Shown in pieces: positions 1 to 64,000 of a stretch of 64,000 bases of DNA. The stretch's first letter is position 1, and every line of letters begins with the position of its first letter. The notes below the pieces were generated by a model. The model saw only the letters and a list, made by a program, of their open reading frames with translations. It did not search any database and had not been told where the DNA came from. This DNA is from Siniperca chuatsi (taxonomy: Eukaryota > Chordata > Actinopteri > Centrarchiformes > Sinipercidae), in the NCBI RefSeq assembly GCF_020085105.1, contig NC_058052.1:25436733-25500732 (forward strand), read 5' to 3'. Made by a program: the position numbers and the translations under genes.

Positions 1-2612
1 TGCTGCGCGTCTTCATCCTCTAGAGTTTTGAGTAGTTTGGATTTATAATCTCTAAACTGGAGATATTTTAATAACCTCGCCACTTTCCTCTGGTCAAGAG
101 ACATTGAGGCAGACATAAGGAGAGAGAGAGAAAGTGAAGATCAGAAAAAGAAAGGGTGATGAGAGTCAATATTAATGGTTATTCTTTTCAAAGCTACAAA
201 CCAATGGTGACACTGATATTTTGCAGATTTATACAGGGTTATTTTTAATAAGAAAATAATCCTTCAGTGTGTTGTGTGTCGTGTATTTTATGTGTTTTTT
301 TTAATGTGTGTTTTGTTTACCTTGTCCCTCCTCATTAGGAACAGGATGTCCTCGGCTGAAATCACCCTTGACCCACGAAAAGCCGCCCCCTCGCAGGCCT
401 GATGCAGCTGATAAATAAACCAATCACATCAGTTAAATTAGCATCATAGAGCATTAGTTACACTCATTTTAATGTAATTTAAAAGGTTCAGAAATAAGAG
501 GATATCATCAGACATTTATCCTGAAAAAATCTTAATCTTGTAATTATTTGGCATAAAGAAAATCTAAAATAAAATCTCAAAAGTGCCGAAACTGTCAAAT
601 GATCTATGACCGTAAGTGGAGGTGTTCATAAAGGAAAATGACAGTCAAGTATTATTGAGTTTCGTGGAGGTTGTTAAAATGGTAAAGAAAGCCTCTTCAA
701 AACTTAAAAATCTTAAAAATTCAGAAATTGTTAAATTTACAGCTGGTTCAGGCTTTAAAAAGTCTTACTCTGATGTGAACACTGCTCATTTTATTCTATT
801 ACCACCATTATATCTGCGTACCAGTGTACTGTGTTTATGTTACCATAGTAATGAGCTGTGTGTGCACAATGTCCTCCACCAGAGCTGCTGTCTCGTGCAG
901 AGGCCTACGAGCGTCTCCCAGAGCAAACCTGACACACACACACACACACAAAGACGCAAAATATTAACCACAGTAATGTAGAGCCAAGCAGAGTTTCAAG
1001 TGAATCCTCTGAAACACTGAAATACTGTTAGACTGAGCTGCTAAAACATTTATATTCAAATAAATACTTTGGTTTGTTTTGGAAGCATCTGCTGTGCTGA
1101 TTTTACACCACAGGTCTGAGAGATCACTTGTCAATCTACTAGTTCAGTCATGTGACATCTTTTTGTTTTATTATTGTTTGTTGATGTAATCTCACTGCTC
1201 AGTTCGTTTCTTCCGTTTATTCTAGTCAAGCTGCTGTTTGTGCTGCCAAAATGTGAAACTGTGTCAGTCATAACACCAAACACTGGATGTTTAAAATGGC
1301 AAATATAACAGCTTTCATGGAATTGACAGGCTGATCCTCTATTGTGCTGTACCAAACAAAAAAAAAGCAGAGATGTAGACATTTATTGCATTTATTTATG
1401 TAAATATAATACATTATTTAACTTAACTAATAAAATGACTGCTAAATTAGCACTTAACAGCAATAAACTGAGAAATATATGGAGAATCTTGAAGAAAATT
1501 ACAGATTCTTCTGATTCTGATGAATCTGCTGCAGTGAGACGACAAGCCACTGAGCACTTCTACGGCTGCTTGTGTTTAGACAACATTTATGAAATGTGAA
1601 ACAACAACAACATGTTTAGTATGGCATCAAAATCATTTTGGTTTTGCTACTAAAACTTGGGTATTGTATATGCACTATTTTTTATTTTTTTGATACCCAG
1701 ACCTTAAGTTAAATATTTGAGCATAATGTCTATCTGACCAAAAGCCTGCACCTCAAAACAGGAGTGTGTGTACTTAAAGTCACTGTAACACATCACAGCT
1801 GAAGTAATGAAACTCATGAGAAAAAACAATAAACATGTCGCTGTCCAAATAAACACAGAGCTCGCAAATGTATACATATTTACATGTCTGTCTAGGTCTC
1901 TCTTTCTCTACCTGTCTCTCTCGACTGCCCTCACACATACACTGAGGTCGACACACTTTGACCACAATTTGGTCAAACCTCAATTTGCATCCAGAAAAGC
2001 CACTTCCATGATTGCAGACTAACCCACATCCTGAAGCTCTTTCCTTCTCTCCTTTCTACTCTTTCCCTCTGTCTCTCCATCTATTCTTTCCCCAGACAGT
2101 CCCCGTTGTTGACTCTCCGCCCCCCACCCCCCGTCATCTGCACTGTGATTGGCTGATTATAGCTATCAATCACACGAGTGAGAATGGCTTTGGTTTGGAG
2201 TTGTGGGCAGGTTGGCCTCAGGTTCAGAGGTTGGCTTCAGGCTAAGCGTTGGTTTTAGGTTTTGGGGTTTAGTTGGGTTTCAGCCTCTCTGACCACCAAC
2301 ACCATCTCTCTGCAGCTCACACACACAACACAAGGTGAGTACCTCAAAACACACACACACACACACACTCACTCACACTAATCAAACGCCACACCACACA
2401 CGTGGCTTCTTTTGAAAAACCCACAGAAAGGTGTAATTTGTGACAGAAAAACAATTCCTCTGGGTTTTTCTCTCTACAGATAAAAAACAGTCAAATCATA
2501 GCAGTGCAAATGTAGTGCAAGTGATTTTCTGTAATCTTAACATTTCAGTTACAATAAGCAAAGTTGTACAACTGTCTTTTTTCTACTTTTTTCATTGAGT
2601 AATCACTACAAA

Positions 2613-2966
2613 GTAGGGCTGCAACTAACGATTATTTTTATCATTGATTAATCTGCCAATCTCTCTTAAATCCTTGATAAATCGATTAATTGTTTGGTCT
2701 AGAAAATATCAGAGAATGGTGAAAAATGTAGATCACAATTTCCTAAAGCCCAAGGGAACATCTGTTTTCGCTTACCTACAGTCCAAAACCCAAAGATATT
2801 CAGTTTACTGTCGAATAAGACAAAGAAAACAGCAAAACCTCATAATTGAGAAACTGGAACTGGTTAATATTGGAAATTTCTGCCTAAAAATGTCAAACAA
2901 TTAATAGATTAATAATAGTTGCCAATTCATTCTGTTGAGTGACTCATCGATTAATCGACAAATTGT
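2613..2966. repeat. Dispersed teleost repeat beginning GGGCTGCAACTAACGATTA (non-autonomous hAT-like)
   Basis: The AATCGATTAAT-rich sequence and internal GTCAGAAAATGGTGAAAAATG-like core are those of a very abundant fish repeat. The far terminal copy of the inverted end looks lost. It lies upstream of runt exon 1. An older, more degraded relative is at about 22540-22765. Confidence 0.6.
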
Positions 2967-3400
2967 TTACTGCAAAGACAGTTTAGGCAAAATGTGGCCA
3001 TTAATTTCAGCTAGACTTCATGTTAATCACCTTTATTGTGATACTGTCTATATGTTTGGAGTATTTACTAGTCATTGTTGTGAACTGAAAGTCTAGTGAT
3101 GATATCTTAAATGTGCATTGATTGTTATTAAGGAATGATGTTATGTGATATTTCTTTGACATTTGTGAGCTATTTCTACTTCACTTAACAATGCCAGCAA
3201 TGGAATGTTTCCCTTTTATTATATATAATGGTTTGTTTAGTTTGTACCGCTTATACTTAAACAAGCTCTTGTCTGTAGACATCTGTGTCGTTTTAATAGT
3301 TTTTATTTCCAGGAGGCAGTTTGGTTTTTGCAGAGTATCACTGGCCGAAACACTTCCCAGTGTGATTATTGTGGCTCTGTCATTTGTTTAACAGGTTTCT

Positions 3401-8712
<5,312 letters not shown>

Positions 8713-8987
8713 TGATTGGATGGTGTTATACATCATCTTAAAATTAAATATTTTGCGGGTTTGGGGATTTTTTACTTTGTTTTCATCCTGGGACCCACCT
8801 GTAAAAAGAAATCTTTAAACTTGACTTGTTTGTCAGCAACTTCTGTGTACTATAGTGATTATGCTGTTCTTATTTATTGCATTGTTATGAAAATATTTTA
8901 TTATTATTATTATTATTTATTACTTTGATTGTTAGCTTTCCCTTTTCTATTAAAGACTTTCAGGATTTGACAGTTAATTTGTTATAC

Positions 8988-8993
8988 AATAAA
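8988..8993 (+). promoter_or_regulatory. runt: Polyadenylation signal AATAAA of the runt gene
   Basis: A canonical AATAAA lies 276 bases after the runt stop codon. An ATTAAA variant lies just upstream near 8950. No other gene on this strand is close enough to use it. Confidence 0.7.
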
Positions 8994-9807
8994 GTGTTTA
9001 GTAGAGCAACAGTATAAAAAATCCACATTAACTTCACACATTAACTTAACTGAGCACACAAAATAGAATATCTCTTTAACAATGAAACAATTAACCTCCT
9101 GAGTGTTTGACCAGCCTCTAAAAACTACTTTGACAAACTCAATCAATGATCGGTATTTGGAATTTTCTTCGCTGGTTTATAGTGACTTAAATTTTAAATG
9201 TTTCTTTCTTAAATAATGAATAAAATCAAGGTTTAGACAAATTAAACTACCCCCAAACTGAGTTTCCTGTATGCATAGAAAACAGTGACATGCCAAACAA
9301 TCTTTGAATATGTAAAACAACTTCTGTAGTATATGATCAATAAAAATCCATACAAATATATGAAAATATAGAAACCAGCTTGAATCAGCTTGATACTAAA
9401 AACAAAAACTTTGGTTTGTGATGATATAAAACTATGAGATGTTCCTCTTATCTCGGCTGATGATTGGCTGGTACAGGTGCAGTGGGTGTGACCTCAGGTC
9501 TCCTGTTGGAACAAGTAAAAGGGGCGTTCACTTACTTCTAGGTACTGCTTAAAGTATATATATATACACTTGAGAGGACAACAAACACTGTCCCAGTACT
9601 TTGTCTCAGTTTTAAATAATTAACTATGAATCATGTACACATTATATTTTATAATACTGCAGACTTTTCAAAGCACACTTTAAAATGGGTTTTCTCTAGA
9701 CAGAAACAGTTTTGTATTCATTTCTGAAAGTTAATAAAATTAACTTGTAGAGACTTAAACTCACTTGAGAAAGGTAATCCATCACAATACATGTTTAGTC
9801 AGCTGTA

Positions 9808-9821
9808 TTTATTTATTTATT
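9808..9821 (-). promoter_or_regulatory. Overlapping polyadenylation signals of the follistatin-like gene
   Basis: Three overlapping AATAAA hexamers on the minus strand (AATAAATAAATAAA) lie about 305 bases beyond the stop of the follistatin-like gene. The runt and follistatin-like 3' ends therefore converge with roughly 0.8 kb between their poly(A) signals. I see no gene in 8994-9807. Confidence 0.65.
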
Positions 9822-10125
9822 GCTAAAGTTGTGTTATTATCTGATGATAATGGAAGCTCAAACTGGACAGTTTTTAAAAATTATTGGTGGTGCATTCAAG
9901 GGTGCATAACAATGCCTTTATGTTAAATTATGATGCGGTCTGCTTTGCAAAAATAATACATTGTGTTTCTGTGTAACGTAATCTACGTTTGTACAACTTT
10001 TTGAAAACAACCTATAAGTTAAGTGGTGTGAATACTTTCCTCTTTGAGTAATGAGTGAAGTAATCCCATTACAAGTTAAGGAGACTAATGAATAATGGAT
10101 TACATTTCCCCACCACAGCAGCAGT

Positions 10126-10835
10126 TCAGTGTTGACTGTCCACCTGTAAAGCATTGAGTTCAGCCACTCTCCTGCTCCACTCCTCTTCTGTCATTTCTTC
10201 TTCTTCTGCTCCTTCCTTAACATCCTCCTCTATCTGATGCTCTCCTAAAACACAGATGATCATGTTACAAAGATAAAAACACCAGCTCATGGAAAAAGAA
10301 AAGCCTATAAGTCCTAGCAGAGGGGAAACTTTAACTCTCTAAAATCTAGAAGCAGCCAAATCTACCTATCCAAATAGGCCGTTATTACAGTTTACAAATG
10401 AAAGTCCTCACCTGTGCAGGTCAGAGCGGTGCAGACCCAGTTTCCACAGGCACACACACACTTGTTACACTCCATCTGAGTTTCAGCTCCATCCTCGAAC
10501 ACTTCATCCTCCAGAGCACACTCTTCATGCGCACACATGTGAAAACATACAGGTAAATGGACGTATAAGAAAAACAGCTATAAAATTGCAAACACAGTCT
10601 GATTATGTTTAGTAAAACTGAGCAATGAGCTTTGCGCTTACATGAACAAAGTGTGTCTCTAAAAAGATTCAGCCTCAGTTTATATATTTTTAATGTCTGT
10701 GTATTGTTGGCATTTTACCAAACATCTTTGATTTTATTTGGTCCTGGGAACAAGAAATAAATATGTGTCAACTGTCAGTATCACTATTACATACATGGAT
10801 CCTTCAGGGTCACTGATGACACACTAGTTTGATTA

Positions 10836-10889
<54 letters not shown>

Positions 10890-11247
10890 ATTACTTCTCT
10901 CATATGGATGGTAGGTGGGTGTCAGACAGTTGATGAACTCAGTTAAACTCAGCTTCCAGTCTGCGTTTTCATCCGACAGCTCTATCAAAGCATCAACACA
11001 CAGAGACCTGAGAGACAGACAGAGAGTGAGCAACATTAATGGAGGATCCTAGCTATTGATTATTAGGATTTATTTACAAAATGTACACCTTTGTTCAGAA
11101 AATCATTTTTAAAACAAATCAAATGTGCAGTTCAGACTCTACTTGCAGTTGACTAACATAACGTAAGTGACTACATTTGTTTTTCGAAGCAGAAAAGATG
11201 GGCCATCGTTTCAGCAGTCTCACCTATTCTGGACATAGTACTTGTGT

Positions 11248-11319
<72 letters not shown>

Positions 11320-14300
11320 CTCAGTAGCAAGTTAGTCTCCGGAGTATTAGAGTATGTGAGGTTGAGGGCGGTCTCATTATGTTTCAGGAAGCTCAGGAAC
11401 TCTTTGGAATCGAGTTCTGAATCCCCATTGTCATACGTCTGCAACACATAAACATATACATATATATATACATATATATCTCATATAGCTCGAGGGCAGT
11501 TGGCTCATAAGTTGTCCAGTTGCAATATTTGCAACTGAAATCACCATAGGGATTTTTCATGATTTGAAATGAAGTTCATGGTTAGTAAAACTACTCGACT
11601 GGGATAAAAAGTGATGACTGAGAGAGGAAGTGAAAAGTTTTCTGACCTTGAAGTACGTTTGCAGGTGGTCATTGGCTGAGGACACATTTGAGGCCAGGTT
11701 GTCCGATCCTACCTCCTCCTGAATCCACTGGATCACTCTCTCTCTCAACCAGTCACGGTCAGACAGGAAGCACACAACTACACATACAAACAACACACAA
11801 AAACAAAACAAAAAATGGTTAATGTTAATAAGTAAGTTCTCTTAAGAATTACGAACAGAAAAGGATTATCTATATTTTATATTATAGATAGAGATTATTT
11901 AAATTCTGTAATAAGATGCAGACTTACTGGGGCTCACATCTGTCTTTGTTGGTTTCTCTGCAAATACAAACACACAGACCACACAGGTTACAACTCACAT
12001 ACTGTACACAGCTTTAACTGTCTGCACTTGTCTGTCTGTACCCTGCAAAGGCAGAAACAGTGAAGCTGAGAAAAAAGGATTTAAAGTTTTCAGGTTGAAT
12101 GACAAACTGTAAAACAGGTTTCATGTCTTTTTAGGCTGATTATTTTACCCCCAAAAGCCCACACAATACCTAAAATAATTCAGATGCTACTTTTTACTGC
12201 AAGAAAATAACTTTAGCTTGATTATTATTTACAGTCCATAGCCTACAGGAATCAGGTGTTTCTGTGTTTGGCTAAGTTTTTATCTGTCCGAGTACTATTA
12301 ATATTTATATTTAAATCAATACATTAATTTACATTGTAATTTAAAGGTAGCTTAACCACAAAAATAACAAGCAATTTACAAGTCAAATAATTATGTTAAT
12401 TATGTGGAACAACAAACTGATTAACCAAAATGTCAGTTCACTAAATGGATATTTTTCATTTACAGAAAACAACTGAGGGAAAATCAATAACCAAACTCAG
12501 CTTTAGCTCCTTTTAGCTAAGGCTAGCCGTGGCTATCTCACAAGCTAGCTTTCACTTGATATAGCACTCGTACTTTAGCAGTCTAGTTAGCTGTTTTTCT
12601 ACAGCACAGAGTGCGAAAGTGCAGATAGTGCATTTTGATTTGGTTTTTAGGTCAGTTTTGTTTACTGCAAATTTAAAAAGCTGTTTTCATGGAAATGACG
12701 CATTTCTATGGCATAATAGAAGAGTTTTGTTTTTATATTTGTACTTACATTGCTTAGATTTTGTACTTTTTGTTTTTTATCTCATTCCTGACTATTTATT
12801 CTTTGTTATATGTGTGAAGTCTAAACACAAATGCACTATTTGAGGTTGATGCAACTGCAATTTCGTTGTGCTTGCACATTGATAATAAAGTCTCGAATTT
12901 TGAATAATATTTCTTACATAGTAAAACAAAATGTCAGAAAGTCATATGCAGGTTTTAACTCTATTGTGACCAATATGTAGTTACTGCATTTGCCTTTGTA
13001 GGGCAGTGTAGGTGTGTGTATGAGTGTGTTTAGTGTTTTTAAAGAGTGTGTGAGTGTGTATTAGTCATCTTGTGGGGACATAAATCAGTTTACACAGCCA
13101 CAACGTGGGGACTCTCCTTTTGGGGACAAAACGCAAGTCCCCATAACGCAAATCATAAAATTTTAGGGTGAAGACTTGGTTTAAGGTTGCTATCTCGATG
13201 ACTCCCCGCGGTGTGTGTGTGTGTGTGTGCACTGACCCAGACAGTGTCCTCTGTGCTCCACGTGTATCTTGGTCTGGGTGATACAGGCGTCTCTGTGCAG
13301 CTCACAGTGATTTCTGTAGGATCTGCCATTGCTGCCACACACCCAGTGCTCCGTCACATCACACCGCTGCAGAGAAAATAGGGGGTCAACGGAAATTTCC
13401 CAAACATGGCGTCCAGAACAGAACAGGGCTTTATGACAGCACAACCTGATACCCACTCCAGTGCCTATTGGTCAAAATATCATTTAACATGAATACTGGG
13501 CTTCCACAGGAACACTCACCTTTGGCACATTTCCTATAAACCTAGATGAGCAGTGTATGTGTTTGTGGATGTATTCATTCCACACATGTGAGCAAATATG
13601 TAAATTGTATGTTTTCAGTTAGACTCACCACTAGCATTGACTGTTAATGTGTCATTAAGCTAATCAGTGTTTTCTGTGTTTTTATGTCATACAGCGTCGT
13701 ACTGTGTACTTGCCTTTGCAACAAAAGCTAATACACTTTTATACAAATTATATTTGAATTAGAGAGAGAGACAGATGGAGAAAAATAAATGAAGAGTTTC
13801 TATAAGAGTAATCCAAGAAGTAATCAGACATTTATAAGTATACAGTTATGAAAGTAAAAGCAGTCAGTAAGGAGTGATTATTCACTCATTTTTTCCTCCG
13901 CTATTCATCTTCATTATTTTCTATATTTCTGCTTCCTCTTTGTCCCGTTATCACTTCTCCATCTATTCTTTCTGTAGCCTTTTTTCTTTGTTTTTTACAC
14001 TCTCTACTTTCTTATGTTTTTTCTTTTCTGGTCAGTCAATGCAAATCTAAACATGTAATTAATCCTTTACTTCCAACATAAACGTGGTCTTAAGATGTAC
14101 TGAAAATGCCTCATATGTTTACTATTCTCTACTTTATGTAAATTTTGTTTTTGTACAATGACAGGATTTGACCATAGTATCATAAAGATTTATTTTCTCT
14201 TAATGTAAAGTAATTTACTGCAGTTTGTCCGCCCATCTACATACATTAGGTTGTAGTCCTTTTTATTTTCAGAAATGTTTAGTTTATATTTAGGTGTAGT

Positions 14301-16282
14301 TTTAATATTGTCGATAGCAATGGTATTTTAAAAATGTGAGATAGAAAGTCAAATCAGCAGTTGTACACTACATACAGTAACATGTAAATAGGGTTGAACA
14401 GTATTATTTACGAGATTATTTCCACTTATTTAGTTTAGTAGCAGGTCTACAGCTAGCAGCTCTGTTAAGCAGTGCTTCAAGCTAAATGGTTATGTCGGTC
14501 GGTTTAGTAAACAAGTGTAACGACGAGGTATTCAGTAACTTTACCTGTAAACAGCGACAGACCGGCTCTCCTCTGTCAGTCGACACACACTCTCGACCTG
14601 CACCACAGAAAGTCCTGGTGCACACGGACTGATCCTGAGACACACACAGAGAGACATGTATCACATTTTCATGGTGTTTCTGTTTTATATCCTAAACAAT
14701 GAAAAGAAATCAGAAGTGTGTGTGGGTATGTGTGTGTTTGAGACTCCAGATGGTGACCTTTAACCTCCCACTGGGAGAGACACATGCCATTTTGAATGAC
14801 AATGACTCTCAACACACACAGTTATTATTGGGGCAGCTGGACAGCGGTACAGCTCATTTTGAGTTTTTTGTTCCTTTAAAAACTGGCTTTTTTGTGCTTT
14901 GACCATCATTCCTGTCTGTTATGATAAGATTTTACTCACTAGCTTCATTACTGTGATCTAGTGACATCAGCAGGGTCCACAAGTGGTGAAGCCATCGAGT
15001 TTTAAACTAATTCCCAGTTTACCTGTAATACTTATTTTGAAGTGAAATTATAAGTTAACATTCACAAAATATGAATGTTATAATCATCCATTAGAGTGAA
15101 AAACTGTAGTAAGGTCGAAGTTAAAAAGGAAGTAGCTCTGGAAAATCTAACGAACAGTTTGGCTTTTAATGTTGTCATCTTAGTTTCACCTCCAAATGAA
15201 TAGTTTAAATAACATGGTACAACCAGGGATTTGTTCATAAATTATCATATGACATAATGGACCCCTCAGATCTCAGCAATGAAGTTGATAGCAAGAAATG
15301 TTTTCATAACCAATATGAACACTGATCAAAAACTATGAAACCTAAGACCCATGTTGTAATAAATAAATAAACAGAATTTTCTCCATTCTTTGTTTTAGTC
15401 TGATGAGGAGCCCTTTTTGTGTTTTGAGGCATTTTCATGCTTTTATTTGATAGCCGAGATCACAGGAAATCAATGGCGAAAGAAATGGGGAATGGCATGC
15501 GACAGAAGGACCCCAGCCCAGGGAGAGTTCATGGTCAGCATCTTAACTCCTAGGCCACCTGGGTGCCCGATGAGGAACATCACTTTGTTCACTGAACAAA
15601 GATCTAGTAAAACAGACGGAAACGTTTATAAGGATAACATTCTACAAAACGGAATAAAGCAACATTACCCCTTAAAGTTTTCATTTTCAAAAATGTTTTT
15701 AGAAACCCCATCGTGACATAATGGCATACAATTCTTTCGAGAATGAACACACACTCAGACATGCACATACTGCACATACACATACACTCAGTGGCCAGTT
15801 TATTAGGTACACCTAGCTAAAAATAATTCAACAGTCCTGCAATAAATCCTCCCTTCATGAAGGTTTTGATGTTTGGTTTATGACGAGGTGTTCACATACA
15901 AATTCCACACATTCCTCTGCACTTACAGGTCAGCAATCCCAACATATACACACACGTTTGTACTTGTGAGGACCCTCAGTGACATAATGCACTACTTAGC
16001 CCTTTGCCCTAACATTAATCATTATAACTACATGCCTGACCCTGACTGCCACATTTATCTAAAACTAATTCTACAACTGAACGGCCCATTGAAGAAGAGA
16101 AGACTGGACAAAAAGTCGTCACTTTCCAACAATATTTGGATTTTTTGAAAATGTCTTCACTCCCAGTGTCAAGAAATCGTATTGTTCCAGACAAAGATGT
16201 ACAAGAGCACACACGCACAATGGACACATCTGTCGCCTCCAGCTGACATCTGCTACACCGCAAACCTGCTGTTAAACACACA

Positions 16283-16327
<45 letters not shown>

Positions 16328-17797
16328 GTGGTGTGTTGGTGTAATTACACATTCATGTCTGACCCTATTTTGGTTGTAAAACAATTTGTCCTCCTCGTTT
16401 TGAATTGTTTCTCCTCTCAGTCTCTCTCGTTCCTCTCCTCTCTTCCTCCTTCACTCTAACTTTTCATTAATCTTTTCATTCATCCTTATTCTCTCTATTT
16501 CTGCCTCCCTTCACCACTTCTCCATCTATTCTTTCTGTTGCCTTTTATTCTTTGTTTTCTTGGTGCTTTTTCCTCTCTATGTTTTTTCTTTTCTGGTCAG
16601 TCACTGCAAATCTAAACATGTAATTAATCCTTTACTTCCAATTTGGTCTTAAGATGAACTGAAAATGCTTCATATATATATATATATATATATAATTTTT
16701 GTTTTGTTTTTTATTTTTGTATTTTTGTTTTTTATTTTTGTATTTCATTGTGCTGTTGTCATGACACGATTTTCTCTCAATGTAATTAAATGCAGGATTT
16801 TAAAGGTTTTTGATTTTTTGCCTACATACATTAGGTTTTAGTACTTTTTATTTTCAGCAATGTTTAGTTTTAGTTTATATTTAGGTGTAGTTTAAGTATT
16901 GTCGATAGCAATGGGTATTTTTAAAGTGTAAGGTAGAAAGACAAATCAGCTATTGTGTACTGCAAACAGTAAAATGCAAATATGGTTGAACTATATTATT
17001 TACATGAAAATTTCCACTTATATAGTTTAATAACAAACCCACAGCTAGCAGCTCTGTTAGGCACAGCGGTGCTTTGAGCTACATGCTAACATCTACAAAC
17101 TAACATTCCCACAATGACAATGCTAACATGCTAATGTCAAGAAGGTAACATGTTTACCATGTTGGCCATCATAATTTAGCATGCTAGCTTGCTAACATTT
17201 GCATAATTAGTACAAAAGCTAAGGCTGATGGGAATGTCATTAGTTTTGCAGGTATTTGGTCATAAACCAAAGTATTAGACAAATAAAAATGTTGACCTGA
17301 TGGTGGCGCTAAAGGAAATGTCAGGATCACTAAAGTCATTAATGAATGTCTGTACCAAATGTTGTACCAATCGATCTACCAGTTATTGAGATATTTCAGT
17401 GTGGAGCCATGCTGTTAGCATGGCTAAAAACGGCCACAACTTCTTCAATCAAAATTAAATCTCTTAACATCTTAACATCACATAAAAACAGATGGTAAAT
17501 ATTTTTATTGTTTACATGTAGAAGAAGAAGATCAGATTGATTTTTATTTTGGTTTTACCGCAACTGGTTTTCTCTTGTTTTGTTTTTAACACAAAGGGAC
17601 ACTGAATGAATCAACATGAGTTTTTTCACGTGATTTGCAATTTTTGACTCAAAGGTGATGAAACAGCTGCAGAGGAAACTCTGGTTGAAACAAACCAACA
17701 CACAGCAGGGTGTGTTTAAACCAGAATTACAGCTCGAGGGGTTGAGATTGGAGATGAGCTGCTGACAGCCCTAATCACACACATACCTGAGGACCTG

Positions 17798-17837
<40 letters not shown>

Positions 17838-17840
17838 ATG

Positions 17841-17915
<75 letters not shown>

Positions 17916-18023
17916 TTTCAAAAGCATTTGCAAACAAATAATCTGACAGTTTTCAAAGCGAAACATATTTCAAATTTCACCTCCGCATGCCGACACCTTA
18001 ATTGTGTACCCCCTTGACCTAAA

Positions 18024-18056
<33 letters not shown>

Positions 18057-19955
18057 CAGGGGATATTCCATATTAGCCCTTTTTCCTGCAGTCAGAGGTC
18101 AACATCAGTCTTTTCTGAGTGACTACTTGTGAAGGATTTGCACCCTCTTGTGATGAGGGACAAGTCAAAAATGAAAAGAAAATTGGAAATGTCATCACTG
18201 GAAATATATTTTAACCCTGGAGTCATCAGTGTACCTGCAGGCACACAATGGTTTTCAGCCATTATCACTGTTTTTTCCAAATTCTTTGTTATCTGTGTTC
18301 AACCTTGGTTTACATTTAATATTGACCTCTTTTCATGCAAGTGCTCAGAAATACAAGGGGACATAATAGCATGTACATTAACTCAAGTACTGTATTTAAG
18401 TGCAAATTTGAGGTACTAATGTTTCTGATTTGATTTGATGTATTTGGATCTCTTTTAGCTCACTGGCTAATCTTCCAAGAGTCCACATTAAAAACATTTA
18501 AGCATACAATAATTCATAAATAGGTCAACACATAATTGTTGACACTCACATATCATGTACATACATGCATATATACACACATATAACCTGCACATATACA
18601 CACATATAACCTACATACATTGGCATATATCCTGTAATGTACCTACATATATACACATATTCATCTACATGTGTTCACATAATAATTCAATTCAATTTTA
18701 CTTTATTTATATAGCGCCAATTCATAACAGAAGTTATCTCATTGCGCTTTTCCTATAGAGCAAGTCTAGACTGTACTCTTTATATATTAATTACAGATAC
18801 CCAACAAATCCCACCATGAGCAAGCATTTGGTGACAGTGGCAAGGAAAAACTTCCTTAAAGAGGCAGAAACCTCGTACAGAACCAGACTCAATGGTGGGC
18901 GGCCATCTGCCGCTGCCGTGAGAGAGTACCAATACTTAATACCAATACTCTACAAACCTACTGACAATACAGTAGTGTGAAGATACCTCCATATTGCAAT
19001 AAACAAACTGCTGTACTGTTCAAAATAATTTAACAGTTCTTAAAATGAAAGTCCTTCTCTCCATTTCTGTTTTTATTTTTGGTAGTACATAATGATTTTT
19101 ATCTCTTCTTCTTATGTTAACTTGATGTTTATTACATACTAATAACAGTTTGTCATTAATACTAACTGGCTTTTTAAACTTTTGAATTTTTGACATTAGT
19201 GCAATAGAGTGTTGCCTCACACGCTCTACATAATAATATGTAGTTCACACACTCCTTTTTCAAGCCCACACCTTAAGAGCATTCTTGCTGCCTTGTTTAG
19301 TGTGATCTGCAGTCTCTCATATCTCTCTGATGTCATATGACTACATCTGATAAACTGAAGGATGAAGTGTTCCTTTATGGGTTGATAAAAAAAGTCCCCT
19401 CCTTCTTAAGCTAAATAAACTATTTAACACCCCCCCTCGGATCAGCTGGAAAATGCATTGTCACAAAGCTGAAAACAGGGCTGTTTTTAGAGCTAAGTGG
19501 TTCTCACAGGACAGCGACGCTACAAGCATATGATGATCTTACAGAATATGATGCATTGCTGTAGATTAAACTACCCAACAGTTTGTAAAGTAAAAAAGGG
19601 AACATTTTAGTGCACAATGAGTAGTTTTTACTTTGATACTTTCAGTACATTTTGATGATTATACTTATACTTAAATAAGGTTTTGAATGCAGGACTTTAC
19701 TTGTAGTAGATTATTTTCAGTGTGGTATTAGTACTTTTACTTGTTAACCTGCATATCAACCTGCGCAGCTTTACAGGAATTATTGTTGTGTGAACTGTGA
19801 AACTGAAGTATCTGAACCATTTAAGAACAGAATCAGATATTTTGTTTTCAACAGTGTTGTAAGTTAAAAAAAAAGTTTACCTTGGCCAGAGGAGAGGAGG
19901 AGACAGGAGGAGAGGAGAGGAGCAACGGCAGCAGGAGCACAGAGACGATCAACAT
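10126..19955 (-). CDS. fstl1: Follistatin-like secreted glycoprotein of FSTL1 type (position matches fugu FSTL6)
   Basis: A secreted SPARC/follistatin-family matrix-signalling protein; the family binds BMP/TGF-beta-type ligands and receptors. Nine coding exons, all GT-AG, join in phase: 19881-19955, 14545-14634, 13237-13366, 11928-11957, 11647-11777, 11320-11438, 10895-11007, 10412-10522 and 10126-10244. They give 305 aa (human FSTL1 308). Residues 1-20 form a signal peptide ([17 protein letters not shown]). Next come a follistatin module ([20 protein letters not shown]), a Kazal domain about 56-98 ([20 protein letters not shown]), and an EF-hand-like pair ([27 protein letters not shown]). 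A VWC-like segment follows ([32 protein letters not shown]), then an acidic tail. NVSS and NETA are possible glycosylation sites. The family is certain; the choice between an fstl1 paralogue and the separate FSTL6 lineage rests only on synteny. The sense-strand 5' leader is CT-rich. A weak GTGGAC donor in the last exon could give an alternative C-terminus. Confidence 0.92.
10839..10888. repeat. (CA)n on the sense strand, beginning 7 bases after the FSTL-like exon 10895-11007 donor
   Basis: About 25 CA units, read on the gene's strand, start almost at the 5' splice site (exon end, GTAATGA, then CA repeat). Confidence 0.95.
11242..11317. repeat. (CA)n on the sense strand, directly at the FSTL-like exon 11320-11438 donor
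   Basis: The donor reads GTACACACAC, so the repeat effectively forms the 5' splice site. It is about 38 units long. Confidence 0.95.
12995..13190. repeat. Dispersed teleost repeat (TTGTGGGGACATAAAT ... AAGTCCCCATAACG)
   Basis: Contains the GTGGGGAC and GTCCCCA motifs in opposite orientation, typical of an abundant fish repeat. It ends shortly before the (GT)n at 13210-13229, which follows the donor of exon 13237-13366. Confidence 0.5.
13880..14486. repeat. Intronic duplicated segment, copy 1
   Basis: About 600 bp that align along their whole length with 16455-17086. Shared landmarks are CCATCTATTCTTTCTGT, TTTTCTTTTCTGGTCAGTCA, GCAAATCTAAACATGTAATT and CAGCTAGCAGCTCTGTTA. It lies in the FSTL-like gene 58 bp before exon 14545-14634. 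Its end may include part of a dispersed repeat. Confidence 0.8.
15395..15575 (-). mobile_element. tRNA-headed SINE
   Basis: Read on the minus strand it starts GGGCACCCAGGTGGCCTAGG, which resembles a tRNA A-box region. It then contains GGGCTGGGGTCCTTCTGTCG and ends with ATCAAATAAAAGCATGAAAA and a short A-rich tail. This head and tail structure is usual for percomorph tRNA-derived SINEs. Confidence 0.65.
15785..15880. repeat. Partial copy of the 4189-4528 MITE
   Basis: Shares CACTCAGTGGCCAGTTTATT, AGGTACACCTAGCTAAAA and CAACAGTCCTGCAATAAATC with the left half of the 4189-4528 element. The right half and its inverted end are missing. Confidence 0.75.
16455..17086. repeat. Intronic duplicated segment, copy 2
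   Basis: Second copy of the 13880-14486 segment in the same orientation, about 2.6 kb away in the adjacent intron. It carries an extra (TA)n near 16675-16694. It runs into the dispersed repeat at 17041-17430. Confidence 0.8.
17041..17430. repeat. Abundant teleost dispersed repeat (CAGCTAGCAGCTCTGTTAGG ... GTTATTGAGATATTTCAG)
   Basis: Contains TGGGAATGTCATTAGTTTTG, CAGGTATTTGGTCATAAACC, GACCTGATGGTGGCGCTA and GAATGTCTGTACCAAATG, landmarks of a very frequent percomorph repeat. No open frame. Confidence 0.65.
17801..17912. repeat. (GT)n followed by (TA)n microsatellite
   Basis: GT units from 17801, then TATG, then about 35 TA units, in the large first intron of the FSTL-like gene. Confidence 0.95.
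18685..18915. repeat. Dispersed teleost repeat (TTTATTTATATAGCGCCAATTC ... AACCAGACTCAATGG)
   Basis: Landmarks are TATATAGCGCCAATTCATAA, GCATTTGGTGACAGTGGCAA and GAGGCAGAAACCTCGTACAG, all usual in an abundant fish interspersed repeat. Confidence 0.55.
19365..19755. repeat. Dispersed repeat family R1, copy 1
   Basis: Shares CTCCTTCTTAAGCTAAATAA, GGTTCTCACAGGACAGCGAC, ATATGATGATCTTA and ATGATGCATTGCTGTAGATT with 27510-28150. The more distant TACTTTTACTTAAGTAA-type end also occurs around 35860-37440. Confidence 0.75.
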
Positions 19956-20070
19956 CTGGAGAGGAGAGAAGAGATAAGATGAGGAGGAAAGAGGAGAAGA
20001 GAAGAGAAGAGAGGAGTAGAGAGCAGAGGGGAAAGAGGAGAGGAGAGATTAGGAGGAGGAGGAAATATTA
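19881..20070. repeat. Polypurine tract (GGA/GAGA) over the FSTL-like 5' leader
   Basis: Almost pure G/A on the plus strand, so C/T on the gene's sense strand. It includes the signal-peptide exon and about 110 bp upstream. No TATA box is evident. Confidence 0.8.
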
Positions 20071-23000
20071 GATTTATTAGTTTAATAATCATTAACTTAT
20101 CTCAATATAAGGCAAATATTTACAATTTTAACAATAGTAAATCTACTCGTTTTACTCCTGATACCGCTACTATTACTGCTACTGCAACAGTACTACTATC
20201 AGTACTATTACTGCTACTATGAATACTGCTACTACTAATAATTAAATAATTAAAGCAGCCATACCATGCCAGTCTAAACACAGTTTGTCCAGAAGCTGTT
20301 GCTCTGTAATCAACCAGTCAGCAATAAAACAGCCTGTAAGAACCAGGCAGTCAGTGTCGTTGGATTCAGTCACTGCACAGTATTTGATCAGCAGTCAGTC
20401 AGCAATGAAAAAGTAATCATAAAACCATTCAGCCAATCAGTCAGGTGGTAGATTCATATCCAAATATCCAAATTGTCAGTATGGACACATTTAGATATCC
20501 AACGATCAGTGAAGCTGTCTGCTTTGCTCTGCAGTGAAACAACGTCTGAGTTACAAAAAGAAAGAGGAGAAGGAGGAGGAGGAGGAGGAGGAGGAGGAGG
20601 GATGCTGGGAGAGAAAGGAGACCAGCTGTCCAGAGTCACACACCCCCACCCCTCACCCCCCGCGCCTCGACGCAGCCTCTGAAACACACACACAAACCAA
20701 ACACACACATGAGCTGTCTTCTTAAAGAATGATAAGTTAAAGGCACGCGACCAGCTGACATGTTCAGACAACGTTACGCAGATGAGGGGAGAGAGCGAGG
20801 CGAAGTTATTTGTCCTGTGACTGACACACAGCAAAAAAAGACATGATTTGACCTACTGTACAAAACCTCTTGACATTTTTCTACATGTTTAAACTGGATC
20901 TGAATGGTCTAAAAACACTGCTAAAGTGGATATTTTCTTTATTTTTATTTTTTTTACAGAAGGATAAAAGAAAGAAGCTAATTTTTAGTTTTCTTCAAAT
21001 TCTTGAGTGCCACATGACACAGTCATCCAGATGAAGAGCAGTTTTCCACAACTCTCTTAATAACAAAGCAATTATTAACAATTAAACTTAGGTCTTTTCA
21101 TGTCATAGTAGGAAAAGCACAGGTGAAATTCCATTTAGCTCCTACATGTTGGCTCACTGTCCCACTGTCATGGCTTACTGGAAACTTAATATAACGGCGC
21201 CATCGTTAATGTTATTACTAACACCTGTGTTTTTACTACTATGTCCAGTCAGATTTTCTGCTGTGGAAAACGCCTATAACACAATAAAACAATCCAGGAA
21301 AAATAAAGAATGCTGAATACTTTTTTAATACTGTTGAGTGTTTGAGCATTATTATTATTTATTGTGCTGACAGAGTATTAAAACAACTGGAAAAGAGGGA
21401 CTTGTAATCTTTCAGTTGTTAAGTATAAATTTAAAACCTCCAACAGCACATTCGGCACTCTGTTGTAGTGCCAAACTGACCAGTGACCAGCAGAGGACAG
21501 AGTCACCATGTTGCAGGCATACATGCAATTTAAGCATCAGGGTGGAATAATGCTGCCTTGCCTCACGTTTTCTGTCTGTAAATTAATTTGTCATGTATTT
21601 CATTAAACATAACTTTATGGACCACAACAACCATAGTACAAACAAAACTTGAAGGTCTTATAACTAGAATTTAACACAGGGCCCCTCTGCAAGACAGAGC
21701 CACAAGATCAGGTAATAATGCAGGCTGCCTTAGGTATTGTACTAATATTTGTAACATGTGTAACAAATTTGCAATTAACTAAATTACCAAAACCAGTTGA
21801 CACCCAGCGGATTCTATATATCTGGGGCCCACTTTGCCAGTTCGTAATCCAGCCTCGATAACTTGAAAACCTGATGTCCCAAAGTCCTGTTAATAAACAG
21901 GACAGATTGCAATCCATATTTTACAGATATAATCATCTTTCAACCACCCGCAGAAAGGATCTCTTTGTCCTCTCTCTATTGAGGGAACAGTGTGTGGTTC
22001 AGCTTCAAACTTCTTCCCACTTTGTCTCACTCTCTCTGCGGTGTGACTGTCAGAGAAGAGGAGGTGCTGAGGTTCAGATAAACCCACCCTCCCGGTGTGC
22101 GCTGTAACACCAATGGAGCGCTTCCTAAAAATAGCACTTTGAGGTCAGACAGAGTGTGTGCACATCATTTGCGTGTGTGTCTTTTAAGGAAAGGTATGTT
22201 ATCGTTTGTCTCGTAAGCTCAATGCAAGATGATAACAGAGGTGTGATACATGCAAAGACACATGGAAATGCGAACACATACACACACTTATGTGAGGTGT
22301 GAGAGCAGGGAGAGGAGATGATGACAAGAAGTAAAGGTCTGCTCACACTCTCTTCGTGTCTCTTCACCATTGAACCTCTCTGGTTCTTTCAGAAGAGAAC
22401 AAGAGATGATCCATTATTAGTCCAGGGCTTCCACAGAAAGCATGCCTGTAAACACGCACTAACACGCACAGCGCCGCTGGTGTGTTTCAGGCTTATAAAC
22501 CATAAACATAATTTATAAAATATCATTTTATTATCAATTAATGTTTTGGATGTTTTTTCATGAATTATTTTATGTATAAAATTACCAAAAATAGTGAAAA
22601 ATGCCCATCAAAAGTTCTTGAGATATTCATTTTACAAGAAAAGCAGCAAATCTTGTCCTTGAAGTTCAAACCAGTGAAAGTAATGGGAAGGAATTTTTGC
22701 TTGATAAATTACTTAAATGTCAAATAACTATCAATTGACTGAAGACTTAAAGGACTTTTTTTAGCACTGTACAGCACAAAGCATCATGATATATTTCATA
22801 AACATAAAAAACGATGATGAAAGTGTAAAATTTGATTTTTACAAACATGATTCTGTGAGGGTGAGGCTGTCTTTTAATTAGTCTGTGAACTGTGCCAGTT
22901 TAGTAGTCTATAAATTAAAGTAATATCCTATAAACTTAAAAAAATAAAAAATAAATCAGTTACCTCCCATAACTATATTGCAGTTTATTCAGAAATTTGA

Positions 23001-25430
23001 TGCTAATATATAAAATAGTTCTGACATGTCTGTTGATGCTTTTATTAGCTGCAGTGTCAGGCTCATAATGGCTCACTGAATTAATGAAAATGAATGAATA
23101 TACTGTGTATATGTACATAGTTTGAATTAAAATTACCCAGTATCAAATAATGCTATTACACTTTATTCCAAAGTAGATACATCAGAAAGTATATACATTT
23201 TTACCTTTCAATGAATATGTATCACCATTATGAAGACATCTTACCAATCTGTTTAGGGTGGGATATCTTCATAAGCACAGTTTTTTCAAATCTCATCAAC
23301 ACAATCCATAATCCTTTATTGTATTATGTTCTGTGTTTTGTTACCTGTGCAAATATAAATAAATAAACTAGAACAAAAACAGACTGAATCTGATGCTTTA
23401 AATATATTTTGGTTTCTTCTCCCATATAAATGTCAAGAAGAATTCAGTTGAATGGTATGTCAAGAATTAGAAACGGAATCAGTAACAATTATCTTTCTAA
23501 ACAATACCAAACCAATCAAAGTGATACGCAACTCTTTGTGAGGGTGCAGCGGAAATGTATGGTATGCGATCATACCATACCGCTGCTAAAGTGTGCCGCT
23601 CGGAGTCAGAAGAAAAAAGGATAACAATCCCAGAAGTTTGTTTTAAATCCCTGGTCATCAAATATCACAGGTTTGAATTCGAAGAGAGTCAAACTCTACA
23701 TGTTTAACCAACTAAGTTTGTGACAAATAAGAAAATTAAAGCCAACCTGTTTGCTGGATTAAAGTTGTCCAAATTTACATCTGGATGGCAAATGGTTTCA
23801 CACAAAGTTTTGTTGTGATGGGTGGCACAAGCGCTAATCACCTGAAGCTGTTTGGAACAAGACAAATCCTTGTTTATCAGTGCCGTCGTATCATGCATAC
23901 TTTGTAAAAAGCATAAAAGGCTGTTTAAAAGTGCAGCTTTGATGAAAAGGTCATTAAAATTATTGAGCTTGAAGGAATACTGAGGTCTCGTAAGGATAGT
24001 CTGATTCCAGGAATATCACCGACTCAATGGTTTGTCTGTTAGAACAGATGAGCAAAGGCCAACCTTTCATTATCAAATAGTTTAAACTGGTTTATCTGAC
24101 AACACAGGAAAAAGGACAAATGATATTAATCTAGACATCATAATTCCTAATTTCAGTAATTAATAACTAACTTCAAACACAATTATTCTGTAAACTTAGT
24201 TATGAAGAAATAACTTTCCACTACAGAAACTTAATCAGGACAGCAAATAAATCATAAACTACTAAAGCTGCTATAAATGCATTTTAAACCAAAGGAAACT
24301 TGCACATCATATACACACATCAAACTATTGGAGGGATGAGGCATTCACATGAGGACAGCCAGATCCTTTGTTTTTAAAGGGTTTATCACAGCTGAGCGGG
24401 CTGCCTATAATGATTCTGAGGCTCCGCCCATCCAGGAAGCAGAGAGGCAGGTAGAGGAAGGTTAGAGTGGGAGGGGGATTTTCCACAGGTCACGAGTTGC
24501 ACGCAGGAAGGCTTTTGCCAGAAGAAAAGTGAAGTTATCTCTCTGGGAATCTGTAGATTTCCACTGTTTAAATGTCCTTGTTTAACCCTGAGGAGGGTCA
24601 CTACGAGTATCAGACATGCTTCCTAAACTTCATGAAAATCCACTTAAGTGGAGCTGAATGGCATCACTTCATTGTTAAACCACCAGTGTTGATTCAGTGT
24701 TACAGACACTTGACTTCAGGTCGACTTCATCACAGTTCAACATAAAACAACACGTTTTCTTACATTTGGTACAAACTAAAGAGCTTCTGGTTATGTATTT
24801 TTGTTCACCAGCAAGTGTCACATGGTGTAACCGCTGTTTCATATGAATCGAAAAAAACTCTTCACACTGATAAAGGCCTGGAGGAAACCAGTGTCCATTT
24901 GACACTATCACAAGTTCTCTGGAAAAAAGAAACATTCTTCACAAATTTTCCACGCCATTAAAAGAAGCCTTGAGCTAAATTCTGTCTTAATATTTAACCC
25001 CTCTGTCATCCTGCAGTCATGAACTGTTGTCACTTTACTTCACAGTAAGAGTCTGCTGTGACTCAGATGACATGATGCATCATTTATTTTATTTTATTTG
25101 TTGTTTCTTTACGTTTAGACAAATAGTTTGACTTAAATTTATGAATAAGTGACCTGAGTTGAATTGAACTGAACTTGAGTTAAGGTGAAATGAATTGAAA
25201 TGAATTGAAGCAACAAAAGGAAAGGGGGATACCTACAGTAAATAACATTATAATTGTTCCCATCTCACCTCTTGAGAGGCCTTGACCAACCAGCTGGAGG
25301 ACATGATCCCTCACTGGTTTCCCACTTAATAACCGACTATTGCGTTTGTTGGAAAGGCAAGAAGCAATGCTGCTTATACTGTATGTCCATTTCAAATTTT
25401 CAATTAAACTTGCCACAGAAGACGAGCACA
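20071..25430. other. Intergenic, mostly featureless
   Basis: I see no supported gene. A (GGA)n run lies at 20566-20600 and a degraded copy of the 2613-2966 repeat family at about 22540-22765. The open frames here are short, lack splice context and resemble no protein I know. Confidence 0.6.
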
Positions 25431-25514
25431 GAGAAGACGATCAAACTTGACTATTTAGAGGAAGTAAAAGCCGTAACAAGGTTTCCGTAGATGAACCTGT
25501 GGAAGGATTGTTAA
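25431..25514 (+). rRNA. Fragment of the 3' end of 18S rRNA (rRNA pseudogene)
   Basis: GAGAAGACGATCAAACTTGA, then CTATTTAGAGGAAGTAAAAG, CGTAACAAGGTTTCCGTAG and AACCTGTGGAAGGATTGTTA match the last about 84 nt of eukaryotic 18S rRNA up to its terminus. There are only a few mismatches. The sequence upstream of GAGAAGACG is not 18S, and no ITS1, 5.8S or 28S follows that I can recognise. It is therefore a non-functional insertion of an rRNA end, not an rDNA repeat. Confidence 0.85.
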
Positions 25515-25819
25515 CGGTTGATGATGAACAAGTGTGTGATTGGTCTCATTACTTCTTTCAAACAGAAATAATGAAGCTGAAGTGACTCACAAGTACACAA
25601 GAATTTTTTATAAAACTGATAAAATAACACATATCATGTAATTCGGCTGATGTGGAAAAGAGGGTGTATTGATAACAAAAAGGCTGTAGACACTGTAGGA
25701 CTCTTCGTATTCTTCTTATATATACCTACACTACACCCAAAAACCTAAAATAAAAACAGACCCCTGCAGAAAGTTCACGTAAACAAACACATAAGTTAAT
25801 GAAAGTAACATAACATTTT

Positions 25820-26402
25820 AGGAATAGTGCAACATTTCTGGGAATTTGCTTATTTGTTTTCTTGCTGAGAGTTAAATGAGAAAATTGACAGCCCTCTCAT
25901 ATAAATTAAATAATAATAATACATTTTATTTATAAAATGATTTTCAAGGTATTCAAAGACACTTTAGATAAATACGTATGGTAATATGAACTACAGCCAG
26001 TTAGCCTAGCTTAGCACAAAGACTGGAAACATGAGAAACAGCTAGCCAGGCTCTGTCCAAAGGTAACAAAACTACTTGGATCTGAGCAGTTGCCAGGCAA
26101 CCAGTGGAGTCTCCAGGAAGTCACTGTGCCCAGCCAACAAATAGTCTGGCGCATAACCCTGCATAAAAACTTTTTTACGCTTCAGTTTTTCAGATATAAC
26201 GCTTGAGATGTGCTGCTTAGCACTATTTTGGACAGAGCCACGCTAGCTGTTTTCCCCCTGTTTCCAGTCTTTATGCTAAGCTAAGCTAACCAGCTGCTGG
26301 CTGTAGTCTTATACTAAACAGACAGATATGAGAGCGGTATCAAGCTTCTCATCTAAATCTTGGCAAGAAAAAGCATATTTCCCAAAATGTCAAACTATTC
26401 CT
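25820..26402. mobile_element. Palindromic MITE-like repeat (AGGAATAGT ... ACTATTCCT)
   Basis: Its ends are inverted copies: AGGAATAGTGCAACATTTCTG at the left and, reversed, AGGAATAGTTTGACATTTTG at the right. The inner parts (TAGCACAAAGACTGGAAACA and its reverse at about 26260) are also inverted. Sequence near 25905-25985 looks like a second repeat nested in the left arm. This is an abundant percomorph repeat without coding capacity. Confidence 0.75.
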
Positions 26403-27509
26403 TAAAGTGAAAGGTAGCAATGAATGTCATGAATTACTAAGAGTTGCAAAAGAGTTGCTGCTCTTTAAATTGTGCACTATTATTAGTATTAATCTGTATT
26501 TAGCACTAGTTGATGGAAACAATAATTATTTGATGATTGGTTTGCTGCCTTTTTGGAAATTTGCTTAAAAGCAAAATTTATGTGGAAACTATGAACTATT
26601 TTCTCGCACAAAGTGTGTTCAAGCCACACATTTTAAATTTAAGTTTGTTCTCAGTCACACCAATAAAGCGACCGAACAGAGAAACAAAGAGAGACATAGA
26701 GAGAAGAATAGTGACATGGAGGAATGCAGGACTGGGACCTCCAGCCATTGTGTCCTAATACAATATCCGACTTCCTTTAGATGCCAGACACCACAAACAC
26801 ACACATGCACATACATAAGAGTTGCAGGCAGCAAGGCACCAGGCCCACTTCCTCTACTGCAGATGTAGACGATGGTGAGAGAGAGAGGGAGGAGAGAGAG
26901 AGAGAGAGGGAGGCTGGTACTAACTACAGTCTCACACACATTTCAGTTCAGACCTCTGGACTGTGTCGCTGTCAGCTCAACTGAATTAACTCAGCATTTC
27001 TTCATACATTTGTTCATCCGTCTGTCTCTGAAGCTAAACTCAGCAACTTAAGTCTGACAGCAACACACAAACTTGAGACTAGAAGAAGACAGTAATACAC
27101 CTTAAACAACTGGAAGACATCTGGACCCGAGCGACCACCCCACATACAAACCTCTTCAGCTGCTGGCCCCTGAGGATCAGTGGAAGGGGAAGAAGTGCCT
27201 TGCTCAAAGGCACCTCAGCAATAGCTGCTGAGGAAGAGAAGAGAACAGCCACTTTACCAATTTTGTCAAGATTTTCTCAGGACTACTGCAATTCCCTGCT
27301 TCTGTAATCTAAATCAGGTACAGTGTGTGTATGCGTCCGTCAGGTGGATTCTGTAACACAACATACTGCCTACAACTTCTAGTAGCTAAATATTTACTTA
27401 CATATTCAATATCACAAATTTCATTTTATTCACTTTTCAGCCTTTAAGTGTTTGCTTATTAATTTTTTTATCCCTGTCATGGTGAAAACTCCTCTGAAAC
27501 AGCCGGTGG
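26403..27509. other. Intergenic, low-complexity and repeat fragments
   Basis: Contains an AG-rich run at 26877-26912 and, near 27200, GTGCCTTGCTCAAAGGCACC, a piece of another common fish repeat. No gene is supported. Confidence 0.5.
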
Positions 27510-28150
27510 AGGAATGCAACTGGGAATGCAAGTCCATTTACTTTATACTTTTTACTCCACTACATTTGTCTGACAGCTTTAGTTACTCTGCAGATAACAA
27601 TTTTATATACCCTTCCTGTCCAGTGAAAACCATGTATCTCCAAATTTGGTGATGTTGAATGTTTCTGATAGGATTAAGTGTTTCCTTTATGGGTTGAGAA
27701 AATTCTTCCTCCTTCTTAAGCTAAATAAACTATTTAAATGAAATTAAAAAGCTGAAAACAGGCTGTTTTTCTGAGCTCATGAAACGTTTTTAGAGATACG
27801 TGGTTCTCACAGGACAGCGACTACAAACATATGATGATCTTATAGACTATGATGCATTGCTGTAGATTAAACTACCCAACAATATATAAAAAGTAGTTAA
27901 AATTAGCTCAACCTTAAACATCTACAGCAGTAAAATGCAACACACACGTGAATGCAGCAGTAATATTAATCCAGAAACATCATATATAATAGTAAAACAA
28001 TGCCAGTGACTTTACTGCATAATGAGTACTTTTTGCTGATAATACTTACATACTTTTACTTAAGTAAGGTTTGGAAGTAGGACTTTGGTAGTGGAGTATT
28101 TTCATAGTGTGGTATCAGTACTTTTACTTAAGTAAAGGATCTGAATACTG
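27510..28150. repeat. Dispersed repeat family R1, copy 2
   Basis: The fuller copy of the family seen at 19365-19755. It runs from CTTTTTACTCCACTACATTT to GTACTTTTACTTAAGTAAAG. No open reading frame of note. Confidence 0.75.
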
Positions 28151-28900
28151 AATCTGAATCTGAATACAAACTCACATTTGTGAAATTTCTCCAATGCACT
28201 TTTTAATACTCAATGATATACAGTGTTAGGCCTATAAAAGAAGTTTTTACCACAAAAATAACATTTAAATGCAGAAATATGCAAAGAAGAAAGCCATGGC
28301 AGGTTTAACAGGCAGAGTAGCTGTGGTCAGGAGGCAGCCGCTGTCATCAGAAACGAAGATTTAGCCTAGAGTCTTAGATTTAGATGATATTTAGATATCT
28401 GATGAAAGGCTAAATTAATTTCCTTCAGGACTGTGACAGTAACAGAGGGGTAGACAGATGATCTAATAAAGTTAACGAGGCCATATTCTGGCAAATTATG
28501 TCTAAAGTTCTTCAAACACAATTATTTCTTAAAATGCATCATCACTTGCAGTTTCCATAGACTCTCAGTGTGGGAAAGAAAACAAACAAACATACAAAAA
28601 ATCTCCTAATATCAAATTGTAAACGTTTCAGGAATTAGTGCGAGAAAAACAGGCTAGTTTTGAGGTTCATGAAAGCGCTTGTCCAAGTTTGAGTAAAACA
28701 TGGGCATGTTTGATTTATTTGTTGGTATTGTTTTTAAATTGACACCCCTTCCCTTTTTGATCTCACATTTTTATCATGTTGACCTTTAATATTTTGAATT
28801 GCAGAATATTAATAGTGTCAGTTATAAATAAAGACTAAAAACATCCTCAGGTCTGAGCGATGTCAACGGTTTATCATGTATTATTGTAAACCAGCAGTAC

Positions 28901-28942
<42 letters not shown>

Positions 28943-31064
28943 CCCATTATCAAGACAGGATACAGAACAATACTGAGTGCTGGATTATGGGCACACACAC
29001 ACACACACACACACACATACAGACACGCACATGCGCACACATACACGCACGCAAAGGTCAGGCGAAAGTCTATACAAGGAAGTAATATTGTTATTAATGA
29101 TACTGGGAGCACTTGTGAAAGACATAAATACACACACACACACACACACACTCATAGACACACACACAAAGCCTTTGGGTTTCACAAAAACAGGAAGGGA
29201 GGGGCATTTAAGGGGACATTTAATAAATAAGGGACTATCAAAAAAATTTCCCCGATCTGATATTAAACTCTTAAATTCTCTCAAGATGTGGTTTTATGAC
29301 TTTGTTTTATCCCACAGGCAGATTAAGTTAATTTTATCTTAAAATTTAATATGAAATCAGGACGGTTTGAACAATGAATCTTCTGAAACAGACTTTAAAA
29401 ACTGAAGGCTACAGTAAGAAAAGTACAGTAAGTAAAAATCCAAGTTGAAGTTATCTATAAATTACATAGATATGGAAAAGACAGAATCTATAGCTAGATA
29501 AAGTTAATAAAATGATCAGTGACATTTGCTCCCGACACTCAGAAATGTGTTTTGCTTGTTGTTAATTCACTTGGATGTTTGAGCTTAACTGTGCAGAATG
29601 ATGTGTGTGCAGAGTTTGACATTCATCTGCGGAAGGAGGAAAGTTTCTCTGCGCTCACCTAAAATCTCAGTTTAAGTCGTGTGCGTACGAGCACGATTAG
29701 TCACATTACAACAGTTCTGTAAGCCAATCAGGATCCAGTATGCAACTTACACAAGTTTGGTGTGGAAACTTGAAACCTCCTGTGTACATTTGAAAATGGA
29801 CTTTCCAGTGAACTTGGAGACATCTTGTGTGCAGCCGTTAAACTTTTGAAATGAGCAATATTTGCATATTGATAGATTCTGGATATTTTTTAATGATGGA
29901 GATGTCGTTTTAAGAATTTGTAACGTGGTTATTGAACTTTTTTTGTGGAAAAACCACATCAGGCAGAAATTATTATTCAAAGCAGAGCATTCTTATATGC
30001 TTTTAAAAAAGTTTATACTGGTTTGAATAGAAAGAGGGTGAGCACTGCAGTTTAGTTCAGAGTTGTTGATGGAAAAGCAAAAAGACACAATACAGCCCAA
30101 AGATAAACAACTGAAGTGGCAGTTGTGGTTGGTTAAATAAAGGGTAAATAGAGTAAAGAAATTCATTAAATTATTTTTAAAAACAAACTTCTAACTACCT
30201 AAAACATTAACGGGAACAACACCTGCTTTTAGTGTCAAAGGGGAAGGGCTTCTTTAAAAACATTTGCACTGACTGTCACACACGGGAGAATTGTGGAGGA
30301 GACACAAAGAGCATCTTATTTCAATACATGTAACCTTTTATTCTAAACAAATCCTTTCATTGTAAAAAAGACTAGATTTAGCAGTTTCTTACATTAAAAA
30401 GGTGTTTTTTAGGCAGCCAACATTAAGTCTTGCATGTTGAACCAATGAGCAACAAAAAGGCAAGACTGTTCAGTACACTCCCTGCTTGCAAGTGCAACTT
30501 TGACCAATTGGTAAAGGAGACTAAATGATCACTATGTTGGATTGTATAGCTCAGACAACTGTAAAACCTCTGCAGGTTCATCTGCTACTCATATCTAAGG
30601 ACAAGAGAAAAGTGGGCAACAAAAAAATCATTTAAAGCTAGCAATATGTCACTCAAAACTGTATGACAAAGCTATGAGGAAATTACCTTATATGGTGCCA
30701 TTAATAAGCTCCCAAACACAACGTCACTGAAACGTACCATACAGTCAGATTACCATGAAATTAACTGAGCACAGTCATGTTCCCAAATGATGCTGACTCC
30801 TTAGCAAGCACTTTCTTTCAGGACAAACATTTATGGTTCCAAGAATAGAAAAATAAGAACATATTGTTTTTTCTTACCAAAGCTTTCATACTGTTGGGTG
30901 TAATGAACATTGAAGCCTCTGTAGGAACTGCTAGCTGAGCTTTGGACTTCTGGTCTTCTGGTTTGTATTTTACAGAGACAAAAGAGTAGTAGTAGTACAC
31001 ATAGCATACATAAACATACCCATACATTGCCACAGTGACAGAGAGAAGGAGAGAGACAGACAGA

Positions 31065-31114
<50 letters not shown>

Positions 31115-32451
31115 ACAGTAGACGTCGAGTTTTCCTTCCCCAGAGACAGACGGAGGGGAGTGTGAGAACCGAGAGCGAAGCTAAACTAAGACATGGGCGC
31201 AGACATTTTTATTAATGGGGTCAGGGCCGGGTGGAGAGAGGGTCACAGGGTCAAGATAATTCAAGAACTCACACATACACATGCACACACACACTTGCTA
31301 ACCACCATCACACACCAAGCAGTCAGGTTACAGCAACAACTAGTACTGTATTCTTCAATAGTTTGTTCACCAGTCAAGTTTCCATCCAAATTTTAAACAA
31401 ATTTTGAACAAATTTCCAGAACATTGGCCAGAGAAAATGTGAATTAATGTGTTTCCATCCACTATTGTTATATGAATATTTGTTGGTTCGGAGTTAAACA
31501 GCTGGTGGTCACCATTAAACCATTGCAGAAGAAGAGGGCACAACAAAATAACGTAATTAAAAGAGCTCCAGTCAGACCTCAAACAAACGAAAATGATGTG
31601 AAAAACGTAAAACATGATGGAAATAGGCATTTGTTTGTATTCGAGAACATTACAGTCTCCTTACTGGTCCACACAGATCTAGGCGCCGTTTCCTAATAAC
31701 GATTGATCTTAGAAGTTAAAAGCATTTTCTACGAACACTTAAATTTCAATGTATGCTTCTATGTAACTGTATGCTTAAGTCTATATGATACAGCATACTG
31801 CAGTCACAATATCTCACATCTTGTATATCTTCATAATGTGTAGCCTTATAAGAATAACAATGATTCAGATACATGTGAATGTAAATTAGAATATTTCCAG
31901 AGATCTGTGTGTGAGTGTGAGTCACATTGGTATTATCTCAAAAAAGATGTAAAGTATAACATGCTATCAGGTGATGTATGCACTTTGCTTTTCCTCTGAT
32001 TCAGAGTTTTGTTGAAAGGGAAATAACTAACTGAAGCAAAAGTAGACAAAGGTGGTTAAAGGAAAATAGATGCACCAAAAACAGAAATCAGGTTTTACAC
32101 AACATAAGTCACAAAATGAACTGAACATAAAAGACTGAAGATATACATCAGTATAACAGTGCATAAGGGAGGAGATCTCCATAACATTTTCTATAGGCTT
32201 TTCACAGTATGGCTGTTAGTCTTTTTCATGGACATTATCACCTCATACACACAACTTTGTCTTTTGTTAAAATAAACCATGGATGAGACTACGAGAAGCC
32301 TACATGCAACAAATGAGCCACCTGACCCTGCTGCAGACATGACACCTGTGTGTGCTCTCTGTTCCTCAGGTGAGTCTTGTACCTGCAGAGCGACTGCTGA
32401 GAGGTCATCGGTGGGTGAGTTGAAAATTGTGAGCTGAGCCTGTGATTGGTC
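28151..32451. other. Intergenic region and presumed 5' flank of the connexin gene
   Basis: Holds CA/GT microsatellites (28902-28938, 28991-29020, 29130-29152, 31071-31111) and otherwise unremarkable AT-rich sequence. A possible 5'-leader acceptor (TCTGTTCCTCAG, ending near 32370) precedes the connexin ATG. I cannot place the promoter or upstream non-coding exon. Confidence 0.5.
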
Positions 32452-35400
32452 ATGGCAGACTGGAGCCTGCTGGGAAACTTCCTGGAGGAAGTACAGGAGC
32501 ATTCTACCTCTGTTGGCAAGGTATTACACACAAACACATGCACACTGCACACATGGCATGCCAGCATGGCACCAGTCTGACTTCCTCTGCACATGCTGGA
32601 AAAAGAGGTAAACAGACATATATGCACTCAAAATAAAACATTCATATATTTCCAAATCCTCCAGTTTATATTTTGTGTATCCTGTTTCTCTGAATTGTTC
32701 TTATAATAAGCAGATATAAAGTTTTTCTCAGTATAGGTATGTTCGTTTACATTGTACAAGAAAAAATCATCTTAACATAATCTAAAATAGCAACAAAACG
32801 TTCATAGCTTTTATGTAACTCCCTCTAAAATATCATCAATAACGATTCATCTTATCTTCAAGTAATATTTTTATAAAGGTGTCAAAAGGGTCCCTAAATA
32901 ATTTCTCCTCGTGCATTATTTTATTTAATTTCAACTTTATTATCCCTGACTACTGAAACAAAATACATGAGAAACATGTAAGGGACTATTCAATCCTTCA
33001 GTCAGGCAGACAGTCGGTCTTCCTGCAAATCTACACTCACATTGGCTTTTTATGGCATTTTCAAATCTTGTTACATAAGTTCTTCTACAAAACATTCTGA
33101 TTATGTCATTATTTCCATACAGTATCTTGTATATTTCCATGTTTCTGAGGGTTTGATATAACTTTTTGTATATCTTGCTTGTTGTTTTTTTCGCTCCACA
33201 GGTGTGGCTGACCATCCTGTTTATCTTCCGTATCCTGGTGCTCGGTACTGCTGCTGAGTCGTCGTGGGGAGACGAACAGGAAGATTTTGACTGTGACACT
33301 GAACAGCCGGGCTGCGAGAACGTTTGTTACGATCAAGCTTTCCCTATAGCACATATACGATACTGGGTAATATATACAACCTAATGTCATGTGATGTGAG
33401 GAAAACAGAGACAAAATGATGATTTTGGGGAAATAGTAGGTAGGCCACTCATATTTGGGTGTAATGTAGAGATGGGCGGATGATACAGAAGCTCCAAAGC
33501 TTATTTCACTCCTGGGAAGCGCACTGTTTCGCTACATTGTGTCGGAGTTTGTGTCAAATGAAGAACGTGACTGATGATGTCCGAAGCTTCAATTGTCACT
33601 GGTGCTTCATTCAGTTTGACAGTTTTGAAAGTTTGCAGTTAAACTATGTGAGAGGCACATTAGTGGGATAAGAAGAAAGGAGGATAATTGAAAAATATGG
33701 CGATGTACACTAGAAAGACATAATCATAAGTATGAGAACATTTACACCTGATACCAAGTATATAATAAAGTAATTAATTTAATGAATATCACTCTCCAAT
33801 CACATCTCAGCTCACATGAAATGTTACAGAAATATCAAGTTAAGATGCCACAGTGACACTGGGCCTAAACTACACCAAAAAGCCTACTTTAATATTTTGT
33901 GCATAGCACCTTTCACAGAGCAAGGTCACAAAGGGCTTCATAAGAGTAAAAATTGTTAAAAATAAGACCATAAAAACAGTAAAAAGAAACAACCAATAAA
34001 ACATAAGTAACAAACAGAGGTTAATAACCAATAAAATTATAAACTTGGCTTTTTGGACAATGCACTTATTATTTATTTTACTGTAACATATCGCACAATA
34101 ACAACATTTAATGCAGTAGTTTTGCAAGTCCCCAGATGACACTGTGTTTGCTGCATTTGAAGCCGCGAAGCTTCATATCTTTTTTTTGGCACAAATAGAA
34201 AGGATTGATAGACAACTTCTCCCCTAATTGAAACATGAAAGACCAAAACATAGACATACCAAACATGAAGTAGTGTGGAGTGTACATTCAGTGTCCTGCA
34301 AGTTGGAATTTGGACATAGGGAACAAAACAAACAAAATTAATTTGCAAGGCAATTATAAAACAGTAAGGATACAATTAATTTATGGTGTGATTTTTAAAT
34401 TGGTTAGCAGTGATGTAAAGTAGTTTAGAAGTGTAGTTAGTTGCCTACATCATGCAAAATTGTTGGATAAATTCTTAAATTTTGAGCGCCACTAACCTTT
34501 AATTGAACTGTTAGTTATAAATCTTGCTGATCTCCTCCCAGGTGCTCCAGATCGTGTTTGTGTCCACTCCCAGTCTGATCTACATGGGCCACGCCATGCA
34601 CACTGTTCGCAGAGAGGAGAAGAGGAGGAGCAGAGAGGAAGAAGGGGGAGGGAGAGAGGAGGACCCAGGAGGAGGTGAAGGCGGTGGTGGAGGAGGAGGA
34701 GAGGAGAGGAAAGAAGAAAAGGATGAAGGAAAGGAGAAAACAGAAGGTCCATCAGCAGGCCGAATCCGTCTGAGGGGAGCGCTGCTAAAGACCTACATAC
34801 TGAGTATACTGATACGAAGTGTCATGGAGGTACATGCTACTATTACTACTGATACTGCTGCCGCCACTACTACTATTAGCTCTGTAGGGCTTTTTAAGCC
34901 TCTTTTAGCTAATTGTTTTGGTTTTACGGTACATTTACTGTGGTTCTTTCTCAGCACCCGTTTCCATGAGCAGCTGCAGGCAGCTGTTTTCAGGAAAGTA
35001 GCTCTGATAAACCCACTGTACGCTACCTGCCCATCACCAAACGCCAGACAAAGTTAGTGACTAGCTGGTGAAGAAAGTGCTGATTTAGCAGCTAAAGAAC
35101 CAGATGTTTCCCTCAGGAGATGCATTGGACTTACAGTCATCAGGTGACCAGATACACGACTCCAAATGAATGATAGTGTTGCTCGATGGATGTGATAAAT
35201 AAGCAACTTTTTGATAACATGTTTTTGATGTAAGAGGTCTATAGGGTTTTTTCAGCTTAAATAATTAATAAATAATAATGAATGCAGCTTTCAGTTTGTT
35301 GCTTGCCTTTTGCCTTTACTGTAAACTTTTCATCTTTAATTACTTTGTCAAATCGAACTGCTTTGAAAATGCAAAATAGAAGTAATGTTGTGGCAGAAGT

Positions 35401-38400
35401 ACAACTAGTATAAAATCAGTTCTTCTAACCTGTTAAGAGTTCAAAGCTAGGATAACAAATTCAGGCTGCCTTTTCTTTTAAATTGAAATTGTTCAAGTAA
35501 AGCTTAATTGAATGTAAAATTATGAGGTCTGCTGTTTATTTTAACTTGTAAAAGATACAATTTGTTGGCGGCCTTCTAATATTCTGTTATTAATACTGTT
35601 GGTCTTGTTTCAGAGCAAACTCCTGTGTGCCCTCCGTACATTACATGCTGACATATTTCATTACTAGTTTTTTTTTTTAGTGTGGCCATCTATCTCCTTT
35701 AAAATGTCTTTATAGTTGCTCGTGCAAGAATCACCTCTCTCCATTTTTCTGTACAATTATACATGGCAATATAGCATACTGCAGGATATATCATGATAAT
35801 GGTATTTCAAACCCAAAAGTACCTGAATGAGAGAGAGTAAATAAAAGATTCAGTGAAAAAAGTAACTGTAAAAGTATTGTATTTAAGTACGGTTCTGAGA
35901 TACTTGTAAATTACTTGAATATTTCCATTTTATGCTCCTTTATACTTCTACTTAACTACATTTCAGAGGGAGATATTGTACTTTTTACTTCACTAGATTT
36001 ATTTGATAACTTTAGTTACTATGGCATGTGCTCAGTCCTTGTACTCCTGGACCTTAGACACAATCGACCACAGCATCCTGTTAGACAGACTGAGGCACTG
36101 GGTGGGGATATCTGGATCAGCCTTAGAATGGTTTTCATCTTTCCATTCGAATAGAAGGTTCTGTGTCTCTGTGAACAACTATTCATTTTCCTCTGTTGAG
36201 TATGGTGTGCCTCAGGGATCAGTTTTGGGACCAATTATATTTTCTTTATACATGCTTCCCCTTGGGCATGTTATTTATAGACATGGTGTCTCTTTTCATT
36301 TTTATGCTGATGATACGCAGATGTATCTGCCCGTTAGATCCACAGTGCTGAGTTCACTTAACAACTGTCTCTGTGATGTCAAAAACTGGATGTCAAAAAA
36401 TGTCCTTCAACTAAACTCAAACAAAACAGAGATCATTGCCATCGGGTCCCAGCACATGGCAAAACAAATTCTGCCATCTGCTGGTTACCTATTGGAACAC
36501 ATTAAGCCTGTTGCAAGGAATCTTGGCATCTGGTTTGATAATAATTTAAGTTTTGAGCAGCACACCACAAAGCTTGTGCAGTCGTGTTTTTATCATCTTA
36601 GAAATATATCAAAAATACGATCTATCTTAAGACACAGACACCATTTAACACGCCTTCATCTCATTACGCCGGGATTCCTGCAACAGCCTTTTTACTTGCC
36701 TCAACCAAAAATCTATTGATTATCGACTCCAGACTGTACAGAACTAAGCAGAACCAAGAAATGTGATCACATCACTCCTGTTTTAGCCTCTTTACACTGG
36801 CTCCCAGTATGTTTTAAAATAGATTTTAAGATTTTACTAATTACTTTTAAGGCTCTTCATGGCCTCTCTCCCTGCTATATCTCTGACCTCTTACCGTACC
36901 GTACTTTTTCTTGTTTTTTATGTTTTCTTTTCAAACCAGATGGTTTTATGACTTGCGTGTTTTATTTTGCTGCCTTTGTGAAGCACTTTGTAACATGGAT
37001 TTTGAAAAGTGCTCTATAAATAAAGATAATTATTATTATTATCATTACTAGTTACTTTGCAGATTCACATTAATAATACAAAATATAATCAACTAATAAG
37101 TTATTGTGTATTATTATAGGTTAAGATATAACACTTCAGAAGCTACACAGCAGTATATGAAGTAATTAACATTAGCTCTACCTTTAGCATCTGCAACATT
37201 AAAGTGATGTACACATTAATGCATCAATAATTATATAATGAAACATTATTCTGAAAAGGGCCATTCTGCATTATAAGTACTTTAAGTATATTTTGATGCT
37301 AATACTTTTTTGTTCTTTTACTTCAGTAACGTTTTGACTGCAGGACCTTTACTTTACTTGTAATAGAGTATTTCTGCACTGTGGTATTACTACTTTTACT
37401 TAAGTAAAAGATCAGAGTACTTCTTCCAGCACTGTATAAAACTGTATAAAATACAGTAAATGAATGCGGCTGACTGTGATTAGATGTCCATACAGGTGGT
37501 GTTTCTGTGTCTCCAGTACTTCCTGTATGGAATCTTCCTCAATCCTCTTTATGTCTGCAAGGTAAAAAACAGAAGTCAATATCATTTTGAATTCATGCTA
37601 TGTATAAAATATGATATTCAGGCCTACAGTCATATACAATCCCTCCCTCTGTCTCTCAGGCCTGGCCCTGTCCACATCCAGTGAACTGTTATGTCTCCAG
37701 ACCAACAGAGAAAAACATTTTCATAGTGTTCATGTTGGCTGTGTCGGCTGTCTCTCTGGTCCTCAGTGTGCTTGAACTGCATCACCTGGCATGGAGACGT
37801 TGCTGCAGGTAGAAACCCTGTGTGTACACATTCGTGGGGAGAGGTTTGAGTTTAAAAGACCATAATGGGGGCTTTGCATGTTTTGAAACCTTTAATCAAA
37901 CTGCATATACCCAACATTACTGCAGGTGATTTCCAAAGGCACTCTGTAAGATCTAAAAATGCCACAAAGCCATTTATGTATGTTTGTTAAGTTCTCTGAT
38001 GTCTGGAGAAATCCATGTTTAACATTAGTTAGTAAAAAACAAAAACAATGACACAGTGGGCTGTCATACTTTAAACCAATAAAACTACCCCATGAAGATG
38101 TTTCTACTGAGCCAAAAACCAACCAGGGGTGCTGTTTCTGGAGGGAGACATGTTTGAACTCACTGCCGATTAAAACATCCAAAGATCTTGTTATCCTGAT
38201 TTTGTCGACTAGATTTTCTCCAGAGATCTGGTTACAAAAGATGACACATTTTTAGATAGTCAGCTATTAGTTTCAGTTTGTGCTCTGACCTTATGAAAAT
38301 CAACTAGCAGTTTTGATACATATCTGAGATAAATAACCCAACATAGTGAGCGTCCCCTTTATTTAATGGTTAAAGTTACAGTATCATTGTCATGTTTGTT

Positions 38401-40043
38401 GCCTGTTAGTTAAAGGAAGCTTCAACAGGCAAGACCTAATATTTGTTGCTGAGAAGTAATGTTCTTTTACAATGTCCATATTCACTTATTCTCAACAAAA
38501 CAGCCTGTGGTTGCAATGCTTCTCAGCAGTTGACTCTCAAGTCTCAGACGTTTTTTAATTAACAGGTCTTTTTCTTAACTGAACAAGCAAGTATCATCTA
38601 ATTATGATCAACAACTAAAAATAAATGTGACTAAATATTCAAGTCTGAAAGCTTAATTGAAATAAAAGAAAACAAATAGCTGCCTTTAAAAAGAATGAAA
38701 TTAATCTTAAAACATATACAGTCAGTAATAATGAATATGCAATTTTTAGGGAAAGGAGAACTCCACCGATTTTACACATACAAATTAATTTACTGGGGGC
38801 TGGGGCGTACTATTCAGCCTATGACAGTTGTTTAATGGTGTCTTTGTAAAGTCTGAGAATATAAATTTGATGATGTTATCAGAGTTATCTTGGATTGGGC
38901 TTGGAGACTTAAAATTTATAACAGAAAGGATGTGTTACAAGTTGGGGGCACAGAGTTTGAAAGACATGGGCAGGGAGGGTCGAAAAGATACTATACAGTA
39001 ATGTATCACCCAGAGTAGCTCCAGCTTCCTCAGGCCTGTTAGGTAGGAATAAGGTTTTGTTACGGGTTTGGGTTATTGGTCAACAGTGAAAGGTATTCAT
39101 GTGGACTGAAAGATAAAAAGATTTGTATGTATGCAGTGTAGTGTATGTGGGTGGAAAGGCTCTTTGTATTAGTCCTGTAGAACTGGATGTAAACAAAGCT
39201 CTCATGTCTAAAGTACATTTCCCACCAAGAGAGTCCTGCAACTATTTTAAGTCTTCAGTGATTTTACTTCCTGGAATTAAATGTAAAAGCCAAACTGTAT
39301 GAGAAAAAACCCTGCAGGCCTGAAATCTGACTGTTCACTTCTTCTGGGAATGAACAGCCAACTTCAAGTACATTAAGTAGTTTAAACCAGACTTACTTAT
39401 GGGTTCTACAAGAGCACATAACATTGTTTCACAACCTCTTACTGGATCCAGCTCAGGGTACAGTTAAAACATTATGTTTACTAATCTAATTCTTTATTGT
39501 GAGATTGTATTGTATCATATCTGTTAACTGGCTAAAACTCTTTGTTGCAGGCGGTACTCCCTCACAGGGAAGGCTGTCACTCCAACTAACGCCTCGCTGG
39601 CCCGACAGCTCTCTCTGTCTCCTCCACCGCCGCCAACCCCACCTCCAGACTTCAGCCAGTGTGTGATTGGCTCCTCGCACTTCCTGCCGCTCCCTTTCCC
39701 CAACCATCGTCTGGCTAACCGACAAAACTCAGAGAACATGGCCACTGAGAAGCACAAAATGGCCGCCGCTGTGGAGGAGGTAAACCTCCTCCAAATGAGC
39801 TGCTACTCTCCCGGATGGCAGGAGACTAGTAACAATCAGATTCAAGATGGCGGATACCTGAGGACCGACTCTAGCTGCTACAGTCCTGGGAGCAGGGAGA
39901 TCAGCTGCCCTCAGACCCAAAATGGCGGCCCAGACGGGCTGATGCTTTGCTCGAATGGAGGGCTCTGTCAGAAGGACAAACGAAGATTCAGCAAAACCAG
40001 CGGAACGAGCAGCCGAACAAGAGCAGACGACCTTTCTGTTTAG
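32452..40043 (+). CDS. gja5: Alpha connexin, GJA5/Cx40-like gap-junction protein with six coding exons
   Basis: A four-pass membrane protein that forms gap-junction hemichannels. Exons 32452-32520, 33202-33366, 34542-34829, 37496-37561, 37660-37808 and 39551-40043 join in phase to 409 aa. It starts [20 protein letters not shown]. The first extracellular loop has cysteines at 54, 61 and 65 ([12 protein letters not shown]) and the second at 195, 200 and 206 (C-x4-C-x5-C), the standard connexin spacing. [52 protein letters not shown] and the terminus RADDLSV point to GJA5/Cx40. The cytoplasmic loop (about 105-145) is Gly/Glu-rich. The C-tail contains a repeated CYSPG-x-x-E-x-S block. Most alpha connexins have one coding exon, so the five introns are odd. 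A repeat interrupted by a LINE lies in the third intron. The orthology call (gja5a, gja5b or a fish-specific relative) is less sure than the subfamily. Confidence 0.92.
35860..37440. repeat. Dispersed repeat family R1, copy 3, split by a LINE
   Basis: Family sequence (TTTTACTTCACTAGATTTAT, GATAACTTTAGTTAC) stops at about 36018 and resumes at 37045 with TTTGCAGATTCACATTAATA. It ends in TACTTTTACTTAAGTAAAAG near 37410. The interruption is the LINE at 36019-37044. Confidence 0.8.
36019..37044 (+). mobile_element. 5'-truncated L2-like LINE with reverse-transcriptase fragment
   Basis: The translation includes [51 protein letters not shown] and [10 protein letters not shown], the RT palm with the catalytic F/Y-ADD motif. 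The 3' end has GTGAAGCACTTTGTAAC, TGCTCTATAAATAAAG and an ATT-repeat tail, as in fish L2-type LINEs. An 8-bp direct repeat TAGTTACT flanks it and fits target-site duplication. It is 5' truncated and the frame is disrupted after about 36719. It sits in connexin intron 3. Confidence 0.85.
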
Positions 40044-42394
40044 AAAGAAAGCAGAAACTGACGGATTCAACTACTCACACACCTGCTAGATAAACTGAGA
40101 CATATTTGACCCTTTGAGCAATACACATAACTTCTCATCTAAGACAGCTGGAGGAATCTACCCATTTAGCATGAACACTGACTCTTTTGTTTTTCTGCCA
40201 TTAAAAAGAGCGAAACTCCACTCTTGATTAGGAGACAGACATTATTCTGCTCGTAACAAGCCAAAAATTGAGTGCTCAAAGTGCTCCTGACTGACCATGA
40301 TCGGACTTTGAGGTGTTCACATTGCAGATTAATCGTTCAAGTGTGTTTTTAAAAGTCAAAATACAGAACAGTATACAGCACATTCATCTGGAGAGCCATG
40401 TTTAACATAATCTAAATGCAGACAATCCTTAAAAACGGTTCCTACAGTGATTTTACCCAACACTTTTGAAGCTTGAAGGAATTTCCAATCTATTTGTAGC
40501 CTACAAGCCTGAGATGAAAATCGTGCTCTAATCACAATGCACTAAACCTTTAGTTGCTATGGTTGCCAGAGATTTCACTCAAGCTGATGGTGAACCTGCA
40601 CTACGTTCACTATGGTCTGATACTTTTTTAAAAGATTTATAAACGGTCATTTATGCAGTTACAGACACATTTTTGCAGAAACGTTTATATTAAATCATCA
40701 GCTGCAATGTTCACATGTATCTCGGTTGATGAAACAGATTTTTGGTGATAGCTGAGGACAGTGGATGCTGCTCACTCTGAAGGACTGGCAGTTGCTGCAA
40801 CTTAAAGCAAATGTTCTCTTAAAAGGAAGATTTAAGCCAAATGCTCCTTCTTCTGAAGGTTTTTGAGGGAAACAACTAATGGTATAACTTGGGACTGGTG
40901 TTAGTCCACTGCTTGTACCACAGAGACTTCCCACCTGCTGTCAGTGCTGTTCCATAGTTAACAAACTGTTATTAAGAGGCTGTTCTCTACATCTGACTGA
41001 TTTACAGCCCTTGAATCTTCCCAAGAAATTAATGACTGAGCCTCATATCTGTGGAAGTCACAACACTGGGGGTGTTTGGGAACTTTTTGACCCCTCAAGC
41101 AACCAAAGTTTTACCTGTGGACTGAGCCTAAACTCACCAATTTACTGGCTGAAATTGACCATTGTCGTCGGACAGTGAAGTAGTGAAGTAACAGGAACTT
41201 AACTGGTGCAATTTTGTTAAACTGTTATTGTTATTAGCATCAAAGAAATGATTTCTTTGTCATCATTTTTACTGTATATCCAAGAGTCTAACCTGTTTTG
41301 GGCTTGTTTAAGTTTTGACTGCAGCAGTGCCTGTTTTAGCCCCATTGGATGTTTGTCTAATGGTTTCATCAGTGGACATGAATATGAAGCACAAATGCTG
41401 ATTGCATCTTCACACCGGCATGTTTTTAACATTTCTTGTCATTTCATGTTTTAATTTCTCATTTATATCCTAAATTGTAGTTTTGTGACACCCTAGTCAG
41501 TTTGGGTGACTTCTGGTGAGTTTCTACTGCACTGTTTTATGGGCCATAATTTCTCATCATGGCTATGAACACATCTGGACTGAAACACAATGGACTACAA
41601 TCTCTGACATGTAAGTTGTGTGTTTTGTTGGTTAGTGGTTACTTGACAAGAACACAGCAAATGATACTTTTCCAAAAATGATTAGTTATTACTATTATTA
41701 CTATCAATGATAATTTAAAATTGTTGGATATTATATTGTAGTTTTGTATTTATTATTCCACTTCAATAATGTGAATGCTGCATATGTTTAAAAAGCTTTG
41801 CAGATAAAACTATGCAAAACCTGTGAAGAGTCTGTTCTGTCTCTGCGGTCTCTGTATGTGCAGTAACACAAGGGCATCTTATAAAAGTACAAATGCAGTG
41901 TTGTTTATGTGATGGACATAATAATAGAAACACCCTTGCCCTGCTGTACTCACCAGTTTTATTTTCAATTTGCGTAAAAATTATTTGTGACCTTATGTTG
42001 TCCGGAAAGTTGACACCTGCTGCCAATTAGTAGTTGAGCTAACCCGACTCAGTTGTGGAGCTGCCTTGATATACATTGAATAAGTCTATTTCACAGCAAA
42101 CATTTAGGCTTTTCATAGTAGGAAAAGTACAGACTAAGCCAGTGTGTCCCAGTAAACCATGACAGTGTGACAGTGAACTAGCATGCATGAAACTGAAGCA
42201 GCTAAATGGAATTCAGCCATCATTACTTTTATTATTTGCACCTCTGCTTTTCTTACTGTGACATGTCAAAAGGTTTTCCATGGAAAAAGGTCTACTGCTG
42301 TTGAATCAAACTCAACATTACATAATGTGGTTAAGCAGGTAAAAGTCTCATCAGCTGAAAGACACTTTAAAGCCGGGCAGACACTGTACGGATT
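40044..42394. other. Connexin 3' untranslated region and intergenic DNA
   Basis: Long AT-rich sequence after the connexin stop, probably including its 3' UTR. An ATTAAA lies at 40200-40205 but I cannot fix the true poly(A) site. No further gene is seen. Confidence 0.5.
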
Positions 42395-42900
42395 TGGCCT
42401 GATTTTAGCCCCGAATTGGTCGCCCCCAACTTGTTTTTTAGAATCGGCTGAATGATCAACAATCTGGCTTTCGGACAATCGGATGGATTTCTGGCAGGTC
42501 ACAAATTTTGGTCAGCTGTCTCACAGTCTGAGCAGTTCCACGGTCCGATTTCCCATGACTGCTGTCAGAAGATCTGTTATCAACTGTAGTGAGCTTGTTT
42601 TAATATTATTGGAATAGTATTTTCTGAATCAGAATCAGAAATACTTTATTGATCCCCGAGGGGAAACTCTTTTGCTACAGCAGCTCACTGTCACGTCAGG
42701 AATAGAAGTACTAAGCAAAAAATATATATATAATACACTATAATACAGATCAGAAAATAAATTAAGGACCAAGTGGGTATAAGTATAAAGTAAAGTGTGA
42801 AGTACAAAGTGGGTTTACCGGTTGATGATAATAATATGGTAATAAGTAATAGTGCATGTATTGTCAAGTTAAGTGTAGCTTATTTATAATGAGACGGAGG
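42395..42900. repeat. Two adjacent dispersed teleost repeats
   Basis: At about 42395-42590 is a repeat with GATTTTAGCCCCGAATTGG and CGGACAATCGGATGG. At about 42618-42900 is the abundant AGAATCAGAAATACTTTATT / GATCCCCGAGGGGAAACTC repeat. Neither has coding capacity. Confidence 0.55.
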
Positions 42901-44857
42901 ATATTGCAGTACTAGAGGTATGAATAAATATCAATATCAATAAATAGGGAATTTTAAACTGAAAGGAGTATATTGCACAGGAGTATTAAAACAGAATATT
43001 GCACAATTATCTCAAGTATCGCAGAGATGTAATGATCAATGTCCAGTTTAATGACTTAGGGTCATACAGACTGCACTATTTTTTACATGTACAATTTAGC
43101 ATCAAAACTGTATGAGAGTGAAGGTCAAGAAAGACATAGGGAAACTGAATGGTTGTAATCATTTAATTATATTACCTTACAGGAATTAATTGTGTAATTT
43201 GTGGGCACCTCTAAAATGTAGTGATTTGTTAAGTTTGAGGATACAAATTTATAATGTATATTATATTTATTATATTTACCTGTGATATGTGTAGTTCAGA
43301 AATGCCCAGCTACTGTTTCTGTGAACCATGCACCATGGCCACTATAATAATAATAAACTTTACATAGCAAGTGCTTTACAAAAAGAAATAAAACCAGACA
43401 AGGCAGATAAAATGAGAATAAGGACGTGAGTACAGAGGAAGTACAGACAATAAAATGAATAAGGTCAAATAAATTGAGGTTACCATTCATGACCACAAAA
43501 AAGGTAACATACAGTACAAAACCATGAACCACAATCCACTGGAGATCGCATTGCACCACCTGAAGGCACTTCATATGTCCACTTCTGACAGAATGACTTT
43601 CTTTATAACACAAGAGCTGGACAAGGGAGAAATTCAGTGATGGACAGACAGACGTTAAGAGAAGCTGAAACTCTGGACAGTTTATGAAAGGGGCTCTCAG
43701 GAATTTAAAATAGATCTTGCCTGGTTCCCATGGCAAACGTCCAGCTTGAAACAGGAGCTGATGGGAGCATTCCCAGTAAGGTCATCTGAATACATCAGGA
43801 ATGTTTGGGAACATCAATGCTGAAGGGTTTTCTGTTTTCTTTCCCATCTGTGGCAGCCATGTTTTGCACCACAATCCTGCTGTATGGGCAAAAAGGCTCT
43901 CCAGCTTTTACAACTTTAGAATGAATCAAAAGTATGTATTATTATATAGTTCCTAAATGATACTGTCCATAATGCCGAATGGTAAACCATTACTGACTTA
44001 AACTGCATAGCAGGCAGGTGTTTTGACAGCTGATGAAATCCCCTGTTGGAATTAACAACACTAAGGTAAAATGACAAAAAAAGGCAAGAGAAAATGGTAA
44101 ACAAATAATCATTTGACTCTACTTTTAAGGATAATCATTCCATATTTAAATATTAAAAAGAAAAAAGCAAACTAAAAAGTAAAATTGGACAATTAAATAA
44201 GAAATGTAAATTCTGAAATGGCCATTTGAATGAAAAGTCTAAATGAAAAACGTGACATGGAATATGGCAAAGATTACATTTAAAATGGCAATAGAAATGG
44301 AAAAGGAAACCATATGTAATAAAATTGGAAAATGAACATGGAAGAGCCTACTTGGAAAAGCTTACATTGAAAGTTACAATGGAAAAGGAAAACAAAAATA
44401 TACATTCATATTCATTCATTCATTCATAAGAAAATTGTAAAGGAAAAAATGCATTGACATACAATTCTGTAGACAAGAGTGTCCTCTTGTGGCCAAATAT
44501 ATAACTGCAGGACTAAAATGACCACATATGACAAAACACCATAACATATAACTCATAACTAATTACTAACAAAGCATGGTCATAAGTGCAACAGGCTATA
44601 TAACATGAGAATGGGGTTACCATAAAAAATGTATCCACAAATAAGTTTGACAGACTTGTGTTTTGAGCACTGACATGATGTGTTCACTAACACATAATGC
44701 AGGACCTGAATACAGTTTATTTATAGCATCCTGGGTGAAAAATTAGTTCTCAGTTCGGGAGCGTAGCCTGTCCGGGTCTGGCCATTCATATCAAAGATAG
44801 AACCGCGTGTTCTTAATACTCCATACTGGAGGATTTTTCCCCGTTGTCTGTATGTGC
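42901..44857. other. Intergenic with repeat fragments
   Basis: A dispersed repeat (AATAATAATAAACTTTACAT, AAGTGCTTTACAAAAAGAAA) occupies about 43330-43620. At 44721-44936 a 71-codon minus-strand frame ends just before an AATAAA. It could be the end of an unknown gene or element, but I recognise nothing in it. Confidence 0.45.
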
Positions 44858-45056
44858 TGCATTGAACGTTATGTGCATATAGGTTCAGGCCTGATTGCAT
44901 ACATTTCAAGTGCTTGTGTAAAATAAAGTGTTTCAAATGACAATATTCTATGGTCCTGGTTTTAATTCATTACGCTCACGCAATATTTGTGACAAATAAA
45001 ATGGCAAAAAAATAAAAAATAAAATGGCATTAAATATTCAGATTTTTATGACTAGC

Positions 45057-46177
45057 TCATGATGTTGCCGATTTAAGGTATGCAATGAGGTCCTGGCGCT
45101 CTCCCTTCTTCTTGATGCCAGCAAAGATCATTTTGGTTCCAGGAATGTACTTCTTGGGGTTCTCCAACAAGGTGTCCTCGCCCCACACAATACCTGGGAA
45201 AAAGACAGATGATCAGTGATGAAAGCAAGACAAACAATTTAATCAAGGCAACTAAGAGGGAAGTGACCTCCAAACTAGAAGGATAAGAGACCAGATATCA
45301 GTGGCCAAAGTTCAAGAGGCTACAGGCAATCGTTTAAAGCCTTAAGTATAAACTGCAGATCTTTGGGTTTTGAGCTGTTTGTTTAAGAAAAATTGAAGAT
45401 GTCACCTTGGACACACTTTTAGAAAAGTAAGAAAATGGCAGTAATCATTAGCTGCAGCCCTAAATGTAACTTAATTATATCTAACATACTGTAAGTAAAG
45501 AAATATTCACATCATTTCATTATTTGCCAGCATCAATCATTTATGTACTTTTGTAATAGAAAATAGCTCATGAAGATATTTACAAATAGTTAAAGAATTA
45601 TTAAGACCCCGTTACATCTTCATTTAATTATCTCTGCTTTGCACTAGCTTCATTCTAGCTGCATTTTCCCAGTTTGTAGTTATGTACCATTATTATTATT
45701 ATTGTTTTTTATGTATTTTATCATTCACTGTGGTATTTTATTTCTCTCTGTGAAGCACTTTGTTTTGATAAGTGCTCTATAAATAAAGTTTATTATTATG
45801 ATTATTATTATTAATTTGAAATATTTTGATGTCCTGTTTTGATAAGAGCTCTATAAAAACATTTATTATTATTATCATTATTATTATTATTATCATCATC
45901 TTGAAATATCTTGATGTCAACTTCAGAAAATGATGCCCCCCTCTTCACTTGTTCTATAGCCAAGGTAGAGGGTTATTCTAAACCTCATTTAACCACAAGT
46001 GAACTGACCTTTACTCTTGTTGGCATTCGTGTATGAGTAGCCCTCTGCCTGTCCAGTCTTGCATCCAAACAGACCCCAGAGGTTGGGGGCCACCTTGTGC
46101 TTGCTCCCCTGCTCTACTGTGTGGCACTGAGCATACTTCTGGACGAAAGCCTTCTTTCCCTTGGCAATGTGTCCCAT
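45057..46177 (-). pseudogene. Cytochrome c copy A: divergent, frame open, first heme cysteine lost
   Basis: Two exons in the cycs layout (46009-46177 and 45057-45193) still read through to 101 aa with good splice sites. The heme motif is YAQCH instead of CAQCH, so one thioether bond cannot form. Other changes at conserved sites against the intact gene are D3H, G25S, G30A, R39C and D51N, plus loss of three residues (EYL) from [10 protein letters not shown]. The axial ligands (His of CH, Met of GTKMIFAG) remain. No native promoter or non-coding first exon is present; the upstream intron runs into the large-ORF element at 46263. The intron holds an L2-like 3' tail (45695-45800), as in the intact gene. 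It is probably a pseudogene, though expression from the element side is conceivable. Confidence 0.8.
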
Positions 46178-46262
46178 AGTCAGCTGGAGAAACAAAGAGA
46201 GGGCAAACAGGACAGACGGAAGTCAGAAGTGTAATTATGACAAATTGTAATATTCTGTAACA

Positions 46263-49200
46263 TTTATGCATTTTTGTCTGGGCGTATTGTCAGGCCTAAC
46301 CTTTTGGGTCTTCTTATGCGATCTTCTCTCCTCTTGGGTTGACCCGGTGACTGGAGAGGAGTGCATTTTATCTTGGAAGTATTGACCCCTTACCCCTCCC
46401 CCGAGCTCCTCCTCCCATTCGTCGGTTTCCGAGTCGGAAAGCTTGCTTTTGTAAACAGGGGAATCCTGTTTCGGGCACGTGTGTTCTTAGCAGGCTTTGC
46501 TGTTTTACACCTCTTCTTAGACTTGTCCTGTCTCTTTCTCTCGCACGAGTCTTCTCTTCTCTTTCAGCGTGTGGGACATACGTCTCCTTTTCAGTCCTGC
46601 TACGATTCTTCTCTCTCTCCTTGGGCCTGCGGTTCTCCTTTATACGTTTGACGCGCTTTACAGCGGGCTTGATCAACTCCTCGTCAGATTCGGATGGCAG
46701 TGCACGCCTATACCCTCGTATGTCCACTTTTATATCACCACTACAGCCAGGCTCGGGGCAGTAGTCTTCTTTGGACTCTGAATGTGACACACGCTTATAC
46801 TTTCGATTAACATTCTTCCTCTTACACTTAGCCTTTTTCGCCCTCCTTTTAACTCTGCGCGCGAGAACGCCTCCACGTCCTCCTCCTCCCCTTCACTGCT
46901 GCATTCCTTCTCTGTAGGTCTGACGTCTATGAACTCGTCGCTGTATTCGTATTCGTCAGGACTCTCGCTGTTGTCGCAACCCATCGTAGCCTCCAAATCC
47001 TCACCGGGGATCTCATCTTCATCCTCCTCATCACACTCTTCCTCCCCGCTGGTCACTTCCACAGCCTTGCACAGCCAAGGGTGCTGGTCCTCGTACCTGG
47101 TGCGCGAGCTGTGTGCTTGTGAATTGCGAGCCTTCTTGTCGCTCTTGGACCCGGATGACTTAGAGGTTGAATGCTTATTTGACTTAGAAGACGTGCGATC
47201 TTGCTTCACCACTTTTGGGTGTTGCAAAGGTGCTTGTTTCTCAGGTCCACGTCTTTTGTCATGCAAACCGCTTTTATTGCATTGGGCGCTAGGGTTCCTC
47301 TTGTTGTACAGCTTAGTTACAAGCTGGTCCGAATGCCCCATGGATTGAACTGGGGTACCGTGGAAAGACATCAGTATCTTGCGTTTCCAGTTCACTGTGG
47401 ACATAGACGCTAAGCAATCCACGAGAGCTTTACTGAGTCTATCCTGCAACCCATACATATGGAGCACATTGACAACGGTTTGGTTGTTAATGACCCAATC
47501 TTGAAGGATGTCGCTGTGTCTACTATCCAGGAGAGTGTTATCTAATGCGAGGAGCGTGCAAACAGCTTCTCTCCTCAGAGGCTCATTGTTCAGCCAGGGT
47601 TCGCTCATCAGCAGAGTTGACATGTTCTTTATCCACGTCGAAATCGGAACGGATTCTGGTATCACGATAGAGTACAGACTGTCACCTCTCTCACTGATTC
47701 CGGTCATAGCACGGTCCTTGTTGCACTCCTCGACCTCAGCTGGACACTTAGAAGACACATCGGCATCATCTGCTGCGGTAGAGCGTGAGGACGTAGAGCT
47801 TGAGGAATACGGTCCACTCTGTGGATCACCGTGCTCTCCTACTCTTAGCTTCAGCCCTTTCTTCACTTTGTTGTGATGAGCGTGGAGTTTTAAAAAGAGC
47901 ACCTTAGCGTTGGCATACATCTGTACCAAATTCTTGTCCTTAATCTGGCTTGTATCATGTTTGATCAGGGCATGCCACATCTCACTGGCTTTGGCTGCGT
48001 TGTCCAGGGTCTGATCAGTGTACAACGCTTTGCACGCTGAGACCATTTTGGCGTCGCCGTTGTATCTCCTTTGACCGTAACTGGAGGCAATTTGGGCCAA
48101 ATCAGCCCAGTCCTTTGTCATCTGCTCCTCAACAATACTGATATGCTTCTTCTTCACAGCCGTGTGAATGGCGCTGTCAGAGGCGTACATGTTCCAAAAC
48201 CTCAGGTATTCTCTCACGTTCTCAATGGGACAATATAGCAGCTCGGCCACTGCGAACGCATTGGGGATCTTGCTGCCCATGAATTTAATGGCCAATTCCA
48301 CAACTTCGACCATGACAGGATCCTTAATCATGGTCTCAATGTGCCTGGGTATAAAATTGCACCAGCTGTTTGGATTAACACACTTGATGAAGGCTGTCAA
48401 TGCCGAATTGAGTATCACCTGATACATCAGGGGTCCGACTATAAAAGTCTTCCTGTTCAATTCCTGTATTGTGGCACAACAACTGCTTGCTAGTTCCCCA
48501 TATCCCTTGACAAAACACTGTTTGACGGCCCTGCAAAACCTCACCGTGGTAGACACGTACAGCTCAGGTTTCTCAACCTGTCCCTCTCTCAGGGTGGCAA
48601 CCGGGACCAGGTTCACCTTCTTGCCATCCAGTGACTTTCCGTTCCTTCTATAATAAACAGTACGAGTGCCACTGTTCGTGTAGTGGAAGTGCGTCAAATC
48701 ACATCTTACTTGGGTTTCGGTGAGACAATCCACGCTGCCCTCGCGTTTATTCTTCAACATTTCGGCCGTCTCTACCACGCAGCACATGGGGTGTATCTCG
48801 TCCATGTGAGAGACCACGGCTTCATTGTTGCTCTGGGTGCACGGGTTCTTGTCTTCGGTGCGCAGTAGCTGGGAAGGTTGGATTTCTTGAAAGCAAGGAA
48901 TAAGAGCTGTTAAGTGCGTGGGCACCTCTAGGGCCATGTCCCAGAATTCGAACTTGTTACCCGTGACCCCTTTCAGCAACTCGAGACTCTCGAGTCCCGG
49001 GACAAACAGTACCTCTTGCAAGAAGTACGAGTTCCCATTAGCTTTCCCGGTTTTCGGCATTTCTACGATGTAGGTTCCGATCATGGATCTGCTGCTGTCA
49101 TAGAAAATGAGATTGTGTGTTTCAGAGTACTGTGTGACCACAGGAATGACCTTCTTACCATTGGGGCTAACCAGCTCCTTATTCGGTATATAGAAGGCCG

Positions 49201-49698
49201 TGTATTTACCGCATCCCAGCAGCAAGTGTTTGATACCAGCCTTGTCTACACTTGCAATAGAGTCAAAGTCGTTCCCACCTTGAATGTCCACTAGGTCCAT
49301 AAGCGCACGCAACAGCAAGACTGAAGGTTTCTGCTGTATAGCTTCGGCGTCCTGGAGCACCATGTCCCTGATACTCTTGTATATGTTTTTCGGTTTATAC
49401 CTTTTCTCTCTTTCAGATAGTTCGTCTTGCTTGCACACCATAAGATCCGCCACTGTGTTGAACAATTCTTGTGTGCTTTCACAGTTAAACACATCTTTAT
49501 ACTTAAGTTTTGAATACCAGTTAGGGTGTTCTGTCACGATGAATGTAGGTTTTTTAACCTCCATGTCGTGCAGCTGAATAAAGCCACTCGGTTCCAATTA
49601 AATATAAAGTCCTGCAGTCTAAAAGCAACCAGCCTGCGTGACTCGAACCAGTTGTGCACCTCCCAAAGCCTCAGAGGATCTAATGCAGATGTGGCTTG
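46263..49698 (-). mobile_element. Unrecognised virus-like or selfish element carrying a large intron-less ORF, copy 1 (fossil)
   Basis: This unit begins where cyc copy A loses homology to cycs intron 1. It ends where the 3' flank of cyc copy B begins. It carries a long intron-less reading frame (ATG at 49597) on the minus strand, in a more GC- and CpG-rich context than its surroundings. The protein matches no family I can name; see the sister copy at 54787-58222 for its layout. This copy looks broken, with about one break. It is nearly identical to the sister copy (about 2% of residues differ by eye), so the duplication is young. The unknown lineage could be a large DNA-virus relative. I do not claim a family. 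Confidence 0.6.
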
Positions 49699-49777
49699 CA
49701 TATATTTAGCATGTGCAAGCCTAAGAATAAACAAAAACAATAAAATGGCATTAAATATTCAGATTTTTATGACTAGC

Positions 49778-50830
49778 TCATGATGTTGCCGATTTAAGGA
49801 ATTCAATGAGGTCCTGCCGCTCTCCCTTCTTCTTGATGCCAGCAAAGATAATTTTGGTTCCAGGAATGTACTTCTTGGGGTTCTCCAGGTACTCCAACAA
49901 GGTGTCCTCGCCCCACACAATACCTGGGAAAAAGACAGATGATCAGTGATGAAAGCAAGACAAACAATTTAATCAAGGCAACTAAGAGGGACGTGACCAC
50001 CAAACTAGAAGGATAAGAGACCGGATATCAGTGGCCAAAGTTCAAGAGGCTACAGGCAATCGTTTAAAGCCTTAAGTATAAACTGCAGATCTTTGGGTTT
50101 TGAGCTGTTTGTTTAAGAAAAATTGAAGATGTCACCTTGGACACACTTTTAGAAAAGTAAGAAAATGGCAGTAATCATTAGCTGCAGCCCTAAATGTAAC
50201 TTAATTATATCTAATATTGTGTAAGTAAAGAAATTTTCACATCATTTCATTATTTGCCAACATCAATCATTTATGTACTTTTGTAATACAAAATAGCTCA
50301 TGAAGATATTTACAAATAGTTAAAAAATTATTAAGACCCTGTTACATCTTCATTTAATTATCTCTGCTTTGCACTAGCTTCATTCTAGCTGCATTTTCCC
50401 AGTTTGTAGTTATGTACCATTATTATTATTATTGTCTTTTATGTATTTTATCATTCACTGTGGTATTTTATTTCTCTCTGTGAAGCACTTTGTTTTGATA
50501 AGTGCTCTATAAATAAAGTTTATTATGATTATTATTATTATTAATTTGAAATATCTTGATGTCATGTTTTGATAAGAGCTCTATAAAAAACGTTTATTAT
50601 TATTATTATCATCATCATCATTATAATCATCTTGAAATATCTTGATGTCAACTTCAGAAAATGATGCCCCCCTCTTCACTTGTTCATGACATAACTGATC
50701 AATAGGAAGAATAAAAGTTTACCTTTGTGGGATGAAACTATGCGGGGTTAAAATCACTCAGGTGCCGGTATGAGCTGCTTCTCTCAGGCGATGAGCGGTT
50801 TCTGGCGGTCGTAAAGAAGGTCACTTCACT
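49778..50830 (-). pseudogene. Cytochrome c copy B: last coding exon, intron piece and first non-coding exon only
   Basis: The last cycs exon (49778-49923) encodes [20 protein letters not shown] and [10 protein letters not shown] with open frame. The intron follows with its L2-like tail (about 50460-50600). At about 50690 the sequence jumps to the cycs non-coding first exon region (exon from 50723, donor GT at 50722-50721). The exon with the start codon and heme site is missing. The CRE-bearing promoter of the intact gene is also gone; at about 50835 the homology runs into piggyBac-like sequence. It cannot encode a cytochrome. Confidence 0.85.
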
Positions 50831-50869
50831 AGTGTCCAACCACGCATGAGGCAATACTTAACTTGGACA

Positions 50870-51077
50870 AAAACAAACCAAAACATCTGATAATTACCGG
50901 GGTTAGTGAAAGCAAGACAGCAAACACTCCCCGCCTGGATATAACAAAATGCAGTTCCATAGACATTGCATGGCTCTTGTGCCCACGTAGAAAACGGACA
51001 AAGTGTGCAAACATAGTGTGCTTCAGGTGTAAGCAATACATCTGCAAAGCCTGTGCTCCGAGGTGTTTGTTTCCCCC
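50870..51077 (+). pseudogene. piggyBac-like transposase C-terminal cysteine-rich domain, remnant 1
   Basis: The plus-strand frame reads ANTPRLDITKCSSIDIAW and then LCPRRKRTKCANIVCFRC followed by KQYICKACAPRC. This C-x2-C spacing with CPRRKRTK fits the cysteine-rich C-terminal domain of piggyBac (DDE_Tnp_1_7) transposases. Only this end is present; the catalytic DDD domain is not in the window. It runs directly into a LINE 3' end at about 51078. A shorter second remnant is at 58865-58928. Assignment is from motif pattern alone. Confidence 0.45.
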
Positions 51078-51186
51078 GTTTGTTAGTTTTGGTAAAAGTC
51101 ATGATGTTACACACTCCAATACAGTAGGGCGCGGCATGCAGCTTTAACGTTGGTTTGTAGCCCGCCAGTAAAATCGAAGAAGAAGT
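51078..51186 (+). mobile_element. LINE 3'-end fragment with (GAA)n tail
   Basis: Reverse complement of the 52345-52470 segment (GTTTGTTAGTTTTGG, ACACTCCAATACAGTAGG, CGTTGGTTTGTAGCCCGCC), ending in GAAGAAGAAG. It is strongly 5' truncated. Confidence 0.75.
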
Positions 51187-51229
51187 CTAGTGACAGCTTC
51201 AAAACTGTAGGAATTTACACAATTTACTT

Positions 51230-52267
51230 ACTACCCTAGCCAAAGCATCCAACCACGGCTAATGTCTCCAAATAAAATATCCACCAACCACGGCTAAAGT
51301 ATCAACTAAGGTATCAGCCAACCATGACAGCTAAAGTATCAACGATCACGGCTAAGTATTCAACTAAGGTATTAGCCAACGACCACGGCTAAATATCAAC
51401 GACCACGGCTAATCCAAACACCACGGCTAAAATATCCAACAACCACGGCTAAAGTATCAACGATCACGTCTAAAATATCTAACAACCACGGCTAAAGTAT
51501 CAACGATCACGGCTAAAATATCTAACAACCACGGCTAAAGTATCAACGATCACGGCTAAAATATCCAACAACCACGGCTAAAGTATCAACGATCACGGCT
51601 AAAATATCCAACAACCACGGCTAAAGTATCAACGATCACGGCTAAAATATCCAACAACCACGACTAAAGTATCAACGACCACGGCTAAAATATCCAACAA
51701 CCACGGCTAAAGTATCAACGATCACGGCTAAGTATTCAACTAAGGTATTAGCCAACGACCACGGCTAAAGTATCAACGATCACGGCTAAGTATTCAACTA
51801 AGGTATTAGCCAACGACCACGGCTAAAATATCCAACAACCACGGCTAAAGTATCAACGATCATGGCTAAAATATCCAACAACCACGACTAAAGTATCAAC
51901 GATCACGGCTAAGTATTCAACTAAGGTATTAGCCAACGACCACGGCTAAGCTAAGCTAAGTTAACCAACCACCACGGCTAAGTATCCAACCACCACGGCT
52001 AAGTACCAACCACCACGGCTAAGTATCCAACCGCGGCTAAGCTATCCAACCACGGCTAAGCTCCAACCACCACGGCTAACCAACCACCACGGCTAAGTAT
52101 CCAACCACGGCTAAGCTAAGCTAACCAACCACCACGGCTAAGTATCCAACCACCACGGCTAAGTATCCAACCTCGGCTAAGCTAAGCTAACCAACCACCA
52201 CGGCTAAGTTTCCAACCACCACGGCTAAGTATCCAACCGCGGCTAAGCTAACCAACCACCACGGCTA

Positions 52268-52319
<52 letters not shown>

Positions 52320-52335
52320 ACGGCTAAGTTTCCAA
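51230..52335. repeat. CCACGGCTAA minisatellite, about 1.1 kb, containing a 47-nt T tract
   Basis: Dozens of CCACGGCTAA cores alternate with spacers such as AGTATCAACGAT, AATATCCAACAA and GTATTCAACTAAGGTATTAG. The unit length is therefore mixed (about 18-40 bp). The right part shifts to ACCACCACGGCTAAGTATCC units. A run of 47 T occupies 52270-52316. Short related arrays occur at 58243-58400 (CCACAGCTATGTATCCAA) and 63405-63475, beside the intact cycs promoter. Confidence 0.95.
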
Positions 52336-52344
52336 CTAAGGGAT

Positions 52345-52752
52345 TCGTTTCTTCTTCTTCGATTTTACTGGCGGGCTACAAACCAACGTTAAAGCTGCAT
52401 GTCGCCACCTACTGTATCGGAGTGTGTAACATCATGACTTTATCCAAAACTAACAAACGGGGTGGGGTTGGAGATAAATAAATATTTATACTTTATAGAG
52501 ATTTTATATCCTAGATATTATAGCTGTTTCTTTTAACTATTTGAATAAAAGCCCTTTGAACCTGTAACTGTTTATCTCCTGTCTGTAACAGACCTTTGAT
52601 GCTCCACTCCCTGCCCATCTCTACTACTCTGCCCTTCAGTCTTTCTCTTTCTACATTGAACCTCCTACATCCCATCCGCACATGTTCAACAGATTCCTTA
52701 CAGTTACAAGTCTCACATTTATCTGACACTGGCTTTTTCATGGTATACAAGG
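52345..52752 (-). mobile_element. LINE 3' end with C-terminal ORF2 fragment, copy 1
   Basis: On the minus strand the frame 52750-52511 gives KPVSDKCETCNCKESVEHVR followed by MGCRRFNVERERLKG. This is the C-x2-C-x7-H-x4-C knuckle found near the ORF2 C-terminus of RNase-H-bearing LINEs of I/Nimb-like clades. The 3' UTR (GGCGACATGCAGCTTTAACG on that strand) and a GAA-rich tail follow. It is 5' truncated, and a near-identical copy lies at 63549-63964. Confidence 0.65.
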
Positions 52753-52889
52753 TTGCATTGAGTTATGTGCATATAGGTTCAGGCCTGATTGCATACATTT
52801 CAAGTGCTTGTGTAAAATAAGGTGTTTCAAATGACAATATCCTATGGTCCTGGTTTTAATTCATTACGCTCACACAATATTTGTGACAC

Positions 52890-53420
52890 AAATATAAGCA
52901 ACCGTGTTCTGCGAGCTCCCTCATCATGAACATGATGTGGACTATGCCGCTGTGTCACAAATTGCCTATGACACGGCGTTATTCTATGTTTCTTTATACC
53001 GAGTTAAGATACAGACACAATGGTACATTTCAACAGGTGTTTTATTCGTTCAGGTGTACAATATAGTGGTGACACTAAACACGTCTGCATGACAAAACTT
53101 CGTTAGCGTCCTGTCCAACCTCTGCTCAGCATACAAATTCACCGCTCACCAATGCACAGTGACAGAAAGGCAAATAAGAACATATAGCCCACAATGTTCT
53201 TAATTGGTTCCAAATGTCCTTCATGCCATAATTAACAGCCCCCTCGTTCAAGCTCTTGTGCATCTTATTCAGATACGTGAAATAGGTTCTGTGCACATAC
53301 GAGCTCTGGTGTATCTCGTGCACAACGTTTTTCCCTCTATCGTTACACTCAACAGCGATCAAGGTCTTGAATCTATGGTAGCTTGATATCATCACGTTGA
53401 AAGTCAATTTGTCAAAGTGC
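52890..53420. mobile_element. Fragment of uncertain origin with two facing small frames (possible element debris)
   Basis: This block interrupts sequence that is otherwise cyc 3' flank. It is absent from the equivalent place of copy A, and the flank at 60545-60730 lacks it too. The minus-strand frame (53488-53126) includes FKTLIAVECNDRGKNVVHEI and GAVNYGMKDIWNQL, with an AATAAA at 53046-53041. A plus-strand frame (52904-53092) faces it. I recognise neither; they may be debris of the same foreign source as the large-ORF element. Confidence 0.35.
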
Positions 53421-53685
53421 AGATTGACCAAAAAACAAACAAAACGGACTATAGTTTTATGTTCAGCCACTTGAACGATTGCTCGCACCCTGAGCTTAAA
53501 GCAGAAGTGACACTTGGTGTGAACTCACTGGCTCACAAGAAGTGCCATTTTCTAACCATCAACAACCTAAATTAACCTTATGTACAAATGACTAAACATA
53601 AAACCACATATTTAGCATGTGTAAGCCTAGGAATAAACAAAAAAACAATAAAATGGCATTAAATATTCAGATTTTTATGACTAGC

Positions 53686-54701
53686 TCATGATGTTGCTGA
53701 TTTAAGGTATGCAATGAGGTCCTGGCGCTCTCCCTTCTTCTTGATGCCAGATCATTTTGGTTCCAGGAATGTACTTCTTGGGGTACTCCAGGTACTCCAA
53801 CAAGGTGTCCTCGCCCCACACAATACCTGGGAAACAGACAGATGATCAGTGATGAAAGCAAGACAAACAATTTAATCAAGGCATGGCAGGAATTGAAGAT
53901 GTCACCTTGGACACACTTTTAGAAAAGTAAGAAAATGGCAGTAATCATTAGCTGCAGCACTAAATGTAACTTAATTATATCTAACATACTGTAAGTAAAG
54001 AAATATTCACATCATTTCATTATTTGCCAGCATCAATCATTTATGTACTTTTGTAATAGAAAATAGCTCATGAAGATATTTACAAATAGTTAAAGAATTA
54101 TTAAGACCCCGTTACATCTTCATTTAATTATCTCTGCTTTGAACTAGCTTCATTCTAGCTGCATTTTCCCAGTTTGTAGTTATGTACCATTATTATTATT
54201 ATTATTGTTTTTTATGTATTTTATCATTCACTGTGGTATTTTATTTCTCTCTGTGAAGCACTTTGTTTTGATAAGTGCTCTATAAATAAAGTTTATTATT
54301 ATGATTATTATTATTAATTTGAAATACCTTGATGTCATGTTTTGATAAGAGCTCTATAAAAACGTTTATTATTATTATTATCATTATCATCATCATCATT
54401 ATTATTATTATTATTATTATCATCTTGAAATATCTTGATGTCAACTTCAGAAAATGATGCCCCCCTCTTCACTTGTTCTATAGCCAAGGTAGAGGGTTAT
54501 TCTAAACCTCATTTAACCACAAGTGAACTGACCTTAATTCTTGTTGGCATTCGTGTATGAGTAGCCCTCTGCCTGTCCAGTCTTGCATCCAAACAGACCC
54601 CAGAGGTTGGGGGCCACCTTGTGCTTGCTCCCCTGCTCTACTGTGTGGCACTGAGCATACTTCTGGACGAAAGCCTTCTTTCCCTTGGCAATGTGTCCCA
54701 T
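53686..54701 (-). pseudogene. Cytochrome c copy C, pseudogene
   Basis: Same two-exon layout (54533-54701 and 53686-53826) and the same derived residues as copy A (H3, YAQCH, S25, A30, C39, N51). It therefore shares copy A's ancestor. The first exon ends in a stop codon two residues before the splice site. The second has a 5-bp deletion (frameshift) within [10 protein letters not shown], and much of the intron next to it is deleted. It is joined upstream to the second large-ORF copy. Confidence 0.9.
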
Positions 54702-54786
54702 AGTCAGCTGGAGAAACAAAGAGAGGGCAAACAGGACAGACGGAAGTCAGAAGTGTAATTATGACAAATTGTAATATTCTGTAACA

Positions 54787-57700
54787 TTTATGCATTTTTG
54801 TCTGGGCGTATTGTCAGGCCTAACCTTTTGGGTCTTCTTATGCGATCTTCTCTCCTCTTGGGTTGACCCGGTGACTGGAGAGGGAGTGCATTTTATCTTG
54901 GAAGTATTGACCCCCTTACCCCTCCCCCCGAGCTCCTCCTCCCATTCGTCGGTTTCCGAGTCGGAAAGCTTGCTTTTGTAAACAGGGGAATCCCGTTTCG
55001 GGGTACGTGTGTTCTTAGCAGGCTTTGCTGTTTTACACCTCTTCTTAGACTTGTCCTGTCTCTTTCTCGCACGAGTCTTCTCTTCTCTTTCAGCGTGTGG
55101 GACATACGTCTCCTTTTCAGCCCTGCTACGATTCTTCTCTCTCTCCTTGGGCCTGCGGTTCTCCTTTATACGTTTGACGCGCTTTACAGCGGGCTTGATC
55201 AACTCCTCGTCAGATTCGGATGGCAGTGCACGCTTATACCCTCGTATGTCCACTTTTATATCACCACTACAGCCAGGCTCGGGGCAGTAGTCTTCTTTGG
55301 ACTCTGAATGTGACACACGCTTATACTTTCGATTAACATTCTTCCTCTTACACTTAGCCTTTTTCGCCCTCCTTTTAACCTGCGCGCAGAACGCCTCCAC
55401 GTCCTCCTCCTCCCCTTCACTGCTGCATTCCTTCTCTGTAGGTCTGACGTCTATGAACTCGTCGCTGTATTCGTATTCGTCAGGACTCTCGCTGTTGTCG
55501 CAACCCATCGTAGCCTCCAAATCCTCACCGGGGATCTCATCTTCATCCTCCTCATCACACTCTTCCTCCCCGCTGGTCACTTCCACAGCCTTGCACAGCC
55601 AAGGGTGCTGGTCCTCGTACCCGGTGCGCGAGCTGTGTGCTTGTGAATTGCGAGCCTTCTTGTCGCTCTTGGACCCGGATGACTTAGAGGTTGAATGCTT
55701 ATTTGACTTAGAAGATGTGCGATCTTGCTTCACCACTTTTGGGTGTTGCAAAGGTGCTTGTTTCTCAGGTCCACGTCTTTTGTCATGCAAACCGCTTTTA
55801 TTGCATTGGGCGCTAGGGTTCCTCTTGTTGTACAGCTTAGTTACAAGCTGGTCCGAATGCCCCATGGATTGAACTGGGGTACCGTGGAAAGACATCAGTA
55901 TCTTGCGTTTCCAGTTCACTGTGGACATAGACGCTAAGCAATCCACGAGAGCTTTACTGAGTCTATCCTGCAACCCATACATATGGAGCACATTGACAAC
56001 GGTTTGGTTGTTAATGACCCAATCTTGAAGGATGTCGCTGTGTCTACTATCCAGGAGAGTGTTATCTAATGCGAGGAGCGTGCAAACAGCTTCTCTCCTC
56101 AGAGGCTCATTGTTCAGCCAGGGTTCGCTCATCAGCAGAGTTGACATGTTCTTTATCCACGCCGAAATTGGAACGGATTCTGGTATCACGATAGAGTACA
56201 GACTGTCACCTCTCTCACTGATTCCGGTCATAGCACGGTCCTTGTTGCACTCCTCGACCTCAGCTGGACACTTAGAAGACACATCGGCATCATCAGCTTC
56301 GGTAGAGCGTGAGGACGTAGAGCTTGAGGAATACGGTCCACTCTGTGGATCACCGTGCTCTCCTACTCTTAGCTTCAGCCCTTTCTTCACTTTGTTGTGA
56401 TGAATGTGGAGTTTTAAAAAGAGCACCTTAGCGTTGGCATACATCTGTACCAAATTCTTGTCCTTATTCTGGCTTGTATCATGTTTGATCAGGGCATGCC
56501 ACATCTCACTGGCTTTGGCTGCGTTGTCCAGGGTCTGATCAGTGTACAACGCTTTGCACGCTGAGACCATTTTGGCGTCGCTGTTGTATCTCCTTTGACC
56601 GTAACTGGAGGCAATTTGGGCCAAATCAGCCCAGTCCTTTGTCATCTGCTCCTCAACAATACTGATATGCTTCTTCTTCACAGCCGTGTGAATGGCGCTG
56701 TCAGAGGCGTACATGTTCCAAAACCTCAGGTATTCTCTCACGTTCTCAATGGGACAATATAGCAGCTCGGCCACTGCGAACGCATTGGGGATCTTGCTGC
56801 CCATGAATTTAATGGCCAATTCCACAACTTCGACCATGACAGGATCCTTAATCATGGTCTCAATGTGCCTGGGTATATAATTGCACCAGCTGTTTGGATT
56901 AACACACTTGATGAAGGCTGTCAATGCCGAATTGAGTATCACCTGATACATCAGGGGTCCGACGATAAAAGTCTTCCTGTTCAATTCCTGTATTGTGGCA
57001 CAACAACTGCTTGCTAGTTCCCCATATCCCTTGACAAAACACTGTTTGACGGCCCTGCAAAACCTCACCGTGGTAGACACGTACAGCTCAGGTTTCTCAA
57101 CCTGTCCCTCTCTCAGGGTGGCAACCGGGACCAGGTTCACCTTCTTGCCATCCAGTAACTTTCCGTTCCTTCTATAATAAACAGTACGAGTGCCACTGTT
57201 CGTGTAGTGGAAGTGCGTCAAATCACATCTTACTTGTGTTTCGGTGAGACAATCCACGCTGCCCTCGCGTTTATTCTTCAACATTTCGGCCCTCTCTACC
57301 ACGCAGCACATGGGGTGTATCTCGTCCATGTGAGAAACCATGGCTTCATTGTTGCTCTGGGTGCACGGGTTCTTGTCTTCGGTGCGCAGTAGCTGGGAAG
57401 GTTGGATTTCTTGAAAGCAAGGAATAAGAGCTGTTAAGTGCGTGGGCACCTCTAGGGCCATGTCCCAGAATTCGAACTTGTTACCCGTGACCCCTTTCAG
57501 CAACTCGAGACTCTCGAGTCCCGGGACAAACAGTACCTCTTGCAAGAAGTACGAGTTCCCATTAGCTTTCCCGGTTTTCGGCATTTCTACGATGTAGGTT
57601 CCGATCATGGATCTGCTGCTGTCATAGAAAATGAGACTGTGTGTTTCAGAGTACTGTGTGACCACAGGAATGACCTTCTTACCATTGGGGCTTACCAGCT

Positions 57701-58222
57701 CCTTATTCGGTATATAGAAGGCCGTGTATTTACCGTATCCCAGCAGCAAGTGTTTGATACCAGCCTTGTCTACACTTGCAATAGAGTCAAAGTCGTTCCC
57801 ACCTTGAATGTCCACTAGGTCCATAAGCGCACGCAACAGCAAGACTGAAGGTTTCTGCTGTATAGCTTCGCGGCGTCTGGGCACCATGTCCCTGATACTC
57901 TTGTAGATATTTTTCGGTTTATACCTTTTCTCTCTTTCAGATAGTTCGTCTTGCTTGCACACCATAAGATCCGCCACTGTGTTGAACAATTCTTGTGTGC
58001 TTTCACAGTTAAACACATGTTTATACTTAAGTTTTAAATACCAGTTAGGGTGTTCTGTCACGATGAATGTAGGTTTTTTAACCTCCATGTCGTGCAGCTG
58101 AATAAAGCCACTCGGTTCCAATTAAATATAAAGTCCTGCAGTCTAAAAGCAACCAGCCTGCGTGACTCGAACCAGTTGTGCACCTCCCAAAGCCTTAGAG
58201 GCTCTAATGCAGATGTGGCTTG
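54787..58222 (-). mobile_element. Unrecognised virus-like or selfish element with a 1,120-codon ORF, copy 2 (fossil, frame looks whole)
   Basis: The minus-strand frame from 58121 to 54759 has no introns and encodes 1,120 aa starting MEPSGFIQLHDMEVKKPTFI. Residues 1-600 look globular, with no signal peptide or membrane span. About 610-650 is serine-rich. About 790-850 is Lys/Ser-rich. About 850-930 is strongly acidic (EEECDEEDEDEIPGED, EGEEEDVEAF). From 930 to the end it is very basic, with nuclear-localisation-like runs (KRRAKKAKCKRK, KPAVKRVKRIKENRRPK). Acidic-then-basic tails suggest a nuclear, chromatin- or nucleic-acid-associated role, but that is inference. The last residues and stop lie in cyc intron DNA, 58 bp before the ATG of cyc copy C on the same strand. 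I see no capsid, polymerase, RT or integrase motif. A Teratorn-like herpesvirus-piggyBac origin is possible but unproven. Confidence 0.6.
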
Positions 58223-58242
58223 TGTAAGGGCTTTTATGTGTT

Positions 58243-58400
58243 AGCTATGTATCCTACCGCGGCTAAGAATGTGTATCCAGCCACAGCTATGTATCCAACC
58301 ACAGCTATATATCCAACCACAGCTATGTATCCGACCACAGCTATATATTCAACCAGTTATGTATCCAACCACAGCTATGTATCCGACCATGGCTATGTTG
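58243..58400. repeat. Short minisatellite CCACAGCTATGTATCCAA, related to the 51-52 kb array
   Basis: About eight units of 17-20 bp differing from the large array by A/G and T/A changes in the core. It directly follows the 5' end of the large-ORF element. Confidence 0.85.
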
Positions 58401-58597
58401 TCGATGTAAGAAGTTCAAGAGTTTACTTTTTTTTCTCTCTCAACAAGAGTCTCAGGAGATGTTCACCCTAGCTCAATCACTGAAGAAATGAGACGATGTT
58501 AGGTCTGGGTGGCTAGAGTGGGTGGAGCTAACCATGTATCCAACCACTGTTTATGACAAGGGTGACTTGTGTGAATGTGTTGCCGTACCTTGCTTGA

Positions 58598-58640
58598 ATA
58601 AATAAAGACTCATATGGTGTGATTGTCACTGTTTATTGCA
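58598..58640. promoter_or_regulatory. Facing polyadenylation signals
   Basis: AATAAATAAAG on the plus strand at about 58598 and AATAAA on the minus strand at about 58633 face each other within 45 bp. This is what one expects at the junction of two convergent transcripts. The adjoining frames are short and unrecognised. Confidence 0.35.
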
Positions 58641-58864
58641 TCAGCACACATTTCAATGGCAGAAACCTCATCATTGTACATATAGCATAACAATACAAAG
58701 GTCTAGACATGCACAGACTAATAAAAATTTCTGCGACGCCGAGAATCGAGATACTGTTTGTAGCTCTGGATCGTGTCCGTGGCCGGGTTGACTTGACACG
58801 TAGAGGTCTCTGGTCTCGCAACCGGGTCAGGGCCATTCTCGCCAAGCTCTCGGTTGAGGTCTCT

Positions 58865-58928
58865 GGTCTCACAAACAGTACTGGGGCCTCAGGTGTAGGA
58901 AATACATCTGCAGAGCCTGTGCACTGAC
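58865..58928 (+). pseudogene. piggyBac-like cysteine-rich-domain remnant 2
   Basis: The plus-strand frame gives WGLRCRKYICRACALT and a stop, matching the end of remnant 1 (CFRCKQYICKACAP). The segment starting GAGGCAATA and ending GGGGTTAGTGAA, which precedes the domain in remnant 1, lies just downstream here (58947-58998). The pieces are therefore rearranged. Confidence 0.4.
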
Positions 58929-59009
58929 ATGACGCCCTGCACGTAATGAGGCAATACGTAACTTTGACAAAAACATCTGATAATTACTGGGGTTAGTGAA
59001 TGCAATAGA

Positions 59010-59863
59010 GCACGCCCAGCACTCCCAGAGTATGACGTGAATCCAACTCAGCCAGAAGTGATGATTTGCATTTACAAAAGGGCAGAAAATGTCACTTAAC
59101 AGGGTTGTAGTCCAGATCTAATCTGCGCTAGGCTTTTTAAAACAGAACAATTAAGACTCCAAACTCCCTACATATTAAAACAGTAATTAGAGGATCAAAT
59201 TTGCCTCACCAAACTGGTAAAAATCCCACATTCAAAATGTCAGAATCAGAAGTTTAACATACGCTGGTTTGATCAAAAAGAACACACTGGACAAATGGTC
59301 TTCTTGTAAATCATTCCCCCTGTTCCCTCAATAAAATACCTAAAACACAAACATCTGTTAAACCTCTGCAGAGAGACAATTGTAGATTGTAGATCTGCTC
59401 TTGACTGAATCCAACTAAAAGCAAGAGCATTAGTAATATCTGAATTTTACCGTTCAGCACTGTGACTAAGAAACAAAAAATAAAAATGAAGTGAAAGAAA
59501 TGAAGAGACAACCAGTCGCGTTTACCTTTCTGGACGTTTTGTTTTAATTGATCCTTCTTCCATCCTGTCCACAACATGGCTACCACATAATATTTTTATG
59601 TACACCAAGAGCAAGCAGCCCCGTCAAAACGTTTTACAGATTTAGTCTGTCAGTACAGTAAAATAAGTTAAAACAATGGTCTTTCAGGCCTGTGAAACCA
59701 GGTAAATAACAAAATCTCCCTTCACTCCAGATGGTGCCCTTGATAGTTTGTCTGTACAAGACAGTGTCTCCACAACATTGTTAGCCATGGTGATTGTATG
59801 CAAGCTAATTTCACACTGTAGGGATCTCAGCATGGTGGTGGTATTGAAGGCATTTTTATTTTT

Positions 59864-59959
<96 letters not shown>

Positions 59960-60540
59960 TACAATTCCTAGTTGTAAGGAGGCAGATAACAGCGTGTCAC
60001 CCTTAGCACAATTTTTAAAAAAAACTCATACCGAGTCTGGCAGGGGGTAAAAACAGGAGCTCAGAGGGGCTGCTTCAGTAACCTAAAAGATCAGGCTCTG
60101 TTAGGAGTCGTACAATGCAACAAGCGGTTTTGTCCAAAGGTTTTAGAGGACAAACTGTTCAGTGTGTGGTATCTAAAGCGCATTCATGGCAAGTAGTAGT
60201 TTCTGACCACCAATATATAAGGATAGACAAGAGGGAGTGCAAAATTTCACACTGTGTCACCCCTTGTGAGGTTAGAAACTCCAGTTGGCATGAAAGCTGG
60301 GAGTAGATTGAGAGCCTGCACCAGTTAACCACCAAAAATCTCATGATTTCCAACCTGTATCACTCTGATATAACTGATATTAGATTAATTCTTTTAGTTA
60401 TCGTTTTAAAAATGACTTTGATGGTGGATGGCTCTGCCAGTAGAAAGTACTGAACAAGTGTTGTCATGGGTGACAGAATGAGTGACAGGTCAGGCAACTA
60501 ACCTATGCCAAATAATGCAATTAGTTTTTTCTCCTGATTA
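59010..60540. other. Intergenic DNA with a (TA)n microsatellite
   Basis: About 45 TA units lie at 59868-59958. Nothing else is recognised. Confidence 0.6.
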
Positions 60541-60817
60541 GAGTCAAAGTACAGATTGACCAAAAAAAAACAAAAAACTATAGTTTTATGTTTAGCCACT
60601 TGAACGATTGCTCGCACCCTGAGCTTAAAGCAGAAATGACACTTTGTGTGAACTGGCTCACAAGAAGTGCCATTTTCTAACCAAATAACATAAATTAACT
60701 TTATGTACAAATGACTAAACATAAAACCATATATTTAGCATGTGCAAGCCTAAGAATAAACAAAAAAAAAAAAAAAACAATAAAATGGCATTAAATATTC
60801 TGATTTTTATGACTAGC

Positions 60818-61872
60818 TCATGATGTTGCCGATTTAAGGTATGCAATGAGGTCCTGGCGCTCTCCCTTCTTCTTGATGCCAGCAAAGATCATTTTGGTTC
60901 CAGGAATGTACTTCTTGGGGTTCTCCAGGTACTCCAACAAGGTGTCCTCGCCCCACACAATACCTGGGAAAAAGACAGATGATCAGTGATGAAAGCAAGA
61001 CAAACAATTTAATCAAGGCAACTAAGTGGGAAGTGACCTCCAAACTAGAAGGATAAGAGACCGGATATCAGTGGCCAAAGTTCAAGAGGCTACAGGCAAT
61101 TGTTTAAAGCCTTAAGTATAAACTGCAGATCTTTGGGTTTTGAGCTGTTTGTTTAAGAAAAATTGAAGATGTCACCTTGGACACACTTTTAGAAAAGTAA
61201 GAAAAACGGCAGTAATCATTAGCTGCAGCACTAAATGTAACTTAATTATATCTAATATACTGTAAGTAAAGAAATATTCACATCATTTCATTATTTGCCA
61301 ACATCAATCATTTATGTACTTTTGTAATAGAAAATAGCTCATGAAGATATTTACAAATAGTTAAAAAATTATTAAGACCCTGTTACATCTTCATTTAATT
61401 ATCTCTGCTTTGCACTAGCTTCATTCTAGCTGCATTTTCCCAGTTTGTAGTTATGTACCATTATTATTATTATTGGTTTTTATGTATTTTATCATTCACT
61501 GTGGTATTTTATTTCTCTCTGTGAAGCACTTTGTTTGGATAGGAGCGCCATAAATAAAAAGTTAATAATAAATAATTATTATTATTCTTATCATCCTCAA
61601 ATATCTTGACGTCAACTTCAGAAAATGATGCCCCCCTGTTCACTTGTTCTATAGCCAAAGGAGAGTGTTATTCAAAACCTCATTTAACCACAAGTGAACT
61701 GACCTTTACTCTTGTTGGCGTCCGTGTATGAGTAGCCCTCCGCCTGTCCAGTCTTACGTCCAAACAGACCCCAGAGGTTGGGGCCCACCTTGTGCTTGCC
61801 CCCCTGCTCTACTGTGTGGCACTGAGCACACTTCTGGACGAAAGCCTTCTTTCCCTTGGCAATGTCTCCCAT
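60818..61872 (-). CDS. cycs: Cytochrome c, somatic (intact)
   Basis: Electron carrier between respiratory complexes III and IV in the mitochondrial intermembrane space, and the trigger of apoptosome assembly when released. Exons 61704-61872 and 60818-60963 join at the conserved vertebrate position (codon 57) to 104 aa. The start is [25 protein letters not shown] binds heme through both cysteines and the histidine, and Met in GTKMIFAG is the other axial ligand. The end is [16 protein letters not shown] non-coding first exon is at about 63181-63290. The intron between the coding exons contains an L2-like LINE tail (about 61440-61600) shared by the damaged copies, so it predates the duplications. 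This is the only copy in the cluster with all key residues and a promoter, hence the likely working gene. Confidence 0.97.
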
Positions 61873-63180
61873 AGTCAGCTGGAGAAACAAAGAGAGGGCA
61901 AACAGGACAGATAGAAGTCATTAATGTAATTATGACAAATTGTAATATTCTGTAACAACATAAATCATACCCATACTCTGAATAATAATGTGTGTGAATT
62001 TAGATCCATAAATGCATCTTCTATTCATAGAAGACAGATATGGCAGAAGGCTCATTCACTGCTCTACTCTGACCGGCGCCATCTTGTGAAGGTCGTTTAA
62101 GGTGATAACTTTTACTGGACTAGGAGCACCGCTTTCTTAACACTGCATTCAAACAAATCATGGCCTTTCCCTGTGTACTGGCACCCTGCCGAGGTCGTTT
62201 CATGGAAATCAAACCAGAAACCTGCACTGGAAACAGCACCAACCCGCCCTTAGAAACACGTTAGCTTACATTCGCGCACTATTAATAGCGTCTCATTCTT
62301 CGCAGCCTCAGCTCAGGTTATGTCACAAGAAAAGCTTGTCAATTAAATAAGGTTTGTTTTAATAGTATCACGCTGTGGAGTTTTAGCTTTAATATGTCGC
62401 TCTTGTCAAGGGGAGCCAATGAGTTTAGGTTTAAAAAAGCCAACATTAATGTACTTAACTAACGTTAAAAAGGTGTGGTAATAATAACGTGCCAATGTGG
62501 CAGAGGACTGACCGGTGTAATGCCGAAATGCGTTTCCTTGCATGTTTTGTCCTCAAATTACTGACGGGGAAGCCTTTACAATGCTAGAATAACTAGCTAA
62601 TTCACTTTTGCTAAATTAGGCTGACGTCCGTCGGGCATTTAGCATCAAGGACATACGGTACTGTCAAACTGAAAGCAGCTTCCTTACAGACAGGTAGCTT
62701 TAATGTGGCATTTACGCACACATTTTGTTTTTAACAAGACAAAGCTCACTGAGCTATAACGTTAGCTAGGCCTAGTTAGCATGCTAGTAAGGTTAGCCGG
62801 GGATGTGTCACCCATCCAGGCTGTCAAGGATGCTTCAATGTCGGTGTCCGAATATCGCACTCAACACTGATTTATTTGCTAGCTAACTAGCTAGCTAACA
62901 TCTTTTCCATGAGACACTGAGAACGTCTGGCGAGCTTAAATAAGTTAACAATAATTCAATCAAACATAAAATTACCGCATTACTCCTGAATTTTGGTCTA
63001 GGCTGATTAGCCATTTTAGTTCACGCAGAGAGCAACCGAGCTATTCACCAACATGGGAGCTAACGTTAGCTAAATGCTACCACAAATACTTTCAGCCGCC
63101 CAGCATCATTTTGAATAATAAAGCCACAAAAGCCAGTTTGTATTTGACATAACTGATCAATAGGAAGAATAAAAGTTTAC

Positions 63181-63340
63181 CTTTTGATTAAAATATGCGG
63201 GGTTAAAATCACTCAGGTGCCGATATTAGCTGCTTCTCTCAGGTGATGAGCGGTTTCTGGCGGTCGTAAAGAAGGTCACTTCACTTTAGAGGCACCGGCT
63301 TTTGACGTCATCATCCAATCCCTCTGAATCGTGACGTGTT
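63181..63340 (-). promoter_or_regulatory. cycs: cycs non-coding first exon and CRE/CCAAT promoter
   Basis: A donor (AAAAG then GTAAAC, with its GT at 63180-63179) ends a non-coding exon that would splice to the acceptor 18 bases before the cycs ATG. Just upstream lie a perfect palindromic CRE TGACGTCA (63303-63310), an inverted CCAAT box (63315-63319) and a second half-CRE TGACGT (63332-63337). Mammalian cytochrome c promoters are known to respond to CREB through such sites. The intron 61873-63180 holds no other gene that I can see. Confidence 0.75.
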
Positions 63341-63404
63341 TCCTTCTAGCCGATCGAGTCCGCCCCATTTCTACGAAGAGACGCTTCCTTGCCCAACTTC
63401 CAAC

Positions 63405-63475
63405 GGCCACGGCTAAAGTATCCAGCTAAGGTATTAGCCAACCACCACGGCTAAAGTATCCAACCGACCACGGAT
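63405..63475. repeat. Short CCACGGCTAA array beside the cycs promoter
   Basis: Three to four cores (CCACGGCTAAAGTATCC and variants) of the same family as the 51-52 kb array. It is followed by the GAGGCAATA-to-GGGGTT segment shared with the piggyBac-like remnants. Confidence 0.85.
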
Positions 63476-63548
63476 AAGGCAATACTTAACTTGGACAAAA
63501 ACAAACCAAAACATCTGATAATTACCGGGGTTTGTGAATGCAATCGTC

Positions 63549-63964
63549 TTCTTCATCTTCGATTTTACTGGCGGGCTACAAACCAACGTTAAAGCTGCAT
63601 GTCGCCACCTACTGTATCGGAGTGTGTAACATCATGACTTTGTCCAAAACTAACAAACGGGGTGGGGTTGGAGATAAATAAATATTTATACTTTATAGAG
63701 ATTTTATATTCTAGATATTATACCTGTTTCTTTTAAATATTTGAATAAAGCCCTTTGAACCTGTAACTGTTTATCTCCTGTCTGTAACAGACCTTTGATG
63801 CTCCACTCCCTGCCCATCTCTACTACTCTGCCCTTCAGTCTTTCTCTTTCTACATTGAACCTCCTACATCCCATCCGCACATGTTCAACAGATTCCTTAC
63901 AGTTACAAGTCTCACATTTATCTGACACTGGCTTTTTCATGGTATACAAGGTTGAGTCCTGCAT
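63549..63964 (-). mobile_element. LINE 3' end with C-terminal ORF2 fragment, copy 2
   Basis: Near-identical to 52345-52752 and in the same orientation (minus). It carries the same KPVSDKCETCNCKESVEHVR knuckle and 3' UTR. At the left edge the GAA-type tail reads CTTCTTCATCTTC on the plus strand. Homology with copy 1 ends near 63955. Confidence 0.65.
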
Positions 63965-64000
63965 GTCCTTGTCTTAGCCTAGAAAAGGTTGTGGGTTGAA

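What the first reader, a model, noticed from the sequence alone, without database searches (positions are those of the whole stretch)
46263..58222. A 1,120-residue orphan protein in two copies, each welded to a cytochrome c pseudogene
The intron-less ORF has no recognisable domain. It has a strongly acidic then very basic tail, and in both copies sits in the upstream intron of a cyc copy on the same strand, with its stop 58 bp before the cyc ATG. The offset between copies is 8,524 bp at the cyc exon, at the ORF start and at the element edge. The element therefore landed once and the composite was duplicated recently. The second copy keeps a whole frame. The first looks broken, about one break. 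The source may be a large DNA virus or an unknown mobile element.
Basis: partly seen in the sequence, partly recalled or inferred. Interest (0 to 1): 0.85.

Follow-up and report, generated by a model that had tools for sequence, protein, structure and literature searches.

The report
Dead herpesvirus gene fragment beside cytochrome c
A fish chromosome carries, twice, the same cut-off piece of a gene that most likely came from a herpesvirus-like virus, joined to broken copies of the cytochrome c gene; a fuller remnant of a related virus lies on another chromosome, so the mystery protein looks viral rather than a new kind of mobile element.

Summary
The two copies, the 8,524-bp offset, the lack of known domains and the joining to cyc pseudogenes are real. 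The 'intact 1,120-residue protein' is not. Foreign DNA covers 54787-58222 (copy C) and 46263-49698 (copy A); the frame is cut at the 3' junction, and its last 8 codons plus stop are read from cyc intron. Of 22 homologs, 14 run 38-145 residues further. The family is 32-67% identical to this copy; all 10 homologs with a named host are teleost, 12 are unnamed. In the same genome, four related matches lie on contig C3 within a ~70-kb GC-rich, ORF-dense block with a family-B DNA polymerase, ubiquitin hydrolase, kinase, dsRNA-binding, MHC-I and PYRIN domains: an endogenous large DNA virus, most likely a Teratorn-like alloherpesvirus, though no capsid, terminase or piggyBac gene was recognised there. 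The window piece comes from another viral lineage (47-59% identical to the C3 pieces). It stands in place of the 5' region of a cyc duplicate; the composite was then duplicated. Since then it shows no protein-level constraint (18 nonsynonymous, 9 synonymous codons) and copy A is frame-broken. Verdict: a captured viral gene relic, a new member of a known kind.

The parts
54787..58222 (-). Viral fragment, copy C (foreign DNA; 5' limit uncertain, at most 58243)
   Evidence: Host homology ends at 54786; similarity with copy A ends at 58222; minisatellite from 58244
46263..49698 (-). Viral fragment, copy A
   Evidence: 98.8% identical to copy C over 3,432 aligned bases, six small length differences
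54759..58088 (-). Open frame of copy C from its conserved ATG; 54759-54786 is host intron (last 8.3 codons and stop)
46730..49564 (-). Open frame of copy A from the ATG to its frame break
54533..54701 (-). cyc pseudogene exon of unit C (YAQCH, stop at exon end)
46009..46177 (-). cyc pseudogene exon of unit A (YAQCH)
61704..61872 (-). Parent-like cyc exon of unit D (CAQCH kept)
49699..53604 (-). Unit B: cyc 3' part, no coding exon 1, no viral piece; keeps a copy of parent 63145-63285 and an expanded minisatellite

Best explanation
The ORF is a truncated, non-functional relic of one gene of an endogenous large DNA virus of fish, most likely a Teratorn-like alloherpesvirus. SHOWN: a cyc duplicate carries a ~3.4-kb foreign piece where its 5' intron and upstream region should be; the reading frame is cut at the 3' junction; cyc plus viral piece exist twice with a B unit between them; the two copies differ without sign of protein-level constraint; a related gene sits in a ~70-kb viral block elsewhere in the genome. 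INFERRED: the piece entered by end-joining or microhomology repair of viral DNA in the germ line, or is what a larger provirus left after deletion; loss of the cyc 5' region silenced that copy; unequal exchange between cyc units copied the composite. In the virus the full protein (about 1,050-1,325 aa, folded N-terminal ~740 residues and a charged, probably disordered tail) was perhaps a nuclear regulatory or replication-associated protein; this rests on size and charge only.
For: Eight own-genome matches: window copies and four C3 matches. The C3 block (about 31752.5-31822.0 kb) has GC mostly 0.46-0.59 against 0.35-0.49 in most bins outside and dense ORFs, with DNA_pol_B E 2.4e-10, UCH, dsrm, MHC_I E 1.7e-22, Pkinase and PYRIN in 3 of 73 ORFs. 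Three relatives of the polymerase are 1,590-1,619 aa, the size of the AciHV-3 alloherpesvirus polymerase gene, 4,863. Two of five named hosts of those polymerases (Larimichthys, Scophthalmus) are on the published list of Teratorn-like hosts. Teratorn has ZFP36-, TARBP- and kinase-like genes. Junction. Drift since duplication: codon positions 13/15/12, 18 nonsynonymous and 9 synonymous of 900 codons. Past constraint against C3: third positions 0.50-0.56, others 0.21-0.32. CpG o/e 0.70 against 0.33 in the window's first 44 kb.
Against: No terminase, capsid or piggyBac family was recognised among 73 C3 ORFs of 150 aa or more (Pfam, PHROGs). None of the 15 polymerase hits is named as an alloherpesvirus, and in the PDB profile search (60 of 100 matches shown) cellular polymerase delta ranks first and no chain shown is named as herpesvirus. 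RING and CCCH matches are below Pfam's cut-offs. IMG/VR has no relative of the protein. 12 of 22 homologs have no named host. The neutral expectation for 18:9 was not computed, and four adjacent changed codons may be one event.
Confidence: 0.77

Rival explanations
1. The donor is a large DNA virus or giant element of fishes outside Alloherpesviridae, an undescribed lineage with a B-family polymerase, MHC-I and PYRIN genes; the capture history stays the same.
For: No alloherpesvirus hallmark gene was recognised in the C3 block, and the polymerase profile is not closest to any chain named as herpesvirus among those shown.
Against: Polymerase length and host overlap fit alloherpesviruses; gene repertoire resembles Teratorn. 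A 2018 survey reported Teratorn-like viruses as the only herpesviruses integrated in teleosts.
Confidence: 0.15
2. The ORF is a host-domesticated viral gene, for example a truncated regulator that interferes with related viruses.
For: Copy C is still open over 1,120 codons with its ATG, and a related virus is in the same genome.
Against: Differences between copies are even over codon positions with 18 nonsynonymous to 9 synonymous; copy A is frame-broken; the end is host intron.
Confidence: 0.03
3. The ORF is a host retrocopy or an unknown small mobile element.
For: Single uninterrupted frame in both copies.
Against: Own-genome relatives lie in a viral block, no intron-bearing parent was found; the gene is cut at the 3' side, keeps its start and 134 bp of leader, and runs into host intron without poly-A; no edge-pairing inverted repeats, no TTAA at the edges, two copies of the leader.
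Confidence: 0.05

Closest known systems
Teratorn and Teratorn-like alloherpesviruses of teleosts (PMC5601938, PMC5822658, PMC10175614; named sections read)
   Same: Endogenous in many teleosts; B-family polymerase; kinase-, dsRNA-binding- and zinc-finger-type accessory genes; dense single-frame ORFs, as in the C3 block.
   Different: Complete Teratorn is ~180 kb with herpesvirus core genes and a piggyBac transposase; here one gene fragment, and a ~70-kb C3 remnant in which no capsid, terminase or piggyBac gene was recognised.
Chromosomally integrated acipenserid herpesvirus 3 of sturgeon (PMC12031113, passages seen)
   Same: An endogenous alloherpesvirus; polymerase gene size (4,863) fits the C3 polymerase relatives.
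   Different: A whole virus genome of 184 kb, not a single captured gene piece.
Endogenous viral elements in general (recalled)
   Same: An isolated, decaying piece of a viral gene caught in host DNA.
   Different: Here it replaced the 5' part of a host gene duplicate and was then duplicated with it.

Membership tests
Endogenous viral element (fragment) | Sequence of viral origin fixed in a host chromosome | tested here: met
   Both junctions lie in assembled host sequence; relatives in a viral block on C3
Endogenous viral element (fragment) | Incomplete and drifting | tested here: met
   3' truncation; no third-position excess between copies
Teratorn-like alloherpesvirus (donor) | Virus carries the alloherpesvirus core genes (capsid, terminase, helicase, polymerase and others) | tested here: inconclusive
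   Polymerase present in the C3 relative; no terminase or capsid family recognised, but no alloherpesvirus reference proteins were at hand
Teratorn-like alloherpesvirus (donor) | piggyBac transposase fused to the virus | tested here: inconclusive
   No piggyBac family among 73 ORFs of 150 aa or more in the C3 block; the genome-wide query did not complete
Teratorn-like alloherpesvirus (donor) | Found in teleosts only | tested here: inconclusive
   10 of 22 homologs have named hosts, all teleost; 12 are unnamed
piggyBac/Teratorn insertion (window piece) | TTAA target site and terminal inverted repeats at the edges | tested here: not met
   No TTAA in 54760-54815 or 58190-58255; no edge-pairing inverted repeats of 12 nt or more in either copy
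Host retrocopy | Intron-bearing host parent, 3' poly-A, 5' truncation | tested here: not met

The most novel reading that the evidence does not exclude
The family belongs to an undescribed lineage of endogenous large DNA viruses of fishes outside the alloherpesviruses, whose genomes carry MHC-I and PYRIN genes and whose large charged-tail protein has no recognised fold.
Probability: 0.15. Interest if true: 0.7.

Novelty: new member of a known kind. Interest (0 to 1): 0.36.

Why it matters
It gives a likely home to a family of large 'hypothetical proteins' in teleost annotations: they belong with endogenous herpesvirus-like DNA. The locus also records an order of events (cyc duplication, capture of viral DNA with loss of the cyc 5' end, duplication of the composite), datable once the species and its rate are known. 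Two diverged homologs in one genome imply two viral lineages in one fish.

Tried and rejected
Domain and sequence libraries: Pfam, NCBIfam and PDB sequence searches found nothing credible. IMG/VR scans with the protein and with the family alignment confirmed no relative; a scan with the C3-polymerase alignment gave 19 loci at 22-27% identity. Folds: a full-length model (mean pLDDT 45.8) and one of residues 12-760 (62.6) gave no Foldseek match at E <= 0.001 in BFVD, nor the second one in the PDB.

Rejected: intact orphan gene (truncated, host-read end); autonomous mobile element; host retrocopy. Lead not testable here: by size and nearness to the polymerase the protein could be the conserved alloherpesvirus ORF56 product (4,383 in AciHV-3); that ORF56 neighbours the polymerase gene is recalled. 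At least two longer ORFs lie between them in C3, so it stays a lead.

Papers: sections 8, 11 and 13 of PMC5601938, part 1 of section 4 of PMC5822658, section 5 and part 1 of section 8 of PMC10175614 with passages, passages of PMC12031113; other papers only as listings with abstract starts. Searches: 15 of 18 listed; none found; 8 of 24; 12 of 39; 5 of 2,769. No listed title or abstract start was about this protein family or a cyc-herpesvirus junction; that is not proof that none is in print.

Full report
WHAT IS THERE. The window is C11:25436733-25500732 of a 718.8-Mb, 65-contig genome; cyc and the homologs make it a teleost, species not identified. On the minus strand it holds a tandem series of cytochrome c units: parent-like D (exon 61704-61872, CAQCH), composite C, unit B without a first coding exon or viral piece, and composite A. 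The composites carry the ORF of the finding. Over the viral piece they differ at 42 of 3,432 aligned bases plus six small length differences. D and C introns are about 93-95% alike, A and C units 98.2% over 4,338 columns, so the cyc duplication came before the duplication of the composite.

WHERE THE FOREIGN PIECE BEGINS AND ENDS. Host intron is shared up to A 46262, C 54786 and D 61957. The stop of the ORF (54759-54761) is on the host side of that edge, so the frame leaves foreign sequence after about codon 1,112 and runs through 8.3 host codons to a chance stop. In the family alignment 14 of 22 homologs continue 38-145 residues past this point; the other 8, all models of 542-985 aa, end before it or within 3 residues (the tail aligns loosely, so the numbers are approximate). 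On the 5' side A and C share 134 bp above the ATG, found only in these two places in the genome, and then part; in C a minisatellite like that of unit B follows at 58244. Parent sequence 61958-63398 found no counterpart in unit C, while unit B keeps a copy of 63145-63285. The viral piece thus stands in place of the cyc 5' region rather than simply inside an intron. No inverted repeats pair the edges and no TTAA lies at them.

WHAT THE PROTEIN IS. Domain libraries and PDB sequences are silent. One search found 14 homologs beside the window's own copy A; a profile search raised this to 22. Ten have named hosts: Dallia, Larimichthys, Collichthys, Chaenocephalus, Channa (four), Sarotherodon and Lota, all teleosts; twelve are unnamed. 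Identity to the window copy is 32-67%. That the long homologs are single frames is inferred, since no genomic context is given; in the window and on C3 the frames were seen directly. IMG/VR held no confirmed relative.

THE SOURCE. The own-genome search gave eight rows: two window copies, two rows overlapping copy A, and four rows on C3 between 31764103 and 31793350, at 47-59% identity. Around them is a block of about 70 kb (31752.5-31822.0 kb) with GC mostly 0.46-0.59 and dense long ORFs; outside, bins of 2.5 kb lie mostly at 0.35-0.49. Pfam finds a B-family DNA polymerase, ubiquitin hydrolase and dsRNA-binding domain, with RING and CCCH fingers below cut-off, MHC class I and a kinase, and PYRIN in 3 of 73 ORFs. 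The polymerase lies about 3.6 kb from the first piece of the gene. Its 15 database relatives are fish-borne or unnamed; three are 1,590-1,619 aa, the size of the AciHV-3 polymerase gene (4,863). Two of their five named hosts, Larimichthys and Scophthalmus, are on the published Teratorn list; Teratorn carries ZFP36-, TARBP- and kinase-like genes. I conclude: endogenous large DNA virus (very likely), Teratorn-like alloherpesvirus (likely). Against the second step: no terminase, capsid or piggyBac family among the 73 ORFs, no hit named as alloherpesvirus, and polymerase delta ranks first in the PDB profile search (60 of 100 matches shown).

TWO VIRAL LINEAGES. The window piece is 49-58% identical to the C3 pieces but 67% identical to an unnamed homolog, so it did not come from the C3 provirus. 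The polymerase was found once in the genome, on C3.

DEAD OR ALIVE. Between C and the C3 pieces differences concentrate at third codon positions (0.50-0.56 against 0.31-0.32 and 0.21-0.30), a mark of past constraint. Between A and C they are even (13/15/12), with 18 nonsynonymous and 9 synonymous changed codons of 900; four of these codons are adjacent and may be one event, and a formal neutral expectation was not computed. Copy A is frame-broken. CpG o/e is 0.70 against 0.33 in the window's first 44 kb: a viral composition not yet eroded, or little methylation.

FUNCTION IN THE VIRUS. AlphaFold on residues 12-760 gives a partly confident model (mean pLDDT 62.6, 240 of 749 residues below 50) without a structural neighbour at E <= 0.001. 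The acidic-then-basic tail suits a nuclear, nucleic-acid- or chromatin-associated role; this is inference. Identity with alloherpesvirus ORF56 is an untested lead.

VERDICT. A relic of one herpesvirus-type gene, captured beside cytochrome c and duplicated with it: a new member of a known kind (endogenous viral elements), useful mainly because it points to a viral origin for an unannotated teleost protein family.

Noticed in passing
G000 C3:31752500-31822000 (L019 end, L009-L013, L020, L021): A ~70-kb endogenous large-DNA-virus block with polymerase, MHC-I, ubiquitin hydrolase, kinase, dsRNA-binding and PYRIN domains; pieces of it are repeated and rearranged within the block.
   Followed up: partly
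Channa striata proteins P0020, P0023, P0025: Three homologs with near gene numbers (Q5P01_010533, _010539, _010560) on one contig length (28.66 Mb), suggesting a local cluster of copies in that fish.
   Followed up: no
52345-52755 and 63544-63954: A 98.3% identical pair, closer than most of the cyc units; the second overlaps an 89-aa frame (63704-63973, -) that by eye resembles the end of a LINE-type reverse transcriptase.
   Followed up: no
51273-52272: Expanded minisatellite (unit like CCAACCACCACGGCTAAG) in unit B; similar short arrays at 63399-63478 and 58244-58395 mark the cyc upstream region.
   Followed up: partly
35997-36719: A 240-aa frame that by eye looks like a LINE reverse transcriptase fragment.
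   Followed up: no
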